A DNA stretch of 64,000 nt. Source: Flavobacteriales bacterium. GTDB lineage: Bacteria > Bacteroidota > Bacteroidia > UBA10329. Made by a program: the position numbers and the translations under genes. The stretch's first letter is position 1, and each line of letters begins with the position of its first letter. Below, in pieces: positions 1 through 64,000 of this stretch. The notes below the pieces were generated by a model. The model saw only the letters and a program-made list of their open reading frames with translations, was not told the DNA's origin and ran no database searches. Location of the stretch: positions 62,001 to 126,000 of the forward strand of contig JAIPBM010000004.1 in the NCBI GenBank assembly GCA_021739695.1, written 5' to 3'.

Positions 1-1638
1 GGAAACCATCACCACTTTCTTAGCTCCAAGCGCAAAACCGTGGTTTCTCCAATTCCGAACTTCTTCTCTGTTAGCTTTCGCGATGTCTTTCAGCGATACG
101 GTTTCTTTAGCTGCGCCCCATTCCTTTTGTTCTAACTCATCGAATAATTCCGAAAATTCAGCATCGTCAAATAGGTCCACCAAGGCATTCGTAACCATGC
201 TGAGTTTCGGGTTGCTTTTGCTCTTCTCCTTCAGTCGGTCGTATTTGCTTTGAATTCCAGTTGTGTCTGGTTCGTCCCAACCCTCAGATGGCTTTGTGCG
301 GGCAAACTGCCCCGGAACGTAGTACTTCTTCATGAGGTCTTGAAGAAGGTCGTGACTCATGTTATCCAGGTCCACATCGTCAGGAAATGCTTGCTTCAAT
401 TTCCAAAGATGCCCTATTGCTAAGACGCATAGTTCTTCGGGTTTCAATTGATAGAAGAGATGGTAAAGTTGCTGAGATTCGCCCTCGATCTGAGAATACC
501 CGGGGTGGATCTGACCGAAGTTGCCCGCAGTTTTGAACTTGGACAACGCATAAAGACTCTGTGCAATTTTCTTTTTCAAGTAGAAGTTTTCCGGATAGGA
601 TCTCAAAAGCAGGAACGAGTTGTAGATGCTGATGATCGGTCTATCGGCTTTCAGGTAAAGGCTCGAAAGTTCAAATCGGCATACGTCTCTTAGCCGAAGA
701 AACTCAGATGCAGAGACCAGATCATCTTTTCCAGAAACGCTGGTTTCTCTCGAAAGATAAAGGCTCATCAACTGCTGTCTTTCTGTTGGACTTGGATGCG
801 TGTCTGAGTTTGATTCCGAGCTTTCCGAAGATTCCACAGGTCTTACCCTGTCCAAATAATAAGAGTCATCAATATGATAATACTCTCGGTCAAAGAAATT
901 CTTGTCGAAGGGAATGTCATCAAACGGAAGATGCGCATAGCGCATCATTTCAAATACGTTGAGCAATGAAGCGCTGCTATAAGAGGTAGCGCTTAGCCGT
1001 TCCCATCCGAGTTTGTCAGCCTCCTTCTCCAGATCTTTCGAATACCTGCTTTTGGCAAGGAGCGTTTCATCAAATGAACCGCGTTTAAAACCGCCCTCAC
1101 CGTTCTTCAGTTCTTCATTCTGTAAGTAGGCATTCAGCACATGATGCTGTGTAAAATGGGCCAGTTCGTGGCAGAGAATAAAGGCAAGTTGTGCTTCATT
1201 CTCCAGTTGAGCCACCAGACCCAAATTCACCAGAATGATTCCATCATCGGTAGTGAATGAATTGACGATGGAAGAACGAACGGCATACACTCGAACCTTG
1301 GCCCGAAGTTCTGGTTCGTTTACCAAAAGCGTGTCCAGTATCTGACCAAGGTAAACGGAGACAGGGTCGTTGAAAAGGACGCGTCCGCTGGCCAGCACCT
1401 GATCGATCAGAAAATTGCTTTCGAGCAGAAAATCGTGCTTGGTCTGCTTGGTGTTTATCCCTTCCTCTGGGTCGTTCAGCTGTTCTTTGGCACGCTCGTA
1501 CTTAAGAGAAGAAGAAGTCGTAAAATCTGTCGGAATCGGCCCTTGGGAACGAAGTGGTTCGTAGGCATCAAACCCCTGCGCGAAGGCCAGGCAATGCAGT
1601 CCAAAAATCACAAGAACGAATTGGAGAAATACGTGCAA
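1..1638 (-). CDS. M48 family zinc metalloprotease, secreted, partial (3' end outside window)
   Basis: Reading the minus strand gives an uninterrupted 546-residue frame that is still open at base 1, so the C-terminus is missing. A TTG at 1638 is the only plausible start: a TGA lies just upstream in frame and the TTG opens directly onto a signal peptide ending CLAFAQ. The protease core is visible: HELAH (zinc ligands His157 and His161, catalytic Glu158), then EKEADKLGW with the third ligand Glu206, then an HPSP motif typical of M48 enzymes. About 270 residues of unrecognised sequence follow. By family it is an envelope protease of the BepA/HtpX-like type. It follows the gene at 1663-2253 by 24 bases and is probably cotranscribed with it. 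Family confident; substrate unknown. Confidence 0.88.
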   Translation of the reverse strand, partial: MHVFLQFVLVIFGLHCLAFAQGFDAYEPLRSQGPIPTDFTTSSSLKYERAKEQLNDPEEGINTKQTKHDFLLESNFLIDQVLASGRVLFNDPVSVYLGQILDTLLVNEPELRAKVRVYAVRSSIVNSFTTDDGIILVNLGLVAQLENEAQLAFILCHELAHFTQHHVLNAYLQNEELKNGEGGFKRGSFDETLLAKSRYSKDLEKEADKLGWERLSATSYSSASLLNVFEMMRYAHLPFDDIPFDKNFFDREYYHIDDSYYLDRVRPVESSESSESNSDTHPSPTERQQLMSLYLSRETSVSGKDDLVSASEFLRLRDVCRFELSSLYLKADRPIISIYNSFLLLRSYPENFYLKKKIAQSLYALSKFKTAGNFGQIHPGYSQIEGESQQLYHLFYQLKPEELCVLAIGHLWKLKQAFPDDVDLDNMSHDLLQDLMKKYYVPGQFARTKPSEGWDEPDTTGIQSKYDRLKEKSKSNPKLSMVTNALVDLFDDAEFSELFDELEQKEWGAAKETVSLKDIAKANREEVRNWRNHGFALGAKKVVMVS

Positions 1639-1662
1639 GTTTCAATTTGTTTGATGAGCAGG

Positions 1663-2253
1663 TTATAACGAAGTGAGAAGATATGCCACAATCGACACAC
1701 TCATCATCACAAGGCCTATCACTACCACAATATTAACGCGAAGAAGCCTCTTTGAAAAAGCTTTTTCGGAAGATGATGTTGCCAACAGGTCGGCAAAAAG
1801 CTCACGATATACTTCTGTAAGACCCGCATTGCCACTTTGTACAATTCTTGTTCGTGCCAAGAAAAGCAACACCGACATGATCAATGCAACAATGGTTGTT
1901 GCAAGAGCCACGTACACTGCTAGCTTATCGTTCGAACCATGGACAAGATCGTTGGAGGTCATTCGCACAATGGTCTCATCATAACTCTTAAAGATCTTGG
2001 CGTCCAACACAACCACTTCTTCTTTCAGTTCCCAAATACGATTCATTCGGTCAAGCCCTGCAGTAAAACCTCCTGTACTGTCCAATTGCAGGTTTTCAAT
2101 CTCCATCATTATTTCAGCACGCTTGTGCTTCAATTCATAGGTTTCGCCAATATCTGCTTTCACCGAAAGACCAGCGAAGCAAAGTAGGAATAGGCCGATT
2201 GTTTTGAGAGTTTCTTTCAACTGAATAAAAAATTGGGAGGATGCCATTTGCAT
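1663..2253 (-). CDS. Hypothetical membrane protein with coiled coil
   Basis: 196 residues. An N-terminal hydrophobic segment (about residues 17-34, LFLLCFAGLSVKA) looks like a signal peptide or anchor. A charged helical stretch (about 38-95) rich in Glu/Lys could form a coiled coil. Two clear transmembrane helices follow (about 111-132 and 172-194), with a short soluble loop between them. I recognise no family. ATG codons lie at 2253 and 2247 and the sequence does not decide between them. It sits 22 bases downstream of tRNA-Val on the same strand and just upstream of the M48 protease, so the three may share a transcript. A membrane partner of the protease is possible but is inference only. 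Confidence 0.7.
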   Translation of the reverse strand: MQMASSQFFIQLKETLKTIGLFLLCFAGLSVKADIGETYELKHKRAEIMMEIENLQLDSTGGFTAGLDRMNRIWELKEEVVVLDAKIFKSYDETIVRMTSNDLVHGSNDKLAVYVALATTIVALIMSVLLFLARTRIVQSGNAGLTEVYRELFADLLATSSSEKAFSKRLLRVNIVVVIGLVMMSVSIVAYLLTSL

Positions 2254-2275
2254 GATAACCTCCCATTTTACTTTG

Positions 2276-2350
2276 TGAGCATTACTGGATTCGAACCAGT
2301 GACCCCCACCCTGTCAAGGTGGTGCTCTAAACCAACTGAGCTAAATGCCC
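2276..2350 (-). tRNA. tRNA-Val (anticodon GAC)
   Basis: The minus strand folds as a 75-nt cloverleaf. The acceptor arm GGGCATT pairs with AATGCTC (one G-U), the D-arm contains TAGCTCAGTTGG, the anticodon stem CCACC/GGTGG encloses the loop TTGACAG (anticodon GAC), and the T-loop is GGTTCGAATCC. The discriminator base is A. CCA is not encoded (CAA follows), so it must be added after transcription. Confidence 0.96.
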
Positions 2351-2467
2351 TAAGACGCGGCAAAAATAGCCTTATCCGTCTAATTGATACTGTTCTCACA
2401 TTCGAAATGTGTAATTTTCGAGCTTGAATTGGTCAAAGTTGGCCGCTAACCGAAATATCTGATTGAA

Positions 2468-4273
2468 ATGCGAAATATCCGCGCGCTTCTAGGTGCGTTT
2501 TCAGCTGCGTTATTATTGTTCTCAAACTCCCAATTGTTCGCTCAGGATAACGTGGGAATCGGCACCACATCACCAGACCCAAGTGCATTGCTTGAAATTC
2601 AGGCGCTGAACAAAGGATTGTTGATTCCTAGAACAGACACGTTGGCGATTACGAATCCTGCCACTGGACTTCTTATCTACACAGTAACCGATAGCAGTTT
2701 CTGGTATTTTGATGGAATTTATTGGAGAAGAGGCATTGGACCAGAAGGCCCAGCAGGTCCGCTCATTCCTGGACTTCAAGGTCAGACCATGCGCTACGAC
2801 ACCGTTTTCTTCAACGATTGGGTGGCGAACAGCTTTATCTGGAACAACGAATATCATGTTGGTATCAATACCGATCAGCCTGATTCGAGCGCTATTCTTC
2901 ATCTGGTTGCCGAGAACAAAGGTTTCCTTGCTCCGCAGATGGACAAGAACTCACGGGATAACATACCTAATCCCGCGGTCGGGCTCGTTATCGTAAATAC
3001 TACAGACAGCACGGTCGATTACTATAATGGATCTTGCTGGCTTCCAACCTTTGCGGAAGATTGCAATTCGTGCTACTTAAGTGTTACACCAAGCAGCTTG
3101 GCAGACACCATCGATAGGGTGATATCTCAAACACAAAACCTTTCCTTGGATATTGTTCAAACGGCTGGTAATCCGCAGCAGCTGGCCATTACCTTGCTAA
3201 CTACGCTTCCGAGTGGATTGACAGCGACCATCACTCCAAATCCTGCACCGTCTACTGGCGTTGTAGACATCGAGTTCTTCGCTACACCTTTTGCTCCCGC
3301 AGGCACGTATCCGATTGTATTGCAAGTGCTTTGCAACAATAGCACCTACAATATTGTGTATTCCCTTACCATTTTGCCTTGCTACGAAGTGCCGGTCATC
3401 AATACGACCAACAACTATGATCTTGGAACAGATTTCTACAATCTTTATCCTAACGCACCTACCACTTCACCAGTTTGCGTGGTTTGCCTGATCGGATCAG
3501 GAGTCGAAATCTCGAGCCCAACAACTGCTGATCCTGCTTTCAGTACAGGAAATCTTCCAGCAGGTTCGCTGGTTGCCATTGTGAACAATGGAAACATTCT
3601 TGGTCGTGGAGGTGATGGTGGCGATGCCTACGATCCTGCTTTGGGATTGACAGGAGAAGGAGAGGATGGCGGAACGGCCATTGATCTTACGCTGAGTGCA
3701 GATATTGTCAACAACTTCAACATCTTCGGTGGAGGAGGTGGTGGTGGTTCCATGGCTTTCTCTATCAGCACAGGAAACTTGATTCCTCCTCCAGCCCCAG
3801 CATTCGGATTCTTTCTTGGAGCCGGTGGTGGTGGTGGTGCTAACCTTGGAGAGGGAGGTTCTCAACCGAATGGTCTTATCGGACTATCGTTCTACAGTGG
3901 CGGAACAGATGGAACTGGTGGTCAGTTCGGTGTTCCTGGGCAAGGTGGAATCCTCAATTTTCCTATCACATTTGCCATTGGACCTGCGCAAGTTGATATC
4001 AACCCAAATGCAATTGGAGGAAATGGTGGACCTTACGGATATCCTGGTACGCAAGGAGTTTTCCAGATAACCATTTCGGTGAGTGTGGTCGTGAATATTC
4101 CTTTCATCGGACCGATCGTGGTTCCAGTTGTTACGAATCTTAGCATTCCGATTCCAGCGCCACCGCCAGCAGCTGGTGCAGGAGGATATGCGGTAAAACG
4201 CAATGGTTTCACCACCAACATTCCAGACAATCTTTACAATACATCATTCTTGAGAGGAACGGTTGGACCGTGA
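2468..4273 (+). CDS. Secreted glycine-rich protein with two tail-type repeats
   Basis: 601 residues with a signal peptide ending LFAQ (about residue 26). Two diverged copies of a 60-residue unit follow (about 29-88 and 131-191). Each opens VGI(G/N)T, contains a SA(I/L)L..(Q/E) stretch and a G(L/F)L(I/A)P motif, then G(L)(L/V)I and ends in a Tyr/Trp-rich DG/NGxxW turn. This unit is common at the N-terminus of large exported Bacteroidota proteins. A short collagen-like GPEGPAGP lies at 91-98. The middle resembles an Ig-like fold, and the C-terminal third is Gly-rich (GGGGGG runs) and Pro/Ile-rich, ending VGP. No catalytic motif and no evident T9SS sorting domain. A surface or adhesive role is inference. 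Confidence 0.8.
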   Translation: MRNIRALLGAFSAALLLFSNSQLFAQDNVGIGTTSPDPSALLEIQALNKGLLIPRTDTLAITNPATGLLIYTVTDSSFWYFDGIYWRRGIGPEGPAGPLIPGLQGQTMRYDTVFFNDWVANSFIWNNEYHVGINTDQPDSSAILHLVAENKGFLAPQMDKNSRDNIPNPAVGLVIVNTTDSTVDYYNGSCWLPTFAEDCNSCYLSVTPSSLADTIDRVISQTQNLSLDIVQTAGNPQQLAITLLTTLPSGLTATITPNPAPSTGVVDIEFFATPFAPAGTYPIVLQVLCNNSTYNIVYSLTILPCYEVPVINTTNNYDLGTDFYNLYPNAPTTSPVCVVCLIGSGVEISSPTTADPAFSTGNLPAGSLVAIVNNGNILGRGGDGGDAYDPALGLTGEGEDGGTAIDLTLSADIVNNFNIFGGGGGGGSMAFSISTGNLIPPPAPAFGFFLGAGGGGGANLGEGGSQPNGLIGLSFYSGGTDGTGGQFGVPGQGGILNFPITFAIGPAQVDINPNAIGGNGGPYGYPGTQGVFQITISVSVVVNIPFIGPIVVPVVTNLSIPIPAPPPAAGAGGYAVKRNGFTTNIPDNLYNTSFLRGTVGP

Positions 4274-4293
4274 TCTGAATATCGAATTTGAAA

Positions 4294-4875
4294 ATGAGAA
4301 CTATGAAAATCGCACATGTATTTATTGCCTTGTTGGCCGCTAATTGGGCAGTAGCGCAGAGTTTTGAAGGTGTAATCACCATGAATACTACCAACGAAGC
4401 CATGAAGGAGAACGCTTCGGTTACGTGGTATATAAAAGGTGAACGGAGCAGAATGGAAGTTGCATCCAAAGCGGGAGAGCACAATACGCAGTATGTTCTG
4501 GTAGCCGATGCTAAAGGGACTGACCTTATTGCTGATGACCACATTACTCCGGTGCCGCCAACTGCATTGAAAACGGAGATGGCCAATCTGCAACTGGTAT
4601 CTAAAAGAGAAGGCGTTATGGTAAATGGATTCACCTGCGTACAGGAGGTTTATACTGATGGAGTGAATCAGGTAACCTATTGGCTCAGCACAGAGTCAGG
4701 GCTTTCATTCAACGATCTTCCAGCGGTTTTTAGAAAGAACATGCCACGAATTGAGTCTGCTGGATTTCCAGTGAAAATGGAAAAGCGAGACGCAGCAGGC
4801 AAAGTCGTTGTATCACAAGATGTGTTGAGCGTGGCCGCTGCAAAAGTGGACGATTCTAAGTTTGAAAGACGTTAA
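4294..4875 (+). CDS. DUF4412-like periplasmic protein
   Basis: 193 residues from the ATG at 4294; a second ATG at 4303 (MKIAHVF) is equally possible. An upstream in-frame TTG at 4288 is unlikely to be used. The signal peptide ends AVAQ. The mature part has the beta-rich pattern FEGVITM...WYIKGERSRMEV, then VLVADAKGTDLI, then a methionine/lysine-poor C-terminal half ending SKFERR. This matches my recollection of DUF4412-type proteins, which are exported Bacteroidota proteins of unknown function that respond to methionine-rich or metal contexts in only a few cases. It starts 20 bases after the preceding gene and may be cotranscribed with it. Function unknown. Confidence 0.72.
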   Translation: MRTMKIAHVFIALLAANWAVAQSFEGVITMNTTNEAMKENASVTWYIKGERSRMEVASKAGEHNTQYVLVADAKGTDLIADDHITPVPPTALKTEMANLQLVSKREGVMVNGFTCVQEVYTDGVNQVTYWLSTESGLSFNDLPAVFRKNMPRIESAGFPVKMEKRDAAGKVVVSQDVLSVAAAKVDDSKFERR

Positions 4876-4947
4876 AATAAATAGCAATTGAATAAAAGAA
4901 CGGTGTGTCATTGGCATGCCGTTTTTTGTATCTGATAATTCCTTGAG

Positions 4948-6093
4948 ATGAAGAAACTTCTGAATGTGTTGAAATGGACCGGATTGGTCATAGTTGCCGT
5001 TGTGGCAGTGCTCTATTTTTCTGGCAACCAATTTCTGCTGAAAGGAGTTTGGGCTGCTTACTTGCATGGAAATACTTCTGCAACCATCAGTGATGCACAG
5101 TTTTTCGATACACGGACAATTGAGGCAGGAACTCCAGCCCCATGGAAAGTGTCCGATTTCTATTACGAATGGGATATTTCTGGAGACCTTAGAAAGTCGT
5201 TGGAGTCGACTGAAACCGTTGCTTTTCTGATGGTAAAGGATGGCGAGATCGTGTTTGAGGAATATTGGGATGATTACTCAGACTCATCGCGCAGCAATTC
5301 TTTCAGTATGGCCAAAAGCATTACCACCATGCTTACGCAATGCGCCATTCAAGATGGCTTCATCCCTAGATGGGATACCAAAGTGAAGGATTATCTGCCC
5401 ACCTTGAAAGGCGAGTTTGCCGATGAATTGACGCTGCGTCACCTCAGCACTATGACAGCTGGTTTGGATTTCAATGAGCACTACAGCAATCCATTTGATA
5501 TTACCGCCAAACTCTATTATGGGCCAGATGCCGAGAAATTGATGTTGGAGGAAGTTCCCGTGATTCGAAAACCAGGATTAGGTTCATACGAATATCAAAG
5601 TGGTGCTACGCAGCTTTTAGGTCTGTGCGTGACAAAGGCAACAGGCAAACATTTGGCCGAATACGCATCAGAAAAACTGTGGAAGCCACTTGGAGCAACA
5701 CATTCGGCCGAATGGAGTTTGGACAGGAAGGATGGGAACGAATTGGCGTTCTGTTGCTTCAACTCCAATGCACGCGATTTTGCCCGATTCGGACAGATGA
5801 TGCTGCAAAAAGGAAATTACAATGGCTCTCAGATTTTGGACACAGCCTTTGTTGATACAGCCACTGTTCCGTTTGATGTGGCCTATTACGGTCACAGCTT
5901 TTGGATGACTGATGAGTATGGAACCCACATTTTCTACCAACGAGGCATTCTTGGACAATACATCATTGTCATTCCAGAATACAACATGGTTGTGGTTCGC
6001 TTAGGCCAAAAACGCGAGGCTAGCGTAGACAATCACTCGGCTGATTTCCGGGTGATCGTGGAGGAGGTTTTGAAAGGGTTGAGGGGAGAATAA
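4948..6093 (+). CDS. Serine hydrolase, beta-lactamase/CubicO family, membrane-anchored
   Basis: 381 residues. A hydrophobic N-terminal helix (about residues 11-28) should anchor the enzyme with its catalytic domain in the periplasm. The class C beta-lactamase fold is marked by SMAK (Ser120 nucleophile, Lys123) and by YQS (Tyr216-Ser218, the YxN-like motif); the third motif probably lies in the HSFWMTDEYGTH region near the C-terminus. Family members hydrolyse esters, amides or D-amino-acid peptides. The substrate cannot be read from the sequence. The gene stands alone, with 72 bases upstream of the ATG and its stop 27 bases before the next gene. Family assignment is solid; any link to antibiotic resistance would be unsupported. 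Confidence 0.87.
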   Translation: MKKLLNVLKWTGLVIVAVVAVLYFSGNQFLLKGVWAAYLHGNTSATISDAQFFDTRTIEAGTPAPWKVSDFYYEWDISGDLRKSLESTETVAFLMVKDGEIVFEEYWDDYSDSSRSNSFSMAKSITTMLTQCAIQDGFIPRWDTKVKDYLPTLKGEFADELTLRHLSTMTAGLDFNEHYSNPFDITAKLYYGPDAEKLMLEEVPVIRKPGLGSYEYQSGATQLLGLCVTKATGKHLAEYASEKLWKPLGATHSAEWSLDRKDGNELAFCCFNSNARDFARFGQMMLQKGNYNGSQILDTAFVDTATVPFDVAYYGHSFWMTDEYGTHIFYQRGILGQYIIVIPEYNMVVVRLGQKREASVDNHSADFRVIVEEVLKGLRGE

Positions 6094-6104
6094 TGTTGTG
6101 TTCT

Positions 6105-6112
6105 TATCTTTG
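6105..6112 (+). promoter_or_regulatory. Bacteroidota -7 box (TATCTTTG) for the kinase-like gene
   Basis: TATCTTTG matches the Bacteroidota -7 consensus TAnnTTTG exactly and ends 8 bases before the ATG at 6121, implying a very short or absent leader. A TTG at 6079-6081 is 23 bases upstream, a little far for an ideal -33 box. Confidence 0.5.
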
Positions 6113-6120
6113 CACATTAA

Positions 6121-6759
6121 ATGTCAAACGGACTCAAGCATGAGCTACAAAATGTCATTTCAGGAACGAGCCAAGTTAGGTTCGGAGCAACTATCCAATC
6201 AGTCATTGGTTACCTTGGATCAGGCGCGCGTGCAGGCTCAACGGCTGAAGACAGAGAGCAGGTCAAAGATCAGGAAGGTCGGTCAATAAGGGAGTTTGCC
6301 ATCGCCTGTGGGCTTTGGTCACATCAGGTTGATACTTCCAAATACGTAAGCGAGGGTGCTGAACAGAAAGTCTACCTCCGCGATTCCGAACACGTACTGA
6401 AGTTGAACGATGCCATTTACTTTGAGACTTGGCGTGACTATTTACGTAATCTATTGTTGCATAACTATTTCTTTCCTGATACAGCGTACGAGCTTATCGG
6501 TTTCACAGAGATAGATAACACACTTTTTGCATCGGTTCAGCAAGCGTATGTTATCAGCACAACTCCAACCGACCTTACGAAGGTTCGGGAGTTCATGGAG
6601 GCAAATGGTTTCATAAATACTCGGAATAATGATTACTTGAATAGCGCTTTGGGTGTGATCCTTGAGGACCTGCATGACGAGAACGTACTGACCCAGAACG
6701 GAATACTCTATTTTATCGATACAGTTTTCTACCTGACCGAGGGGTTTTGGGTCGAGTAG
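6121..6759 (+). CDS. Polyvalent-protein-type Ser/Thr/Tyr kinase-like protein
   Basis: 212 residues, no signal peptide or membrane helix. The central part (about 75-140) reads SEGAEQKVYL...VLKLNDAIYFETW...LLHNYFFPDT, and the C-terminal part has LEDLHDENVL followed by FIDTVFYL. I recognise this as the compact kinase-like domain described for 'polyvalent' proteins of phages and conjugative elements: VLKL carries the presumed ATP-binding Lys, HDEN the catalytic loop and FIDT a DFG-like Asp. Here it is a stand-alone protein. The first 50 residues (MSNGLKHELQNVISG...) form a separate helical segment. Neighbours are ordinary chromosomal genes; its stop is 5 bases from the convergent nupC-like stop. 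Activity is inferred from motifs only. Confidence 0.68.
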   Translation: MSNGLKHELQNVISGTSQVRFGATIQSVIGYLGSGARAGSTAEDREQVKDQEGRSIREFAIACGLWSHQVDTSKYVSEGAEQKVYLRDSEHVLKLNDAIYFETWRDYLRNLLLHNYFFPDTAYELIGFTEIDNTLFASVQQAYVISTTPTDLTKVREFMEANGFINTRNNDYLNSALGVILEDLHDENVLTQNGILYFIDTVFYLTEGFWVE

Positions 6760-6764
6760 TTGGC

Positions 6765-8168
6765 CTACGATAGGAACATCCCCACCAGCACAGCGGTGAA
6801 AAGACACGCGAGCGTTCCACCAAGAAGGGCACGCAATCCGAGTTTGGAGAGCAATCCTTTGCGGTTAGGAATAAGAGTGCCTATTCCTCCAATTTGAATG
6901 CCGATAGAGGCAAAGTTGGAGAAGCCACAAAGGATGTACGTGGCCATGATCATCGATTTCTCGTGAACGAACAAACCACCGAATTTCATTTCGCCAAGCG
7001 TTTTATAAGCGTAGAATTCGTTGAGGATGGTTTTTTCTCCCAAGAGCTGACCGACCAGGAAAATATCTTCTGTTGGAACGCCCATCAACCAAGCAATTGG
7101 CGCAAAGGTGTATCCTACTAGAAACTGAAAGCTCAGGCCGTCAAATGCTGTACGGGCTGCAACAATATCATTAAGTGTTGTCCAGTTTCCCAGCCAGCCA
7201 ATTTGCCATCGGTTGGCAAAATAATCGAAACCGCTGAATCCTCCAATCCAGTCTCCGAGAATCCAATTTCCCATATAAACGAATGCCGTGAACACGAGCA
7301 GCATGGCACCTACGTTCACTGCCAGTTTAACGCCATCGGACGTTCCGTTTGCCACCGCTTCCAGCACGTTTGCGCCCATTTTATCCTTGCTGATCTCCAT
7401 GCTTTCATTGAACTCTTCCTTTTCAGGAATAAGCAACTTGGCCGCAACTACCGCTGCTGGAGCCGACATGACCGAAGCCGCCAACAAATGCTTGGCAAAA
7501 AGTACTTGTTCTACAGGATCTTCGCCTCCTAAAAAACCGATGTATGCAGCCAAAACACCTCCCGCAATGGTGGCCATTCCACCCGTCATCAAACACATTA
7601 TCTCGCTCTTGGTCATCTTTTCCAAGTAGGGTTTGATGAGGAACGGAGATTCTGTTTGACCAAGAAAAATGTTGCCGGCAGCTGCCAGACTTTCGGCACC
7701 CGAAAGCTTCATGGTCTTCTTCATGATCCATGCAAACACATAAACCACTTTTTGCAGTAGACCTACGTAGTACAATAGGCTGGTAAGCGCAGAAAAGAAC
7801 ACGATGGTTGGTAGAATTCTGAAGGCAAAACTGATGACTGCCACCTCGGAACTTCCCGTAACGAAGGATGAGAACAGAAAATCTGTCCCGAAATCGGTGA
7901 AGGAAATGACCTTGACAAAACCTTGGCCTACCACATCAAAAACGTGTTGCACCGCGCTGACCTTCAGGATGCCAATGGCAAGAACGAGTTGGATCAACAG
8001 GCCCGTTCCGATCAATTTCCAGTTGATGGCCTTCTTATCCTCGCTAAAAAGGTATCCGATGGCAACTAATACCGCAACCCCAACAAGTCCACGTCCGATG
8101 CCCATGGCAGAAATGCCAGCATCCAATAATGGAACATTCAACAATAAATGAGCACTACAATTTGTCAT
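6765..8168 (-). CDS. nupC: Concentrative nucleoside transporter (NupC/CNT family)
   Basis: 467 residues, strongly hydrophobic with about ten transmembrane helices. The family landmark GQTESP is at residues 170-175, preceded by the AESLAAAGNIFLG helix hairpin. A second conserved motif, GEKTILNEF, lies near residue 375; the two hairpins together form the nucleoside and cation site in known CNT structures. Such proteins import nucleosides with Na+ or H+. The ATG at 8168 gives a normal-length protein with a short amphipathic N-terminus. The gene is convergent with the kinase-like gene (5 bases between the stops). The specific substrate and coupling ion are not decided by what I can see. Confidence 0.93.
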   Translation of the reverse strand: MTNCSAHLLLNVPLLDAGISAMGIGRGLVGVAVLVAIGYLFSEDKKAINWKLIGTGLLIQLVLAIGILKVSAVQHVFDVVGQGFVKVISFTDFGTDFLFSSFVTGSSEVAVISFAFRILPTIVFFSALTSLLYYVGLLQKVVYVFAWIMKKTMKLSGAESLAAAGNIFLGQTESPFLIKPYLEKMTKSEIMCLMTGGMATIAGGVLAAYIGFLGGEDPVEQVLFAKHLLAASVMSAPAAVVAAKLLIPEKEEFNESMEISKDKMGANVLEAVANGTSDGVKLAVNVGAMLLVFTAFVYMGNWILGDWIGGFSGFDYFANRWQIGWLGNWTTLNDIVAARTAFDGLSFQFLVGYTFAPIAWLMGVPTEDIFLVGQLLGEKTILNEFYAYKTLGEMKFGGLFVHEKSMIMATYILCGFSNFASIGIQIGGIGTLIPNRKGLLSKLGLRALLGGTLACLFTAVLVGMFLS

Positions 8169-8224
8169 CCTATTTCGTTCCCTTAATTGAACCTTTCAAG
8201 GATAAGGAATTTTGTTGGCTTTGT

Positions 8225-8338
8225 TCAGAACGTGAAGCTCACATTTATATATCCGTTAATTCCCGGACGGGCAATGCCACCCCAATCGAGATGCTTGTTA
8301 TTTGCTTGGTTTTGGACACCCCTGTATTTGAATAACAT
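8225..8338 (-). pseudogene. Possible C-terminal remnant of an outer-membrane receptor
   Basis: A 37-codon frame starting ATG at 8338, 7 bases beyond the stop of the di-haem gene, ends ...RPGINGYINVSFTF-stop. The pattern (Trp-Gly-Gly turn, RPG, alternating residues, terminal Phe) is that of the last beta-strands of a TonB-dependent receptor. No upstream receptor sequence remains, because the preceding bases belong to the di-haem gene in another frame. I read it as the stump left by a deletion, although a tiny independent gene cannot be excluded. Confidence 0.4.
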
Positions 8339-8345
8339 GACGATT

Positions 8346-9359
8346 TCAGTTAGGGTCGGAAAGCTCAGAATCTGTAATGAACGCTTGGTCTGTGAGCGAC
8401 CCAAGGAACGCTACCAGATCGGACTTTTCCTGTTCTGTAAGCCCCAGTGGATGGATCAGTTCGTTTTGGTTTTCGTGATTTATTCCACCGGAATTGAAAT
8501 GCTCTACCACTTCAGCAAGCGTTTCAAAACTTCCATCGTGCATGTAGGGGGCGGTCAATGCCACATTGCGTAAAGTGGGGACCTTGAACTTTCCGTTATC
8601 AACTGATAATTCGGAAATGCGGGCTCTTCCACTATCAACATAGTTTTCGTAGAGCCCGATGTTCTCGTACTCAAAATTGGTGAATAAAGGCGGCAAATGA
8701 CATTCACTACAGCTTGTGGCGCTGCTGAAGAACAGGTTGCGACCGCGTTTCTCCGCTTCGGAAAGTGCACTTACGTCTCCTTGATATTCATAGGCATCAA
8801 ATCGCGAATGAGCGCTAATGAAGGTGCGCTCAAATGCTGCAATGGACCGCGAAATTCCGAAAGCTCCGGGTTCTTGGTCGTATGCTTCACGGAACATGCG
8901 CTCGTACTCAACATCCCCAGCAATCCGCTGTAAAAATCCAGCAATGGTGAAATCCATCTCCACATGCGTGAATATGGGCGATTGAGATTGCAGCTCAAGC
9001 GTGGTGACGCCACCATCCATGAACATTCTATCGGTATAACCGATATTGGCGAGCGTTGGGGTATTGCGCAGCCCCAGTCTGTCTTCAATTCCTAATGCAA
9101 TCGGCAATCCATCGGTAAATGCATTTTCCTGCTGATGACAACTGCCGCAGGAAACTGTCATGTCTCTCGACAGACGTGAATCATAGAACAGTTTTCTTCC
9201 TAGTTCGATCCGTGCCTTGGCCAGCTGATTTTCGGCAGGGATGTCCATTTCGGGAAACCAAGAAGGAATCTGCAGATGATCGACAGGGATTTCTGCGTCT
9301 TTCTGGCATGCCGACAGAAAGAAAATGGAAACGAAGAAGTATTTGAGTTTAAGCTTCAT
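8346..9359 (-). CDS. Di-haem cytochrome c peroxidase/MauG-like lipoprotein (MbnH-like)
   Basis: 337 residues from the ATG at 9359; an upstream ATG at 9392 would add 11 residues before the signal peptide and is less likely. A lipoprotein signal ends LSAC (Cys18). Two c-type haem sites are present: CGSCH (71-75) and CSECH (217-221). The family motifs LGRKLFYD, LRNTPTLANI and FKVPTLRN.ALTAPYMHDG are all visible. Members are bacterial cytochrome c peroxidases, MauG, and MbnH, which oxidises a Trp of its partner MbnP. It lies directly downstream of an mbnP-like gene, which favours the MbnH role. Its C-terminus (SELSDPN) resembles that of the second di-haem protein encoded at 10683-11741, so the two are probably duplicates that diverged. 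Confidence 0.92.
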   Translation of the reverse strand: MKLKLKYFFVSIFFLSACQKDAEIPVDHLQIPSWFPEMDIPAENQLAKARIELGRKLFYDSRLSRDMTVSCGSCHQQENAFTDGLPIALGIEDRLGLRNTPTLANIGYTDRMFMDGGVTTLELQSQSPIFTHVEMDFTIAGFLQRIAGDVEYERMFREAYDQEPGAFGISRSIAAFERTFISAHSRFDAYEYQGDVSALSEAEKRGRNLFFSSATSCSECHLPPLFTNFEYENIGLYENYVDSGRARISELSVDNGKFKVPTLRNVALTAPYMHDGSFETLAEVVEHFNSGGINHENQNELIHPLGLTEQEKSDLVAFLGSLTDQAFITDSELSDPN

Positions 9360-9365
9360 GGCGAT

Positions 9366-9403
9366 TAAAAAGGGCGGACGGAACATTTCCATCCGCCCTT
9401 TAA
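9366..9403 (-). terminator. Stem-loop with T-tract between mbnP-like and mbnH-like genes
   Basis: On the minus strand AAAGGGCGGATGGAA pairs with TTCCGTCCGCCCTTT (one mismatch, 3-nt loop) and is followed by TTTTAATC. It looks like an intrinsic terminator, yet the next gene of the same strand starts only 7-10 bases further on. It may therefore act as a partial terminator or an RNA-stabilising element between the two genes. Confidence 0.7.
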
Positions 9404-9422
9404 GTCTGTGATATCTAGAATG

Positions 9423-10229
9423 CTACTCCAAAGTTACTGCGTTCGGCACGTTATCTCTTACGGCCATAGCAGCAGGCATGTTATTCATGGTGTGCGTATC
9501 TTGATTGTTTCCTCTCACCACAATTCCGTTGAATAGCTCCAAGAAATCGAATTCAACGGTCATCATCATGTCTTCGTCCACCTCCATGTGGTTCATGAAC
9601 ATCAGGTCGTTACGCATCATGTCCATTCCAACGTGATACACGAACGCAGCGTTTGCAGTGCCGCTCATGTCTGCAGTAGTATCAACTAATCCTTCCATTT
9701 TTATGAAGATGTAACCAGAGTTCCAGCTCCAGAAAGCATGATCGGGATTGTTCGATGATAAGGCATTAGATGATGGCCAACTTGCCGGATCACTGTGATT
9801 GGCAACGCTATCCACCCCAACGCTGAAACCGAACGAATGATAGTGGTCATTCGTAATCGTACCAAGATCATACATCATTGTGCCGGCTTTAGCAAGCACA
9901 TACGAGTCTTCAATCATGTTCTTGGCGCCATTGTCATCGTAAAAAGCAAAACCGCTCAGGTAAACTTGCGCAATGTCAAACTTCATCTTACGACCTTCCC
10001 AGTTGGTCACTTCGGTACCGTAAGCAAAATCGGCTGTTCCTAACTTTGCGTGGAAATGCAAACTGATCTGACTAGTAGTGTCTGTGTCAAGAATACAGCT
10101 GCCATCATCTTTTTTAGCATCCTCATCGTAGTTGATAGCATTGCTATTGGTACATCCTTCTTTTTGACATCCGCTGAACGCAAATGTTCCGGCCATGATA
10201 GCCATTGAAATGAATAATTTAGTTTTCAT
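9423..10229 (-). CDS. MbnP family copper-binding lipoprotein
   Basis: 268 residues, lipoprotein signal ending FSGC (Cys21). Directly behind the lipid anchor is a GCT...AINYDEDA...DDGSC motif (about 25-45), a small Cys-paired module found in many Bacteroidota secreted proteins. The MbnP domain follows: SLHFHAKLG (His58, His60), TNWEGRKMKFDIAQVYLSG (Trp77 as candidate modified Trp), YHSFGFSVGVD and WSWNSGYIFIKMEG. The second half is unusually rich in Met and His (DMMRNDLMFMNHMEVDEDMMM). In characterised MbnP/MbnH pairs the di-haem partner converts a Trp of MbnP to kynurenine and the protein binds copper. Two di-haem genes flank this one (8346-9359 and 10683-11741). Family confident; the modification here is inference. 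Confidence 0.88.
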   Translation of the reverse strand: MKTKLFISMAIMAGTFAFSGCQKEGCTNSNAINYDEDAKKDDGSCILDTDTTSQISLHFHAKLGTADFAYGTEVTNWEGRKMKFDIAQVYLSGFAFYDDNGAKNMIEDSYVLAKAGTMMYDLGTITNDHYHSFGFSVGVDSVANHSDPASWPSSNALSSNNPDHAFWSWNSGYIFIKMEGLVDTTADMSGTANAAFVYHVGMDMMRNDLMFMNHMEVDEDMMMTVEFDFLELFNGIVVRGNNQDTHTMNNMPAAMAVRDNVPNAVTLE

Positions 10230-10320
10230 TGTTGTATGTTAATGTTTGTATCAGTTGATTTTATTCGTGCAAATCGGGCAGCACGTAACCCTTATAGAAG
10301 TAAAAACGATAGGTAGAGAA

Positions 10321-10686
10321 CTATGGCTTTGGTGGTCGGAATATGGAACTTGAGTATTCGAAAATTGCTTTTTCCACATAGTTGAAACTTGCCTTTTTGC
10401 CCTCCGAAACGAAGTTTTTGAAGGAAAAAATTGCAATTGGATGAAAGTACTCAACCATCGAACGAACCGATTCAGCTTGAGCATCCTTCTGTTCGCTTTC
10501 TGATTGGCGGATGTCTTTCTTTAAATGGCATTTACCCTCGCATTTTAGTTCGGGGCTGTCCAGATTTTCGCATAGCACCGTTGCCACGTACTCCCTATTC
10601 ATCCAATAGTTGACATGCGGCACATACGCTTGCAGTAGTGTGAAGACGTACAGTCCGGTAATCAATATGGTGGAAATTCTACTCAA
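10321..10686 (-). CDS. Small membrane-anchored Cys protein (C-x9-C-x3-CH), paralogue 1
   Basis: 121 residues. The start is a TTG that overlaps the TGA of the upstream di-haem gene (TTGA), implying translational coupling. One hydrophobic segment (about 3-24) is followed by a periplasmic part with Cys39, Cys49, Cys53 and His54 in the motif CEN.D.PELKC.GKCHL. The remainder is polar with a C-terminal IFRPP. The protein encoded at 13232-13606 has the same spacing of all four residues and the same IF.PP end. I do not know a named family. A metal-binding or thiol role beside the copper proteins is inference. The CH with one preceding Cys is not a haem CxxCH site (CEGKCH has three residues between the Cys). 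Confidence 0.78.
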   Translation of the reverse strand: MSRISTILITGLYVFTLLQAYVPHVNYWMNREYVATVLCENLDSPELKCEGKCHLKKDIRQSESEQKDAQAESVRSMVEYFHPIAIFSFKNFVSEGKKASFNYVEKAIFEYSSSIFRPPKP

Positions 10687-11741
10687 GGATTTGGGTCGCT
10701 TAGATCAGGATTACTGAGGAATTCCTCATCCGTGAATGTTTTTAGGAATGCGAGCAGATCTTGCTTTTCCTGTTGAGTGAGCTGCGCGCCTCCGTTGCCA
10801 ACCAACTTCATCAAAGGATCGAGAGTTGGAGATTGCAGAATGTGTTCGCTATAATGATCAATGACTTCCTCGAGTGTAAAGAACCTTCCATCGTGCATGT
10901 ATGGTGCAGTAATTTCGATGTTGCGAAGTGTTGGAGTACGAAACTTACCCAAGTCAGCTGCATTCTCAGTTACCAGATATCGACCACCATCCTGGAAGGT
11001 CACATCCAGACCATTGTTGTGGAATTTATTGTCGGTGATAAGCCCACCCAATCCGTGACAATGGAAGCAATCAGCTCCTTCACCATTGAAGAGTACAAAG
11101 CCACGTGTTTCTGATTCGCTCAATTGTATGGACTGCTGATTGTACCATTTATCAAACTTAGAATTGCCGGAAATGAGGGTTCGAAGAAATTGAGAAATAG
11201 CTTTGGTCACAAGGACCGAATCGACCCTATCCGCGTTGTACGCTTGGTCAAACAAACTTAAATACTCATCACTTGCATTTAACTTAGCTTCAACTTCGGG
11301 CCAAGTTGTGTTCATTTCTATTGGATTCCGAATTGGCTCAAATACCAGATCCTGGAGTGTGGCGGCTCTACCATCCCAGAATAACCCGAACTGATTCCAC
11401 CCAAGATTGATGAGGGCATTGGCATTTCTATTACCTATGCTTCCATCAATTCCTTGGCTAAACTGTCTTGGGTCCCCAAAGCCCTGTTCCTGCCTGTGAC
11501 AGCTTGAGCACGACTGCGTATTATCGCCCGATAGAAGAGGATCATAGAACAGTTTCCTTCCCAAGGCAACGCCTTCTACGGTCATTGGGTTATCCGCAGG
11601 AATGAAAAGCTCCATTGATGGTAACCCTTTAGGAATGTTCAATTCGTAAGGAGTGGTTATCGAGTCGTCATCATCCGGCTGATTACAACTGCCAATTATC
11701 ACTCCTATCAGAAGCATGATTATCCAGCGCAAACGGTTCAT
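10683..11741 (-). CDS. Second di-haem cytochrome c peroxidase/MauG-like lipoprotein
   Basis: 352 residues from the ATG at 11741, which opens on a lipoprotein signal ending IIGSC (Cys19). An upstream ATG at 11765 is less likely. Haem sites are CSSCH (78-82) and CFHCH (225-229). GRKLFYDPLLSGDNTQSC, FWDGRAATLQDL, FRTPTLRNIEITAPYMHDG and TQQEKQDLLAFLKT are typical of the cytochrome c peroxidase/MauG family. The FWDGRA stretch resembles classical peroxidases more than MauG. It starts 98 bases downstream of the His-rich lipoprotein gene and overlaps the next small Cys-protein gene by 4 bases. Having two non-identical di-haem enzymes around one MbnP suggests different partners or duplicated function. 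Confidence 0.92.
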   Translation of the reverse strand: MNRLRWIIMLLIGVIIGSCNQPDDDDSITTPYELNIPKGLPSMELFIPADNPMTVEGVALGRKLFYDPLLSGDNTQSCSSCHRQEQGFGDPRQFSQGIDGSIGNRNANALINLGWNQFGLFWDGRAATLQDLVFEPIRNPIEMNTTWPEVEAKLNASDEYLSLFDQAYNADRVDSVLVTKAISQFLRTLISGNSKFDKWYNQQSIQLSESETRGFVLFNGEGADCFHCHGLGGLITDNKFHNNGLDVTFQDGGRYLVTENAADLGKFRTPTLRNIEITAPYMHDGRFFTLEEVIDHYSEHILQSPTLDPLMKLVGNGGAQLTQQEKQDLLAFLKTFTDEEFLSNPDLSDPNP

Positions 11742-11838
11742 TGTGTTTAAAACAACAGGTTTCATGTTAAGTTGTCTAAAATGAAGAGCTTATGAGTACT
11801 TGCAAAGGGTCTCTTGACATCTCTGGACAAATTCTCAT

Positions 11839-12234
11839 TTACATGGGGTGCATGTGGAAAGTCTCAGTGGCAACCGTCTCTTCTTCTTCATGATCCGAAG
11901 CAGTTACAGTAAGCGTAAAGTCCGAGTGTGTCGTTGTTGTGAACATGGTATCTACTTCAAAACTATAACTGGCTTCGTGAGAATGATCGTAATGAGAATA
12001 AACCTCAACCGAATCATGTTCCCTAACCACAGTAACAACTATTTCGTGCAGGCCAACATCATCTGTAGCTTCAACGTGGATAGTTATCGGCATCCCACTC
12101 ATGTACGGGTTGTTTGTGGCAGATGGGCTGATGATAGTTACCACTGGTGCTTGGTTTTCTTCAATCTTGGTACATGAAGTAAAACCAGAAGCAATAAGTA
12201 TAGCAACGCTTAAAATTGAAATTGAATTTTTCAT
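11839..12234 (-). CDS. His-rich Ig-like lipoprotein (DUF4625-like)
   Basis: 131 residues with a lipoprotein signal ending FTSC (about Cys20). The mature protein is a single immunoglobulin-like beta-sandwich: APVVTIISPS...ITIHVEATDDVGLHEIVVTVV, a pattern I associate with DUF4625 of Bacteroidota. It is decorated with histidines (SHYDHSHEAS, THSDF, DHEEEE, FHMHPM), including a His-Met tail suited to bind metal. It sits between the barrel gene (30 bases upstream) and the second di-haem gene, on the same strand. A role as a periplasmic metal-binding partner of the di-haem/MbnP proteins is inference from composition and context. The DUF assignment is from memory. Confidence 0.72.
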   Translation of the reverse strand: MKNSISILSVAILIASGFTSCTKIEENQAPVVTIISPSATNNPYMSGMPITIHVEATDDVGLHEIVVTVVREHDSVEVYSHYDHSHEASYSFEVDTMFTTTTHSDFTLTVTASDHEEEETVATETFHMHPM

Positions 12235-12264
12235 TGAAATTGATTTGATACTGTTGAAATGTGT

Positions 12265-13179
12265 TTAAATGAGAAATAGAATCGAAAAATTGAACTGGTG
12301 CTTAGGCGTTACCTCGCCAGCACCTAGCTCGTAACCAATTGGGAGTCCGTACCCAAGCGATGACATAAATCGTTTGTAACCGATTTGAACTTCTGCACGG
12401 GCTGTAAGCAAATAACCTCCCGTTTTTACTTGTCGCCTGCGATTATCAATATCTGTCATGGCATAATCAGCGTTTAGCGCTACCTGCGGCATAAACGTAA
12501 CGTTTCGGTAGATGGTCCAATAGAATGCTCCAACAATGCCAGTTATTCGGTCTCCGAATTTGTAATCGAACCGATTTGTTGTATTTAACTTGTAATTGAT
12601 CAAACTTGATACCCCCCATCGTTTTATGCGGAGAATGTAACGGAGATTAAAGTTGGGGTCCCAACTACCTGATCCTGGCTGCAAGTTTTGATGCAGTACT
12701 TCATTATCCTGTTTCAGCTGAGTTGCACCAGTTGGTATCTTCAACCCAGCTCCGACAAGTATGTTGTGCCTTACCTTTTTTCCAACCGTGTCTGGTGTAG
12801 AAAGCACCGTATAAACGGCTCCAATGGTAGCATCTCCTATTCCATAACCTACAAACGACCCGCTGATATTCGATTTTTGTATGCGGTATGTGAACGGAAG
12901 CGAAGCCAGTAGTTGAACACGCTTGTGTGGCACATATCTACCAAGCAACTCTACAGAATGAAAGTTTTCGACACTGCGTTCCTGTTCTGCTGTATCATAC
13001 AGAGAACCTAAATGCGTGGTTTTAAACTGTTGGAAGCTGTATCGCAAACCAACATAATGCTTTCCAAACTGAGGCACTATACCCATAAAACCGCTTGACG
13101 CACAACCACATTGATCACAGGCCTGTACGCTCAAACTTGACATGGTCAATAGACCAAGCCCAAGAATAAACTGTTTCAT
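12265..13179 (-). CDS. Outer-membrane beta-barrel protein with N-terminal CDQCGC motif
   Basis: 304 residues. The signal peptide ends VQA, so the mature protein would begin with CDQCGC (Cys21, Cys24, Cys26), a likely metal-binding head. The rest is a chain of alternating beta-strands (YVGLRYSFQQF, LLGRYVPHKRVQLLASLPFTYR, HNILVGAGLKIPTG) ending ...FNFSILFLI, a typical outer-membrane barrel of about twelve strands. Similar 'transporter-like' barrels with a CxxCGC head occur near metal genes in Bacteroidota, from memory. It is the second gene of the minus-strand run that begins at 13606, 52 bases after the first. Copper or other metal passage is inference; the barrel call is firm. Confidence 0.8.
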   Translation of the reverse strand: MKQFILGLGLLTMSSLSVQACDQCGCASSGFMGIVPQFGKHYVGLRYSFQQFKTTHLGSLYDTAEQERSVENFHSVELLGRYVPHKRVQLLASLPFTYRIQKSNISGSFVGYGIGDATIGAVYTVLSTPDTVGKKVRHNILVGAGLKIPTGATQLKQDNEVLHQNLQPGSGSWDPNFNLRYILRIKRWGVSSLINYKLNTTNRFDYKFGDRITGIVGAFYWTIYRNVTFMPQVALNADYAMTDIDNRRRQVKTGGYLLTARAEVQIGYKRFMSSLGYGLPIGYELGAGEVTPKHQFNFSILFLI

Positions 13180-13231
13180 TATTAAGATGTATTAAGTTGA
13201 AATACGGACCGATGGCCGTTAATTTTCTAAC

Positions 13232-13606
13232 TCATACAACCTGTGGTGGATGAAAGATGGAATGTAAATGGTTGGAATAATTGCCTTCGAGATAAAGGCT
13301 GTTTGAAGCAATCGGTTCTGAATCGACCGATCGGAATTCAAAATTGGATATTTCTTCTACTGCAAGAACAAACACAGTCAATTCTGTAAGAGAAGCAGGT
13401 GTTTCTGATTTCTGTTCCGAATCGGCCTTTATCTGCTTCATCAGATGACATTTACCATTACACTTCAGTTCTGGTTTATCCGTGTTTTCGCAGAAGTTCT
13501 CGATAATGTAAGCCGTGTTCACCTCGTAATTCAGGAGTATAAGAGAAGCACTCATCATTTGAATGATGAACACAACTGCTAAACCGAGTATGCCGAGATT
13601 TCTCAC
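13232..13606 (-). CDS. Small membrane-anchored Cys protein (C-x9-C-x3-CH), paralogue 2
   Basis: 124 residues with a GTG start at 13606. A hydrophobic helix (about 3-26) is followed by Cys39, Cys49, Cys53 and His54 in CEN.D.PELKC.GKCHL.K.I, exactly the positions found in the protein encoded at 10321-10686. A polar region with EQK and a C-terminal IFHPP complete the resemblance, while the middle parts have diverged. It is the first gene of the run that includes the barrel, His-rich lipoprotein, di-haem and MbnP genes. The region upstream (13607-13684) holds no perfect -7 box; CATATTTG is one mismatch away from the consensus. Function unknown; periplasmic metal or redox handling is inferred from context. 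Confidence 0.76.
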   Translation of the reverse strand: MRNLGILGLAVVFIIQMMSASLILLNYEVNTAYIIENFCENTDKPELKCNGKCHLMKQIKADSEQKSETPASLTELTVFVLAVEEISNFEFRSVDSEPIASNSLYLEGNYSNHLHSIFHPPQVV

Positions 13607-13684
13607 GTTAACAAATATGAATACAACTGGTTAGTTGAAATTGACAAACGGCTGACGATCGGCTGATATTGGTCATGTCGATCA

Positions 13685-14272
13685 TTATTTCTTTCTACGA
13701 TTCATTTCATCTCTAATCTGAGATGCTTCCTCGTAATCTTCCTTGGCCAGCGCATCATTCAGCGCTTCATCAAGTTCCTGTTCTGTGAGCTCGCTCAATC
13801 CGTTCTGTTCTGGGCCTGAGTCAGCATCCTCTATGGCAAGCGGACGAATGCCCGATCCGCCTTGGTCTTTCTCAAAGGCGGCAGCATTCAAAATGAATTC
13901 GTGTGTGTAAATCGGACATTTGAACCGAACGGCAAGCGCAATGGCATCCGATGGTCTGCAATCGATCTCCACATCGTTCTTCCCATCGCTGCAAACGATC
14001 TTTCCATAGAAGACACCATCTACAAAATTGTAGATGATGACTTCTTGGATGTCAATATTGAATTCTTGTGCGAATGTGCGGAACAGATCGTGCGTCAGCG
14101 GGCGCGTTGGGGCCATATTCTCCAACTCAATGGCAATGGCCTGAGCTTCGGAACTACCAATGATGATCGGAAGCCTCCGCGTGCCTACAGTTTCTTCCAG
14201 AACCAACGCGTATGCGCCAGTTTGGGTTTGGCTGTACTGCAGCCCATATATGCCCATTTTAATCTTATCCAT
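13685..14272 (-). CDS. Bifunctional nuclease-type DUF151 protein with UvrB/UvrC motif
   Basis: 195 residues from ATG 14272 (MDKIKMGIYG); an upstream ATG at 14287 is less typical. The DUF151 domain fills about residues 1-130: LPIIIGSSEAQAIAIEL, RPLTHDLF and VEIDCRPSDAIALAVR are diagnostic. The C-terminal end (about 155-195) carries a UVR motif (ELDEALNDALAKEDYEEASQIRDEMNRR), the helical hairpin by which UvrB and UvrC interact. The DUF151 plus UVR arrangement is standard in Bacteroidota. Members were reported as bifunctional nucleases in plants; their bacterial role is uncertain. It lies downstream of etfA (86 bases), with a stem-rich repeat-like segment around 14310-14350 in between. Confidence 0.9.
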   Translation of the reverse strand: MDKIKMGIYGLQYSQTQTGAYALVLEETVGTRRLPIIIGSSEAQAIAIELENMAPTRPLTHDLFRTFAQEFNIDIQEVIIYNFVDGVFYGKIVCSDGKNDVEIDCRPSDAIALAVRFKCPIYTHEFILNAAAFEKDQGGSGIRPLAIEDADSGPEQNGLSELTEQELDEALNDALAKEDYEEASQIRDEMNRRKK

Positions 14273-14358
14273 TTGCAGTCTTTCCAACTCACCCGACCTT
14301 ATATCAATCGGTCACCCCGCTCTTTGTAAGAGAGGACAAGGGGGAGAGTTAAAACGTT

Positions 14359-15330
14359 TTACCCGTTTGCTGCCTTGAATTTACGAAATGCTTCGTTCAA
14401 TCGCGGAACCACTTCAAATGCATCTCCAACCACACCGTAGTCAGCAGCTTTGAAGAAAGGAGCCTCAGGATCTTTGTTGATCACAACGATCACCTTGCTA
14501 CCATTCACACCGGCCAAATGCTGAATTGCTCCAGAAATACCAACGGCAATGTAAAGGTTCGGACGGATGGCAACACCCGTTTGCCCAACGTGCTCATGGT
14601 GAGGTCTCCAACCGATATCAGCAACTGGACGAGAGCAAGCAGTTGTGGCGCCCAAGATCTCAGCCATTTCCTCGATCATTCCCCAATTCTCGGGTCCTTT
14701 CAGACCTCGACCTGCAGAAACAACCAATTCAGCTTCTGGCAATGGAACAACTTTGCTGTCTCCGCCTTTCACTTCTTTTACGGTGATTCCAGAGTTGATT
14801 CCGCTTACATCTACAGAGAAAGCCTCTACAGAAGCAGAACCTTCTCCAGCCTTCACGCCAAAAGCGTTCGGAAGGATGGAAACGATCTTCTCATCACTCA
14901 ATATGTTCACCTGTGCATGTGCTTTTCCAGAGAAAACGTTTTTGCTTACCACAAATCCGTTTGAAGTATCTGGCAATGAAGTAACGTTTGTTACCAATCC
15001 TGCACCCGATTTTGCCGACAAACGTGGCGCAACTGCTTTACCAGTTGAATCGTGAGCGAATACAACCACTTTAGCACCGATCTGGTTAGCTGCAGCTACA
15101 ATGGCCGCAACTACTTTCTGTGGGTCAGAAGCAGAGATGGAAGCGTCTGTTACATTCAAAACCTTATTTACACCAACAGTTCCAAGAACTTCGGCATTAT
15201 TTGCATTCAACGAAAGTGCTACAGCTTCGCCACCAATGGCTGCTGCTACTTTGGCTCCGTATTGAGCTGCCTCTAACGATGATTTTTTTACTTGACCGTT
15301 CTTTGTATCTACTACAATAAGTACTGACAT
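14359..15330 (-). CDS. etfA: Electron transfer flavoprotein, alpha subunit
   Basis: 323 residues. N-terminal Rossmann-like domain (MSVLIVVDTKNGQVKKSSLEAAQYG...) and the C-terminal FAD domain with VVSAGRGLKGPENWGMIEEMAEILGA and RPHHEHVGQTGVAIRPNLYIAVGISGAIQHLAG, all hallmarks of EtfA. With EtfB it forms a soluble FAD/AMP heterodimer that passes electrons from acyl-CoA dehydrogenases to ETF:quinone oxidoreductase. It follows etfB by 34 bases and is certainly cotranscribed. Length and motifs are normal. Acyl-CoA dehydrogenases are not in the window, but glyoxylate-shunt genes at 32125-35331 fit fatty-acid or acetate use. Confidence 0.97.
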   Translation of the reverse strand: MSVLIVVDTKNGQVKKSSLEAAQYGAKVAAAIGGEAVALSLNANNAEVLGTVGVNKVLNVTDASISASDPQKVVAAIVAAANQIGAKVVVFAHDSTGKAVAPRLSAKSGAGLVTNVTSLPDTSNGFVVSKNVFSGKAHAQVNILSDEKIVSILPNAFGVKAGEGSASVEAFSVDVSGINSGITVKEVKGGDSKVVPLPEAELVVSAGRGLKGPENWGMIEEMAEILGATTACSRPVADIGWRPHHEHVGQTGVAIRPNLYIAVGISGAIQHLAGVNGSKVIVVINKDPEAPFFKAADYGVVGDAFEVVPRLNEAFRKFKAANG

Positions 15331-15364
15331 CTTATTCTTTCTTTAATCGTTCGTAAAATAGGAC

Positions 15365-16105
15365 TTAGATTGATTTTGCCTCTTCGTGCAACAGTCTCAC
15401 CAATTCGTCCATGTTCTCTGGGTCAACCAACTTCACAGCAGATTTGGCTGCAGGAAGACCATACTTGACGTAAGCCGTTTTAGCCTGCGCTCCGCTTGCC
15501 GCAACAATCGTCAACGGTTTCGTACGAGCAGCCATTATGCCACGCATGTTCGGAATACGTTGCTCAGCCATTCCTTTAGAAGCACTTGCAACCAAAGGCA
15601 ATTTCACCTCAACCACTTCAACACCACCTTCAATAGAACGCTCCAATGTGGCCGTACCTCCGTTCACATCCAATTTAGATGCAAGAGAAATGTAAGGCAA
15701 GTTCATGAACTCAGCCAGCATACCGCCAACCTCAGAACCATTGTAGTTGATCGTCTCTTTTCCAAGAAGCACCATGTCAAAACCTTTGTCAGCCGCATAA
15801 GCTGCAATCTCTTTGGCAATCACATACGAATCAGCAGGATTCACATCAATTCTAACCGCATCGTTTGCGCCTAAGGCCAATGCTTTTCTGATGACCGGAT
15901 CAGATGTTGCATCACCAACATTGATAACCGTAACGGAGCCACCACCAGCTTCCACAATTTCCAATGCGCGAACAAGCGCATACCATTCATCATATGGGTT
16001 CACAATCCACTGAATTCCCTCTTCGTTGAACTTCGAGTCGCCATCCGTAAAGGCAATCTTGGACGTAGTATCAGGCACTTTGCTGATTGGTACTAAGATC
16101 TTCAT
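15365..16105 (-). CDS. etfB: Electron transfer flavoprotein, beta subunit
   Basis: 246 residues. MKILVPISKVPDTTSKI at the N-terminus, NPYDEWYALVRALEI, VLLGKETINYNGSEVGGMLAEF and LPLVASASKGMAEQRIPNMRGIMAARTKPL identify EtfB. The beta subunit binds AMP and carries the loop that docks acyl-CoA dehydrogenases. It heads the etfBA operon. Upstream, at 16143-16150, the minus strand has TAAGTTTG, a perfect TAnnTTTG -7 box 38 bases before the ATG, although a -33 box is not obvious. Normal length and composition. Confidence 0.97.
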   Translation of the reverse strand: MKILVPISKVPDTTSKIAFTDGDSKFNEEGIQWIVNPYDEWYALVRALEIVEAGGGSVTVINVGDATSDPVIRKALALGANDAVRIDVNPADSYVIAKEIAAYAADKGFDMVLLGKETINYNGSEVGGMLAEFMNLPYISLASKLDVNGGTATLERSIEGGVEVVEVKLPLVASASKGMAEQRIPNMRGIMAARTKPLTIVAASGAQAKTAYVKYGLPAAKSAVKLVDPENMDELVRLLHEEAKSI

Positions 16106-16142
16106 GCTATATATATTGAATTACTGTTTTTTAAAACGTGCG

Positions 16143-16150
16143 CAAACTTA
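16143..16150 (-). promoter_or_regulatory. Putative -7 box of the etfBA operon
   Basis: TAAGTTTG on the minus strand fits TAnnTTTG and lies 38 bases upstream of the etfB ATG. The nearest TTG (16165-16167) is 14 bases upstream, closer than the usual 19, so only the -7 element is convincing. Confidence 0.42.
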
Positions 16151-16280
16151 GTGATTAAGAAGCGCAATTTCCACCCCATTTTGGTCATGTTCTAGACGCA
16201 TTATCAACCACACGAAAAGAGATTTGTTCTGCCAACCTTACGCATAACCAAGAGGGCGTTTCCGCCAAGCAACTTGGAAG

Positions 16281-16470
16281 AGCGTCATCCTGAGTATCCC
16301 GATTTTTAGCGGGATGTATCGAAGCACGAAACCATGGCATGTGGCGGTCGGGCTTTCCGCTATATCTTTTTTCAAAGCGGGCACTGAGGTACTCGAAGTG
16401 CAAGTGAATGAAAAAAGGATGCCGCTGCAATCCCTAACGTTTACCCTGAGCGCAGTCGAAGGGCCTGCCT
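16281..16470 (+). repeat. Dispersed intergenic repeat, copy 1
   Basis: Contains CGGGCTTTCCGCTATATC at 16348-16365 followed by an AAAAAGGATGCCGCTGCAATC segment and CCTAACG, then ACCCTGAGCGCAGTCGAAGG. The same ordered pieces recur at 50703-50840 (same orientation) and at 45283-45390 (reversed). A flanking CATCCTGAGTATCCCG...CGGGATG hairpin lies at 16286-16316. No coding potential. This kind of dispersed element is common between genes of flavobacteria. The 16106-16680 stretch holds nothing else that I can identify. Confidence 0.75.
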
Positions 16471-16680
16471 CTAGCCAATCCCGTGGTGGCGTAAGGTATT
16501 ACGCCCGAACGAACGTTTCCACGTCATTGCTGTAGAAGTCAACTAATTCGGGGAATTCCGTTGCAATCTGTTCCCTTACTGCCGCATTCCTCGAGCCACG
16601 TCATTACGAGTGAAGATCGAATGCAGCAATCTCCAAATCACGTCACTAATCCCCCAACCAACCGTGCCAGGCTGTTGACA

Positions 16681-16983
16681 CAGTTCGTTGAACAGACCCA
16701 CACAGTTCGCTGAACAGACCCTTGCATCGCGCTTGAACACCCTTGCAGATCCACTGAGCAAGCTTGCGTCTTTATCGAACAAGCGTACAATCATCTTGAG
16801 CTTCCTTGCGTCATCGTTGAGCATCCATGCACAGCTCTTGAACCTATTTGCAATGTCCTTGAACCTGCTTGCAAAGCCCTTGAACCTGCTTGCAATGCCC
16901 TTGAGCTGCCTTGCAACACCCTTGGCACTTGCTTGCAAACTGTTTGAGCCGTCATACAACCGCAATGAATCGCCATGCACCGC
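16681..16983 (+). repeat. Degenerate 21-nt tandem array 1
   Basis: From 16733 the sequence falls into consecutive 21-base units of the form TTGA(A/G)C-N5-TTGCA-N5: starts at 16733, 16754, 16775, 16796, 16817, 16838, 16859, 16880, 16901 and so on to about 16983. Two units (16859 and 16880) are nearly identical and the others drift. Before 16733 the spacing becomes 22-23 bases. There are no unique spacers, so it is not CRISPR. Because 21 is divisible by three, long frames stay open on both strands (for example seven-residue repeats GIASRFK on the minus strand), but I see no convincing gene. The rest of 16984-17081 is unremarkable. Confidence 0.8.
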
Positions 16984-17081
16984 ATCATCTTCCTTCGGTA
17001 TCAGTCTTTTCATTCCAATGCATTGGCTTCTTTTCAAAAACAACCACAAACACAATTAAATCCGCAAGCACGGGTTAATAC

Positions 17082-17089
17082 TACTTTTG
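17082..17089 (+). promoter_or_regulatory. Putative -7 box (TACTTTTG) upstream of 17100
   Basis: TACTTTTG fits TAnnTTTG and ends 10 bases before the ATG at 17100. No TTG is found at the expected -33 position, so support is partial. Confidence 0.4.
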
Positions 17090-17099
17090 TCAGCATCGC

Positions 17100-17870
17100 A
17101 TGAAACACCTTTTTACTCTATTCTGTCTCTTGTTTTCCGCAAGCATTTTTGCGCAAGACGACCCGAAAAACGACACCATGGTCAAGGATAGCGCTGTTGG
17201 AAGCGTGCTTTTCCGTGTGTCGTATGCCGCACAGATTCCGATCGGAGACTATGCCGACCGTTTCGGATTCACCAACAACATTGGCGCATCTATCGCCTAC
17301 AGAACCAAGTCTAATTGGATATTCAGCCTTGGCGGCCATTACATTTTCGGAACCAGCGTAGTGGGAAAAGACAGTCTTTTGGCATCGCTCATCACATCCA
17401 GCAATATCATCATCGGAAAAGGCGGAGAACAGGCCTATGTCGATATTTCGCAAATGGGCTACATGGTCAATTTTCAATTCGGGAAAATATTTCCTTGGGT
17501 GTCGCCCAATCCTAATTCCGGTTTCATGTTCACTGTTGGGGGCGGTTTTATGGAACATTGGATTCGTTATAAGGCCCAATCGAATGATGTTCCGCAGATT
17601 TTGGGCGATTATAAGAAAGGCTACGACCGCCTCACCAATGGCATCATTATTCAGGAATTCATCGGCTACAATTTTCAAGGAAGCACGCGGTTGCTCAACT
17701 TCTATGGCGGATTAGAGTTTACGCAAGGTTTTACAGGCAACCGAAGGAGCTACGATATTCCCACTAGAAGTGTGAAAAACGACAAATACCTCGATATCCT
17801 CATCGGTTTCCGCGTTGGTTGGATGATGCCTTTCTACAAGCGCAATCAAGACAAATACTATTATTACTGA
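17100..17870 (+). CDS. Outer-membrane beta-barrel-like protein
   Basis: 256 residues, signal peptide ending IFAQ (about residue 18). The mature protein alternates hydrophobic and polar residues in strands (VLFRVSYAAQIPIGDYADRFGFTNNIGASIAYRT, WIFSLGGHYIFG, FMFTVGGGFMEHWIRYK, LDILIGFRVGWMMPFYKRNQ) and has the length of an eight-strand barrel with long loops. It ends in a run of Tyr residues after Lys. It lies 132 bases upstream of waaA on the same strand, separated by a palindromic repeat. I recall similar proteins beside lipid A/core genes in Bacteroidota, but no function can be assigned from the sequence. Confidence 0.78.
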   Translation: MKHLFTLFCLLFSASIFAQDDPKNDTMVKDSAVGSVLFRVSYAAQIPIGDYADRFGFTNNIGASIAYRTKSNWIFSLGGHYIFGTSVVGKDSLLASLITSSNIIIGKGGEQAYVDISQMGYMVNFQFGKIFPWVSPNPNSGFMFTVGGGFMEHWIRYKAQSNDVPQILGDYKKGYDRLTNGIIIQEFIGYNFQGSTRLLNFYGGLEFTQGFTGNRRSYDIPTRSVKNDKYLDILIGFRVGWMMPFYKRNQDKYYYY

Positions 17871-17916
17871 TGACTGTGCGCGATAAATCACCCGTTCCGA
17901 TTTGCTGCGCCATCGG

Positions 17917-17998
17917 AACACCCTCTTTTAAAAGGGGGAAGGTGCTAGTTCCTCCTTCAAAAGGAGGTGCCGAGGAACGAGGCGGAGGATTTTTTTGT
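17917..17998 (+). repeat. Palindromic intergenic repeat upstream of waaA
   Basis: Contains CCCTCTTTTAAAAGGGGG, then CCTCCTTCAAAAGGAGG (perfect outer arms, 17951-17967), then GAGGAACGAGGCGGAGG and a T-run. It is a G/C-rich stem-loop set of a type scattered through Bacteroidota genomes. It fills the gap before the waaA ATG, so it may also influence expression of waaA. Confidence 0.6.
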
Positions 17999-18002
17999 TG
18001 AC

Positions 18003-19217
18003 ATGTTTGCGTTTTACAACATCGGCATCCGACTTTACGGGCTCGCGGTCCGATTGGCGGCAGCGTTCAATCCGAAGGCCAAAAAATGGCATGAAGGAAG
18101 AATCGCTCTGCTTGAAAGAGTAGAGCAGGAGGCAGGCGCATTTGCTGGCGAAACGCTTTGGGTGCATTGCGCCAGTTTGGGCGAATTTGAAATGGCGCGC
18201 CCCATTATGGAACGCCTCAAGCAAGCAGATGCCGAACTGCGAATTGTGCTCACCTTCTTTTCTCCTTCAGGTTTCGAAGTGCGAAAGAATTACGCCACGG
18301 CTGATCACGTTTTCTATCTGCCGCTCGACACACCTTCAAATGCCAAGCGTTTTGTAGCGGCCATCAGACCAACCAAGGTCATTTTTGTCAAATACGACCT
18401 GTGGTTTCATCATTTGGCCGAAGCCAAAAAGCAGGGAGCAAAGCTGATGTTGATCTCGGCACAATTCCGTCCGAGCCAACAGTATTTCAAGTTCTACGGA
18501 AGCGTTGCCCGCCAAGCGTTGAAACTGTTCGACCGCATTTTTCTGGTCGATGCCGATTCGGAAAAACTGCTGCATCAAATTGGAGTGATGAACACAACTG
18601 TCTGTGGAGATACGCGCTACGACCGTGTAATGGAAATTGCAGCCTTGGGCGAATCGAACAGAACCGTAGAAGCATTTAAAGGCACTTCAAAGCTCATTGT
18701 CTGTGGCAGCACATGGCCAGAGGACGAAAAACTGTTTGTGAGCGGAGTAATTCATCTGCCTGATACAAAGTGGCTCATCGCTCCACACGAAGTAGGAGAG
18801 GAGAACATCCAGCGCATAGAAAAACTGTTTCCGAATGCCAATCGTTATTCCAAGATTCAAGATTCAGATGCAAACGTGCTTATCATCGATTCCATCGGAA
18901 TCTTGAATAAACTTTACCGCTACGCAGATGTGGCCTACGTGGGCGGAGGTTTCAAAACAGGTTTGCACAATATATTGGAGGCAACAGCCTATGGCGTTCC
19001 TACGCTTTTCGGTCCCGACCAGTCGCGGTTCCCAGATGCTGGTGAAATGGCAAGCAAAGGCCTTGCGTTTAGCATTTCTGACGAGCAGCAGCTGCTGGTC
19101 TGGCTGGAAGATTTCCTGACCAACGATCACACCGAACTTCGAAACGCCATTCTCCGCTTTATGCAAAGCCGAAAAGGCGCCACAGAGGCCATCCTGAAAT
19201 ACACGGTCGCCTGTTGA
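18003..19217 (+). CDS. waaA: 3-deoxy-D-manno-octulosonic acid (Kdo) transferase
   Basis: 404 residues from the ATG at 18003; an upstream in-frame ATG at 17967 lies inside the palindromic repeat and is unlikely. An N-terminal membrane-associated helix (MFAFYNIGIRLYGLAVRLAAAF) is followed by the GT-B fold: ETLWVHCASLGEFEMARPI and VLTFFSPSGFEV in the N-domain, and DVAYVGGGFKTGLHNILEATAYGVPTLFGP in the C-domain (nucleotide-sugar site). The enzyme adds Kdo from CMP-Kdo to lipid IVA at the inner membrane. murB follows 55 bases downstream and lpxB lies elsewhere in the window, consistent with a lipid A-based outer membrane. Length and motifs are typical. Confidence 0.95.
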   Translation: MFAFYNIGIRLYGLAVRLAAAFNPKAKKWHEGRIALLERVEQEAGAFAGETLWVHCASLGEFEMARPIMERLKQADAELRIVLTFFSPSGFEVRKNYATADHVFYLPLDTPSNAKRFVAAIRPTKVIFVKYDLWFHHLAEAKKQGAKLMLISAQFRPSQQYFKFYGSVARQALKLFDRIFLVDADSEKLLHQIGVMNTTVCGDTRYDRVMEIAALGESNRTVEAFKGTSKLIVCGSTWPEDEKLFVSGVIHLPDTKWLIAPHEVGEENIQRIEKLFPNANRYSKIQDSDANVLIIDSIGILNKLYRYADVAYVGGGFKTGLHNILEATAYGVPTLFGPDQSRFPDAGEMASKGLAFSISDEQQLLVWLEDFLTNDHTELRNAILRFMQSRKGATEAILKYTVAC

Positions 19218-19272
19218 TAGCTCATCCATTCCGCCAAGGATCGGGCATACAATAGGTCTATATTCGCCTAAG

Positions 19273-20283
19273 ATGATTGAGCACAATATTTCCTTGCAAC
19301 CCTACAACACCTTCGGGTTGGCGGTAAAAGCTAAACTGCTGGTGCGCGTGGCTAAGGTCAGCTGTCTTCAGAATGTGCTGGCTGACGCCAAGCTTCAGAA
19401 AGAAGAACGCTTCATTTTGGGCGGAGGTAGCAACATATTGCTCACCCGCAATGTAGATGCCTTGGTCATTAAGAATGAACTGGCTGGAATTGAAGTGGTG
19501 AACGAAGCAGCCGATCATGTGCTTGTTAGATCGGGCGCAGGTGTGGTGTGGCATCAATTGGTCATGCATTGCATCGATCGTGGGTTTGCAGGCATCGAGA
19601 ATCTATCGCTCATTCCCGGAAATGTTGGCGCTTCTCCCATGCAGAACATTGGTGCGTATGGCGTGGAGTTGAAAGATGTGTTCCATTCGTTGGAAGCAGT
19701 GGAAATGACCACCGGAAACGTAGTGTCTTTCTCGGCCTCCGATTGCCAGTTCGGTTACCGCGAAAGCGTTTTCAAACGTGCATTGAAGGGACAATTCGTC
19801 ATTACCTCGGTTACCCTAAAATTGGCCAAGCAAGCAAACGTCAATACCTCGTATGGAGCCATTGAAGAGGAACTGGAGCGGCTTGGCATTTCATCACCTA
19901 CTATCAAGGATGTGAGTCAAGCGGTTATCAACATCCGTCAAAGCAAATTGCCCGACCCGAAAGAGCTTGGTAATTCAGGAAGCTTCTTCAAAAATCCAGT
20001 GATTCCAACTATGCAGTACGAAGAACTGAAAGCGAAGCATCCGAGCATTCCTGGTTATCCATCTGGCAATGAAACCAAGTTGGCTGCTGGCTGGCTTATA
20101 GAGCAATGCGGCTGGAAAGGCAAGGTGGTTGGTAACACAGGAAGTCACGCAAAACAGGCTTTGGTTTTGGTCAATTATGGTGAGGCTTCGGGTGTTGAAA
20201 TCTTCAATTTATCCGAACAGATTATGAAATCGGTTTACGATACTTTTGGCGTTCAACTTGAAAGAGAGGTTAATGTTTATTGA
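19273..20283 (+). CDS. murB: UDP-N-acetylenolpyruvoylglucosamine reductase
   Basis: 336 residues. N-terminal NTFGLAVKAKLL, the FAD-binding LGGGSNILLTRN, VRSGAGVVWHQLV, then GIENLSLIPGNVGASPMQNIGAYGVELKDVF and YRESVFKRALKGQFVITSV mark a type I MurB. Ser in GNSGSFFKNP (about residue 236) and the C-terminal LAAGWLIEQCGWKG complete the active site. It makes UDP-N-acetylmuramate in the cytoplasm using NADPH. The next gene begins 11 bases before its stop, so translation may be coupled. A complete, normal gene. Confidence 0.97.
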   Translation: MIEHNISLQPYNTFGLAVKAKLLVRVAKVSCLQNVLADAKLQKEERFILGGGSNILLTRNVDALVIKNELAGIEVVNEAADHVLVRSGAGVVWHQLVMHCIDRGFAGIENLSLIPGNVGASPMQNIGAYGVELKDVFHSLEAVEMTTGNVVSFSASDCQFGYRESVFKRALKGQFVITSVTLKLAKQANVNTSYGAIEEELERLGISSPTIKDVSQAVINIRQSKLPDPKELGNSGSFFKNPVIPTMQYEELKAKHPSIPGYPSGNETKLAAGWLIEQCGWKGKVVGNTGSHAKQALVLVNYGEASGVEIFNLSEQIMKSVYDTFGVQLEREVNVY

Positions 20284-20827
20284 AAGGATTCTTTTGGCCT
20301 GTGTGTTTGTAGCAGGGTTACAATTTGCGGCCATTGCTCAAACCAAACCCGATTGTAATAAGGTTGGTTCGTATTACAACAAGAAGGTCTGTAGTGGTAT
20401 AGAGAACAATCAGGCTTCTTACATCAAAGACCTCATGCAGCGTAAAAGCGCCAGCAACAGCCTCAATCAGGTGCTTGCCTGGACCAAAGAGTACTACGGT
20501 TGTTTTTACTGTGACGAGGAACCAGGTTTCAGAGGCGGAAGTGTCCTGCGCAAAGTGGTATTTGAAGACGCATTGAATATTGGTTTCTTCTACGTGTACG
20601 ATGCACGTGTTGATATGAACATCATTGAACGCGATGGACGAACCTTGATAGATTGGCTACAGGACGATACTGAAAAAGCCTTTGACGCGGCTTTCGAAAC
20701 CGAGAATGAGCAGGACAAGAAATACCTTCTCAAACAGATACAAACTGGTCAGAAGTACTTCAATATTTTCAGAAACAATGGCGCCAAGTTCCAAAGCGAA
20801 TTGCGCCAAGGCGGTTCTAAATTCTAG
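20273..20827 (+). CDS. Hypothetical secreted protein
   Basis: 184 residues from the ATG at 20273, which overlaps murB by 11 bases and opens onto a signal peptide ending AIAQ. The mature part has four cysteines in the first half (DCNKVG, VCSGIE, CFYCDEE), then acidic helices and a C-terminal GGSKF. The DARVDMNIIERDGRTLIDWLQDD segment resembles a single ankyrin-like unit (DG.TLIDW), which is suggestive but not enough to call. No family recognised. It is convergent with the DUF3604 gene, overlapping its stop by 4 bases. Position after murB implies cotranscription, not necessarily a cell-wall role. Confidence 0.72.
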   Translation: MFIERILLACVFVAGLQFAAIAQTKPDCNKVGSYYNKKVCSGIENNQASYIKDLMQRKSASNSLNQVLAWTKEYYGCFYCDEEPGFRGGSVLRKVVFEDALNIGFFYVYDARVDMNIIERDGRTLIDWLQDDTEKAFDAAFETENEQDKKYLLKQIQTGQKYFNIFRNNGAKFQSELRQGGSKF

Positions 20828-22698
20828 TTAGGCGAATACCAAATGGGCGATGACCATGCCCGTTCTTGAATGACCAGATTTTTCTCCTTACTGAAATCGC
20901 TACCGTAGCGGATCATGTCCCACAATCGCCAACTGGCAGTGGGCACTTCTAACACGCGCACATAATAAAAGGAGTGGTGCTTCGGGTTGAAATCCTCATC
21001 TGTCCAGATCACTTTCAACTCTTCCGCGCCTTTGTCCTTCGACCATTCTCCCGTTGTTAGATTCACTACAGCACCATTGTCGGGCACACTTCCATCGGCA
21101 TTCAATTTTCTGCCATCCGAAAGAGCAACATCGAAAATTTCCTCATACACCGCTCCGTTTTCATCGGCCCAACCTTTGATGATCTGAATGCGGTCGAGCG
21201 TGGCTCCGTCCTCATCGCGCTTGGCCCATACAAGAAACTGCGGTTTCTCATTCGGGTTTTTTAGGTCATTTCCCATCGGAACGCCTTTCTGATAGGCATC
21301 GCTCAACATCTGGTCTTCATTCAAACTTGGATTGAAACCGTTTCCGCCAAAAAAGCGAAGCTGAATACGATTGCCGCTTGTGGCAAACACTTCGCGCCTC
21401 TGAAGCGCATCGTAAATATGGCCTCGCGTATTCGCTTCGGCCCAAACGGCCACCAAACCTCCTGGGTTAACCACTTCGGCCACGCGTTGCGTCATGTCCA
21501 AAGGCCAGCGGTCGTAAGTACGGTTCACAGGGTCAATGTCGATGATGCCTTTGTTGCCGATCTCTTTGTCGTCCTCTTCCGTGTTTCCGGGAGTTCCGTT
21601 GTGGGTGTCTGTGCTGCCGATCATGCCCAGTTTAAAGGGATTTACGCCCAATTGTTGGTTGAATTGAACACCCTTTTTCAGGCCATAACGCACGTAATTC
21701 GTTTCGTTGGGCTCACCGAATGTGTGGTTTTCAAAGCCTGCAAATTCATCGTTCTTCCAAAATGCAGGGTGCACCTCTGAATTCCCTTTTACCTGATGCA
21801 CTTCCACCAAACGTTCAAAATCCTGTCGCATCTGCGCATATTCCTTCGAGATGGGATTGCCTCGAATGTCGGTGCTACGGAAGGCACTTCCCTCTGCCAA
21901 ATTGGTATTATGCGGAATGGCCAAGAGACTGGCACCTGCATCGGTGCTCTGCTGCATCCATGTCCAAAGTTCTTCTTCGTTCCTCGCTTCCAACGAACTC
22001 ACGGGATATGCTGGCAACATCATATCGCGGAAAATGACATTGCGGTGTAGATGCGAGCGGCCATTTGCCAAGGTCCATTCAAATCCCATCAGTGTGGTGA
22101 ACTTTCCGGGCTGATAATGCTTTTCGGCTGCATCTATGGTGATGCCCCAAGCAGTAGCGGTTGTTTCGTAGCCTTTGAAAAAGAAAGGATGCGTTCGTGA
22201 AGCCTTTTCAGCGCCTTTCATGGTTCTTTTAAAAATACTCCATTGTTTGGCAGTGTCTACTCCAAGCGGAGAATCGGTGTTGAAAATGGATCGGAAGAAT
22301 TGATTGACAAGGGAATTGTGGCCAGGTGCGCCTTCTGTGGTCACGCAATAAGATTCGCCCAGAAGTTCAGAATGATCGGTGATGGCGCAGAAATCAAGTG
22401 GCTTGCGGAGTTTCACCTTGCGTCCATAGATCTCAATTTCTTCGCCTTGCGCGTAGCGATACGCTTCATCGCAGGAGGTAAGCGTTCCAGAGAAAAAAGC
22501 ATCGAAAGAAAGGCTGGTATGAACGTGCAGATCGCCCCAATAAAGGTTTTTGTTCGGGTTGGTCTCAATGGTAGAGATGTCCAGATCTTTTGACAGCGTG
22601 GCTCTGTCCGAAATGAGGTTGGGAATGGGTTTGTGATGTGATTTACATCCGCTGATAATGATGGTTGCGAAAAATGAAAAAACAAAGAATCTGGTCAT
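20824..22698 (-). CDS. DUF3604 lipoprotein with PHP-like metal site
   Basis: 624 residues from ATG 22698, which opens a lipoprotein signal ending IISGC; an upstream ATG at 22725 is less likely. The DUF3604 start NLYWGDLHVHTSLSFDAF carries the HxH metal-binding motif of the PHP fold. Further His/Asp ligands are in CAITDHSELLG, LMGFEWTLANGRSHLHRN, ASLLAIPHNTN and MIGSTDTHNGTPG. The C-terminal part (WAKRDEDGATLDRIQIIKGW) is the beta-rich tail common to the family. Members are predicted metal-dependent hydrolases found in marine bacteria; substrates are not established as far as I know. Located on the outside-facing or periplasmic membrane. Stand-alone gene. Confidence 0.88.
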   Translation of the reverse strand: MTRFFVFSFFATIIISGCKSHHKPIPNLISDRATLSKDLDISTIETNPNKNLYWGDLHVHTSLSFDAFFSGTLTSCDEAYRYAQGEEIEIYGRKVKLRKPLDFCAITDHSELLGESYCVTTEGAPGHNSLVNQFFRSIFNTDSPLGVDTAKQWSIFKRTMKGAEKASRTHPFFFKGYETTATAWGITIDAAEKHYQPGKFTTLMGFEWTLANGRSHLHRNVIFRDMMLPAYPVSSLEARNEEELWTWMQQSTDAGASLLAIPHNTNLAEGSAFRSTDIRGNPISKEYAQMRQDFERLVEVHQVKGNSEVHPAFWKNDEFAGFENHTFGEPNETNYVRYGLKKGVQFNQQLGVNPFKLGMIGSTDTHNGTPGNTEEDDKEIGNKGIIDIDPVNRTYDRWPLDMTQRVAEVVNPGGLVAVWAEANTRGHIYDALQRREVFATSGNRIQLRFFGGNGFNPSLNEDQMLSDAYQKGVPMGNDLKNPNEKPQFLVWAKRDEDGATLDRIQIIKGWADENGAVYEEIFDVALSDGRKLNADGSVPDNGAVVNLTTGEWSKDKGAEELKVIWTDEDFNPKHHSFYYVRVLEVPTASWRLWDMIRYGSDFSKEKNLVIQERAWSSPIWYSPN

Positions 22699-22854
22699 GC
22701 CTGACAGTTGGGGTTGGGCCGACAATTTACCGATTCAATCGAAACCTTAAAATGCATTGTAGCATTGGAAATTTAACGAATGAAAGGTGTGGAGGTCTTG
22801 TGTGAGAACCTCTAAGAACCTAATTGTCAGATTTGGTTTTCTGGTATTTGTCTC

Positions 22855-22883
22855 TTGTTACGCACAGAGTTTGTTTAATTTCG
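22855..22883 (+). promoter_or_regulatory. Candidate promoter of the DUF3078 gene
   Basis: TTG at 22855-22857 and TAATTTCG at 22876-22883 are separated by 18 bases. The -7 element departs from TAnnTTTG at one base. The ATG at 22904 is 20 bases downstream. Confidence 0.4.
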
Positions 22884-22903
22884 CGCCCTCAAAATCACAC
22901 TAT

Positions 22904-24109
22904 ATGAAAAGAACGTACGTTACATTTTTAGCTTTTACGCTCCTCTTCTCAACTGCATCTTTTGCGCAGGAAAAAGACATTAAGGATGCGGCATTGACCA
23001 CCAGTACATCACTCGCGCCATCTGCAGATTCTACAAAACATTGGGATATTGGAGGTTCGGCAGCTCTCAACTTCGGGCAAACCTATTTGAAAAGTTGGGC
23101 TTCGGGCGGTCAGAATGCCATTTCCGTTGCCTTTACAGGCTTGGTGCACGCCAATTACCGAAAAGGTAGAGGCGCTTGGGATAATAACTTGGTTCTTGGA
23201 GTTGGAGGTATTGCACTCTTTCCACAGGAAAAGTATTCGGACAATCTCAACAGATTCCCGTTCCGAAAGAACATAGACAACCTTCAGCTTACATCCATCG
23301 GAAGCTACGAGTTGGATAAGAATCAGAAATGGTTTTTTTCCGGTCTGCTTGATTTCCGTTCACAACTGTTGAACGGTTACGGTGATTACACGCATCAAGA
23401 TACAGTGTTAAATGCTGATGGTTCAATTGATGAGATCAACTTGGATCCGAACAGGATCAACAAGCGAACCACCGTTTCGAAATTTGCAGCTCCTGCTTAT
23501 CTGACTGTTTCCGCAGGTATCACTTACAAGCCTGTTAGTTGGGTACAGTTCTATCTTTCTCCTGTGGCAGGAAAATTCACGTTCGTAAATCCTGCTGCAA
23601 ACGTGTATGATGCAAAAACTGGCGGCAAAGGTGCAATGGCTTACGGTCTAAAAACACCTACCAGTGTTTACCGCGCAGAGTTTGGTTGGTATTTCCGAGC
23701 GAACTTGGAAAAGGAAGTTTTTAAGAATGTGATCGTAAAAACGCAGGTCGAATTGTTCGGTAATTACATGGATAAAGAGCATATTGACAATATTGCCACC
23801 ACGGTTGATGCAACTGATGGCACCGTTTATTACGATCCAGCAAGTAGAGATCAGAATACGCAGATCGGAACTGATGGAAGCGGAAATGCGATCTACGCGT
23901 ATGATAACCGTACTAACGTGGACGTGAACTGGCAGGCCTGGATTACGCTGAAGGTGAATAAATTCCTGCAGGCATCGTTGGAGTGGCAGTTGTTGTATGA
24001 TTACGATATCACTGTTCCGAAATATCAGAAGGACGGAAATACAACCTATTCTTCACGCGGGGTTCAATTCCGTGAGGGCTTGACATTAGGCCTGAGCTAT
24101 TTGTTTTAG
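22904..24109 (+). CDS. DUF3078 outer-membrane protein
   Basis: 401 residues from ATG 22904, which starts a signal peptide ending SFAQ; upstream in-frame starts would place non-signal sequence first. Diagnostic early motifs WDIGGSAALNFGQTYLKSWASGGQNAISVAF...YRKGRGAWDNNLVLGVGG match DUF3078 as I know it. Strands continue to the C-terminus, ending REGLTLGLSYLF with the terminal Phe expected of a barrel. Likely an outer-membrane barrel; role unknown. A strong terminator follows at 24126-24157, so this is a monocistronic gene. Confidence 0.87.
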   Translation: MKRTYVTFLAFTLLFSTASFAQEKDIKDAALTTSTSLAPSADSTKHWDIGGSAALNFGQTYLKSWASGGQNAISVAFTGLVHANYRKGRGAWDNNLVLGVGGIALFPQEKYSDNLNRFPFRKNIDNLQLTSIGSYELDKNQKWFFSGLLDFRSQLLNGYGDYTHQDTVLNADGSIDEINLDPNRINKRTTVSKFAAPAYLTVSAGITYKPVSWVQFYLSPVAGKFTFVNPAANVYDAKTGGKGAMAYGLKTPTSVYRAEFGWYFRANLEKEVFKNVIVKTQVELFGNYMDKEHIDNIATTVDATDGTVYYDPASRDQNTQIGTDGSGNAIYAYDNRTNVDVNWQAWITLKVNKFLQASLEWQLLYDYDITVPKYQKDGNTTYSSRGVQFREGLTLGLSYLF

Positions 24110-24125
24110 AAGGTGATTTATTCCA

Positions 24126-24157
24126 ACAAAAAAGGGCGCATTTGCGCCCTTTTTTGT
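24126..24157 (+). terminator. Intrinsic terminator after the DUF3078 gene (bidirectional)
   Basis: AAAAAAGGGCGCA and TGCGCCCTTTTTT are perfectly complementary around a TT loop, with T-tracts on both strands. It separates the plus-strand DUF3078 gene from the convergent M3 peptidase gene (ending at 24183) and can serve both. Confidence 0.93.
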
Positions 24158-24182
24158 TGTCGAAAATTAGATGATCGGTTGA

Positions 24183-25904
24183 CTAGAGTTTTGAATACTC
24201 TTCCCAAACGAACTGCATCAGCTCGCGCACGTAGTCTTGCGTAAAGTTGAATTCGATTCCAGCTGCTGCGTAAATCTCACCAATTGGTTTTGTATAGCCC
24301 AAACTTAGCGCAGCTTCATATTGATCTAATGCTTTTTCTGGATTGTTGCGGTAGTTTCTCCAAACCGCAATGGCGCCCAATTGGGCAATGGCATATTCGA
24401 TGTAATAGAAAGGTACTTCGTAAAGATGAAGTTGCTTTTGCCACTGGAATTTTTTCACGTCTTCATAACCGGTCCAATCAACCACCTTTCCTCCGAAACG
24501 GTTGCTGATACGAATCCAATTTTCGCCTCTTTCCTCCTCGCTGTGTGTTGGGTTTTCATACACCCAATGCTGAAAAGCATCAATGGTTGCTATCCATGGC
24601 AATGTGGCCATTATCTTTTCCAAATGCTCTTTCTTCGCACGGTTAAGGTCTACTTCATTGTCAAAGAAAACATCCCATTGATCAATGGAGATGAGTTCCA
24701 TGCTCATGCTGGCCAATTCGGCCACTTCAGATGGTAAATTCTTGAATCCAGTGATCTCTAGGTCTTTGCTTAGGAACGAATGCACAGCATGTCCGCCTTC
24801 GTGAACCATGGTGATCAGATCGCGAAGCGAACCAACTGAGTTCATGAAGATGAATGGAACACCGATCTCATACAACGGATAGTTGAAACCACCTGGAGCT
24901 TTTCCCAAACGCGACCCGAGATCCAAGTGTCCCATGGCATGCATGGTTTCCAAACACTCGCCATAATAAGGACGGATCCTTCGGAACGCCTCAATTGAAA
25001 GAGTGATCAGTTCCTGCTCATCTCTGAAAGGTTTCAGGCCAGCTCGGCCAGAAGGATCCACATCCGCATCGAAAGGCTTCAGCGAATCAAGACCTAGCGC
25101 TTCTTTGCGCGCCAGATCAACCTTGTTGTTCAATGGAACGCATTCTGCCTCAATGGCACTGTGAAACGAAAAGCAATCTGCAGCAGTGTAGTCAAACCTG
25201 CCTAGTGCATCCATTTTATAATCGCGGTAGTTGGCGTAATCGGCCTGCTTCGCAATTTTATCGCGCAGACGAATCAGTTCGGTATAAAGCTGATCCAATT
25301 CGCGTGCTTTGCTTAGTCGCGCTTCGTTAACCTTATTGTAGATCGATTCGCGGAGTTCGCGGTCAGTGTCTTTCAAAAAGCTGTTCGCCATTTGCAATGT
25401 CAACTTATGACCGTCATGTTCAATAGACATGGCACCGGTGATTACTCCGTATTTCTGTTGCATCTGTTGCAGCGTGGTGAACAACGGAATGCTCTCTTCG
25501 CGGTACAGTTTGATCTGCATTTTCAGTACACGCAAGAAAATCGCGTATTTCTCCACGTCCAACTCTTTACAGAAAGGAGAATCGAGAAGTTTTTTATTGA
25601 AGGTATCCGAATAAGGAGCTGCGTTTGGGTCAATCTGCGAAACCATGAAATCAAACGCTTTCGCGGCATCTTCATTGGTGGTATCGATGTTCATTCGGAT
25701 GTAGCGCCATCCGGTTTCTTCACTCAGAACTGCTTCTATTTCGCTCAGATCGCGCAGCCATTCTTCCAGTTCTGAAACGCGGGAAATGCTGCGGTTTTTA
25801 AGCTCTTCAAAAAGTGGTTGTAAGGTTTCCCAGGTTTCAATATGGAAATCCTCCGCCAAATATCTTCTCTTCTGGCGGGTTGGTATTACAGCTTCCTTTT
25901 CCAT
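24183..25904 (-). CDS. M3 family oligoendopeptidase (PepF-like)
   Basis: 573 residues, no signal peptide, so cytoplasmic. The zinc site is MVHEGGHAVHSF (HExxH near residue 366) with the downstream Glu in LPSEVAELASMSMELIS. The substrate-pocket motif SLGYTKPIGEIYAAAGIEF near the C-terminus is typical of M3B oligoendopeptidases. These enzymes degrade peptides of roughly 5-20 residues released by other proteases. The DUF5606 gene starts 541 bases upstream of its ATG and ends 7 bases before it on the same strand, so they are probably cotranscribed. Normal length. Confidence 0.94.
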   Translation of the reverse strand: MEKEAVIPTRQKRRYLAEDFHIETWETLQPLFEELKNRSISRVSELEEWLRDLSEIEAVLSEETGWRYIRMNIDTTNEDAAKAFDFMVSQIDPNAAPYSDTFNKKLLDSPFCKELDVEKYAIFLRVLKMQIKLYREESIPLFTTLQQMQQKYGVITGAMSIEHDGHKLTLQMANSFLKDTDRELRESIYNKVNEARLSKARELDQLYTELIRLRDKIAKQADYANYRDYKMDALGRFDYTAADCFSFHSAIEAECVPLNNKVDLARKEALGLDSLKPFDADVDPSGRAGLKPFRDEQELITLSIEAFRRIRPYYGECLETMHAMGHLDLGSRLGKAPGGFNYPLYEIGVPFIFMNSVGSLRDLITMVHEGGHAVHSFLSKDLEITGFKNLPSEVAELASMSMELISIDQWDVFFDNEVDLNRAKKEHLEKIMATLPWIATIDAFQHWVYENPTHSEEERGENWIRISNRFGGKVVDWTGYEDVKKFQWQKQLHLYEVPFYYIEYAIAQLGAIAVWRNYRNNPEKALDQYEAALSLGYTKPIGEIYAAAGIEFNFTQDYVRELMQFVWEEYSKL

Positions 25905-25911
25905 TGATGGT

Positions 25912-26445
25912 TTATTTTTTAACCTTCTTGGTGGCGCCTTTTGCGCCTTTTGGTTCCGATTTTGGCTTCGGGGTGGCTGCTTTTTCCTCTTTTACAGATT
26001 TTGGGGCAGCAGCTTTTTTGGCAGTGGCAGTTTCTTTCTTCGCTGGTTTCTCTTCCTCTTTAGGTTTAAGAAGCCCTTTTTCAACCAATAGATTGAACCA
26101 TTGGAAAAGTTTTTTCAGGTCGGAATTGAAAACGCGCTCTCTATCGTAGTTCGGAAGAACTGAAGCTAGAAAATCGCCCAATTCTTTTACCGAATCCTTT
26201 TTCGGGTCCAAGGCAACTTTTCCACCTGTCTTTTTGAACAACAGACCGAAAATTTCTGCCAACGGTACATCGTCCTCATCGGTGTAAATGCTAATGTCTT
26301 CCAACGCCAATATTTTCTGCGTTGCATACGCAGGCATGCGTTTTCCATCAAGCAATGACTCTACAACCAGACCACCTTTCATCTGGCTCACCATTTTAAA
26401 CAATCCCGGATAACCGGCAATTGAAAGAATTCCACTCAAATTCAT
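25912..26445 (-). CDS. DUF5606 protein with Lys/Ala/Pro-rich tail
   Basis: 177 residues from ATG 26445 (MNLSGILSIAGYPGLF); the earlier ATG at 26463 is less typical of the family. The first 130 residues are the DUF5606 domain: GLFKMVSQMKGGLVVESL..GKR.PAYA, ALEDISIYT and PLAEIFGLL, then NSDLKKLFQWFN. The last 50 residues are a low-complexity Lys/Ala/Pro/Glu tail (KPAKKETATAKKAAAPKS...), a histone-H1-like composition that could bind nucleic acid or be disordered. Restricted to Bacteroidota; function unknown. It lies 7 bases upstream of the M3 peptidase gene in what appears to be a two-gene operon. Confidence 0.87.
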   Translation of the reverse strand: MNLSGILSIAGYPGLFKMVSQMKGGLVVESLLDGKRMPAYATQKILALEDISIYTDEDDVPLAEIFGLLFKKTGGKVALDPKKDSVKELGDFLASVLPNYDRERVFNSDLKKLFQWFNLLVEKGLLKPKEEEKPAKKETATAKKAAAPKSVKEEKAATPKPKSEPKGAKGATKKVKK

Positions 26446-26555
26446 CTGAATAATTTTGACCAAAAGTAAGTATTACACTTAGCTCGCCCGTTATCGGCAT
26501 TCTTATTGTCTTTGCGAGGGGCAAAATCACCCTTACTATCATTAGCTTAGCACCT

Positions 26556-27350
26556 ATGTTGAGATTAATTCTGGTTTTGAATATGCTCGGATCTTTGCTG
26601 CACGCAAGTGGGCAGGAATTGAAGTTGACTAAAACCATCGAAGGAGATTTCGACTACATGGTTACCGATCAGTTGGGGCGGCTGTATCTGTCTCGCGGCC
26701 ACGAGCTGTTCCTGTATTATCCGGATGGTCAGTACATGTATCAGTTCAGCGACCTGAGCAGAGGCGAGATCACACACCTAGATACGCGCAATCCAATGAA
26801 GCTGTTGCTGTTCTATCCTGGATACAGCCAGATCGTTTTTTTGGACAACACACTTAGCCGAACGCGCGAAAATGTTGATCTGAATATGTTGCAGTTGCAA
26901 TTGGTGCAATTGGCCTGTGCATCTTTCGATAATGGATTTTGGGTTTATGACCCTGTAAGCTTCCGATTGGTGCGTTTTGATCAGGGTTTGAACATAACCA
27001 ACGAAGTTTCGAGTGTCAATCAATTGGTTGGTGCCGAAATAAATCCGAACGACATGACGGAGTTTGAAAATTGGCTTTACCTCGACGACCCGAAGTATGG
27101 AGTTTTCGTGTTCGATTCATTTGGTACGTATTCCAAGCTCATTCCGATCAAAGGAGCAGAGCACGTTCAAGTTCGGTCCAACGGGGTTTTCTTCGAAATG
27201 GAAAACAAACTCATTAAATACGACCCATTCACCTTTGAGCAGATGGAGATTGAACTTCCAGTGTCGGAGTTCAAATCTGTTAGTATTGAGAAAAACAAAC
27301 TTTACGTTTTGCAGGATCATGCCGTGCTCATGTTCTCCATTAACAAGTAA
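26556..27350 (+). CDS. Hypothetical secreted beta-propeller-like protein
   Basis: 264 residues, short signal peptide ending ASGQ. The mature sequence is almost entirely beta: repeated units such as DYMVTDQLGRLYLSRGHELFLYYPDG, THLDTRNPMKLLLFYPGYSQIVFLDNTL, WVYDPVSFRLVRFDQGL, WLYLDDPKYGVFVFDSFG and GVFFEMENKLIKYDPFTFEQME, consistent with a five- or six-blade propeller. No catalytic or sorting motif seen. Divergent from the DUF5606 gene (110 bases between starts) and 77 bases upstream of the deoxynucleoside kinase gene, which has its own promoter. I recall similar proteins encoded next to DUF5606 in flavobacteria, but function is unknown. Confidence 0.78.
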   Translation: MLRLILVLNMLGSLLHASGQELKLTKTIEGDFDYMVTDQLGRLYLSRGHELFLYYPDGQYMYQFSDLSRGEITHLDTRNPMKLLLFYPGYSQIVFLDNTLSRTRENVDLNMLQLQLVQLACASFDNGFWVYDPVSFRLVRFDQGLNITNEVSSVNQLVGAEINPNDMTEFENWLYLDDPKYGVFVFDSFGTYSKLIPIKGAEHVQVRSNGVFFEMENKLIKYDPFTFEQMEIELPVSEFKSVSIEKNKLYVLQDHAVLMFSINK

Positions 27351-27389
27351 AATAGGATTTGATACACAGATTTCAACATCAAAATTCAC

Positions 27390-27420
27390 TTTGGGTGCGT
27401 ACTTTCAATTACTATTTTTG
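27390..27420 (+). promoter_or_regulatory. Consensus Bacteroidota promoter for the deoxynucleoside kinase gene
   Basis: TTTG at 27390-27393, exactly 19 bases, then TATTTTTG at 27413-27420: a full match to the TTTG/TAnnTTTG arrangement. The ATG follows after 7 bases, so the mRNA probably begins at or next to the start codon (leaderless or nearly so). Confidence 0.78.
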
Positions 27421-27427
27421 ACCGCCT

Positions 27428-28054
27428 ATGTCACAACCAAAACACATTGCAGTAGCAGGAAATATCGGGGCTGGTAAAACCACCCTGACACGACTTCTTT
27501 CTAAACATTATAAGTGGGAAGCACAATACGAAGCTGCTGACGATAATCCTTATCTGAACGATTTTTATGAGGAGATGCAGCGTTGGTCGTTCAACCTGCA
27601 GGTGTATTTTCTCAACTCACGGTTCCGTCAGGTGATGGAGATCAAAAACGGGACTAAGACCGTTATTCAGGATCGTACCATTTTTGAGGATGCGCACATT
27701 TTTGCTCCCAATTTGCATGCAATGGGCCTGATGACCAGCCGCGATTTTGAGAATTACGAATCGTTGTTCGAATTGATGAATGAATTTGTCGGCCCGCCCG
27801 ATCTGCTCATTTATCTGCGCGCTTCCATTCCAACGTTGGTCAATCAGATTCAAAAGCGCGGTAGAGCGTACGAAGAGACCATTCGTTTGGATTATCTAAA
27901 AAGATTGAACGAGCGCTACGAAGCTTGGATAAGCACGTACGACAAAGGCAACCTTTTGATCATTGAGGTGGATGACAATAATTTTTCCGAAGACAATGAA
28001 GACCTCGGAAAGATCATCAGCCGAATTGATGCCCAGATAAACGGTTTATTCTAA
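27428..28054 (+). CDS. Deoxynucleoside kinase
   Basis: 208 residues. P-loop GNIGAGKTT at 11-19, then NPYLNDFYEEMQRWSFNLQVYFLNSRF (substrate-binding Glu/Arg region), VIQDRTIFEDAHIFAPNLH (the DR[ST] motif), PDLLIYLRASIPTLVNQIQKRGRAYE (lid arginines) and LLIIEVDDNNF. This is the dNK/dGK family that phosphorylates deoxyadenosine, deoxyguanosine or deoxycytidine for nucleotide salvage; the exact base specificity is not decidable by eye. Complete gene with its own promoter. It is convergent with the subtilase gene, their 3' ends overlapping by 4 bases. With the NupC-like transporter it points to nucleoside salvage. Confidence 0.94.
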   Translation: MSQPKHIAVAGNIGAGKTTLTRLLSKHYKWEAQYEAADDNPYLNDFYEEMQRWSFNLQVYFLNSRFRQVMEIKNGTKTVIQDRTIFEDAHIFAPNLHAMGLMTSRDFENYESLFELMNEFVGPPDLLIYLRASIPTLVNQIQKRGRAYEETIRLDYLKRLNERYEAWISTYDKGNLLIIEVDDNNFSEDNEDLGKIISRIDAQINGLF

Positions 28055-29886
28055 GGAATAAACAGCTTCACAGTTTCGAAAAATTCAGTGCCTTTCAGCC
28101 TAATGGCGTAGATTCCTTGCATCAGACCTTGGTGAGACAGGTTAATTGTTTCTTTTCCACTTCCTGATTTGATCAAACGGCCGTTCATGTCAAAAAGGCT
28201 CCACTCAACCATACTATTATCGCTTACGCGAAGAATGTGTTTGTCTGTATATGTTTCTATCAATACATTTCGCTCGGTCGATAAGTCGCCCACTGCAGAT
28301 GCACCATAAGTGACCGCATTAAAGGCATTCACCCGACCGTAACCCAATTCCTTCGACCAGCCTCCATTTTCTTTCCAAGTGGAGTAGTCGTATCCACCTA
28401 CTTTCTCACTGGTCATGGCAAGCGACTTGCGTGCTAACCATTCCGGCAAACCTGGAGTTTGTGAAAGCATGAGCGCCATTACGCCAGCTGCATTCGGACA
28501 GGCAGCAGATGTACCGTTGAAGCTGTCGTAGTATTGCGTGTTGCTGAACCCGTTTCCGCCCAACATGTCGATTGTGGCTACTCTAACTCCCGGTGCGCTC
28601 ACATCCAAACCTGTGCCCCAATTTCCAGCCCACCAAGTTTCACCATCGCACGAGGAGGCTGTTTTCTGCTCATCGCACATACTTGTTGCACCTACGGCAA
28701 TGGTTTTTTCGTAGCGCGCTGGCCAAAGTGGAATGGTATCGGTAATACCATCGTTACCACTCGAAAACAACATTGGAACGCCCAATCCTCCTCGGCCATT
28801 ATCCACAACCTCATCAATCACGGCATTTACAAGTGTATCAGAACCAGGATACAGCGCAAGCAGGATATCTGGAACAGCCCAAGAATTGGACGAAACGTCA
28901 ATATCGGCTTGTGATTGCCAGCCCATTGCCGCCAAAAAGAAGGCAGTTTCAGACCAAGGTTGAACTTGTCCCAAAATGACTTCGTAATGGAAAACCCGAA
29001 CAGGTACTACTTTACAATTTTGACATACACCAGCTACGCCAAGGTTGTTGTTGGTATTGGCTGCGGCAATTCCAGCGCAGGAAGTTCCGTGGCCGTCACT
29101 GTCAAAATTGGGAGTAGGATAACCTTTAGTGTCTGTACTATCTGTGCTCATGGCGTCAAAACCGGGCAGGAGTTTTCCTTCCAATTCTGGGTGAAGCGTA
29201 TCTATTCCGCTGTCAACGATCACAATCGTGATGTCAGAACTTCCTGTTGTGATGTTCCAAGCTGCTTCCACGTCCATATCGGCACCCACGGTTCCGTTTC
29301 CTTGCAGACTGGTTCCTTCATTTTTCAAGTTCCACTGTTTGTCGAACCGAGGGTCGTTCACAGAACAATCGCTTACGCTATGAACCAAGTTCGGGCTAAC
29401 GGTTCTAAACCATCCAGTGGCTTTCAATGCTTTGACGGCATCAATAGGATTGATTCCATTTTTGTTTGTGGTCAACTCAATGATATTTTCCATGTACCGA
29501 TTCGGTCCAACGATGGAAATGCCTAATTTTTCTGCTTCTCGTTCTAGCAATTGCATGTCATTCGCATTATTCAAATGCACGAAGAAGTTCGGTAGGTAGG
29601 TCACGAACTGATGTTTTGTGTTCGATTGTACTGGGCTAATGAAATCTACTGCTGGTTCAAGAAGCAATGCTTCTGTGTCAACCGCTCCTTTCGGGACAAA
29701 CACGTAGGGTTTGTAGCGAAATTCGGAGATGTCTGATAGATCAGAAACGGAATATTTATTCAGTAATGCCAATTGTGTGGCCTTATCCACGTTGGTGTTG
29801 AAGAAAATGGCTGTGTGTGTTTCGCTCAGTTCATTCTGGGCAAACGACAAGAATGGAAGGAGAATGAATAGTAGAATGTGTTTCAT
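28051..29886 (-). CDS. Secreted S8 subtilisin-like protease, type IX secretion cargo
   Basis: 611 residues from ATG 29886 (MKHILLFILLPFLSFAQ, signal peptide); an upstream frame start at 29934 is not supported. A prodomain-like region (about 20-160) precedes the catalytic domain: ITIVIVDSGIDTLHPEL (Asp225), DSDGHGTSCAGIAAA (His) and FNGTSAACPNAAGVMALML (Ser). Four Cys near the active domain (NCKVV, MCDEQ, SCDGE) may form disulfides. The last 75 residues (YTDKHILRVSDNSMVEWSLFDMNGRLIKSG...LMQGIYAIRLKG) are a type A T9SS C-terminal sorting domain. It should be exported across the outer membrane. No obvious operon partner. Confident in family and export route. Confidence 0.94.
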   Translation of the reverse strand: MKHILLFILLPFLSFAQNELSETHTAIFFNTNVDKATQLALLNKYSVSDLSDISEFRYKPYVFVPKGAVDTEALLLEPAVDFISPVQSNTKHQFVTYLPNFFVHLNNANDMQLLEREAEKLGISIVGPNRYMENIIELTTNKNGINPIDAVKALKATGWFRTVSPNLVHSVSDCSVNDPRFDKQWNLKNEGTSLQGNGTVGADMDVEAAWNITTGSSDITIVIVDSGIDTLHPELEGKLLPGFDAMSTDSTDTKGYPTPNFDSDGHGTSCAGIAAANTNNNLGVAGVCQNCKVVPVRVFHYEVILGQVQPWSETAFFLAAMGWQSQADIDVSSNSWAVPDILLALYPGSDTLVNAVIDEVVDNGRGGLGVPMLFSSGNDGITDTIPLWPARYEKTIAVGATSMCDEQKTASSCDGETWWAGNWGTGLDVSAPGVRVATIDMLGGNGFSNTQYYDSFNGTSAACPNAAGVMALMLSQTPGLPEWLARKSLAMTSEKVGGYDYSTWKENGGWSKELGYGRVNAFNAVTYGASAVGDLSTERNVLIETYTDKHILRVSDNSMVEWSLFDMNGRLIKSGSGKETINLSHQGLMQGIYAIRLKGTEFFETVKLFIP

Positions 29887-29920
29887 TGATCTGATTTTGT
29901 GAATCGAAAGTAGTGAAACA

Positions 29921-29946
29921 AAAAGCCCGACCAATTGGCCGGGCTT
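29921..29946 (-). terminator. Terminator of the fasciclin gene
   Basis: On the minus strand AAGCCCGGCCAATTGGTCGGGCTT folds into a stem (one mismatch) followed by TTTTTGTTTC. It sits 28 bases after the fasciclin stop at 29974 and 35 bases ahead of the subtilase start. Confidence 0.85.
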
Positions 29947-29973
29947 CTTTCTATCAACTGAGTGCGTTACTCA

Positions 29974-30924
29974 TTAAGATGGAATCAATACGCGGTCTAT
30001 GGCATGAATCACACCGTTGCTGCCTTGAATGTCAGTAGCAATGATGTTGGTTTCGCGACCAGCACCATCTGTGATCTCGGCTCCACCAGTTAGGCTGATT
30101 GTAAATGAACCACCTTGTGCAGTTGGTACCATCATACTTTCAGTTAAAGCACCGGCAAGCACGTTTCCGTTAGCAACGTGGTAAGTAAGAACTGCTTCTA
30201 ACGTAGTTGCATCTATGTCTGCAAGGCTTGAAGCGCTCAATTCGGCAAGAAGTGCAGCAAATGCATCGTTTGTCGGTGCAAATACTGTGAAAGGACCATC
30301 TCCTTCTAGGAAAGTAGCGTAATTAGTAGTCAGGTCGGTTCTTGTAAGCGCTTGCACCAAGATGCTGAAATTAGGGTTTGCAACAGCAAATGTTGGCACT
30401 TTAGGAATTCCGATAACCGCATCAACCACGTGAACAACTCCGTTTGAAGCATCCACATCTGTTGTTATTACAGTAGAACCACCATTGATAACTACACCGC
30501 TAGCAGTGTTGATGAACATATCGATGTTGCTGGTAGTGGTGCTGTAGGTAGCAAGCGTGTTGAAGTAACCAGTTGTTACGTCTGCTGCTTTAATTTCAGT
30601 TCCGAGAACGTGGTTAAGCAAAATCTGTGATAGAACCTCAACTGGCACTTCATCAACAGAGTTGAATCCGTTGGCGCTAAGAAACGTAGCGAAAGCCGCA
30701 TTTGTTGGTGCGAAAACAGTGTAGTTTGCTGAAGCATCGCTCAGTGCGTCAACAAGTCCGGCACGCTGAACAGCTGCGACCAATGAACTAAGATCACTAT
30801 TGGCAGAAGCTAGTTCAACAATATTTGATTGTGGGTCATTGTCGTCATCGTCTTTATTGCAAGATGAGAACGAGGTTCCAAGCGCCAGGGCAAGGATGGT
30901 TACTGGAACAAGTAATTTTTTCAT
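29974..30924 (-). CDS. Lipoprotein with two fasciclin domains
   Basis: 316 residues; lipoprotein signal ending FSSC (Cys22) followed by an acidic linker DDDDNDP. Two fasciclin (FAS1) domains follow, about 36-172 and 178-314. Each has the H1 motif TVFAPTNAAF/FTVFAPTNDAF and the H2 motif (LLNHVLG / LTYHVANG), and each ends in a VHVVDAVI / IHAIDRVLIPS strand. FAS1 proteins mediate adhesion or bind extracellular ligands. The acidic linker after Cys may favour surface export as described for Bacteroidota lipoproteins. Monocistronic: own terminator downstream, and 283 bases of AT-rich sequence to gldN upstream (30925-31207), where I see no clear consensus promoter. Confidence 0.93.
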   Translation of the reverse strand: MKKLLVPVTILALALGTSFSSCNKDDDDNDPQSNIVELASANSDLSSLVAAVQRAGLVDALSDASANYTVFAPTNAAFATFLSANGFNSVDEVPVEVLSQILLNHVLGTEIKAADVTTGYFNTLATYSTTTSNIDMFINTASGVVINGGSTVITTDVDASNGVVHVVDAVIGIPKVPTFAVANPNFSILVQALTRTDLTTNYATFLEGDGPFTVFAPTNDAFAALLAELSASSLADIDATTLEAVLTYHVANGNVLAGALTESMMVPTAQGGSFTISLTGGAEITDGAGRETNIIATDIQGSNGVIHAIDRVLIPS

Positions 30925-31207
30925 TTAATTGATTTTGTTGAGTTAAGTGAAGTAAACGTGATCATGGTAGTATTGTTTAATAAATTATATAAAAAGCTAA
31001 ACAAAAAATGTTTTTGAATACGAATAGAACCTTTTAAAAGCGAAAAAATGGTGAGCTGATCTGGCCAGATTCCTTCAAAGCATCACTTTCTTACGGATCG
31101 GTTGAATTTCAATCGAAACGTGTTAATCGCCCATTTGTAAGCTAATCGACAAAATATGGCAGGGAGATTTCGCGTTGTAATGTGGTTATCCACCAAATCC
31201 TATTCTC

Positions 31208-32050
31208 ATGAAAACCCTACTTATTGCTTTGGTCATCGGTTCACTCATGTTCATATGCACCACATTAGATGCGCAAAACATTAATGACGGTGTCTACATC
31301 AACGAAACCAACATTCTGAGAGATCCAATACCATATTCGCCTCTTCGCGAAGCGGATGTGATGTGGGCAACGCGGGTTTGGCGAAAGATCGATCTGCGAG
31401 AAAAGATGAATCATCCGTTTTACTTTCCCATAGAAAGCATCAGAGACAGAAGAAGCCTTGTCCAGGTTTTGGTCGAATCTGTTGATGAAGGAAGCTTGAC
31501 TGCCTATGATCCGTTGGATGACGAGTTTACCCGAACCTTGACAATGGCCGAGGTGAAAAGCAAGTTAAAGCGTATTGATACGATGTGGATTCCATCGCCT
31601 GATCCTCCTTATGATCCACAAATGGTAATTGTGGAAGAGGAATTTGATCCTTCCACCGTTAAGGAAATTAGGTTGAAGGAAGAATGGTTCTTTGATAGGC
31701 AGCGTTCCGTGATGGATGTTCGAATTATTGGTATTCAACCGGTGGCAGACAACATCGATCGTACTACGGGAGAAGTGAGAGGGAAGGAACCGATGTTCTG
31801 GGTTTACTTTCCAGAAGCGAGAAACATATTCGCGAATGTGGATGTGTTTAACCGACAGAATGATGCGGAGCGAAAAACGCTTGACGACATTTTTTGGAAA
31901 CGGATGTTCGGATCTTACATCTATAAGGTTCAGAACGTGTACGATCGACAGATTGCAGATTACACGGTAAATGGTCTGGATCAGATGCTGGAAGCTGAAC
32001 GTATCAAAGACGACATCTTTGTGATGGAAAGTGACCTTTGGGAGTATTGA
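31208..32050 (+). CDS. gldN: GldN/PorN-type gliding motility and T9SS protein
   Basis: 280 residues with signal peptide ending LDAQ. GldN hallmarks: NDGVYINETNILRDPIPY, EADVMWATRVWRKIDLREKMNHPFYFP, SLVQVLVE, a MAEVKSKLKRIDTMWIPSP segment, VKEIRLKEEWFFDRQRSVMDVRIIGIQPV and KEPMFWVYFPEARNIFANVDVFNRQNDAERKTLDDIFWKRMF. With GldK, L and M it forms the periplasmic/outer-membrane ring and motor of the type IX secretion system. In this window gldK, gldL and gldM are not next to it (the plus-strand neighbour is absent and downstream genes are convergent), so it may be a second copy comparable to GldO of Flavobacterium johnsoniae. T9SS cargo proteins are encoded at 28051-29886 and 46942-48330. Confidence 0.93.
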   Translation: MKTLLIALVIGSLMFICTTLDAQNINDGVYINETNILRDPIPYSPLREADVMWATRVWRKIDLREKMNHPFYFPIESIRDRRSLVQVLVESVDEGSLTAYDPLDDEFTRTLTMAEVKSKLKRIDTMWIPSPDPPYDPQMVIVEEEFDPSTVKEIRLKEEWFFDRQRSVMDVRIIGIQPVADNIDRTTGEVRGKEPMFWVYFPEARNIFANVDVFNRQNDAERKTLDDIFWKRMFGSYIYKVQNVYDRQIADYTVNGLDQMLEAERIKDDIFVMESDLWEY

Positions 32051-32070
32051 TAGGATAAAATCCAAAGAGA

Positions 32071-32103
32071 AAGCCCCGTTCCGAATTTCGGAACGGGGCT
32101 TTT
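32071..32103. terminator. Bidirectional terminator between gldN and aceA
   Basis: AAGCCCCGTTCCGAA followed by TTCGGAACGGGGCTT gives a perfect 15-bp palindrome with T-rich flank on the plus side and A-rich (T-rich on minus) on the other. It lies 21 bases after gldN and 22 bases after the convergent aceA stop, so it can end both transcripts. Confidence 0.92.
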
Positions 32104-32124
32104 CATTAACTAAATCGATTTCAA

Positions 32125-33711
32125 TTAGTGCGCTACCTCAAACTGATTTGCTGTGTTTTTAGCACCACCAGCCTTTAGCGCCTTGTCGCCTGCAAAGAAC
32201 TCTTTGTGATCATCGCCAAGGTCGGAACCGGCCATACGCTGATGTTTCACACAAGAAACACCTTTGCGGATCTCCTGACGCTGAACACCACCTACGTAAG
32301 CCAACATGCCTTCTTCTCCGAAATAACCTTGAGAAAGGTCGTTCATGTGTAGAGCTGTTGTGTGGTAAGTTGGCAGCGTGATCAAGTGATGGAAAACACC
32401 TGATACCCTTGCAGAGTCTGCTTGGAACGTTCTGATCTTCTGATCCGCTTCAATGGCCAATTCAGAATCATCGTATTTCGCATTCATCAGATCGTTTGCA
32501 TCGTATGCAGAAAGGTCTTTTCCTGCAGCTTCCCAACGCTTGTAGGCTTGCTTACGGAAGTTCAAGGTCCAGTTGAATGATGGTGAGTTATTGTACACCA
32601 ATTTAGCATTTGGCGCTTGCTCTTTGATTCTGTTAACCATTGCAGCAATTGCATCTACGTCTGGCGTTGGTGTTTCAATCCAAAGTAGATCCGCCCCAGC
32701 CTGTAAGCTAGTAATACAATCTAACACAACACGATCAATGTTCGTTCCTTGAGCAAACTCAAATAAACCTGAAGCTAAACGAGATGGACGGTGTAATTTG
32801 CCACCTTTCTTGATCAATACTTCGTCATCTTTAGCATCAGCGATGTCGATTTCTTCTGTTTTTAAGAAGCTAATGTATTGAGAGGCCAGATCTCCTGGCT
32901 CATTGGATACAGGAATAGTTTGTGTCAGACCAGCACCTTCAGAATCCGTACGTGCAACGATAATACCTTCTTCAACACCAAGCTCTAAGAATGCATAACG
33001 TAATGCATTGATTTTAGCGTGGAATTCAGCGTGAGGAACAGTTACTTTACCATCTTGGTGACCACATTGCTTAACATCTGAAACTTGGTTTTCAATTTGA
33101 AGGGCACAAGCACCAGCTTCAATCATCTTTTTGGCCAGTAAGTAAGTGGCTTCTTCGTTACCAAAACCAGCATCGATATCAGCGATAATTGGAACAACAT
33201 GTGTTTCGAAATTATCAATCAGATCTTGAACATTTTCTCCTGCCACTTTTCTGCGGAAAAGGTCGTTCAACTCAGTTGCATCAGCTTGCTTCAAGAAATC
33301 ATAGATCTCCGCGATCAATTTCGGCACAGATGTTTTTTCGTGCATAGATTGATCAGGAAGCGGACCAAACTCAGAACGTAACGCTGCAACCATCCAACCA
33401 GACAAATAGATGTATCTTCCTTTGGTTGTTTTGTGATGTTTCTTGACAGCGATCATCGTCTGTTGCGCCACAAACCCGTGCCATGCACCCAATGATTGCG
33501 TGTACTTAGAATGGTCTGCATCATAAGCGGCCATGTCTTCACGCATGATTGCTGCCGTGTATTTTGCAATATCCAATCCCGTTTTAAAACGGTTTTGTGT
33601 GTACATGCGAGCTGCGTGTTCAGGGTTTATTTCTCCCCAAGCAGTACCATATTTTGCTTTGAGTTTTTGAACTGTTTCTAGAGCCGAAACATAACTAGGT
33701 TGATTTCCCAT
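32125..33711 (-). CDS. aceA: Isocitrate lyase (long form)
   Basis: 528 residues, the long isocitrate lyase subfamily of about 530 residues. The catalytic motif is KQCGH (214-218, Cys216 nucleophile) within SDVKQCGHQDGKVTVP, preceded by PIIADIDAGFGN (metal-binding Asp) and followed by ARTDSEGAGL. NNSPSFNWTLNF and the PTYHTTALHM lid segment are also present. It cleaves isocitrate to glyoxylate and succinate, bypassing the decarboxylating steps of the TCA cycle. It follows aceB by 21 bases in an operon transcribed from the shared regulatory region at 35332-35454. KQCGH rather than KKCGH is normal for the long form. Confidence 0.97.
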   Translation of the reverse strand: MGNQPSYVSALETVQKLKAKYGTAWGEINPEHAARMYTQNRFKTGLDIAKYTAAIMREDMAAYDADHSKYTQSLGAWHGFVAQQTMIAVKKHHKTTKGRYIYLSGWMVAALRSEFGPLPDQSMHEKTSVPKLIAEIYDFLKQADATELNDLFRRKVAGENVQDLIDNFETHVVPIIADIDAGFGNEEATYLLAKKMIEAGACALQIENQVSDVKQCGHQDGKVTVPHAEFHAKINALRYAFLELGVEEGIIVARTDSEGAGLTQTIPVSNEPGDLASQYISFLKTEEIDIADAKDDEVLIKKGGKLHRPSRLASGLFEFAQGTNIDRVVLDCITSLQAGADLLWIETPTPDVDAIAAMVNRIKEQAPNAKLVYNNSPSFNWTLNFRKQAYKRWEAAGKDLSAYDANDLMNAKYDDSELAIEADQKIRTFQADSARVSGVFHHLITLPTYHTTALHMNDLSQGYFGEEGMLAYVGGVQRQEIRKGVSCVKHQRMAGSDLGDDHKEFFAGDKALKAGGAKNTANQFEVAH

Positions 33712-33732
33712 TTTTTATGTCAATAGTTATTA

Positions 33733-35331
33733 TTAGATGTAATTGTATGCGTTCAGGGTAAGGAATTCCTCGAATTCCTCAGTTGCAACCAGCTTCTTGA
33801 AAAGCTCGGTTGCCAATTCAAATTTTCCGTTGGTGTAAGCCTCCGTTCCAACGTAATCCTCAATTTTTTCAAGCTCTGACGGAATGAAACCTTCTACCAT
33901 GGCGTAAGTCACGGTTCGGCCGTCTTCCATTTCAGCGCCACGCTGAATCCATTGCCAAACCTGCGTTCTTGAGATTTCGGCAGTTGCAGCATCTTCCATC
34001 AGGTTGTAGATGGCAGCAGCTCCGTTTCCGCGCAACCAGCTTTCGAGGTAAAGAATACCCACGTTGATGTTTTTCCGCACACCCGCCTCGCTGATGGTTC
34101 CTTCAGGAACGGCAATCAGATCAGCAGCGGTAATCACGTCATTCTCGCGCTTCACGTCAATTTGATTCGGGGTTGGCATATATTCATTGAATACATCCAA
34201 TGCTGTTTGAACCAATCCTGGGTGTGCAACCCACGTTCCATCGTGTCCGTTTTTCGCTTCGCGAATCTTATCGTTTTTCACCTTATTCACAGCGGCTTCA
34301 TTGGCTGCCTCATCTCCTTTAATAGGAATGAAAGCTGCCATTCCGCCCATGGCGTGAACGTTTCGTTTGTGACAGGTTTGGATAACCAATCGTGAGTAGG
34401 CATCCATAAATGGAGAAGCCATTGTTACTTGGTCTCTGTTCGGAACGATAAATTCTGGATGATTTCTAAAACGCTTGATGTAAGAGAAGATGTAATCCCA
34501 ACGTCCGCAGTTCAAACCTGCAGAGTGGTCTTTCAGCTCCCAAAGAATTTCGTGTAGTTCGAAAGAGGCAAGAATAGTTTCGATAAGAACAGTCGCTTTG
34601 ATTGTTCGTTGCTCAATTCCCAATTCGTTTTGCGCCATTACGAACGCATCGTTCCATAAACGCGCTTCCAAATGGCTTTCCATTTTAGGAAGGTAGAAGT
34701 AAGGACCACTTCCGTTCTCCAACAATTGGTGAACATTATGGAAGAAATAAAGACCGAAATCGAAAAGTCCACCTGAACAAGGCTCGCCATCAATCATCAA
34801 TCCTTTTTCCAATAAATGCCATCCACGTGGACGGACAAGCAGTGTTGCGATTTTATCGTTCAACGCGTATTTCTTGCCGTTGTCTGGATTTTCGTAAGAT
34901 ATCGTGCGCTTGTTGGCATCACGAAGATTAATCTGTCCGCCAACGTTATTATCCCAAGATGGAGAATTACTGTCCTCAAAATCAGCCATGAACATCTTGG
35001 CGCCTGAGTTCAATGCGTTAATCACCATTTTACGGTCAACCGGACCAGTTATCTCAACTCGTCTATCTAATAGGTCTTCAGGAAGTGGAGCAACCGTCCA
35101 TTCGCTTTCGCGGATGTGTGCCGTTTCTGGCAAGAAATCAGGAAACTTTCCGTTGTCAATTTCCGCTTGGCGTCCTTGTCGGGCAGCAAGCAATTCCTTT
35201 CTTCTTCCGTTGAATGCACGGTGCAGTTTTACAACAAATGCAATGGCTTCTGGAGTAAGGATTTCCTCATATCCAGTCTTCAATTCTCCTTTTATCTCAA
35301 CGCCTTCCATGGCAACAGTTAGTTCTGACAT
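33733..35331 (-). CDS. aceB: Malate synthase A
   Basis: 532 residues. [98 protein letters not shown]-like segment ([12 protein letters not shown], catalytic-site Arg/Glu), [12 protein letters not shown] and the C-terminal catalytic-Asp helix region identify the A-type enzyme. It condenses glyoxylate with acetyl-CoA to malate. First gene of aceBA; the minus strand carries TATCTTTG at 35348-35355, 17 bases ahead of its ATG. Together with aceA it allows growth on acetate or fatty acids. Complete and typical. Confidence 0.97.
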
Positions 35332-35347
35332 ATCCCTGAATTTGCTG

Positions 35348-35443
35348 CAAAGATAAAAATGAAATTCAATTTCTAGCGAATTTTCGCTAATTGAGAATTT
35401 TCATTGAAAATTGATTTTCGCAACATCGTCAATCGTATATTTG
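35348..35443. promoter_or_regulatory. Divergent promoters of aceBA and its regulator with two inverted repeats
   Basis: Minus strand: -7 box TATCTTTG at 35348-35355 for aceB. Plus strand: -7 box TATATTTG at 35436-35443 for the regulator, 11 bases before its ATG, with a TTG at 35411-35413. Between them lie two perfect inverted repeats: TAGCGAA-TT-TTCGCTA (35374-35389), over the -33 region of the aceB promoter, and AATTTTC-ATT-GAAAATT (35396-35412), over the -33 region of the regulator promoter. Their centres are about 22 bases apart, two helical turns. They are candidate operators for the divergently encoded regulator. Confidence 0.7.
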
Positions 35444-35454
35444 TCCGTTGCATT

Positions 35455-36912
35455 ATGTCACGGAGCGAAGAAAATATCAAACTCATTTTTGGGCTGAAAC
35501 TCAAGCAGTTCCGTACGGCCAAAAAATTGTCGTTGACTGAATTGGCGGAGAAATCTGGACTTTCAATATCTTATATCAACGAGATAGAAAAGGGAAAGAA
35601 GTATCCGAAAGCGGAGAAGATTTCTACGTTGGCCAACTCGCTTGATGTGCCTTACGATAAGCTTGTTTCGCTGAAATTGGATAAGCAGCTTTCGCCTGTT
35701 GGAGAGATATTGAACTCCCGTTTGTTGGATGAACTTCCCTTGGAGCTGTTCGGGATTGATAAGGGCAAATTGATAGAGATCATTGCCAGTGCGCCACTGA
35801 AGGTTTCGGCATTTATCAGCACCATCGCGCAGATTTCGAGCACATATAACTTGACGCAGGAGAATTTCTACTTCGCCATGTTGCGCTCGTATCAAGAGAT
35901 GCACGAAAATTATTTTGAGGAATTGGAGCGGGAAGCGGCCCGCTTCAGGAAAGAATATGAATTGCCTGAAACTGGAAGCATTTCATCGGAGGTGTTGCGA
36001 AATATTCTACTGAATAAATTCGGGTACAACGTAGAGGAGAACGACCTCAGTGAGTTTCCGGAATTGACACACATTCGTTCGGTTTTTATCGAGGATGCGA
36101 AGAAGATTTTGATCAATGCTAAGATGGCTGAAAACCAGAAGGCGTTTCTCTATGCCAAGGAAATTGGCTACCAATTTTTGGAGATGAGCGGAGAGCGCGC
36201 CTTGATGACGCCTTGGCCGCGTGCCACGAGTTTTGATCACGTGCTGAACAACAGTCGCGCGAGTTATTTTGCTGGTGCGCTACTTATTTCGCCCGAAGGT
36301 TTGGCTAAGCAGCTAGAACGATTTTTCGCACAGCCGAAATGGGACGATAAAGGCTTGCTGAATATTTTGGAGACGTATAATAGTTCGCCCGAGATGTTCG
36401 TGCTAAGACTCATTAATATCATTCCAAAATATTTTGGGTTGAGTGGTATGTTCTTCATGCGTTTCGACCATAAGAGCAACGAAAATGAGACTTCGTTGAA
36501 GAAGCAGTTGCATCTTTCGCGAACACGTAATCCAAAGAAAATCACCTTGCTGGAGAAGTATTGTCGCACATGGGCTGACGAGATGATTTTCAATGATCTT
36601 GGAAAAACACCAAAGGCGCATTGCCATCGGTTTGTGACTGAAAATCAACGCCAAAGCTTTTTTGTGATGGCGCTGAGCCGTCCGATGAAACGGAACCCGA
36701 ATGCAGCTTTGAGTGTGATGATCGGATTTGAGGAGAACACGACATTCGCCAAGAAAGTTGGATTTGCTGACGATGCATCCATTGGAACAACCGTGATGGA
36801 AATTGATAGCAGTGAACTGCAACGCGAAGAGGAATTCCGAAATATCAAAACTGCGATGAAAGCGCTGATGGAAAGTCAAAAGGCTACCGCAGTGAGCGAA
36901 CTCACCGACTGA
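35455..36912 (+). CDS. RamB/ScfR-like transcriptional regulator of the glyoxylate shunt
   Basis: 485 residues from ATG 35455; an upstream in-frame ATG at 35404 lies before the -7 box and is excluded. The N-terminal XRE helix-turn-helix is residues about 10-65 (KLKQFRTAKKLSLTELAEKSGLSISYINEIEKGKKYP). A middle IrrE/ImmA-like helical region follows, although the HExxH motif is not evident. The C-terminal domain (about 290-460) contains CRTWADEMIFNDLGKTPKAHCHRFVTENQRQSFFVMALSRP, resembling the DUF2083/short-chain fatty acyl-sensing domain. Corynebacterial RamB, of this architecture, represses aceA and aceB; here the gene is divergent from aceBA. Regulation of aceBA and itself is a well-supported inference. 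Confidence 0.85.
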   Translation: MSRSEENIKLIFGLKLKQFRTAKKLSLTELAEKSGLSISYINEIEKGKKYPKAEKISTLANSLDVPYDKLVSLKLDKQLSPVGEILNSRLLDELPLELFGIDKGKLIEIIASAPLKVSAFISTIAQISSTYNLTQENFYFAMLRSYQEMHENYFEELEREAARFRKEYELPETGSISSEVLRNILLNKFGYNVEENDLSEFPELTHIRSVFIEDAKKILINAKMAENQKAFLYAKEIGYQFLEMSGERALMTPWPRATSFDHVLNNSRASYFAGALLISPEGLAKQLERFFAQPKWDDKGLLNILETYNSSPEMFVLRLINIIPKYFGLSGMFFMRFDHKSNENETSLKKQLHLSRTRNPKKITLLEKYCRTWADEMIFNDLGKTPKAHCHRFVTENQRQSFFVMALSRPMKRNPNAALSVMIGFEENTTFAKKVGFADDASIGTTVMEIDSSELQREEEFRNIKTAMKALMESQKATAVSELTD

Positions 36913-36939
36913 ATCCACTGAACGTAGCATCTTTGCCGC

Positions 36940-37635
36940 ATGGCTACGAAACCGATCATTGACGTTATTATTCCCGCGTACAACGAGGAGCAATCTATCG
37001 GTTTGGTGCTGGACGAAATTCCGAAATCGTTGGTTCGGAATGTGGTAGTGGCGAACAATAATTCGTCTGATAGAACGGGAGAAATTGCCAAACAGCACGG
37101 AGCGATTGTCGTATTTCAGCCCGAACCTGGTTACGGAAATGCGTGCCTGAAAGCCATGGAATTCATCGCGCTGCAGGAAATCAAACCAGACATCATTGTG
37201 TTTTTGGATGGTGACCATTCTGATTACCCAGAAGAATTGCCTGAGGTGGTGCAACCGATTCTTGATGGAAATGCTGATATGGTTATCGGTTCGCGAGCGT
37301 TGGGAAAGTCGGAAAGCGGGAGTCTCACACCGCAGCAAGTATTTGGCAATTGGTTGGCTACGCGAATGTTGCAGTTGTTTTACGGAGTGAAGTTCACCGA
37401 CCTCGGGCCGTTCCGGGCTATCCGATACGAAAGTCTGTTGCAATTGAATATGGTTGATCGTAACTACGGTTGGACGGTGGAAATGCAGATTAAAGCCGCC
37501 AAGCAAAAGCTCCGAAGTGTTGAAGTTCCAGTGGATTACCGGGTCCGCATCGGGGAGTCAAAAGTCTCGGGCACGATAAAAGGGACGATTGGTGCGGGTT
37601 ACAAGATCATTCTTACCCTTTTCAAATACCTTTGA
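36940..37635 (+). CDS. Family 2 glycosyltransferase (dolichyl/undecaprenyl-phosphate type)
   Basis: 231 residues, no membrane helix. GT-A fold: IDVIIPAYNEEQSIGLVLDEIP at the N-terminus, VVANNNSSDRTGEIA, PGYGNACLKAM, then DIIVFLDGDHSDYPEELP with the DxD metal motif (about 86-92), and DMVIGSRALG. FTDLGPFRAIRYESLLQLNM and YGWTVEMQIKAAK match the DPM1/DPG synthase group that transfers a sugar to a polyprenyl phosphate. The regulator gene ends 27 bases upstream and the next glycosyltransferase starts 4 bases downstream. It probably provides the lipid-linked sugar donor used by the GT-C protein two genes on. Sugar identity unknown. Confidence 0.88.
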   Translation: MATKPIIDVIIPAYNEEQSIGLVLDEIPKSLVRNVVVANNNSSDRTGEIAKQHGAIVVFQPEPGYGNACLKAMEFIALQEIKPDIIVFLDGDHSDYPEELPEVVQPILDGNADMVIGSRALGKSESGSLTPQQVFGNWLATRMLQLFYGVKFTDLGPFRAIRYESLLQLNMVDRNYGWTVEMQIKAAKQKLRSVEVPVDYRVRIGESKVSGTIKGTIGAGYKIILTLFKYL

Positions 37636-37639
37636 TCGG

Positions 37640-39115
37640 ATGGTTCTCGGGTACGTTCTTCTTGTCGTTTACATCATTTGCCTGCTCGCCATTCTGGTCT
37701 ATAGTCTGGTTCAAGGACATCTCACTATTCTTTATTTACGTTCGAAGAAAAAGGGTGCAGAAATAGTGCCCGAACTACCAAAGGACTTGCCTTTTGTGAC
37801 CGTTCAATTGCCCGTTTATAACGAGTTGTATGTGGTTGAACGCTTGATCAGACGCGTAGCTCAATTGGATTATCCGCTGGATCGATTTGAAATCCAAGTG
37901 TTGGATGACAGCACCGATGAATCGGTGGAACTGGCGGGCAATATTGTTGCAGAGCTGCGGAAAACAGGCTTGGACATTCAGCATATTCGCAGAGACGAGC
38001 GAGTAGGTTTCAAGGCTGGCGCTCTGTCGTACGGAATGAACCTGGCGAAGGGCGAATTCATTGCCATTTTTGATGCCGATTTTCTTCCCGAGAAGGATTT
38101 TCTGATGAAGACCTTGCCGTATTTCCAAGACGAGAATATCGGTTTGGTACAAACGAAATGGGAGCACCTCAATCGAAATTACAATTTACTGACGCGCTTG
38201 CTTTCGATGGCCTTGGATGCGCATTTTACCATTGAGCAGCGCGGCCGGAATTCAAATGGCGATTTCATGAACTTCAACGGAACGGCAGGCGTTTGGAGAC
38301 GAACATGCATCGAAACGTCTGGCGGTTGGAGTGCTGATACGCTTACTGAAGATCTTGATCTCAGCTATCGCGCGCAGCTGAAAGGTTGGAAGATGAAGTA
38401 CTTGGAAGAGCAGACTTCGCCAGCGGAAATTCCTGCATTCATTCAAGCCATTCGTTCGCAGCAATACCGTTGGAACAAGGGCGGGGCGGAGGTAGCACGG
38501 AGAAATTTTACGAATGTGATGAAGGCTGATCTGCCGCTGCACGTCAAGTTTCACGCGTTGTTCCATCTGTTCAACACCGGCATTTTCATTTGCATTTTCC
38601 TTGCGGCCTTGGTCAGCGTGCCGTTGCTCTATTTTATGGCAGAAACAGGTTTAGCGAACGAACTGATGAAGTATGCGGCTGTGTTCTTTCTTGGTTTTTT
38701 CTTCCTATCGGGATTCTTTTGGACAACCATCCGTCAGAGGCACGCCAATGCGTGGAGTGCAACAGCTTGGTTCGTGCTGTTTTTCCCTATTTTTCTGAGT
38801 CTGTCAATGGGCCTTTCGCTTTACAATGCCATTGCGGTTTCGGAGGGATACTTGGGCATCCGTTCGCCTTTCATCCGAACTCCGAAGTACAATATTGTGG
38901 GGAAGAATTCGGATTTGACGAACAATAAATATTTTGTATCGCGGCCACCTTTTATCGTATTGTTTGAGGCACTTTTGGCGCTCTATTTCTTAGGCGCAAT
39001 TATTTGGGCCATTCATGTCGGTTATTACGCTTTCATTCCGTTTCACGTGCTGCTGACCTTGGGTTTTGCAGGCATTACGTTTTACACCATTAAGCATAGT
39101 TTTCTTAGAATCTGA
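37640..39115 (+). CDS. Membrane-bound processive family 2 glycosyltransferase (CslA/BcsA-like)
   Basis: 491 residues from ATG 37640, which lies 4 bases after the preceding stop; an upstream overlapping start is less likely. N-terminal membrane helix (about 3-27), then the catalytic domain with VTVQLPVYNELYVVERLI, VLDDSTDES (first Asp), IFDADFLPEKDFL (DxD), TLTEDLDLSYRAQLKGW (TED catalytic base) and QQYRWNKG (Q(Q/R)xRW). Three to five membrane helices follow (about 315-470). The D, DxD, TED, QxxRW set identifies processive beta-glycosyltransferases such as glucomannan or cellulose synthase-like enzymes. Its stop overlaps the next start (TGATG). The product polysaccharide is unknown. Confidence 0.92.
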   Translation: MVLGYVLLVVYIICLLAILVYSLVQGHLTILYLRSKKKGAEIVPELPKDLPFVTVQLPVYNELYVVERLIRRVAQLDYPLDRFEIQVLDDSTDESVELAGNIVAELRKTGLDIQHIRRDERVGFKAGALSYGMNLAKGEFIAIFDADFLPEKDFLMKTLPYFQDENIGLVQTKWEHLNRNYNLLTRLLSMALDAHFTIEQRGRNSNGDFMNFNGTAGVWRRTCIETSGGWSADTLTEDLDLSYRAQLKGWKMKYLEEQTSPAEIPAFIQAIRSQQYRWNKGGAEVARRNFTNVMKADLPLHVKFHALFHLFNTGIFICIFLAALVSVPLLYFMAETGLANELMKYAAVFFLGFFFLSGFFWTTIRQRHANAWSATAWFVLFFPIFLSLSMGLSLYNAIAVSEGYLGIRSPFIRTPKYNIVGKNSDLTNNKYFVSRPPFIVLFEALLALYFLGAIIWAIHVGYYAFIPFHVLLTLGFAGITFYTIKHSFLRI

Positions 39116-41085
39116 TGCTGCCGCGTTGGGCACATAGCTTATTGATGTTTGCAGCCTTTCAGTGGCATTTGGCATTTGCAGTTATCATTGACCGCTTCAA
39201 TTCGCCTGCCGTATTGGCGTCATTCGCTGGGCTCTGGTTGGTATTCCTGATTCAGTGGGCCGACCGAGAGATTAGCGTCAAGCGGATGATTATTATCGGA
39301 ATGGCTTTCCGCGCCATTTATCTATTGGTATTTCCCGAATTGTCGGATGATGTATTCCGATACATCTGGGATGGCATGTTGACGAATGAAGGGATTTCTC
39401 CTTATTCCATGCTTCCATCAGAATGGTCGAATGTCGGGCTGAGCCAAGAATTTGGAAACATGCTGCATCAGCTCAATTCACCCGACTATTATTCAATCTA
39501 TCCGCCTGTTTTGCAATCCATATTTGCGTTTAGCGTGTGGTTGGGCAACGGCCAATTACTTTCCTCCATTATTGTTCTTCGGGTGTTGGTGCTAATTGCA
39601 GAGTTGGGTTCGATGATTCTCATCTGGAAGCTTTTGAAAGCGTGGAAGATGAGCGAGCGGAACCTGACGTTTTATGCCTTGAATCCGCTGGTAATCATTG
39701 AGTTTGCAGGCAATCTGCATGGAGAGGTCTTTATGGTTTTCTTCTTGCTGTTGAGTTTGTGGTTGCTAAGCAGGTCGACCTCCCCGAAGATCGCCGTCAT
39801 TGCGAAGGAGGAACGACCGAAGCAATCTGAAACTAAGGAGACAGAAGGGGAGAGATTGCCACGAAATTCGAAAAGCGAATTTCTCGCAATGACGGATTTT
39901 ACAAGTGGAATAATTTTCGCCATCGTATTCGGATTGAGCGTAGGCACGAAGCTTTTGCCGCTGATGTTCCTTCCGTTCTACATCAAACGTTTGGGCTGGT
40001 TCAGGACCGCGATTTACGGCACAGTGGCGATTCTTACAGTTGCGCTGCTGTATGTTCCATTTTGGACACCTGAATTGCTTGATAATACGCTTTCGTCTCT
40101 GCGTTTGTATTTCGCCAATTTCGAGTTCAATGCGAGCGTTTATTATGTGATTCGGGAAGTTGGATTCTGGTATAAGGGCTACAATATTATCGGGATAACC
40201 GCTGTTTGGCTGCCGCGTGTGGTTGCGGTTTCCATTCTTTTGATTGCACTACTGGTTAAGGATAAAGAAGTGTCTGGACTTCCGAAGTTGATGCTCTTTG
40301 CCTGGTTCCTTTATTATGCATTTGCCACTACGGTGAATCCGTGGTATGTGGCCGTATTGGCGGCTTTTCTTCCATTTACTAAGTATCGGTTTGCGTTGCT
40401 GTGGTTGATGCTCGTTCCGCTTTCGTATCACGCATTCGGAAACGAACCTTTTCGAGAGAATATGTGGCTGATCGCTCTGGAGTATATGCCTGTTTACGCG
40501 TGGTTGCTGTTTGAGTTGAATGTCTTTGTTCCCCTAGAAAGAAAGTGGGCATTGCGTAGGGCAGAGGTGAAGCGGAAACGTTTAATGCCATTCTTTACTA
40601 AAGGAGAATCAGTACTTGAAGTCGGTTCGGGAAATGGGGCGCTAACGAAGTTGTTGCGTACTGAAGGGATGAAGATGTCTGCATTAGATATCTCGGATAA
40701 AAGCCTGTTTGAGGATGTGGTGGTTGAGGTTTATGACGGAGAGAAGTTTCCGTTTGAAGACAAACAGTTTGATGTTTGTCAGTTGATTACGATGCTGCAC
40801 CATACGACCAATGCCGAGGAACTTATTCGCGAAGCAAAGAGGGTTTCCAATCGCATCATCATCATGGAAGATGTGTATGAAAGCTCTTTCCAGAAATACA
40901 TTACTTGGTTTACGGATAGCGTGATAAACGGGGAGTTCTATGGTCATCCGCATTCGAACCGAACGGATGCTAAATGGAAGGAGATATTTGAAACGAATGA
41001 GTTGGTGGTTGAGAAAGTCGAGTATTATCGGTTTCTTTTGTTCTTCAAGCAGGTTACCTACGTGCTTATTCCAGCAAACCACTGA
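39115..41085 (+). CDS. GT-C polyprenyl-sugar transferase fused to SAM methyltransferase
   Basis: 656 residues. The first 460 form about ten membrane helices with a short acidic first-loop motif (FRYIWDGMLTNEGISPYS, residues about 80-100) typical of GT-C mannosyltransferase-like enzymes that use polyprenyl-phosphate sugars. From about 485 the protein is a soluble class I methyltransferase: VLEVGSGNGAL (about 500-510, SAM motif I), MSALDIS, FPFEDKQFDVCQLITMLHHTTN and IIIMEDVY. The fusion suggests sugar transfer followed by methylation. A hydrophilic insert (about residues 227-260) in a loop between helices is encoded by a palindromic repeat (39795-39895). The start overlaps the preceding stop (TGATG), so all three transferase genes form one operon. 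Confidence 0.87.
   Translation: MLPRWAHSLLMFAAFQWHLAFAVIIDRFNSPAVLASFAGLWLVFLIQWADREISVKRMIIIGMAFRAIYLLVFPELSDDVFRYIWDGMLTNEGISPYSMLPSEWSNVGLSQEFGNMLHQLNSPDYYSIYPPVLQSIFAFSVWLGNGQLLSSIIVLRVLVLIAELGSMILIWKLLKAWKMSERNLTFYALNPLVIIEFAGNLHGEVFMVFFLLLSLWLLSRSTSPKIAVIAKEERPKQSETKETEGERLPRNSKSEFLAMTDFTSGIIFAIVFGLSVGTKLLPLMFLPFYIKRLGWFRTAIYGTVAILTVALLYVPFWTPELLDNTLSSLRLYFANFEFNASVYYVIREVGFWYKGYNIIGITAVWLPRVVAVSILLIALLVKDKEVSGLPKLMLFAWFLYYAFATTVNPWYVAVLAAFLPFTKYRFALLWLMLVPLSYHAFGNEPFRENMWLIALEYMPVYAWLLFELNVFVPLERKWALRRAEVKRKRLMPFFTKGESVLEVGSGNGALTKLLRTEGMKMSALDISDKSLFEDVVVEVYDGEKFPFEDKQFDVCQLITMLHHTTNAEELIREAKRVSNRIIIMEDVYESSFQKYITWFTDSVINGEFYGHPHSNRTDAKWKEIFETNELVVEKVEYYRFLLFFKQVTYVLIPANH
39795..39895. 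repeat. Palindromic repeat inserted in frame within a coding sequence
   Basis: Ends are the inverted pair CCGTCATTGCGA / TCGCAATGACGG. Inside, GAAGGAGGAACGACCGAAGC and AATCT are shared almost base for base with the intergenic element at 53854-53924. It encodes about 34 polar residues (VIAKEERPKQSETKETE...SKSEFLAMTD) in a loop of the GT-C protein without breaking the frame. Confidence 0.9.
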
Positions 41086-41171
41086 CCGATCAAGTTTCAG
41101 CCACGTCTTCATTGGTTTGTCTAACACGCGATCAGACCGTTTCTTAGTCCCTTTTTGTGCTTGAATCAGTG

Positions 41172-41202
41172 TTTGGTTTAAATAGGGATTATCCTACCTT
41201 TG
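41172..41202 (+). promoter_or_regulatory. Consensus promoter of hppA
   Basis: TTTG at 41172-41175, 19 bases, TACCTTTG at 41195-41202: a perfect Bacteroidota promoter. A GCTCG-AAAAA-CGAGC hairpin (41206-41220) lies at the start of the leader, which is about 37 bases long before the ATG at 41247. Confidence 0.83.
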
Positions 41203-41246
41203 CGCGCTCGAAAAACGAGCTATAAAAACAACCAATTTAACTTAGT

Positions 41247-43613
41247 ATGGAAAACATAGTTTATTTCCTTCCACTGTTCGGAGTAGTATCGCTGCTTTAC
41301 GTTGCATGGAAAAGCGCTTGGGTAAGCAAGCAAGAAGTAGGTACGGAAAAAATGGCCAAAATTGCTGGTCATATTCAGAAAGGTGCAATGGCATTCTTGA
41401 GTGCTGAATATAAAGTGCTTGCGATTTTTGTTGTGGCTGTTGCCGCTCTGCTTGCCTTTAAAGGAATGAGTGAGGCAGATTCTAGTCCACTTGTTGCATT
41501 GTCTTTCATCGTTGGTGCTGTCTGTTCTGCCTTGGCAGGATACCTTGGAATGGTAGTGGCTACGAAAGCTAACGTTAGAACGACTAACGCTGCCCGTACT
41601 TCACTAGGTAAAGCCCTTGAGGTTGCCTTTGGTGGTGGTTCGGTGATGGGAATGGGTGTAGTTGGATTGGGTGTTCTTGGATTGAGCGGCCTTTTCTTGG
41701 TTTACACACAATTTGTAGGTCCAGAATGGAGCATTACTAAAGTATTGAATGTGCTTGCAGGGTTCTCGTTGGGAGCTTCTTCCATCGCATTGTTTGCACG
41801 TGTTGGTGGTGGTATCTACACAAAGGCTGCTGACGTTGGTGCTGACCTTGTAGGAAAAGTTGAAGCTGGTATTCCTGAGGATCATCCATTGAACCCAGCT
41901 ACCATTGCAGATAACGTTGGTGACAACGTTGGTGATGTTGCTGGTATGGGAGCTGACCTTTTCGAATCATATGTAGGTTCAATTATTGGTACAATGGTTT
42001 TGGGAGCGATCTTCGTTCCTGGGTTTGCTGAAATGGGCGAAATGTGGGGCGGTCTTGGTGCTGTTCTTCTTCCAATGGTTTTAGCTGCGGTTGGTATCAT
42101 CGTTTCCATCTTCGGAACTTTCTTCGTGAAGGTGAAAGATGGCGGAAGCCCACACACTGCTTTGAATATCGGTGAATTCGGTTCTGCTGCTGTTATGGTT
42201 GTTGTTTCTTACTTCATTATTGGTTATTTCCTTCCAGATTCGTGGTCTTTGAATGGAACGGATTACACTTCTAACGGAGTTTTCTTCGCAACACTTGCTG
42301 GTCTTTTTGCAGGTTTGGGAATTGGTAAGATCACTGAGTTTTACACGGGAACAGGTACACCTCCTGTAACGTCTATCGTTCGTCAATCATTGACCGGATC
42401 TGCAACCAATATCATTGCTGGATTGGGAGTTGGTATGATGAGTACGGCTATTCCAGTTCTCTTGATCGCTGCTGCGATTATCCTTGCTTTCAAATTTGCT
42501 GGTCTTTACGGTATCGCCATTGCTGCGGTAGGTATGCTTGCAAACACAGGAATCCAGTTGGCTGTTGATGCTTACGGACCTATTTCTGACAACGCTGGTG
42601 GTATTGCTGAAATGGCTGATCTTCCAAAAGAAGTTCGTCAGCGCACAGATAAATTGGATGCAGTTGGTAACACCACTGCTGCTATCGGTAAAGGATTTGC
42701 CATCGGTTCTGCTGCTTTGACGGCTTTGGCCTTGTTTGCGGCCTTCATGCAACAAGCGAATGTGAGTATGATCAACGTGGCTGATCCGAACGTGATGGCA
42801 GGTCTGTTTGTAGGAGCTATGCTTCCATTCGTATTCTCAGCAATGAGTATGAACGCTGTGGGACGTGCAGCCATGGCCATGATTGAGGAAGTAAGACGCC
42901 AGTTCAAGGATATTCCTGAATTGAAAGCTGCTCTTGAAGCCATGAAGCGTAACGATGGAAAAGATCAGAAAGATTGGAGCGCAGAGGATAACGCCATTTT
43001 TGAGGCTGCTGATGGTAAAGCTGAATATGACAAATGTGTTGCTATCTCTACCAAGGCTTCGATTAAGGAAATGGTATTGCCAGGAGTTATGGCGATTGTT
43101 GTTCCTGTAGCTGTTGGATTCATTGGAGGTCCTGAAATGCTTGGAGGTCTTCTTGCAGGTGTTACTTCTGCTGGTGTGTTGATGGCTATCTTCCAGTCTA
43201 ACGCTGGTGGAGCTTGGGATAACGCTAAGAAGATGATTGAAGAAGGCGTTGAGATCAACGGTGAGAAATACGGAAAGGGTTCTGAGCCACATAAGGCTGC
43301 TGTTGTTGGTGATACTGTTGGTGATCCATTCAAGGATACTTCAGGTCCATCATTGAACATCCTTTTGAAATTGATGTCTGTAGTTGCCTTGGTAATTGCT
43401 CCATCTATCGCACTGGATCTTCCAGAAGTTTCTGATTCAGCTCTATTGAATGCTCCTGTTATTGAAATGACTGTTGAAGCTACAACCGCTGAGGACGGAA
43501 CCGTAATTGAAACAACTGTTTCTACCGAAACTGTAACTAACGCTGCTGGTGAAGTGGTGACTGAAACAGTTGAGAAAGTGGTTGAGACCGTGAAAACGGA
43601 AGTTGCCAAGTAA
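41247..43613 (+). CDS. hppA: Membrane-bound, K+-dependent pyrophosphatase (ion pump)
   Basis: 788 residues with about sixteen membrane helices. Pyrophosphate-binding loops are [32 protein letters not shown] and [34 protein letters not shown] (474-488) has Ala478 and Gly481 in place of the Lys and Thr that mark K+-independent enzymes, so this is the K+-dependent class, pumping Na+ and/or H+ at the cost of PPi. After the last helix ([18 protein letters not shown]) comes an unusual tail of about 65 residues rich in Thr, Val and Glu (residues about 724-788). Flanked by a consensus promoter and a strong terminator: monocistronic and probably highly expressed. Confidence 0.96.
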
Positions 43614-43636
43614 AAGGTAATTTAATTGATATTGAG

Positions 43637-43668
43637 AGCCCCAATCGCAAAAGCGATTGGGGCTTTTT
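43637..43668 (+). terminator. Terminator of hppA
   Basis: AGCCCCAATCGC-AAAA-GCGATTGGGGCT followed by TTTT, 24 bases after the hppA stop. Perfect 12-bp stem. Confidence 0.95.
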
Positions 43669-43711
43669 AATGGGTTTAGATTGGTGGTTCTATGAGGGTG
43701 AATCCGCATAA

Positions 43712-43747
43712 AGAAAGCCCCGATACGATTCCGTATCGGGGCTTATT
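43712..43747 (-). terminator. Terminator of the DUF4476 gene
   Basis: On the minus strand AAGCCCCGATACG-GAAT-CGTATCGGGGCTT is followed by TCTTTATG. The 13-bp stem lies 26 bases after the DUF4476 stop. Confidence 0.88.
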
Positions 43748-43769
43748 TGTTCTTGGAAGGCTGAAGTGT

Positions 43770-44282
43770 TTATCGGCCTTGAATGTAATCGTTCAATTCA
43801 TCGATGCTTGAGCTGAAATCGAAAGCATCATTTAGTTTGTAGTAGTTACCAATGTCATAGGTTTTGTCGTAAGCGAATTTGGCGTATTCCAATTTGCTGT
43901 CTTCGAAATCGAATGTGCCCATCATTCGCTTTACTTGATCGGCTGTTAGGCAATTGGAACCAGTGATCTGTTTGGCAACGGTCAATTTCGAATCTTCAAA
44001 GTCTTTGGATGCAACAGAATTACGTGCATCTGCAAATTGCCCTTCTTCCATTGGCCAAGGACAGCCGATAGCTCCACCGTAACCAGGCATTACATAATGG
44101 TCAGAGCCGCCACTCGTTGTAGTTGTGGTGGTTGTAGTATGTGTTTCGGTGTAGGTTTCGCTGATGTTGACGTTCATATCAACACCCATTCCGCCCATGT
44201 TCATATTAACATTCACATCGGTGTCTTGAGCGAATGCGCCAATGGTACTAAAAGCGGCAAAAATGGTAAGTGTTTTTTTCAT
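43770..44282 (-). CDS. DUF4476 secreted protein
   Basis: 170 residues; signal peptide ending AFAQ. A low-complexity segment follows (NVNMNMGGMGVDMNVN, ETHTTTTTTTTSGG, about 23-60). The DUF4476 domain fills the C-terminal 90 residues: FADARNSVASKDFEDSKLTVAKQITGSNCLTADQVKRMMGTFDFEDSKLEYAKFAYDKTYDIGNYYKLNDAF, a helical repeat of two (F)(E)DSKL units. The domain is widespread in Bacteroidota and animals; its function is unknown to me. A single-gene unit with a downstream terminator. The Met/Asn-rich segment could be flexible or metal-binding, but that is speculation. Confidence 0.88.
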   Translation of the reverse strand: MKKTLTIFAAFSTIGAFAQDTDVNVNMNMGGMGVDMNVNISETYTETHTTTTTTTTSGGSDHYVMPGYGGAIGCPWPMEEGQFADARNSVASKDFEDSKLTVAKQITGSNCLTADQVKRMMGTFDFEDSKLEYAKFAYDKTYDIGNYYKLNDAFDFSSSIDELNDYIQGR

Positions 44283-44357
44283 GTTAAATGAGATTTAAGG
44301 TTGACGTTGCCCATGGCAATTTAGATGCCAAAAATAAGATGAATCGTATTCCGATTC

Positions 44358-45302
44358 TCAATCCTTAAAATCGCCTGGACGAGTGTCTTCAGGTAAGTTG
44401 TTCAGACTTCGGTTTTTGGCAAATACGTCTCTGATCTGGATCCATTCGCCTTTCTGAAATTCGAGTGCATCGTAACTGAAATCAGGCCCATAGAACTGAT
44501 ATTGACCTTCGAAACGAGAGTCTTCAGGAGCTAAATGGTCCATGATGACCATCTTTTCCTTTTCGTCATAATTGAGTGCCATGGAAACATCGTTGGCATA
44601 CTCGTAAATGAGCCGATAAGCAAGTCGACCTTGCTCATCTTTAAAAATGGATGAACCAAGAATGACAGACTTGCCTTGGATGCTAATTACATCCACCACT
44701 TTGCGATTGGTAATGTTGTCTTTGCCATCCCAACCAAGAAGGGTGTAATAGGTTTTGCCGCGATAGCGGTTGGCGAGTAGTTTGTAGTAAAGCGCTCCAT
44801 ACCATTCGTTCGGACGGATGGGTTTACGTTCAATGCGTTCCCAATCTGCATTGTCTTGAAAAACTGTGACTGCCACGGTTTCCTTTGTCGGTTTATGGCG
44901 CATGATGCAATGGTACTGGAAGTCGCCATTTTCTAATGCGAGATTCCAGCATAGCATGTGAATGACGCCATCCCAAGACGAAAGTTGACCGAGAAATGGA
45001 ACGGAGTCTAATTCGGTATCAAAGTTTGCCGGGTCTGAATAGAATTTGGAGAAGGCACTTTCCAGCTTAGCAGAAGCAATGATCTTCTCAGAATCTTCGC
45101 CCGTACGCATGGTATCGAATGATCGAAGAACCGAATTACGAAAGGTGGTATCGACCTGTGCTGAAGTGAAAAGTGGAGAAAGGAGAAAAAGAAAGAAGAC
45201 CCATCCCCTAACCCCTTCCCTTGAGGAAGGGGAACAGGCGCGTTGATTTGAGGCTTGCACTGATGTTTGCTGGGAGAGCTGCGTTAGGGATGGAAGCGGC
45301 AT
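44358..45302 (-). CDS. Hypothetical secreted protein with repeat-derived N-terminus
   Basis: 314 residues from the ATG at 45302, the nearest plausible start. The first 30 residues (MPLPSLTQLSQQTSVQASNQ...REGVRG) are encoded by dispersed and palindromic repeat DNA. A signal-peptide core FFLFLLSPLFTSAQ follows without its own start codon. The mature part (about 260 residues) begins VDTTFRNSVLRSFDTMR and has FLGQLSSWDGVIHMLCWNLALENGDFQYHC, WYGALYYKLL and YTLLGWDGKDNITNRKVVDVI; I know similar exported Bacteroidota proteins of unknown function. Either the repeat supplies a new start, with the signal read internally, or the gene is damaged at its 5' end. The body of the frame is intact. Confidence 0.68.
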   Translation of the reverse strand: MPLPSLTQLSQQTSVQASNQRACSPSSREGVRGWVFFLFLLSPLFTSAQVDTTFRNSVLRSFDTMRTGEDSEKIIASAKLESAFSKFYSDPANFDTELDSVPFLGQLSSWDGVIHMLCWNLALENGDFQYHCIMRHKPTKETVAVTVFQDNADWERIERKPIRPNEWYGALYYKLLANRYRGKTYYTLLGWDGKDNITNRKVVDVISIQGKSVILGSSIFKDEQGRLAYRLIYEYANDVSMALNYDEKEKMVIMDHLAPEDSRFEGQYQFYGPDFSYDALEFQKGEWIQIRDVFAKNRSLNNLPEDTRPGDFKD

Positions 45303-45390
45303 CCTTTTTCTGAACCCTGAGGTTCTCGAAGGGTGTTGGAAAAAGATATAGCGGACAGCCCGACCCACGCCTAAAGCGAGGGGAACGCCC
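45203..45390 (-). repeat. Dispersed repeat, copy 2, with adjacent palindrome
   Basis: 45283-45390 carries, in reverse orientation, the same order of motifs as the elements at 16281-16470 and 50703-50840: GTTAGGGATGGAAGCGGCATCC, a Tyr-free spacer with CTGAGGTTCTCGAAGGG, and AAAAGATATAGCGGACAGCCCG. Next to it, CCCCTTCC-CTTGA-GGAAGGGG (45212-45232) is a separate palindrome. Together they reach into the signal-peptide region of the overlapping gene. Confidence 0.78.
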
Positions 45391-45461
45391 AAATGATCTT
45401 TTTGAAATCGGTTTGCAAGCATGCTTGTAATTACGGCACTAATGAATGGAAATTGCATAAA

Positions 45462-45486
45462 AAAGGCGAGAACAAGTCTCGCCTTT
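45462..45486 (-). terminator. Terminator of the ferredoxin gene
   Basis: Minus strand: AAAGGCGAGA-CTTGT-TCTCGCCTTT followed by TTTTATGC, 20 bases after the ferredoxin stop. A perfect 10-bp stem. Confidence 0.9.
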
Positions 45487-45506
45487 CAAAATCCTTGCCT
45501 CAACTA

Positions 45507-45854
45507 CTAAAGGTGAAGCGATGCTTTTTTCTGAAGGTTTTCCGCTTCTGTATGTTCGTTATCCTCATCGGCAACACAGCAATCTACTGGGCAAACGGCC
45601 GCGCACTGCGGTTCATCGTGAAAACCGACACACTCCGTGCATTTATCTGTAACGATGTAATACACATCCATTTCCTTTGGTTCTTGGGCTGCATCGGCAT
45701 CGGCTGTAAAACCGCTGAAGCCTTTGAACTCGCCTTTTACAGATGTACCATCTGAAAAGCGCCACTCGGCACCGCCTTCGTATATCGCATTATTTGGGCA
45801 TTCTGGCTCGCACGCCCCACAGTTTATACACTCGTCTGTTATCTTGATAGCCAT
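45507..45854 (-). CDS. 2[4Fe-4S] ferredoxin
   Basis: 115 residues. First cluster motif [11 protein letters not shown] (Cys9, 12, 15, 19); second CTEC followed by an eight-residue insert and CAAVCPVDC. The spacing, with a longer loop between the second and third Cys of cluster II and a 25-residue linker between the two halves, is typical of the Azotobacter/Allochromatium-type two-cluster ferredoxins. A cytoplasmic electron carrier. It is transcribed divergently from the LuxC-like gene, with overlapping promoters in the 56 bases between the starts. Own terminator downstream. The partner is not identifiable from the window. Confidence 0.94.
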
Positions 45855-45855
45855 C

Positions 45856-45922
45856 TTGTCTGTTGCTTTATGTGGTTTAGTTTTGCGGGCTCAAAGATAG
45901 TGTACGCAAGATGAATCATCAA
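45856..45922. promoter_or_regulatory. Overlapping divergent promoters, ferredoxin and LuxC-like gene
   Basis: Plus strand: TTG at 45856-45858, 19 bases, TAGTTTTG at 45878-45885, for the gene starting 45911. Minus strand: TATCTTTG at 45892-45899 with TTG at 45920-45922 (20 bases away), for the ferredoxin at 45854. The minus -33 box lies inside the first codons of the plus-strand gene, and the two promoters cross each other, so RNA polymerase cannot occupy both at once. Confidence 0.75.
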
Positions 45923-46939
45923 CAACGGACTGAAGCATTTATTCGATTGGGAGAAGTGCTAAAATCGGTGGCAACCGATGCGCAGGAAAGCGATTGGGCT
46001 GCGGCTTTCAATCTTGCCGAGGCAAAGAACCGCTGGTTTACGCAAGAGAACATGGCGTTGGCCTTGCGCGGAATTGCCTACATGTTGCAACCGGAGAAAT
46101 TGGAAAAGTGGCTTTCGGTTTACGGTGAGCTTCCTGAAACGGGTGGAAAGAAGGTAGGATTGATCATGGCGGGGAATATTCCGTTGGTTGGATTTCATGA
46201 TCTTTTGTGCGTGCTGATGTCGGGCAATGAGGCGGTGGTTAAAACTTCTTCACAAGACGAAGTGCTGCCGAAGAAATTGGTGGAAACCATTGCAGAGATA
46301 AGTCCTGAACTAGCTGCACGCATTGAGCTGATTGATGGTAAGATGGAAGGTTTTACACATGTAATTGCCACTGGAAGTGACAACAGCGCGCGCTACTTTG
46401 AGTATTATTTTGGAAAGTACCCGAACATCATCCGCAAGAACAGGAATTCGATTGCTATCATCAACGGAGATGAATCGCTAGATGAACTGCGCGCTTTGGG
46501 AAAAGATATTTTCCGCTATTTCGGATTGGGCTGTCGCAACGTTTCTAAGGTTTACCTGTCCGATAAAATGGATCCGAAAACGTTTTTGGCTACGCTAGAG
46601 GATTGGAAACCGATCGGTAATCACATCAAGTATTTCAATAATTACGAGTACCACAAGGCCATTTTTCTGGTTGAGAAAATGGCACATTTAGATAATGGTT
46701 TCCTGCTGCTGCGCGAGGATGCGAGTTTGGGCTGTCCTGTTGGCGTGCTGCACTTTCAGACTTATGGAACTATTGATCAGATGAAGGCCGAAGTGAAAAT
46801 CCATGCGGACGAAATCCAATGCGTGGTGGCTTCTGATAAACTTGGTTTCGAGCATTCTGTTCCCTTCGGAAAGGCGCAATCTCCAGAATTGTGGGATTAT
46901 GCAGATGGGGTTGATACGATGACGTTTTTGCTTTTGTAG
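45911..46939 (+). CDS. Acyl-CoA reductase, LuxC-like
   Basis: 342 residues, soluble. Aldehyde-dehydrogenase-like fold: VGLIMAGNIPLVGFHDLLCVLMSGNEAVVKTSSQDEVLPKKLVETI, FTHVIATGSDNSARYFEYYFGKYPNIIRKNRNSIAIINGDES and FGLGCRNVSKVYLS with the catalytic-Cys candidate in the GLGCRNVSKV motif. This is the LuxC/acyl-CoA reductase family of Bacteroidota. Enzymes of the family reduce fatty acyl-CoA to aldehyde with NADPH. There are no other lux genes here, so light production is not implied. Convergent with the T9SS cargo gene (stops 2 bases apart). Divergent from the ferredoxin, with which it is often associated in flavobacteria from memory. Confidence 0.87.
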   Translation: MNHQQRTEAFIRLGEVLKSVATDAQESDWAAAFNLAEAKNRWFTQENMALALRGIAYMLQPEKLEKWLSVYGELPETGGKKVGLIMAGNIPLVGFHDLLCVLMSGNEAVVKTSSQDEVLPKKLVETIAEISPELAARIELIDGKMEGFTHVIATGSDNSARYFEYYFGKYPNIIRKNRNSIAIINGDESLDELRALGKDIFRYFGLGCRNVSKVYLSDKMDPKTFLATLEDWKPIGNHIKYFNNYEYHKAIFLVEKMAHLDNGFLLLREDASLGCPVGVLHFQTYGTIDQMKAEVKIHADEIQCVVASDKLGFEHSVPFGKAQSPELWDYADGVDTMTFLLL

Positions 46940-46941
46940 CT

Positions 46942-48330
46942 TTATTGAACGACCACTTTTCCCTGTTCAATCTTCCTATCTGAAAAACTCACATTGTAGA
47001 AATACAATCCTGAAGCAAAATGCTCATTCAGAATAAGTGTTCGATTCGTTGAGCCAGATTGGGTATAGACAAGTGCTCCTGATGCATTGAATACTTCAAA
47101 GGTGAAGTCGAAAATATGCTCGTCAGAGAAGGTGATGCTTACAGATTCTACTATCGGATTCGGATAAAGTGAAGCCCTTCTTGTTTGGTTGTCTGATTCT
47201 TCGTCAATTCCTGCAAACACAAAACAATCAGGGTTTGCCTGAGTGGCTTGATCATGGACGTAAATAAGCAATGAAACATCCGTAGACTGATTGCTACTTG
47301 ATGTTCCCCGAAAGCTAACGATGTACGGTGCACATCTCATGTCCTCTTGGGATGGTGTCCAATTGAACGTGTTGGCCACGTAATGACTTCCTGAAGAATC
47401 CGAATTGAACGAGGCGGTGTTGCCAAAAAGAAATGGTTCGCCAAAAGCCTCCATCTCAACAGAATTCTGTAATGGGTCGCTGTAAACCAAGCCTAAATCA
47501 ATACTTTGATCTGGTTCAACTGTAATCGCAAAATCATTGCTTGCATTCGTGGGCCAGCCTGAAGTTCCGGAAATTATTCCCGTGAAATCCTCGGGGTAAA
47601 CGGTCACTTGAAAATCTACGGTTACAGAACCAACAAATTCACTATTACGATATTCACTTACGATCATGGCAAAATTGTATTCGCCTTGTTCTTGGGGAGA
47701 ATCCCACACAAAATCTCCGTTCAATGGATTCACCGATACTCCGTTAGGAACAGAATATCCAGGAATAAACTGACCATTTTCTCCACGTGGAGTTGTTAAT
47801 TCGAATGAAAGAAAGTCTGCATCTGGGTCATAAAATGCGAGGTTTCTAACGAACGGAATCCCAGCAAATGCATAGGGAGTTATAATTGCAGTTGGCTTGG
47901 TTGAATTATTAAAGTCGTTCGTGTTAGTTATTCTCAACTCGCTTTGAATGGCAAAAGGAACATTTATCGAGTTCGGAACATTGAGAATTCCGCCATTCCT
48001 GTTGGGGTCTTCCATAGAAAGAGCATAATAGCCGAGTCCTGGATATGTGTGTTGTGCCACATACTTGTTTTCCTTCACTCCAGGTAAAAGAACCACTCCA
48101 TTTCCATTGCCGTTGGTGCGTGGAATCGTATCCAATTGCCCATCACCCCAATTTACTATCAGCATTGGCCTATCCGCAGGGCTGTCTGGAACAGTGTAGG
48201 TGGTAACCTCAACTTGATATGTGAAACCAGAAATATGCGTGTAAGCAACATAACCTGCTCGATTGTGAGTCGCATTTGCCGAGGAAATGGATAGACAAAT
48301 GAATATGAGTAGAAAGGCGACCTTTTTCAT
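46942..48330 (-). CDS. Secreted T9SS cargo protein with Ig-like domains
   Basis: 462 residues, signal peptide ending ANA. The start THNRAGYVAYTHISGFTYQVEVTTYT is a signature seen at the N-terminus of many large Bacteroidota gliding or adhesin-type proteins. NWGDGQLDTIPR is PKD-like. Two further beta-sandwich units follow (about 150-250 and 255-370; the latter with an APYIVSFRGTSS strand). The C-terminal 75 residues (ASLYPNPIVESVSITFSDEH...EVFNASGALVYTQSG...LNEHFASGLYFYNVSF) are a type A T9SS sorting domain. Secreted or attached to the cell surface. No operon partner; role in adhesion is inference from domains. Confidence 0.9.
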   Translation of the reverse strand: MKKVAFLLIFICLSISSANATHNRAGYVAYTHISGFTYQVEVTTYTVPDSPADRPMLIVNWGDGQLDTIPRTNGNGNGVVLLPGVKENKYVAQHTYPGLGYYALSMEDPNRNGGILNVPNSINVPFAIQSELRITNTNDFNNSTKPTAIITPYAFAGIPFVRNLAFYDPDADFLSFELTTPRGENGQFIPGYSVPNGVSVNPLNGDFVWDSPQEQGEYNFAMIVSEYRNSEFVGSVTVDFQVTVYPEDFTGIISGTSGWPTNASNDFAITVEPDQSIDLGLVYSDPLQNSVEMEAFGEPFLFGNTASFNSDSSGSHYVANTFNWTPSQEDMRCAPYIVSFRGTSSSNQSTDVSLLIYVHDQATQANPDCFVFAGIDEESDNQTRRASLYPNPIVESVSITFSDEHIFDFTFEVFNASGALVYTQSGSTNRTLILNEHFASGLYFYNVSFSDRKIEQGKVVVQ

Positions 48331-48431
48331 GACATTTTGTTAGATTGCTAATATCAGGAACCTTTTACAACTATGAAAGAACGTCAAGCCACATAGATGT
48401 CGTCCTGGATAAGTGAAGGTCTTCGTGAAAA

Positions 48432-49013
48432 TTATGCGCTAAGCGAATTCAATGCCGCATAAACCTTCCTTAGCGGCAAGCCCATCACGTTGAAGTAGCA
48501 GCCGAAAATTCGGTCAATGCCCACATAACCGATCCATTCTTGAATGCCGTATGCACCAGCCTTGTCCAATGGTTTGTATTTCTGCACGTAGAATTCAATT
48601 TCGTCTTCAGTCAGTTCTCTGAAATGTACTTCTGTGCGGTCAAAATCTGAAATGGTCTTGCTCGAAGTTCGTACGGTAATTGCCGTATAAACCTCATGCG
48701 TTGTACCCGAAAGTTGACGGATCATGCGCTTGGCATCTTCGAGATCAACAGGCTTCTGAAGTTCTTTATCGTTCAGCCAAACAATGGTATCGGCCGTGAG
48801 AATGATCTTTCCTTCTAATTCATCTTCCGAAAAAGCGTTGGCTTTCAGTTTCGATAAGTACAACGGAATCTCTTCCCGCTCCAGATCATCCGGATAAACT
48901 TCCTCCACGTTCTTTGGCTGAATCGAAAACTCAAGCCCCAATTCTTCCATCAGCCACTTTCTGCGTGGCGATGCCGAAGCAAGGATCAGTTGTTTTCCCT
49001 GAAGATTAAGCAT
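48432..49013 (-). CDS. maf: Maf-like nucleotide pyrophosphatase
   Basis: 193 residues. LILASASPRRKWLMEELGLEF at the N-terminus, ILTADTIVWLNDKELQKP (catalytic Asp) and KAGAYGIQEWIGYVGIDRIFGCYFNVMGLPL at the C-terminus are the Maf signatures. The enzyme hydrolyses non-canonical or methylated nucleoside triphosphates (dTTP/UTP class) and can restrain septum formation. The start overlaps the stop of the prenyltransferase gene by 1 base (TAATG), so they form an operon with the OmpH-like gene upstream. Normal length. Confidence 0.95.
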   Translation of the reverse strand: MLNLQGKQLILASASPRRKWLMEELGLEFSIQPKNVEEVYPDDLEREEIPLYLSKLKANAFSEDELEGKIILTADTIVWLNDKELQKPVDLEDAKRMIRQLSGTTHEVYTAITVRTSSKTISDFDRTEVHFRELTEDEIEFYVQKYKPLDKAGAYGIQEWIGYVGIDRIFGCYFNVMGLPLRKVYAALNSLSA

Positions 49014-49927
49014 TAGAATAAGGTTCTGAATATGGGCATGGCCAGAATTCCACCAACCATCAAAACCTTGGCTAACGTGCTGCTTTTGTGGAAATCAGTT
49101 TCCGAAATGCTTCTTGCCACTTGCATCGCCAAAGCCAAGGCTGGAAGTTGCACGCCAAGCAGGAAATAGAAGAATATGATCAGGTCATTCTCTTGCCACC
49201 AAGCCCATTGAAATTTCCCTATCGCCAACATTAGCACTGCAATCAGGAACACGACAATCGCTTTGGTTGGTTTGATGCCGATAACGATCGGCAGCGTTTG
49301 GCAGCGCAGTAATTGATCGCCTTTTATGTCTTCCATGTCTTTGATTATTTCGCGGATTAGCGTAGAAATGAACGAGAAGAATGCAAACGCAATAAGAATG
49401 GGCGACCAAGGCAATTGCATCCATCCATCCGGATTGCACATCATGTAAAAATACATGGGCATGAATGGCACCAGTCCGGCTAGCAACGCCACAACCACAT
49501 TGCCAATAAGCAATTGCCGCTTGTACGAATACGAGTAAAAATAAAGACCTCCAGCGGCCAGCATGAATATGAGCGAGTTGGAAACGTTACCCAAATTCCT
49601 GCACAGATACATGCCAATTCCAAGACCAGCTGAGCCAAGCGCGTAATAGAAATTCCAAGCCTTTTCTTCCGAAATAAGGTTTCCTACAATCCGCTTATCG
49701 GGCTTATTGATGCGGTCAATGTCTTGGTCAAAAATGTCGTTCACCACATTGCCTGATGCGGCAATCAGCACCGTGGCCAAACTAAAAAGAAGCCAATCGA
49801 GAACTGATAAACACGAATCGATCTGTAGTAGCTCAGAAATCGGATCTACAATTTGTGTTTTGGCCAACACAAAGATCAGCCCTACCATCAGCAGGTTGGG
49901 CCATCTTACCAAACGGAGGTAAGTCAT
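49013..49927 (-). CDS. UbiA-family prenyltransferase (geranylgeranylglycerol-phosphate type)
   Basis: 304 residues from ATG 49927; an upstream TTG at 49936 is possible. About eight membrane helices. First Asp-rich motif NVVNDIFDQDIDRINKPDKR (about 62-82), with NDxxDxxxD; second Asp motif TLIREIIKDMEDIKGD (about 188-203). UbiA-family enzymes join a prenyl chain to an acceptor; in Bacteroidota this sub-type is annotated as geranylgeranylglycerol-phosphate geranylgeranyltransferase-like, which is my recollection, not proven here. Overlaps maf by 1 base and follows the OmpH-like gene by 9 bases. The acceptor remains unknown. Confidence 0.87.
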   Translation of the reverse strand: MTYLRLVRWPNLLMVGLIFVLAKTQIVDPISELLQIDSCLSVLDWLLFSLATVLIAASGNVVNDIFDQDIDRINKPDKRIVGNLISEEKAWNFYYALGSAGLGIGMYLCRNLGNVSNSLIFMLAAGGLYFYSYSYKRQLLIGNVVVALLAGLVPFMPMYFYMMCNPDGWMQLPWSPILIAFAFFSFISTLIREIIKDMEDIKGDQLLRCQTLPIVIGIKPTKAIVVFLIAVLMLAIGKFQWAWWQENDLIIFFYFLLGVQLPALALAMQVARSISETDFHKSSTLAKVLMVGGILAMPIFRTLF

Positions 49928-49936
49928 CAACCCCAA

Positions 49937-50629
49937 TTACTTTTGGGCTGCCTTCTCAGCAGCTTTATCCTCGTCATAAATGGCGTTCAGCCCGGCCAAC
50001 ACATCACGTGTAATGTCCAAGGCCGGATCTCCAAGTAGAATGCCACCTGCTTCGCTCGAATAAGCAAGCACGTAGGTGAAACCGTAATCTTCGTTGTAGG
50101 TCTTCAAAAATGCCTTGATGTTGTCTTGCACTTCCTTCGTTCCCTTCAACTCCTTTTCCATCAATTTTTCCTGAAGCGATTGTTGCAACAGGCCAATTTC
50201 TTGGTCAGCTTCCTGAGAGAAAGCCTGCGCATTCTGCTGCAAACTTTGCAATTCTTGCATCTTATTGTTTCGCAAAACCTCGTTCATTCCCTGAGCGCGC
50301 TGCTCAAAATCGGCCGCTTTCGTCTGCAATTCTCTCGCCATCTGTTCCAGCTGATTTTGCAAAAGGTTCGAACGTTGCTCCACCTTGTTCTCGCTTTTCA
50401 TACGCTCAACTTCCAGATCAGACTTAATGTCGATGATCAGTTTGTAGCCATTCCAGATCGAATCCGTGTTCACGTAAGCAATTTTCAGCTTGCTCGAAAC
50501 GCTGTCGATCACCGCAGCATCCACCGAATTCTTACGGCCTTCAGGCCTGCGTCCCGAAAATTCGAAGTAAAACAACACGGCAATTGCAACGGCCAGAATC
50601 GCGTTTATCGCGAGCGAAAGATTTTTCAT
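49937..50629 (-). CDS. OmpH/Skp-like periplasmic chaperone with N-terminal anchor
   Basis: 230 residues. An N-terminal hydrophobic helix (about 5-25, uncleaved anchor or signal) precedes SKLKIAYVNTDSIWNGYKLIIDIKSDLE, the OmpH start motif (KIAYVN..(D/S)), and a long coiled coil (about 72-170) rich in Gln/Glu/Lys. The globular part resumes with YNEDYGFTYVLAYSSEAGGILLGDPALDITRDVLAGLNAIY, another OmpH hallmark. Such proteins chaperone outer-membrane proteins in the periplasm. Upstream are repeat sequences and pdhB; downstream are the UbiA and maf genes, with which it probably shares a transcript. The Lys/Ala/Glu tail is typical. Confidence 0.88.
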   Translation of the reverse strand: MKNLSLAINAILAVAIAVLFYFEFSGRRPEGRKNSVDAAVIDSVSSKLKIAYVNTDSIWNGYKLIIDIKSDLEVERMKSENKVEQRSNLLQNQLEQMARELQTKAADFEQRAQGMNEVLRNNKMQELQSLQQNAQAFSQEADQEIGLLQQSLQEKLMEKELKGTKEVQDNIKAFLKTYNEDYGFTYVLAYSSEAGGILLGDPALDITRDVLAGLNAIYDEDKAAEKAAQK

Positions 50630-50702
50630 AGGTCAAAATTTGAGCGGCAAAGGTAATCGTTACAGAATACAGATGGTTATTTGCAGCCTGCCCAAAGTTT
50701 AT

Positions 50703-50840
50703 CCTAGGGCGTTACCCTACGGGTCGGGCTGTCCGCTCTATCTTTTTCCGCAAACACCTATGTTCTCGAATGGTTGTACAGGAAAAAGGATGCTGCTTCC
50801 ATCCCTACAGTTTACCCTGAGCCAAGTCGAAGGGCCTGCT
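50703..50840 (+). repeat. Dispersed intergenic repeat, copy 3
   Basis: GTCGGGCTGTCCGCTCTATC and a TTTTTCC run are followed by AAAAAGGATGCTGCTTCCATC and CCCTACAG, then ACCCTGAGCCAAGTCGAAGG. It matches the copy at 16281-16470 in order and orientation. It occupies the gap between the OmpH-like gene start (50629) and the pdhB stop (50839) and meets the pdhB stop codon. The remaining 50630-50702 holds no identifiable feature. Confidence 0.78.
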
Positions 50841-51819
50841 ACTTCACGTATAGCACGTCTTTTACAGCCGCAATCGTATCTGCAACATTCGGTAGCCACT
50901 CTTCTACAAAAGCTGGAGCGTAAGCCAACGGAGTATCCTTACACGTAATGCGTTTCACAGGCGCATCCATATAATCGAACGCATCTTTCTGAACATTATA
51001 GGTCAGTTCGGATGAGATGGATGCCAATGGCCAAGCCTCTTCAACCACAACCATTCTGTTGGTCTTTTTCACAGACTCAATAATGGTCGCGTAATCAATT
51101 GGCCGAACGGTTCTCAGGTCAATTACTTCAGCTTCAATGCCGTCTTTCGCCAATTGTTCGGCAGCTTCCAACGCCACTTTCATGATCTTCCCGAAGGAAA
51201 CGATTGTTACATCTTTTCCCTTTCGCACCACATTTGCTTTGCCAATCGGAATCAGATATTCCCCTTCAGGAATCATCCCTTTATCGCCATACATCTGCTC
51301 ACTTTCCATAAAGATCACAGGGTCGTTATCGCGAATAGCCGATTTCAATAATCCTTTTGCATCAGCAGGATTGGAAGGAACAACCACCTTCAATCCAGGG
51401 CAGTTGGCGTACCAACTTTCAAAAGCTTGCGAGTGCTGCGCACCTAACTGTCCAGCAGAACCAGTTGGCCCACGGAAAACCATTGGCGCACCGAATTGCC
51501 CTGCAGACATGTGCAACATCTTTGCAGCTGAGTTGATCACTTGGTCAATTGCCACAAGTGAGAAATTGAAGGTCATGAATTCCACAATCGGACGAAGACC
51601 GTTCATGGCAGCGCCAACCGCAATGCCGGCAAAGCCAAGTTCTGCAATGGGCGTGTCAATCACTCGTTTCTCGCCAAACTCATCCAACATACCTTGACTT
51701 ACCTTGTAAGCGCCATTGTATTCGGCCACTTCTTCGCCAATCAAAAAGACGGTTTCGTCTCTTCTCATTTCCTCACTCATCGCTTCGCGAAGCGCTTCTC
51801 TGAACTGTACTTCTTTCAT
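50839..51819 (-). CDS. pdhB: Pyruvate dehydrogenase E1 component, beta subunit
   Basis: 326 residues. EVQFREALREAMSEEMRRDETVFLIGEEVAEYNGAYKVSQGMLDEFG, RVIDTPIAELGFAGIAVGAAMNGLRPIVEFM, AQHSQAFESWYANCPGLKVVVPSNPADAKGLLKSAIRD and VSFGKIMKVALEAAEQL are those of the E1-beta subunit of pyruvate dehydrogenase in its alpha2beta2 form. With E1-alpha and thiamine diphosphate it decarboxylates pyruvate to feed acetyl-CoA production. pdhA and pdhC are not adjacent, so the complex is encoded at separate sites. Normal length. Confidence 0.96.
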   Translation of the reverse strand: MKEVQFREALREAMSEEMRRDETVFLIGEEVAEYNGAYKVSQGMLDEFGEKRVIDTPIAELGFAGIAVGAAMNGLRPIVEFMTFNFSLVAIDQVINSAAKMLHMSAGQFGAPMVFRGPTGSAGQLGAQHSQAFESWYANCPGLKVVVPSNPADAKGLLKSAIRDNDPVIFMESEQMYGDKGMIPEGEYLIPIGKANVVRKGKDVTIVSFGKIMKVALEAAEQLAKDGIEAEVIDLRTVRPIDYATIIESVKKTNRMVVVEEAWPLASISSELTYNVQKDAFDYMDAPVKRITCKDTPLAYAPAFVEEWLPNVADTIAAVKDVLYVK

Positions 51820-51832
51820 GGTTTCAAATATA

Positions 51833-51874
51833 CGTAGAGTCGCAACGCATTGCGTCTTTGCTTCGACAACTACG
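51833..51874. repeat. Short palindromic repeat (GTAGAG..GCAACGCATTGCGTC type)
   Basis: CGTAG...CTACG ends enclose GAGTCGCAACGCATTGCGTC. The core (CGCAATGCGT/ACGCATTGCG) recurs at 52441-52474. It lies upstream of the pdhB start and downstream of the toxin gene. Confidence 0.6.
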
Positions 51875-51938
51875 GGCGCATTTTACTCGGACTCTGCCTG
51901 CTGTCGAAAATATCGGTCACAAGAATAATATCCTGTTC

Positions 51939-52175
51939 CTAGATCACTCGATAGATGATCTTAAAATGTCCGACAATTATTCTACGATGACCTAATTCAA
52001 GTTCGTCCAAAATAGGTTCAAGTTGTCCAACGTTCGGGTTTTCTGCCAATTTATTGGTCGAACGGATTACGGTTTCTCCTACTTCCAGACAAAGGTGCTC
52101 GGGATGTTTCTTTCGCATGAAATTCAAACCACGCTCTAGATTTGTCAGCGCAGTTTCGGTGATCACCACCTTCAC
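51939..52175 (-). CDS. RelE/ParE-family toxin
   Basis: 78 residues: KVVITETALTNLERGLNFMRKKHPEHLCLEVGETVIRSTNKLAENPNVGQLEPILDELELGHRRIIVGHFKIIYRVI fits the RelE/ParE fold (helical hairpin then beta-sheet ending HFKIIYRV). Members either cleave mRNA on the ribosome (RelE) or inhibit gyrase (ParE); which applies is not visible. Its start overlaps the antitoxin stop by 4 bases (ATGA), the usual antitoxin-first order. Compact chromosomal module between pdhB and lpxB, flanked by small palindromic repeats. Confidence 0.87.
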   Translation of the reverse strand: MKVVITETALTNLERGLNFMRKKHPEHLCLEVGETVIRSTNKLAENPNVGQLEPILDELELGHRRIIVGHFKIIYRVI

Positions 52176-52408
52176 TTCTTAAGTCGTTTGGTCAATTTAT
52201 CCAATGCTTCCTCGGGCGAATAGGTTTTGCCCTCTTCAAAGTCTGCCTCTGATTGCTTGGCGTAATGGATTCGTTCTTCCGCGAAAGCGCTCAATCTCGA
52301 ATTTCTTTCCTGATAATGGAGAAGACTTTTGAACGCAGAAATCAAATCAGGATCATTTACCTTATCCAGTTCACTCTTTATCCAATTGATGTCCGCTTTA
52401 ATACTCAT
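52172..52408 (-). CDS. Antitoxin of the RelE/ParE module
   Basis: 78 residues, highly charged and helical (SIKADINWIKSELDKVNDPDLISAFKSLLHYQERN...AEERIHYAKQSEADFEEGKTYSPEEALDKLTKRLKK). The final EEGKTYSPEEALDKLTKRLKK segment is the toxin-wrapping tail expected of antitoxins paired with RelE/ParE toxins. No clear DNA-binding motif at the N-terminus, but such domains are often unrecognisable. It precedes the toxin with a 4-base overlap. Identification is by size, position and tail pattern. Confidence 0.82.
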   Translation of the reverse strand: MSIKADINWIKSELDKVNDPDLISAFKSLLHYQERNSRLSAFAEERIHYAKQSEADFEEGKTYSPEEALDKLTKRLKK

Positions 52409-52440
52409 GGCAATTTGAATGTTATTTCAAAGATAATCAA

Positions 52441-52474
52441 CCTGTAGAGACGCAATGCGTTTGGAGGCTACAGG
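52441..52474. repeat. Short palindromic repeat that supplies the lpxB stop
   Basis: CCTGTAG...CTACAGG terminal arms and an internal GAGACGCAATGCGT core, related to the element at 51833-51874. The lpxB stop codon (TAG at 52468-52470) and its last codons lie within the right arm. Confidence 0.65.
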
Positions 52475-53553
52475 TCATTCACGATTGACTTCGCTGCCCG
52501 TTTAGAAGCGCCACCGCTTCCAAGTGCATTCCAAAGATTATCGTAATCCTTCTGCATCGCTGCTTGGGCTTTCTCATCATTCAACAGCCTCTTCAATTCA
52601 GCAACAATTGCATCTGTGTTTAGTTCCGATTGAATCAATTCCTTCACCGCAGGTTTATCCAGAATCAAATTCACCAACGAGATGTATGGCACCTTTATCA
52701 AACTCCGTGCAATGCGCACCGAAATGCCACTCGCTTTGTAGCAGACAACTTGCGGCACTTTCAGAAGTCCTGTTTCCAGTGTAGCTGTGCCTGAAGCAAC
52801 TAGCGCAGCTTTGGATCGCGCAAGCAACTTGTATGTTCCATCTTCAAAAACCTTCGCATTCCCCAAATTGAAACGCGATTGATAGAACGCGGCCGTCCTT
52901 CCCGGTGCCTTACCGATCATGAAATGATAATCAGGAAAGTGTTCCATCACGGCCAACATTTCTGGCAGAATGTGTTTGATCTCCTGTTCCCGAGAACCAG
53001 GCAAGAGCGCAATCACCTTTTCTTTTCGAATTTCGAGTTTCTGATTTCGTGCTTCTATCTCATCAATCAATGGATGTCCAACAAAATCAACGTCCATTCC
53101 ATGCTTCACGAAGAATTCCTTCTCAAATGGAAGAATCACCATCAATCGGTCAATGTTTTTCTTCATTTGTTTCACACGACTTTCTTTCCAAGCCCAAACC
53201 TGTGGCGAGATGTAATAGAAAACCTTGATGCCGCGCTGTTTGGCCCATTTCGCCATTCGCAGATTGAAACCCGGATAATCGATTAGAATAATCGCATCTG
53301 GCTTGTTTTCCGTCAACGCTTTCTTGCAGATCTTGAAATTCTCTCGAACGGTTCCAAGGTTCTGAACCACCTCCAAAAAGCCCATGAAGTTGAGCTTTTC
53401 CAAAGGACGAATCACCTTCATTCCTTCAGCTTCCAATCGCTGCCCGCCAAAGCCTTCAAAATGCGCATTGGGCGCAATCTGCTTAATAGCCTTCACAAGA
53501 TTGGCTCCGTGCATATCGCCCGAAGCCTCACCAGCTATGACAAAAAACTTCAT
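52468..53553 (-). CDS. lpxB: Lipid-A-disaccharide synthase
   Basis: 361 residues. KFFVIAGEASGDMHGANLVKAI, FEGFGGQRLEAEGMKVIRPLEKLNFMGFLEVVQNLGTVRENFK, IDYPGFNLRMAKWAKQRGIKVFYYISPQVWAWKESRV, VIALLPGSREQEI and LVASGTATLETGLLKVPQVVCYKAS are clear LpxB features. It makes the beta-1,6 disaccharide precursor of lipid A at the inner-membrane surface. Start overlaps the small membrane protein stop by 4 bases (ATGA); surE lies further upstream on the same strand. Its stop is supplied by a palindromic repeat. Complete and functional by sequence. Confidence 0.96.
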   Translation of the reverse strand: MKFFVIAGEASGDMHGANLVKAIKQIAPNAHFEGFGGQRLEAEGMKVIRPLEKLNFMGFLEVVQNLGTVRENFKICKKALTENKPDAIILIDYPGFNLRMAKWAKQRGIKVFYYISPQVWAWKESRVKQMKKNIDRLMVILPFEKEFFVKHGMDVDFVGHPLIDEIEARNQKLEIRKEKVIALLPGSREQEIKHILPEMLAVMEHFPDYHFMIGKAPGRTAAFYQSRFNLGNAKVFEDGTYKLLARSKAALVASGTATLETGLLKVPQVVCYKASGISVRIARSLIKVPYISLVNLILDKPAVKELIQSELNTDAIVAELKRLLNDEKAQAAMQKDYDNLWNALGSGGASKRAAKSIVNDL

Positions 53554-53840
53554 AGAATGAAGAACTTCAAAATGACGATGACGAAACCGTAAAGAAACGT
53601 GGCCATGATCACTCCGCGAGCCGAAACATCCAATTTCAAACGGTAGAAAAGGAAGAAAGCTCCTAAGTTTCCTAGTAGTCCGATTGAAATCAATCCTGGT
53701 AGATTGTTGCTTTCAACCATCACTTCGTAAAACCCGTTCAGGCTAGTGTGTCCGAACTGAAACTTCCAAAAACCTAGCATTACAATCAGTGGAGCGATGA
53801 ATCCAATGATCAATCCTAATATGGTGCTGTCTTTTTTCAT
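53550..53840 (-). CDS. Small three-helix membrane protein
   Basis: 96 residues, three membrane helices (about 8-25, 46-62, 75-94) with a short periplasmic FQFGHTSLNGFYEVMVESNN loop. I do not recognise a named family. It is located between surE and lpxB and overlaps lpxB by 4 bases (ATGA), so the two are translationally coupled. A small membrane protein at this position is, from memory, a common arrangement in Bacteroidota. A palindromic repeat at 53854-53924 separates it from surE. Function unknown; link to lipid A biosynthesis is inferred only from position. Confidence 0.8.
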   Translation of the reverse strand: MKKDSTILGLIIGFIAPLIVMLGFWKFQFGHTSLNGFYEVMVESNNLPGLISIGLLGNLGAFFLFYRLKLDVSARGVIMATFLYGFVIVILKFFIL

Positions 53841-53853
53841 TTTCTGTTTAGTT

Positions 53854-53924
53854 CGTCATTGCGAAGGAGGAACGACTGAAGCAATCTTTTAACTAGAGAT
53901 TGCCGCGCTTCGCTCGCAATGACG
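53854..53924. repeat. Palindromic REP-like repeat (intergenic copy)
   Basis: CGTCATTGCGA...TCGCAATGACG are perfect 11-base inverted ends. Inside, GAAGGAGGAACGACTGAAGC, AATCT and AGATTGC match the element inserted in the GT-C gene at 39795-39895. It is 71 bases long, between surE and the small membrane protein gene. Such elements are widespread in Bacteroidota. Confidence 0.85.
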
Positions 53925-53937
53925 GTCAACTTAGTGT

Positions 53938-54717
53938 TCATCCCAGATCCCAATCATTCAAACGAGGCATGGCGTGGTGTGCGGTCAGATCAAACTGAAC
54001 CGGAACAGCAGAAACATAGCCATTGTTGAGCGCCCAAACATCGGTATCAGCGCCTTTATCATAGTTTGCAAACGCACCTGTTAGCCAATAGTATTTACGT
54101 CCGTGCGGATCGAGGCGTTCGTCAAATTCTTCTTCCCATTTGGCATTTGCCTGTCGGCAGATCTTCACACCTTTTATCTGATCTAATGGTAAATCCGGAA
54201 TGTTCACATTCAGCAGCGTTCCAGTTGGCATTCCAAAATGAAGCATGTTCTTGATGATCATCTTCACAAAATGCTTCGATGCTGTAAAATCAGCATCCAA
54301 CGCGTAATTCAGAAGTGAAAATCCTACGGATGGAATTCCCTCAATCGCACCTTCCATTGCTGCCGACATGGTTCCACTGTAGATCACATTGATGGAGTGA
54401 TTCGCTCCATGATTGATGCCCGAAATCACAAGATCAGGCTTTCGGTGTAGGATCTTGTCAATCGCGATCTTCACACAATCAACAGGCGTTCCGCTGCATT
54501 GGTAGCCAATGCTTTCTCCGTGATATTCCACTTTATCTAAACGCAAAGGTTTGTTTAACGTGATGGCGTGTCCCATTCCGCTCTGTGGACTGTCTGGCGC
54601 TACCACAACCACTTCAGCCAGTTCCTGCGCAGCTGCCACCATCGCCTGAATGCCCGGTGCAGTTATTCCATCATCATTCACGGCAAGTATCAGAGGTCGC
54701 GTCTTTGTCATCTTCAA
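53938..54717 (-). CDS. surE: 5'-nucleotidase SurE
   Basis: 259 residues. LILAVNDDGITAPGI (metal-binding Asp pair), VVVVAPDSPQSGMGHAIT (Ser ligand), CSGTPVDCVKIAI, PDLVISGINHGANHSINVIYSGTMSAAMEGAI (Asn ligand) and LLNVNIPDLP identify SurE. It dephosphorylates nucleoside monophosphates in the cytoplasm and often lies near lpxB in Bacteroidota, as here. Starts with MKM; the second Met at 54711 is also possible. Downstream is a palindromic repeat and then the small membrane protein and lpxB genes. Confidence 0.95.
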   Translation of the reverse strand: MKMTKTRPLILAVNDDGITAPGIQAMVAAAQELAEVVVVAPDSPQSGMGHAITLNKPLRLDKVEYHGESIGYQCSGTPVDCVKIAIDKILHRKPDLVISGINHGANHSINVIYSGTMSAAMEGAIEGIPSVGFSLLNYALDADFTASKHFVKMIIKNMLHFGMPTGTLLNVNIPDLPLDQIKGVKICRQANAKWEEEFDERLDPHGRKYYWLTGAFANYDKGADTDVWALNNGYVSAVPVQFDLTAHHAMPRLNDWDLG

Positions 54718-54780
54718 TAATTTGAAGCAAAGCTAATTATCTGAAATAGCTATTGCTTGATGTGACTTATTGATAACACA

Positions 54781-54805
54781 ACGGGCCGCAAAATGTGCGG
54801 CCCGT
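54781..54805. other. Perfect hairpin downstream of hsp20
   Basis: ACGGGCCGCA-AAATG-TGCGGCCCGT, a perfect 10-bp G/C-rich stem, 29 bases beyond the hsp20 stop. No T-tract follows on either strand, so it may terminate weakly or protect RNA ends. Confidence 0.6.
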
Positions 54806-54834
54806 GCTGACGATATAGAGAAAGGAGAGGGGAA

Positions 54835-55257
54835 TTATCCCACTTTGATCTCCTTGAGTTTCTTCACCTCATTCGCCACTTTCGGAAGGTCGATTCTCAA
54901 GATGCCGTCTTCGTACTTAGCATCAATCTTATCTACATCCACCATTCCGTTCAGGTTGAAACTTCGCTTGAAGTTTCCGCTTCTGAACTCACGTTTCACG
55001 TAGTTCTCTTTTGTCTCTTCGTTCTCAACTTTAACCTCTCCAGAAATGGTCAAGGTGTCATCTTCTACAGCCACATTGATGTTCTCTTTCTTGTAGCCTG
55101 GAGCAGAAAGCTCTACGTGATACTTGGTTTCTTCTTCCTTAATGTTGGCCGCTGGAACCCATTCGGTTGTGTTGTTGGTTCCTGGCCATTCTTTCCAAAA
55201 TTCATCGAAGATGGATGGAAACGTACTGTTCGGTTTTCTAACTTTTACGAGTGTCAT
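54835..55257 (-). CDS. Small heat-shock protein Hsp20/alpha-crystallin
   Basis: 140 residues from the ATG at 55257; upstream in-frame sequence lacks family resemblance. The alpha-crystallin domain occupies about 35-135: VPAANIKEEETKYHVELSAPGYKKENINVAVEDDTLTISGEVK, YVKREFRSGNFKRSFNLNG and KYEDGILRIDLPK. The N-terminal arm (FPSIFDEFWKEW) and short tail (LKEIKVG) are usual. It holds unfolding proteins in a refoldable state. Monocistronic. No sigma-32-type or CIRCE site is visible upstream in 55258-55340. Confidence 0.94.
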   Translation of the reverse strand: MTLVKVRKPNSTFPSIFDEFWKEWPGTNNTTEWVPAANIKEEETKYHVELSAPGYKKENINVAVEDDTLTISGEVKVENEETKENYVKREFRSGNFKRSFNLNGMVDVDKIDAKYEDGILRIDLPKVANEVKKLKEIKVG

Positions 55258-55507
55258 GATATGTTGTTTTTTAAGGTTATCGTTTCCATCCACTTTTCGA
55301 ATTCTGTGCCAGTGCCCGAAAAGGATCACTTTGCTGTCATAATGGCGCTTTCAGAGCTTTACGCCTGTCATTGTTTCCGATTTATACTGAATATTTAACA
55401 GATGGCAGCGCACAATTATGTCAATTAGTGGTTATAGCTTTGTGCCACATTAAGTGGTACAGCAATTGACTACCGCAACACAACTAAAACACTAAAAAAG
55501 AAACACC

Positions 55508-56209
55508 ATGTTTGGATTTGATCCCATCCTCTTAGGTCTCGTGATCGTATTCGCGATCATCGGATTTGCCGTAAGCAGACGCTTGAAGTCTGTATTTGAA
55601 GAATATTCGAAGATGCCCTTGAGTTCTGGAATGACCGGAGCGCAGGTGGCAGAGAAGATGCTTCGTGATAATAACATCTATGATGTGAAGATAGAAAGCG
55701 TACCCGGTAAGTTGACCGACCACTACAATCCGGCCAACAAAACGGTGAACCTGAGCCCTGAAGTTTATTCTGGAAGAAACGTTTCTGCAGCAGCTGTTGC
55801 CGCTCACGAATGCGGCCACGCGGTGCAGCATGCCGTTGAATATCCTTGGCTGCAAATGCGTTCTACCTTGGTACCAATCGTCAATTTCAGTTCACGTGCT
55901 TTGAACTTCGTTTACATCGCCATGTTCATCTTGGCCTTTGTTGCCAATCTTTATAAAGAGATGTTACTGCTGATCATAATTTTCCAAACGGCCATCACGC
56001 TATTCTCAGTGATTACGCTTCCTGTAGAAATGGACGCAAGTAACCGAGCGCTGGTTTGGTTGAACAACAGCAACATCACACGCGGCAAGGAACACGAAGC
56101 AGCTACCACTGCGCTGAATTGGGCCGGTAGAACCTACATCGTTGCTGCCTTGGCTTCTATCACTACGCTCCTTTATTACGTTATGCGTTACATGGGAAGT
56201 AGAGATTGA
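55508..56209 (+). CDS. Membrane zinc metallopeptidase, YugP family
   Basis: 233 residues with an N-terminal helix (about 3-20) and three C-terminal helices (about 125-200). The catalytic motif HECGHAVQ (in AAAVAAHECGHAVQHAVEYPWL) is HExxH, and DASNRALVWL is a conserved downstream segment that may carry a third ligand. LTDHYNPANKTVNLSPEVY is also typical of the family (DUF, formerly 'neutral zinc metallopeptidase'). TAGCTTTG at 55435-55442 is a candidate -7 box. Convergent with the ABC-M1 gene across a bidirectional terminator. Confidence 0.92.
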   Translation: MFGFDPILLGLVIVFAIIGFAVSRRLKSVFEEYSKMPLSSGMTGAQVAEKMLRDNNIYDVKIESVPGKLTDHYNPANKTVNLSPEVYSGRNVSAAAVAAHECGHAVQHAVEYPWLQMRSTLVPIVNFSSRALNFVYIAMFILAFVANLYKEMLLLIIIFQTAITLFSVITLPVEMDASNRALVWLNNSNITRGKEHEAATTALNWAGRTYIVAALASITTLLYYVMRYMGSRD

Positions 56210-56233
56210 TTCTCTGTTTTCATTACTAAAACA

Positions 56234-56272
56234 AAAACGCCCCAACAAATTCATCGTTGGGGCGTTTTCTTT
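56234..56272. terminator. Bidirectional terminator after the YugP-like gene
   Basis: AAAACGCCCCAAC-AAATTCATC-GTTGGGGCGTTTT with T-tract on the plus side and T-rich minus side. It lies between the convergent stops at 56209 and 56292. Confidence 0.93.
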
Positions 56273-56291
56273 TATCGCAGATTGTGCTAAG

Positions 56292-59200
56292 CTATTCAAC
56301 CGACACAACCTTGATGTTGTCGTCAAACACACGGTCAATCAATAACCTACGTGGGTCGATGGCCGCTTTGGCCGGAATCGTATCCAATGTGACGGTAAAC
56401 GTCATTTCTGGCTGATCGATCTTCACGCGTTCCTGATAGATCAACTGCTCTTCATCGCCATCAAGCACACCGATATCCACCCAATCGTTCATCGGGAATT
56501 TGGTCTCGTTACCCATGGTATCGGCCCTCATTTTTACCGATTCGATCTTCATCGTCAGTTCATACTTGCCGTTATCCAACTTCTTGTAACTCGCTTCCTT
56601 CATGCGATTATCGTAAAGCGTGATCTCCTTGAACCAGTCGTTGATCAGGTACTTCAAGGTATCTGGCACTTGAGGTTCCAAATGCTTGAGGAAATCCAAC
56701 GAAGAAGAGTAGGGCGGGCCTACATATTTAAACTCATCCAAGTAGTTTCGCATGGCCAAATTCACCTTGTCTTCGCCAATATAATCCTGCAAGGCAAAAA
56801 GGATGAGACTTCCTTTTCCGTAATGGATGTGCGGCTGATTTTCGACCTTATACAACGGAACTTCTTTGTCTATTTCCTGACCTCTCCCACCTAAATAACG
56901 CTCGTGGTTGTATTTCAGGAATTCCCGCATTTTCATCGGGTCGCTGTTCGCGTTTTTCATGGTCATAAGCGATGAATATTCGGCAAAGCTTTCGCTCATC
57001 ATCGTTCCGCCCTGCATGTTGGCGCCTACTACTTGATGTGCCCACCACTGATGCGCCATTTCGTGCGCAATCACGGCATCAATCACGTTATTGTCGCCTT
57101 CATCTTCTAAGTTGATTACGAAACCAAAGGCCTCAGAATATGGCATTGTTCCCGGAAATGCCTGTGCAAACGTGGCGTAGCGCGGAAACTCAATAATGCG
57201 GCATTGCTTGTGGTAATACGGCCCGAAGTGCTCGGTGTAGTAGCTCAACGAACGTTCCATCGCGGCCAGCATCATATCAATGTTGACGCTGTGCTTGGCA
57301 TCGTAATACACTTCCAGATCAATGCCATTCCATTTCTTCCGCGCTACTTCATATCTGGCAGAAATGAACGAATAGAAATTCTGCGAAGGATGATCCACCA
57401 CATAGTGATAGTAGTTGCGGCCATTCTCCTGCCATTCCTTTACCAAGGTTCCCGGAGAGATGGCAATCTGATCGCCAGCTGTGGAAATGATGGTTTCCAC
57501 ATTGATGAAATCGGCTCTTCCGTTGGTCAAGTAATTCGATTGACAGACATCGCTGCAATTGGCATCCAACTCAGGCATGCGGTCTTTTTGCGGCAGCCCG
57601 TACTTTTTACGTGCGTTCTTGTCGCTCAATTCGCTGTCTGGATTGTAACCAAGCGAAGGAAGAATCTGGAAGTTATTGAGGAACGTTCCATTCTCAATTA
57701 CGCTGGTCGTGCTCGTTTCGTTTTCAAATCCTTTCGGGATATAATCGGTCTGAATGTGCGCCAGCATGCTATCACCCGGAAGCAGTGCCGGACTCAGCTG
57801 ATAGATCATCCAACCAAGTTCCTTGTCTTCGTAAACCAACGTAGCATTCGGAAGATCGAACTGCGGATTCCAGGTCTTGTCGATGTTGAAATGCAAAGAA
57901 TCGATCGGAGAATCGGTCTCATTCTTCAGAATCATATCAGCCTTTACGTGCACCGTTCGTTCGTACGGGAAGATGTCGATGTTGTATTTCACGTTCTTCA
58001 CCTTCGGCAACCCAACGTGCTCATACTTCTTGTATTTCTTCTCAAACTCAGCAGTAAGCAATTCCAGTTCATCAGACGTTTTGTATTCATTCAACACCTG
58101 CGTGTTGTAATAAACGAAGCCTGCCACGCCCAACCAAGCCACCACAAATACGGCAGTCAGCGTTTTGGCGCCCTTGCTCATTTTCCTGCTGGCGTGCATC
58201 ACGCGCTCTTTGAACGTACCTGCTGCTCCGCGAGTCCAAAGGGCCGCAGCGATCATGATGCAGATGAGCGCAAAAAAGAACCAATAGAGATTGAACCACA
58301 AATTGCCAACCATGCCCGAACCGAAGCCGTTCATATCGGAGTACATGGTGGATGGTCCAGCACCAATTGAGAGCATATTGCTTTGGATATCCAATGCCAT
58401 CAATACAAAATTCCATAAGAACAGGATGAGGATGGACACGAAATACCCTACATACTTGTTGTTTGCCAATACTTGTATCATGATCATCACCGCGCTCCAG
58501 ATCACGTAAATGGGAAAGGAGGAAGAGAAGAAATCGATGAGATAAACCGACAATTCGATGCGTGTGTAGCCGTTTGCCAATTGATAAATGATGCCGCACA
58601 GAATGAAAAACAGGTGCAGCACCGTAGTTAGCGTAATCAGCGAAAGCATCTTTGCTGCCAGCGAAATGGCCGAACCATGAGGCGTGGCGTCAATCACTTC
58701 GTGAATCTTCGAATCGCGGTCTCGCCAAACCAATTCTCCACTGAAAAACACTAGAATAATGATGATGAAAATGCCTGAAGCTTCGCTGATCAGATCCATC
58801 ATTTTGTAGGTAAGCGGATACGATTGCAGTCCGTAATACTCGAAACCGCCCGCCAAATTGGCCAACAGAATGATGATGCTGAAAAGGAAAAGAATCTTAA
58901 ACGTGACGCTTTTCGAAATGCTCAATACGTTGGTGTAAAAGAAACTTCTGAACTGCGACCAGCCCGCATTTTCACTGAACACCGGCTGCACTTTCGGTTT
59001 GGCCAAGGTTGCTTGGGCCGAAGCCTTTTCCGCTTTCGGAGCTTTCACCTTCTTGTTCTTTTCCATAAAGGAGAAGCCCCAATAAGAAACACCTAATATG
59101 ACCGAACCCACCGCAATCCACAGCAAACGGTTCAGCAGCAGAATGCCCGAAAGTGTTGGGCTCAGCGTGTTCTTTTCAATTGGCGTGTAGTATTTGGCGT

Positions 59201-59867
59201 ACAGCGAATAAGCACGGATCCCGAACGAATCGGTGAGTGCCCCAAGCGTTTCATTGTCTATGTCAGACATCAACGTGCCTGAAATGATGTAAGCAATGAT
59301 GATGACCAAAGCACCCACAAACGAGATGACCGTGCTTTTCCATTTCTGAGCCAAGGCGTACACAATACTGCCCGCAAAGAACATGTTGGGCAGAATGAAC
59401 AGCAGGTAATTGTTTACGAAGGTTTCGAAGTAAAACGGCCCGAAACGGTCGGCATCTACCCAACCGAAAGCAGTCCCGAGCACGCTTCCGAGGAAAACGC
59501 CCAGATACACGCCCAACATCGGAATGGTGGAAAGGACAAGCGCTCCGAAAAAGCGCCCGAAGAAATAGCCCGAGCGGCTCAACGGGGTACTGAACAGGAT
59601 CTCGTTAAACTGATTATTGTGGTCTTTCAATGCAGCATTATTGAAATAAGCCGCAGCAATCAACAGCCCGAAAATGGTCATCACCGAAGTGAATACCGTA
59701 ATGATGTGCGGTGCATTCTTCAGCACGTTTCCCACCGATCCGCCTATCATCACATTGTCGCTGGCCGTTGCTCCAAAAACCAGCAAGGCCATCAGACTCA
59801 GGAAAATGTAGATCATCGGTTGCCGAAGGGCATAGCGCAACTCGGCTAAAAAGAAATCTTTGAACAT
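56292..59867 (-). CDS. ABC-2 type permease fused to M1 family aminopeptidase
   Basis: 1191 residues. The N-terminal 590 residues contain two ABC-2-like permease sets of about six helices each (first from ALRQPMIYIFLSLMALLVFG; second after residue 310, FRSFFYTNVLSISKSVTFKILFLFSI). A final helix (about 600) leads to a periplasmic M1 peptidase domain with HEMAHQWWAH (His935, Glu936, His939) and MSESFAEYSSL (Glu959 as third ligand). Further C-terminal helical/beta segments follow. The ATPase is encoded 18 bases upstream (59886-60770). It may couple export or lipid extrusion with peptide cleavage; the fusion is known in Bacteroidota. Confidence 0.92.
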   Translation of the reverse strand: MFKDFFLAELRYALRQPMIYIFLSLMALLVFGATASDNVMIGGSVGNVLKNAPHIITVFTSVMTIFGLLIAAAYFNNAALKDHNNQFNEILFSTPLSRSGYFFGRFFGALVLSTIPMLGVYLGVFLGSVLGTAFGWVDADRFGPFYFETFVNNYLLFILPNMFFAGSIVYALAQKWKSTVISFVGALVIIIAYIISGTLMSDIDNETLGALTDSFGIRAYSLYAKYYTPIEKNTLSPTLSGILLLNRLLWIAVGSVILGVSYWGFSFMEKNKKVKAPKAEKASAQATLAKPKVQPVFSENAGWSQFRSFFYTNVLSISKSVTFKILFLFSIIILLANLAGGFEYYGLQSYPLTYKMMDLISEASGIFIIIILVFFSGELVWRDRDSKIHEVIDATPHGSAISLAAKMLSLITLTTVLHLFFILCGIIYQLANGYTRIELSVYLIDFFSSSFPIYVIWSAVMIMIQVLANNKYVGYFVSILILFLWNFVLMALDIQSNMLSIGAGPSTMYSDMNGFGSGMVGNLWFNLYWFFFALICIMIAAALWTRGAAGTFKERVMHASRKMSKGAKTLTAVFVVAWLGVAGFVYYNTQVLNEYKTSDELELLTAEFEKKYKKYEHVGLPKVKNVKYNIDIFPYERTVHVKADMILKNETDSPIDSLHFNIDKTWNPQFDLPNATLVYEDKELGWMIYQLSPALLPGDSMLAHIQTDYIPKGFENETSTTSVIENGTFLNNFQILPSLGYNPDSELSDKNARKKYGLPQKDRMPELDANCSDVCQSNYLTNGRADFINVETIISTAGDQIAISPGTLVKEWQENGRNYYHYVVDHPSQNFYSFISARYEVARKKWNGIDLEVYYDAKHSVNIDMMLAAMERSLSYYTEHFGPYYHKQCRIIEFPRYATFAQAFPGTMPYSEAFGFVINLEDEGDNNVIDAVIAHEMAHQWWAHQVVGANMQGGTMMSESFAEYSSLMTMKNANSDPMKMREFLKYNHERYLGGRGQEIDKEVPLYKVENQPHIHYGKGSLILFALQDYIGEDKVNLAMRNYLDEFKYVGPPYSSSLDFLKHLEPQVPDTLKYLINDWFKEITLYDNRMKEASYKKLDNGKYELTMKIESVKMRADTMGNETKFPMNDWVDIGVLDGDEEQLIYQERVKIDQPEMTFTVTLDTIPAKAAIDPRRLLIDRVFDDNIKVVSVE

Positions 59868-59885
59868 GGATCTGTCTTTAGCGGC

Positions 59886-60770
59886 TTAAACGAGAACGTT
59901 GCCTGTGTTTATCTTCGAGAAGAACACATCTTCCAAATTCGGTTTCACCGGTTCAAAACCGTTCTGCGGATCCGTTTCGCTGAACACATGGATGAAGGGT
60001 TTTCCGCCCACCATCTTGTTCGATATCACCGCATAGTTGGCAGCATAGCTTTCCAATTCTTCGCGTTCCACCACTTTCTGGTAAACCTTGCCGTCCAGTT
60101 CGTCAATGGCCGTTTGTGGTGCACCATGAAACACCAATTTACCGCCATTCATAATGGCCATTTTGGTGCAGAGTTCGCGCACATCATCCACAATATGGGT
60201 CGATAGGATCACGATCACATCCTTGCCCACATCGGCCAGCAGGTTGTAAAAACGGTTGCGTTCGCCTGGATCCAAACCAGCGGTCGGTTCATCTACAATG
60301 ATCAACTTCGGGCTTCCAATAAGCGCCTGCGCAATACCCACACGCTGCTTCATTCCGCCCGAAAAGCCTTTTACGCTCTTATTCCGATTCTCGTATAAGT
60401 TCACCTTATCCAAAAGGTAATTCACCAATTCTTTCCGTTCCGATGATTTCGAAATGCCCTTCAGAATGGCAATATGGTCCAGCAATTGTTCGGCTGTTAT
60501 CCGCGGATAAACCCCGAATTCCTGCGGCAGATAACCCAGCACCTTGCGTAGTTCATTCGGGTCATTGAAAATGTCAATTTCGTTCAGCGTAGCCGTTCCA
60601 CCGTCTGCTTCTTGCAGCGTGGCCAAGGTGCGCATCAGCGATGACTTGCCCGCACCGTTCGGCCCCAAAAGCCCGAACATGCCGTTCTCAATTTCAATGG
60701 AAACATTATCCAAGGCCTTTACCCCGTTCGGGTAGGTCTTCGATAGATTTTGGATAACCAGTTTGTTCAT
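59886..60770 (-). CDS. ABC transporter ATP-binding protein
   Basis: 294 residues. Walker A GPNGAGKSS (about 36-44), Q-loop LPQEFGVYP, signature FSGGMKQRVG, Walker B LIIVDEPTAGLDP and the His switch (LSTHI) are complete. The C-terminal extra domain (about 215-294) is typical of ABC-2 exporters. First gene of a two-gene operon with the permease-peptidase fusion (18 bases apart). It powers that permease. The substrate is not indicated. Confidence 0.96.
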   Translation of the reverse strand: MNKLVIQNLSKTYPNGVKALDNVSIEIENGMFGLLGPNGAGKSSLMRTLATLQEADGGTATLNEIDIFNDPNELRKVLGYLPQEFGVYPRITAEQLLDHIAILKGISKSSERKELVNYLLDKVNLYENRNKSVKGFSGGMKQRVGIAQALIGSPKLIIVDEPTAGLDPGERNRFYNLLADVGKDVIVILSTHIVDDVRELCTKMAIMNGGKLVFHGAPQTAIDELDGKVYQKVVEREELESYAANYAVISNKMVGGKPFIHVFSETDPQNGFEPVKPNLEDVFFSKINTGNVLV

Positions 60771-60972
60771 ATACGTATCGTTTGCGTGGTTGATGCTTTA
60801 CTTTTCAAAGGAACAAATCTATTTCACCACGCCAACAATGGTGACATGGAAATGGTAAGGAGTGTTAAAAAGGGGGGAGACGAGAAAGGGAAAAATGCGG
60901 AGGTCGGATTAAATTGAACCCAGCAGCAATAAGCTGATTTAAGAAGATGAAATCCCAATCGTCTGCTTTCTG

Positions 60973-61002
60973 TTGCATCAATTATCGAGATAGCTAACTT
61001 TG
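60973..61002 (+). promoter_or_regulatory. Consensus promoter of the restriction endonuclease gene
   Basis: TTG at 60973-60975, 19 bases, TAACTTTG at 60995-61002, a perfect match to the Bacteroidota pattern. The TTG inside the -7 box (61000) therefore cannot be the translation start; the ATG at 61021 fits. Confidence 0.78.
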
Positions 61003-61020
61003 ACTGATGAAAACGATGTG

Positions 61021-61728
61021 ATGGACAATAATCAGAGAGTTGCAATAATCAATAATGCGAAGATCTTTTTCAGAAATGAAATTGTTCAAAGCCATATCGA
61101 TGGCGCATGTAAACGTGCTAGTAAGTTATCGGAGTATAACGTGAATCCGTTCTTGTTTAAGTATTTGGCTAACTTCCTAACGGGCAACGATAATCCAGAA
61201 AGTATTGCGCGAGCATTAGTTCTTCCGAGAATTTTAGGTTCATCCATAACTACATCATTTGGAATGAAAATTCAGAGTCTTATAAGTTCTCTGTTTCAAG
61301 GTTTAGGATCAACAACTCAAGGTATTGATGTTGAGTTTGTTGATGCAATTGACGGTCGGAAAAAATATTGTCAACTAAAGGCTGGTCCAAATACGATTAA
61401 TCGTGATGACGTAACAACAATAATGAATCATTTCAATGGTGTTCGGGCTTTGGCGAGAACGAATAATTTAGTTGTTGGAATTGATGACATGATTGTTGGA
61501 GTGGTTTATGGCGAAGAAGCGGAGCTTAGCTCGCATTACAAGAAGATCAGTAATACCTATCCAGTAATTGTAGGTAAAGATTTCTGGCATCGACTTACTG
61601 GCAAGGAGGACTTTTACTTCGAGTTGATTGATGCAATTGGTGAAGTGGCGTTGGAAGTTGATGCAAGTAGAGTTGTTGAGCAAACAATTCAAGCCTTAGC
61701 CAAAGAAATTGAAGCAAAGTATCAATGA
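61021..61728 (+). CDS. PmeII-like type II restriction endonuclease
   Basis: 235 residues from ATG 61021. NPFLFKYLANFLTGNDNPESIARALVLPRILGSSITTSFG, GIDVEFVDAIDGRKKYCQLKAGPNTINRDDV (likely PD-(D/E)xK variant: Asp in GIDVEF, then QLK) and KDFWHRLTGKEDFYFELIDAI fit the PmeII-type endonucleases as I recall them. The partner methyltransferase is convergent and its stop overlaps by 7 bases. AT content is higher than in neighbouring genes, which fits horizontal transfer of the module. The recognition site cannot be read from the sequence. Confidence 0.86.
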   Translation: MDNNQRVAIINNAKIFFRNEIVQSHIDGACKRASKLSEYNVNPFLFKYLANFLTGNDNPESIARALVLPRILGSSITTSFGMKIQSLISSLFQGLGSTTQGIDVEFVDAIDGRKKYCQLKAGPNTINRDDVTTIMNHFNGVRALARTNNLVVGIDDMIVGVVYGEEAELSSHYKKISNTYPVIVGKDFWHRLTGKEDFYFELIDAIGEVALEVDASRVVEQTIQALAKEIEAKYQ

Positions 61729-62963
61729 CAATCTACCATTTTTGAATAATACTGGTTCAAAAAATTAACAACGGAATAACCAACTTCTGTTCCCAAATTT
61801 ACAGGAACTGCATTGCCAATTTGTTTGTATTGCTGCGCCATTGAGCCCTCAAATTTCCATTCATCAGGAAAGGTTTGAATTCGTGCATACTCACGCACAG
61901 TGAACGGTCTAGTTTCATCGGGATGGCATCTTTCGGTCTGTTTTTGAGCAGGACTACAAGTAAGTGTTAGACAAGGTTCATCCCAACCAATTCGCCTAGC
62001 AATACCAGTTTTCCCACCGCCCAAATAAAAACTGCCTCCCATAAATTCCTTTTGAATTTCAAGCGGGAGGTCTCGCCAATAACCTTTTTGAGGTACTAGG
62101 TCTAATACTTCTCGTTTGCTTTGGGGGTATTTTGCGCCCGTTGACATTGGAACATTTGACTCAAACAATACTCCTTTCTTCAAGGCATCATGTAGAGTGT
62201 AAACTTTCTGATGGGGTTTTGGATATTCATATCGAATGTCAATATCTTTTCTTACGCCTACCAAAATCAGTCGTTCACGTTTTTGTGGCACTCTATAATT
62301 TATTGCTTTCAACACTTGAACAGGAACGACATTGTAGCCAATTTCGTCTAAAATTGAAATCATTCCCTTCAATGTTCTCCCATTCTCATGGCTTAGCAGA
62401 CCACGGACATTTTCACCGATACAAATAGGTGGGTTTACTTCTTTGACAACTCGAGCAAATTCATAGAATAAGGTTCCTCTTGCATCAGCAAGACCAAGTT
62501 TTTTTCCTGCGTAGCTAAAAGCTTGACATGGAAACCCACCAGTAACCACATCGATTTTATCGTAATATTCTGAAAAATCAAACGCTTTGATATCTCCTTC
62601 AAGCACCCTCCATGCTGGACGGTTTTTTCTTAAAGTTTGGCAAGCCCATTTATCGATTTCATTTAGCGCCACACATTTTAAGCCTGCCCTTTCCAACCCG
62701 ACAGCTAAACCTCCAGCCCCAGCAAAAAGCTCTAAGACAGAGTAGTCTCTGTTTGCCTCAACGTAGTTGGTTATTACGTCATCAATTTCTTCATCTAGAA
62801 AATCCGCGAACAAGGTTTCAACCTGTTCTCGTTTATACACTCGATAATTACTTATCGGTTCGCGCACAGCCAAAAGCTTTCCTTCTCTGTCCCACCTTCT
62901 TAGAGTTTCTTTGCTTTTTCCAATTAGTTTGGAAGCTTCGGATAGCGTTAAATATTCATTCAT
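61722..62963 (-). CDS. C5-cytosine DNA methyltransferase with N-terminal HTH
   Basis: 413 residues from ATG 62963. The first 55 residues are a MerR/excisionase-like helix-turn-helix: YLTLSEASKLIGKSKETLRRWDREGKLLAVREP. The methyltransferase starts near residue 72: motif I LELFAGAGGLAVGLERAG, motif IV GGFPCQAFSYAGKKLG (Cys nucleophile), motif VI ENVRGL, motif VIII QKRERLILVGV, and motifs IX/X FTVREYARIQTFPDEW and QIGNAVPVNLG. It protects host DNA from the convergent PmeII-like enzyme. The fused HTH may repress the module's own transcription, as in other type II systems; that is inference. Complete. Confidence 0.93.
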   Translation of the reverse strand: MNEYLTLSEASKLIGKSKETLRRWDREGKLLAVREPISNYRVYKREQVETLFADFLDEEIDDVITNYVEANRDYSVLELFAGAGGLAVGLERAGLKCVALNEIDKWACQTLRKNRPAWRVLEGDIKAFDFSEYYDKIDVVTGGFPCQAFSYAGKKLGLADARGTLFYEFARVVKEVNPPICIGENVRGLLSHENGRTLKGMISILDEIGYNVVPVQVLKAINYRVPQKRERLILVGVRKDIDIRYEYPKPHQKVYTLHDALKKGVLFESNVPMSTGAKYPQSKREVLDLVPQKGYWRDLPLEIQKEFMGGSFYLGGGKTGIARRIGWDEPCLTLTCSPAQKQTERCHPDETRPFTVREYARIQTFPDEWKFEGSMAQQYKQIGNAVPVNLGTEVGYSVVNFLNQYYSKMVDCH

Positions 62964-63107
62964 AACCAAGTAGTTTAACCTTATACAATGGTTACGAATT
63001 TATGATTTCCAGCAATACCATTTATATCGTCTGTGTAATTATTCACTAACACAGGTATTTGGAATCATTTCTCAACTGATAAGAACTCCATCAGTTTTCA
63101 ATTGTTC

Positions 63108-63506
63108 GCATTGAATTTAACCAGTGTTCATCCTGCAAACCGCCATCGATCTTTTCAACCCCGCGTCCAAGGTTCTACACTCGTGTTGTACGGATCAACA
63201 GCACGATTTCAAACCTCCCCACCCCAACATCACAGCTCAACACTCCTGCCGCAAAGCTCTACACCACTATTGTTGAGTTCTACAGCAGCACTTCAGAACA
63301 CGAAAGCAGCCCCGTCCAATCCAACACCTCAAGTGTTGAATTCTTCAGGAGGATAGTTCATTTCAATAGAAGGACTGTTTAATAGCAAAGTAGCATAGTT
63401 GATTTCAACAGTAGAAGAGTTAAATCCAACACTTGCACTTCAGAGCTTGTTTTTAGCGCTGCTGATTCCTAAAGTTGAATTTCAAAGCTCTGAAATTCAA
63501 CTGTTT
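63108..63506 (-). repeat. Degenerate 21-nt tandem array 2
   Basis: Nineteen or so units of 21 bases without spacers, starting at 63108, 63129, 63150 and so on to 63486; example unit AGCTCAACACTCCTGCCGCAA at 63234. On the minus strand the shared core is TGTTGA(A/G)CT, resembling TTGA(A/G)C of the array at 16681-16983. Units differ from one another at most positions but keep the phase over about 400 bases. A frame on the plus strand stays open for 84 codons only because 21 is a multiple of three and is not a convincing gene. The rest of 62964-63107 shows no feature. Confidence 0.78.
63473..63502. repeat. Perfect 12-bp inverted repeat at the end of array 2
   Basis: AGTTGAATTTCA-AAGCTC-TGAAATTCAACT folds into a 12-bp stem with a 6-nt loop. 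It overlaps the last units of the 21-nt array and precedes the small conserved gene by about 140 bases. Confidence 0.72.
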
Positions 63507-63644
63507 GCTTGTGAAGAATAACAATTTCACACTTTTTTTCAATTGGCGAAAAATAAAGTCGTATCGGCCAATGTTTTTAAGGAAAGGAGAAAGTCTCCGA
63601 CAGGGTTTGCCATCCTGGAAACACTCACTAAAAACTGTAAAGAA

Positions 63645-64000
63645 ATGGCTAAGAAAACAGCACGGGTGGTGATTCCCCGTAATCCTGAAGAGCTCATTGA
63701 GCTGGGCGAAGGGATTGTTCTGAAGCACAACGAAGATCCAGCCAATAGCCCCATTGCGGGTTTAGACATGGCCGAGTTTGAACAACTGGTTCTGGTCAGT
63801 AAAAAGAAGAACGCAGAAGCGAAGAAGTTGCGAAAAGATGCCGAAACGGCCACCGAAGACCGCGACACGCTGCTTGGGCATCGGAAAGATCAGAACAGCA
63901 ATACGCTGGGTACGGTGCTCAATTATGTGTCACGCTCAAGAGACATCCTTCTGGGTAATTTCAGAGGTAAGGAACAGCACTTGGGAGATTATGGATTTGT
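63645..64000 (+). CDS. Small conserved Bacteroidota protein, partial (3' end outside window)
   Basis: 118 residues visible from ATG 63645 and open at the right edge. Sequence MAKKTARVVIPRNPEELIELGEGIVLKHNED, DMAEFEQLVLVSKKKNAEAKKLRKDAETATEDRDTLLG and VLNYVSRSRDILLGNFRGKEQHLGDYGF: short, charged and helical. I recall similar uncharacterised proteins starting MAKKTAR in several Bacteroidota, sometimes in multiple copies near repeats. The frame also extends upstream without stop to a TTG at 63543, so a longer N-terminus is possible but less likely. No function is known to me. It follows the 21-nt array and hairpin by about 140 bases. Confidence 0.7.
   Translation, partial: MAKKTARVVIPRNPEELIELGEGIVLKHNEDPANSPIAGLDMAEFEQLVLVSKKKNAEAKKLRKDAETATEDRDTLLGHRKDQNSNTLGTVLNYVSRSRDILLGNFRGKEQHLGDYGF

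Follow-up and report, generated by a model that had tools for sequence, protein, structure and literature searches.

A conserved Bacteroidia gene module that probably handles copper in the cell envelope under copper-sensing leaders

Passage of copper across the outer membrane of Gram-negative bacteria is poorly known, and we found no description of it for the Bacteroidota. The locus examined here, part of a 64,000-nucleotide stretch of Flavobacteriales DNA (the window), encodes relatives of the copper protein MbnP and its di-haem partner MbnH together with proteins that had no obvious place beside them, which raises the question of whether these genes act together, on which metal, and under what control. 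We put at roughly 0.6 the probability that the locus is a Bacteroidia module for the acquisition and handling of copper in the envelope, governed by copper-sensing leaders; the copper binding, stalling, regulatory polarity, transport direction, and Trp oxidation that belong to this reading are steps that we infer.

Seven genes on one strand form a conserved module

The open reading frames of the window contained all seven genes that a sequence-only reading had proposed, in the order claimed and all on the minus strand. They are given below from upstream to downstream, together with two RNA features.

13232 to 13606, minus strand: cysA (C), GTG start, 124 aa
13180 to 13262, minus strand: RNA stem joining the cysA end and the barrel start, from folding; 16.8 expected pairs versus 3.9 in shuffles
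12265 to 13179, minus strand: barrel (B), 304 aa; signal peptide, then C21-x-x-C24-x-C26
11839 to 12234, minus strand: Ig-fold lipoprotein (I); lipobox C21; Big_7, 25.5 bits
10683 to 11765, minus strand: mbnH1, di-haem lipoprotein; CSSCH at 86, CFHCH at 233, Tyr305
10321 to 10686, minus strand: cysB (C), TTG start, 121 aa; overlaps the mbnH1 stop
9423 to 10229, minus strand: mbnP (P), lipoprotein; PF20243, 98.1 bits; WxW at Trp167/Trp169
9361 to 9420, minus strand: hairpin with U run resembling an intrinsic terminator, in the mbnP/mbnH2 gap; -25.8 kcal/mol, z -5.35 by direct folding
8346 to 9359, minus strand: mbnH2, di-haem lipoprotein; CGSCH and CSECH; CCP_MauG match

The start of mbnH2 is most likely the ATG at 9359 rather than 9392, behind the terminator-like hairpin. 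The interval first proposed for the locus runs to 8225; the final stop codon ends at 8346. A scan for promoter and terminator consensus sequences gave signals no commoner than chance. Pfam assigned CCP_MauG to both di-haem proteins, PF20243 to MbnP, and Big_7 to the Ig lipoprotein; it gave no match for cysA, cysB, or the barrel, and NCBIfam gave nothing useful for these three. A match of cysB to the NCBIfam Rho-binding antiterminator was weak and was taken as chance.

We read 132 non-duplicate Bacteroidia loci, sampled by barrel similarity. Related loci were found from an alignment of a closer subset of barrels, a 19-sequence barrel alignment being too variable, and their MbnH genes were found with MbnH1 as the query and later with a profile. 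These loci are related by descent, so the p values obtained from them overstate independence. Of the 132 loci, 114 had a small Cys gene near the Cys-headed barrel, 65 had MbnP there, and 62 had the His-rich Ig lipoprotein; the corresponding counts in an even sample of the class (n = 80 loci) were 74, 47, and 34. A class-wide listing of 150 MbnP genes had 35 within 6 kb of a barrel gene, every one of them on the same strand as that gene. The idea that the seven genes are unrelated neighbours with no joint function might appeal to the fact that MbnP, MbnH, and the Ig lipoprotein are each also found without the others, but it is extremely improbable given that dozens of genera repeat the orders C-B-I, C-B-P-H, and C-P-H-B (H, MbnH) between flanks that are themselves unrelated. 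Carriers in culture include Saprospira grandis, Adhaeribacter soli, and Lishizhenia tianjinensis. The seven genes are a conserved module, grouped far beyond chance. The sequence-only reading had named the lack of a conserved neighbourhood as what would overturn it, and the grouping instead recurs in most Bacteroidia barrel loci. Its pair of di-haem enzymes proved not to be a fixed feature: most MbnP loci carry a single MbnH gene, and the H-P-H triad occurs mainly within the source genus.

MbnP and its di-haem partners

The best PDB matches for MbnP and for both MbnH proteins were the MbnP/MbnH structures (7l6g and 6e1c) from Methylosinus trichosporium, in which, as here, a WxW-containing MbnP (TIGR04052) and a di-haem partner (TIGR04039) are encoded by adjacent genes. 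The PF20243 score of the window MbnP lies above the Pfam cut-off of 27 bits; its TIGR04052 score, 39.9 bits, lies below the equivalog cut-off of 140, and the TIGR04039 scores of MbnH1 (267.8 bits) and MbnH2 (280 bits) lie below the NCBIfam cut-off of 362.85. MbnH1 and MbnH2 each have two CxxCH haem sites, and the closest PDB relative of both is MbnH, with 6e1c the best match for MbnH1. A Tyr aligned with 6e1c, which we take to be axial, is present in 55 of 60 MbnH proteins, including MbnH1 (Tyr305), and MbnH2 has Phe instead (residue 299 when the ORF is read as 348 aa from 9392).

The residue of MbnP previously put forward as modified, Trp77, was the wrong one. The relevant pair is the WxW formed by Trp167-Ser-Trp169, which a profile match aligned with the WxW of 7l6g. 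This motif was found in all 50 of the MbnP proteins adjoining an MbnH, and none of the 9 lacking it had an MbnH nearby (p = 1.6e-5, a value in which the kinship of the loci overstates independence). Trp167 is a candidate kynurenine site. MbnH1 would oxidise it to kynurenine, completing a Cu(I) site, and MbnH2 may assist MbnH1 or catalyse a related oxidation.

The window locus departs from the known MbnP/MbnH pair in having two MbnH-like proteins and in the addition of the Cys-headed barrel, the Ig lipoprotein, and the leader genes discussed below. The methanobactin genes MbnA, MbnB, and MbnC are not among the seven. In the sections of the literature available to us, CorA/CorB and MopE of methanotrophs, further close counterparts of the locus, are described as a copper protein with a di-haem partner, with conversion of Trp to kynurenine and repression by copper. 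Those sections report no barrel or leader, unlike the locus described here, and give the sequences as not markedly similar to MbnP (PMC3621798).

The Cys-headed barrel and the Ig-fold lipoprotein

The AF2 model of the barrel (pLDDT 85.9) is a 12-stranded outer-membrane channel, for which the top Foldseek matches were 4rl8, a COG4313 channel (TM 0.63/0.70), and FapF; a profile match to FapF was weak (2e-6). The barrel shares its 12-stranded fold with the COG4313/Phenol_MetA_deg (PF13557) channels and FapF and is set apart from them by its conserved CxxCxC head. These three residues, C21, C24, and C26, were conserved in 41, 41, and 38 of 41 aligned barrels, and C21 follows the likely end of the signal peptide. 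A Pfam search gave no PF13557 match for the window barrel; a divergent member of the family (L231) matched PF13557 at 7e-8. We propose that the barrel would act as a COG4313/FapF-like channel, with the CxxCxC head at its mature N-terminus, and would let copper through the outer membrane or load it there. The Ig lipoprotein has conserved ELH, HxH, DH, and C-terminal FHxHPM motifs and was predicted by AF2 to have an Ig-like fold (pLDDT 89.9); a fold search returned generic Ig-like folds only, from which no function could be read. This protein and MbnP may be alternative or joint putative copper-holding lipoproteins.

Small Cys proteins as probable copper-sensing leaders

Both small Cys proteins have C39, C49, and C53. 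In CysA, a hydrophobic N-terminus is followed by C39 and by C49-x-G-x-C53, and the chain ends in SIFHPPQVV; CysB ends in SIFRPPKP. The two are homologous (about 1e-17) and are the sole copies in the genome. Members of the family share a Sec-like N-terminus, the CxGxC motif, a near-fixed spacer, and a terminal [IV]F[HR]PP; C39, C49, G51, C53, P120, and P121 are invariant in the alignment, and the middle region is poorly conserved. A hydrophobic N-terminus was present in all 137 of the C proteins tested. PP occurred within the last 10 residues of 127 of 138 C proteins, compared with 1 of 364 other module proteins and 37 of 2,148 other ORFs; in most C proteins it lies 1 to 5 residues ahead of the stop, at a median of 67 residues from CxGxC. 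Of 138 C genes, 132 stood first in their module, and a longer gap followed C genes than other genes (64 versus 12 nt, p = 6e-25, in loci that share ancestry).

The end of the C gene was predicted to pair with the start of the next gene, with 7.4 expected pairs versus 2.8 in shuffles (p = 6e-9) and 8.3 versus 3.6 in another comparison, and such pairing was absent at control junctions. At cysA, the stop-codon region and the FH codons pair with the initiation region of the barrel gene, including TTTCAT with ATGAAA. The pairing was not a mere match of FH codons to ATG-AAA starts, since the signal persisted when the start codon was excluded from the zone. No stem from cysB to the mbnP start was found at the window junction, and across the loci the stem was weaker overall before mbnP.

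Known precedents for such an arrangement are CruR of Bordetella pertussis and CutF of Rhodobacter capsulatus, DUF2946 proteins that act as copper-sensing leaders (PMC9426467, PMC9973294). Like them, C proteins are small, have an exported-type N-terminus and a Cys pair, stand first in a copper operon, and carry a terminal proline motif at near-fixed spacing just before the stop. A long gap after the leader is shared with CruR and a stem-loop with CutF, and operons of the CruR type also carry genes for OprC-type receptors and MbnPH-like proteins. The Cys pair is CxxC or CxxxC in CruR/CutF but CxGxC in the C family, the proline motif is RAPP/RGPP in the former but F[HR]PP in the latter, and the Cys-to-PP spacing is about 45 versus about 67 residues. 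PF11162 (DUF2946) matched none of 39 C-family members, and comparing profiles with five sequences of the DUF2946 type showed no remote homology (hhalign 0.6%).

Alternatively, the small Cys proteins could be stable proteins, anchored in the membrane, that act in the periplasm as copper chaperones or reductants and pass copper to the barrel, MbnP, or the TonB receptor described below, with the PP tail structural or used for interaction, as their hydrophobic N-terminus, three invariant Cys residues, and strict gene linkage would allow. We regard this as a minority possibility. The two conserved elements of the C family are those of CruR/CutF, with little conservation between them, and the chaperone role is disfavoured because a near-stop PP, a leading position followed by a long structured gap, and a stem uniting the C end with the next start are unexpected in an ordinary partner protein. 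The C genes are probably copper-sensing arrest-peptide leaders and not structural partners, and the earlier description of them as paired periplasmic proteins gives way to a leader-like one. It appears likely that the C proteins constitute a new Bacteroidota class of arrest-peptide leaders that sense metal, combining a CxGxC copper sensor with F[HR]PP in place of RAPP as the arrest motif and with a leader-end/next-start stem, and apparently unrelated to CruR/CutF in sequence. The interchangeable outer-membrane copper systems that they would control are the Cys-headed channel with the Ig lipoprotein, MbnP/MbnH with the channel, and an OprC-like receptor with a YtkA lipoprotein.

In the mechanism that we propose, the nascent, Sec-targeted C chain would present CxGxC as a copper ligand about 67 residues before the F[HR]PP arrest motif. 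When copper is scarce, the ribosome would stall at the PP codons and cover the 5' arm of the stem. The stem could then no longer hide the next gene's start or serve as a terminator, and the transport genes would be made. Copper bound to CxGxC would release the stall and turn these genes off. CysA is proposed to lead the barrel gene and those after it, and CysB to be a second leader, ahead of mbnP; CysB, for which the stem was not found, would act by another route if it acts at all. A copper-sensing switch has not been reported for these copper genes in Bacteroidota, and the translational switch proposed here would operate in a phylum from which RAPP/RGPP copper uORFs were reported to be absent (2025 survey).

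Linkage to copper genes and direction of transport

Genes of known copper context neighbour the module in related loci. In one of these (L060), Pfam matches gave the order NosZ-NosL-NosD-NosF-ScdA-C-P-H-B-I; nos genes also accompany a barrel in L110, L114, and L170, making four nos clusters in all, and SCO1 and YHS genes neighbour the module in related loci. In three congeners (G004, G006, and G007), the slot between etfB-etfA-BFN and nupC holds a C gene, a YtkA lipoprotein, and a TonB receptor. For relatives of this receptor, the best PDB match was OprC, and the GAC..KM (CxxxM) and HxM motifs are conserved. Among 9 congeners, the OprC-like receptor was present in 5, the barrel in 2, and both in none. 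An OprC-like receptor, OprC being a TonB-dependent copper importer, takes the slot of the barrel behind the C gene, whereas the barrel itself is a 12-stranded channel without a TonB Pfam match. We assign copper to the module because of its linkage to nos, SCO1, and YHS genes and the OprC-like replacement at the same locus. Of the copper system around MbnP first suggested, a conserved, copper-linked module of the barrel and its partners stood, and the Cys proteins as periplasmic partners did not.

The module could instead serve another metal, such as zinc, iron, or haem, with MbnP/MbnH borrowed for a different oxidation. CobW and Fur-family neighbours in L068, a zinc-like context, matches to a Fur-like query in L169 and L171, and the His-rich Ig lipoprotein are compatible with this, but it is quite improbable in view of the nos, SCO1, and YHS linkage, the swap with an OprC-like receptor whose copper site is conserved, and the homology of MbnP.

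Rather unlikely, too, is that the module exports or detoxifies copper, with the barrel as an efflux channel or surface copper sink and the leaders switching the module on in excess copper. CutF has this polarity, turning its operon on with copper (PMC9973294), and of the folds nearest to the barrel, one is a passive channel and the other serves in secretion. Against export stand the neighbouring nos and SCO1 genes for copper delivery, the functional analogue CorA, which the available part of its literature describes as copper repressed and made at low copper, and the same-locus swap with an OprC-like importer, the two never co-occurring in the genus. Copper acquisition and handling remains our preferred reading, in which the outer-membrane component of a widespread module would be exchanged in some genomes for an OprC-like importer; the loci of this module link MbnP/MbnH with genes for the assembly of nitrous-oxide reductase and oxidase.

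Gene content and conservation of the locus

The seven genes are carried on the minus strand from 13606 to 8346, in the order C, B, I, H1, C', P, H2, on one contig of a 4.24-Mb draft genome that is 98.5% complete.

13232..13606, minus strand, small Cys protein (C, cysA)
12265..13179, minus strand, Cys-headed barrel (B)
11839..12234, minus strand, His-rich Ig lipoprotein (I)
10683..11765, minus strand, MbnH-like di-haem protein (H1)
10321..10686, minus strand, second small Cys protein (C', cysB)
9423..10229, minus strand, MbnP (P)
8346..9359, minus strand, second MbnH-like di-haem protein (H2)

Pfam searches matched both H1 and H2 to CCP_MauG, P to MbnP, and I to Big_7, and gave no match for C or B. 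The start of H2 is most likely the ATG at 9359; since direct folding shows a hairpin (-25.8 kcal/mol) and U run upstream of it, H2 may be expressed below P. Near the locus, at 16678-16939, is an array of 21-22 bp imperfect repeats that is open in frames on both strands, and a repetitive ORF near a paralogous cluster on contig C28 (L008:14002-14598) looks comparable. The short lipoprotein head GCTxxxAxNYDxxAxxDDGSC is common to MbnP and several unrelated exported proteins of this genome (10095-10200; L008:4710-6101; L010:4837-7012).

The barrel was present in 133 of 395 genomes of the class. We read 132 loci, 80 from the barrel-carrying class sample and 52 further non-duplicate named loci, and found C adjoining or near B in 114, P near B in 65, I near B in 62, and one or the other in 107. 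The families whose co-occurrence the sequence-only reading had offered as its check are therefore neighbors across the class, in recurrent orders (C-B-I, C-P-H-B, and C-B-P-H) and between flanks that are mostly unrelated. A Chitinophagaceae locus (C-B-I-C-P-H) almost exactly copies the order seen here, a congener has H-C-P-H-P, and a congener barrel is 76% identical to this one. Loci tended to have either P or I: 45 had P alone, 42 had I alone, 20 had both, and 25 had neither (Fisher 2.7e-4). The p-values here are only indicative because the loci are related by descent and barrel similarity was used to collect them. MbnP itself occurred in 141 of 198 class genomes, and among 150 copies listed, 35 had a barrel no more than 6 kb away, in every case on the same strand; the barrel module is therefore one among several MbnP contexts. 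The joint copper system of seven genes that had been proposed stands as a real, conserved copper module, except that two of its genes, those for the Cys proteins, are most likely regulators. At five loci (L231, L232, L234, L235, and L240), the gene behind C encodes a divergent barrel whose head is Cys-rich but different (CACC, CCASNCDC); MbnP is sometimes there too, together with a small CxxxCH protein.

Link to copper

SCO1 and YHS genes are recurrent neighbors of the module, which follows nosZ-nosL-nosD-nosF and scdA (Pfam) at L060; at L110, L114, and L170 the barrel lies inside nos clusters. The strongest evidence for copper is the equivalent locus in congeners, within an order represented by nine genomes of one genus. 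The slot between BFN and nupC holds C, a lipoprotein with a YtkA domain, and a TonB receptor in G004, G006, and G007 (where the contig stops within the receptor, leaving the nupC side out of view) and is empty in G001, G002, G005, and G008. Every PDB match of the G004 receptor was OprC. In a related receptor (L229), GACTDKM and HSM aligned to GACPNRM and HIM of OprC and so fell on its CxxxM-HxM copper ligands (PMC8610252); this locus has C, a YtkA lipoprotein, the OprC-like receptor, and I in a single row. Of nine congeners, five had OprC-like receptors and a further two had the barrel. Because the same congener locus holds an OprC-like receptor, the barrel is a candidate for outer-membrane copper passage in an OprC-like role, in a comparison as small as nine genomes. 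Copper binding by the module and the direction of transport are proposals. C-family genes also precede TonB-receptor genes at L224, L225, L229, L233, L236 to L238, and L241; some of these receptors are OprC-like with a Cys-rich N-terminal stretch (e.g., CACVGACSC), and YtkA lipoproteins are found there too.

The Cys proteins resemble copper-sensing leaders

Members of the C family share invariant C39, C49, G51, C53, and P120-P121, with mostly 65 to 71 residues between Cys and PP, and every copy tested had a hydrophobic N-terminus. The terminal PP was found in 130 of 137 unique copies, mostly as [IV]F[HR]PP, and lay 1 to 5 residues ahead of the stop in 109. Within the last ten residues, PP was present in 127/138 C proteins versus 1/138 barrels, 0/226 P, I, and H proteins, and 37/2148 other ORFs. 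C was the first module gene in 132/138 cases. The gap after C was longer (median 64 versus 12 nt; p 6e-25), and the folding z-score of its region was lower than at gap-matched junctions (median, -1.97 versus -0.18), in keeping with better folding. In zones picked after the hairpin of this locus was seen and then applied to the other loci, the end of C paired with the next initiation region (8.3 expected pairs versus 3.6 in shuffles), and this persisted with the start codon excluded (7.4 versus 2.8; p 6e-9); no excess was found at other module junctions (3.9 expected pairs versus 3.9 in shuffles) or unrelated neighbors (3.2 versus 3.5). The cysA stem takes in the stop codon, and TTTCAT (codons F-H) pairs with ATGAAA, the barrel start; the pairing calculation found no such stem at cysB-mbnP. 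Terminal PP, first position, and the end-to-start stem make these proteins more like leaders than the structural partners they had been taken for. Ribosome stalling by C and its polarity are proposals. At the C-barrel junction of L135, the stem extends over the stop codon of the leader, and a U run comes after it. This stem could serve as an intrinsic terminator, a hint that some species may use transcription attenuation.

In CruR, a signal peptide and CxxC are followed by a spacer of 45 residues and by RAPP, which lies three residues from the end; CruR stalls in the absence of copper, and related proteins stand first in copper operons that include OprC-type receptors and MbnPH-like genes (PMC9426467). 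CutF, which is exported by Sec, has CxxxC and a proline-rich end, and the gene after it is masked by a stem (PMC9973294). The C family shares this design but no detectable sequence likeness: 0/39 members matched PF11162, and hhalign against five DUF2946-type proteins gave 0.6%. RAPP/RGPP uORFs of copper-related genes were absent from Bacteroidota in a 2025 survey (PMC12992588). This phylum does have small DUF2946-like His/Cys proteins that carry CxxC and a terminal RGPP or RAPP (L249, L250, L252, L255, and L259), the first in the same class, and may thus not lack classic CruR-type leaders entirely. We found no description of the C family or module in the open-access literature, a search whose limits keep this from being proof of absence.

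Predicted metal sites and MbnP-MbnH coupling

The barrel model has 12 strands (pLDDT 85.9), the COG4313 channel 4rl8 and FapF being the nearest folds; its low-confidence N-terminal stretch carries a conserved CxxCxC (Cys by Cys, 41/41, 41/41, and 38/41). In the well-predicted Ig lipoprotein (89.9), conserved residues are mainly His (ELH, HxH, and DH), and many members end in an FHCHPM-like tail. Metal binding by both proteins is putative.

The MbnP profile matched the solved MbnP 7l6g (E 0.001), which we take to be that of M. trichosporium, with WxW motifs aligned. The motif here is Trp167-Ser-Trp169, leaving Trp77, earlier put forward as the modified residue, outside it. WxW was present in 50/50 MbnPs that had an MbnH no more than 1.5 kb away, and 9/9 MbnPs lacking it had no near MbnH (Fisher 1.6e-5, ancestry ignored); this coupling fits MbnH acting on WxW. 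Non-WxW MbnPs sometimes share a locus with an intact MbnP/MbnH pair (L118 and L126). At the position aligned with the Tyr of the solved MbnH 6e1c, 55/60 MbnHs have Tyr; the residue is Phe in H2 and in its paralogue on C28. Both di-haem enzymes of the sequence-only reading are present, but H-P-H triads in several congeners make their pairing mainly a feature of the genus. A second MbnH-MbnP-MbnH cluster of this genome (G000:C28:54510-57322; L008:8505-11467) has neither barrel nor Cys leader and adjoins TauE-like permease, rhodanese-like, and thioredoxin-like ORFs. A third MbnP-MbnH pair (G000:C20:2017-5199; L011) is followed by a secreted 446-aa protein, YHYH-like by sequence.
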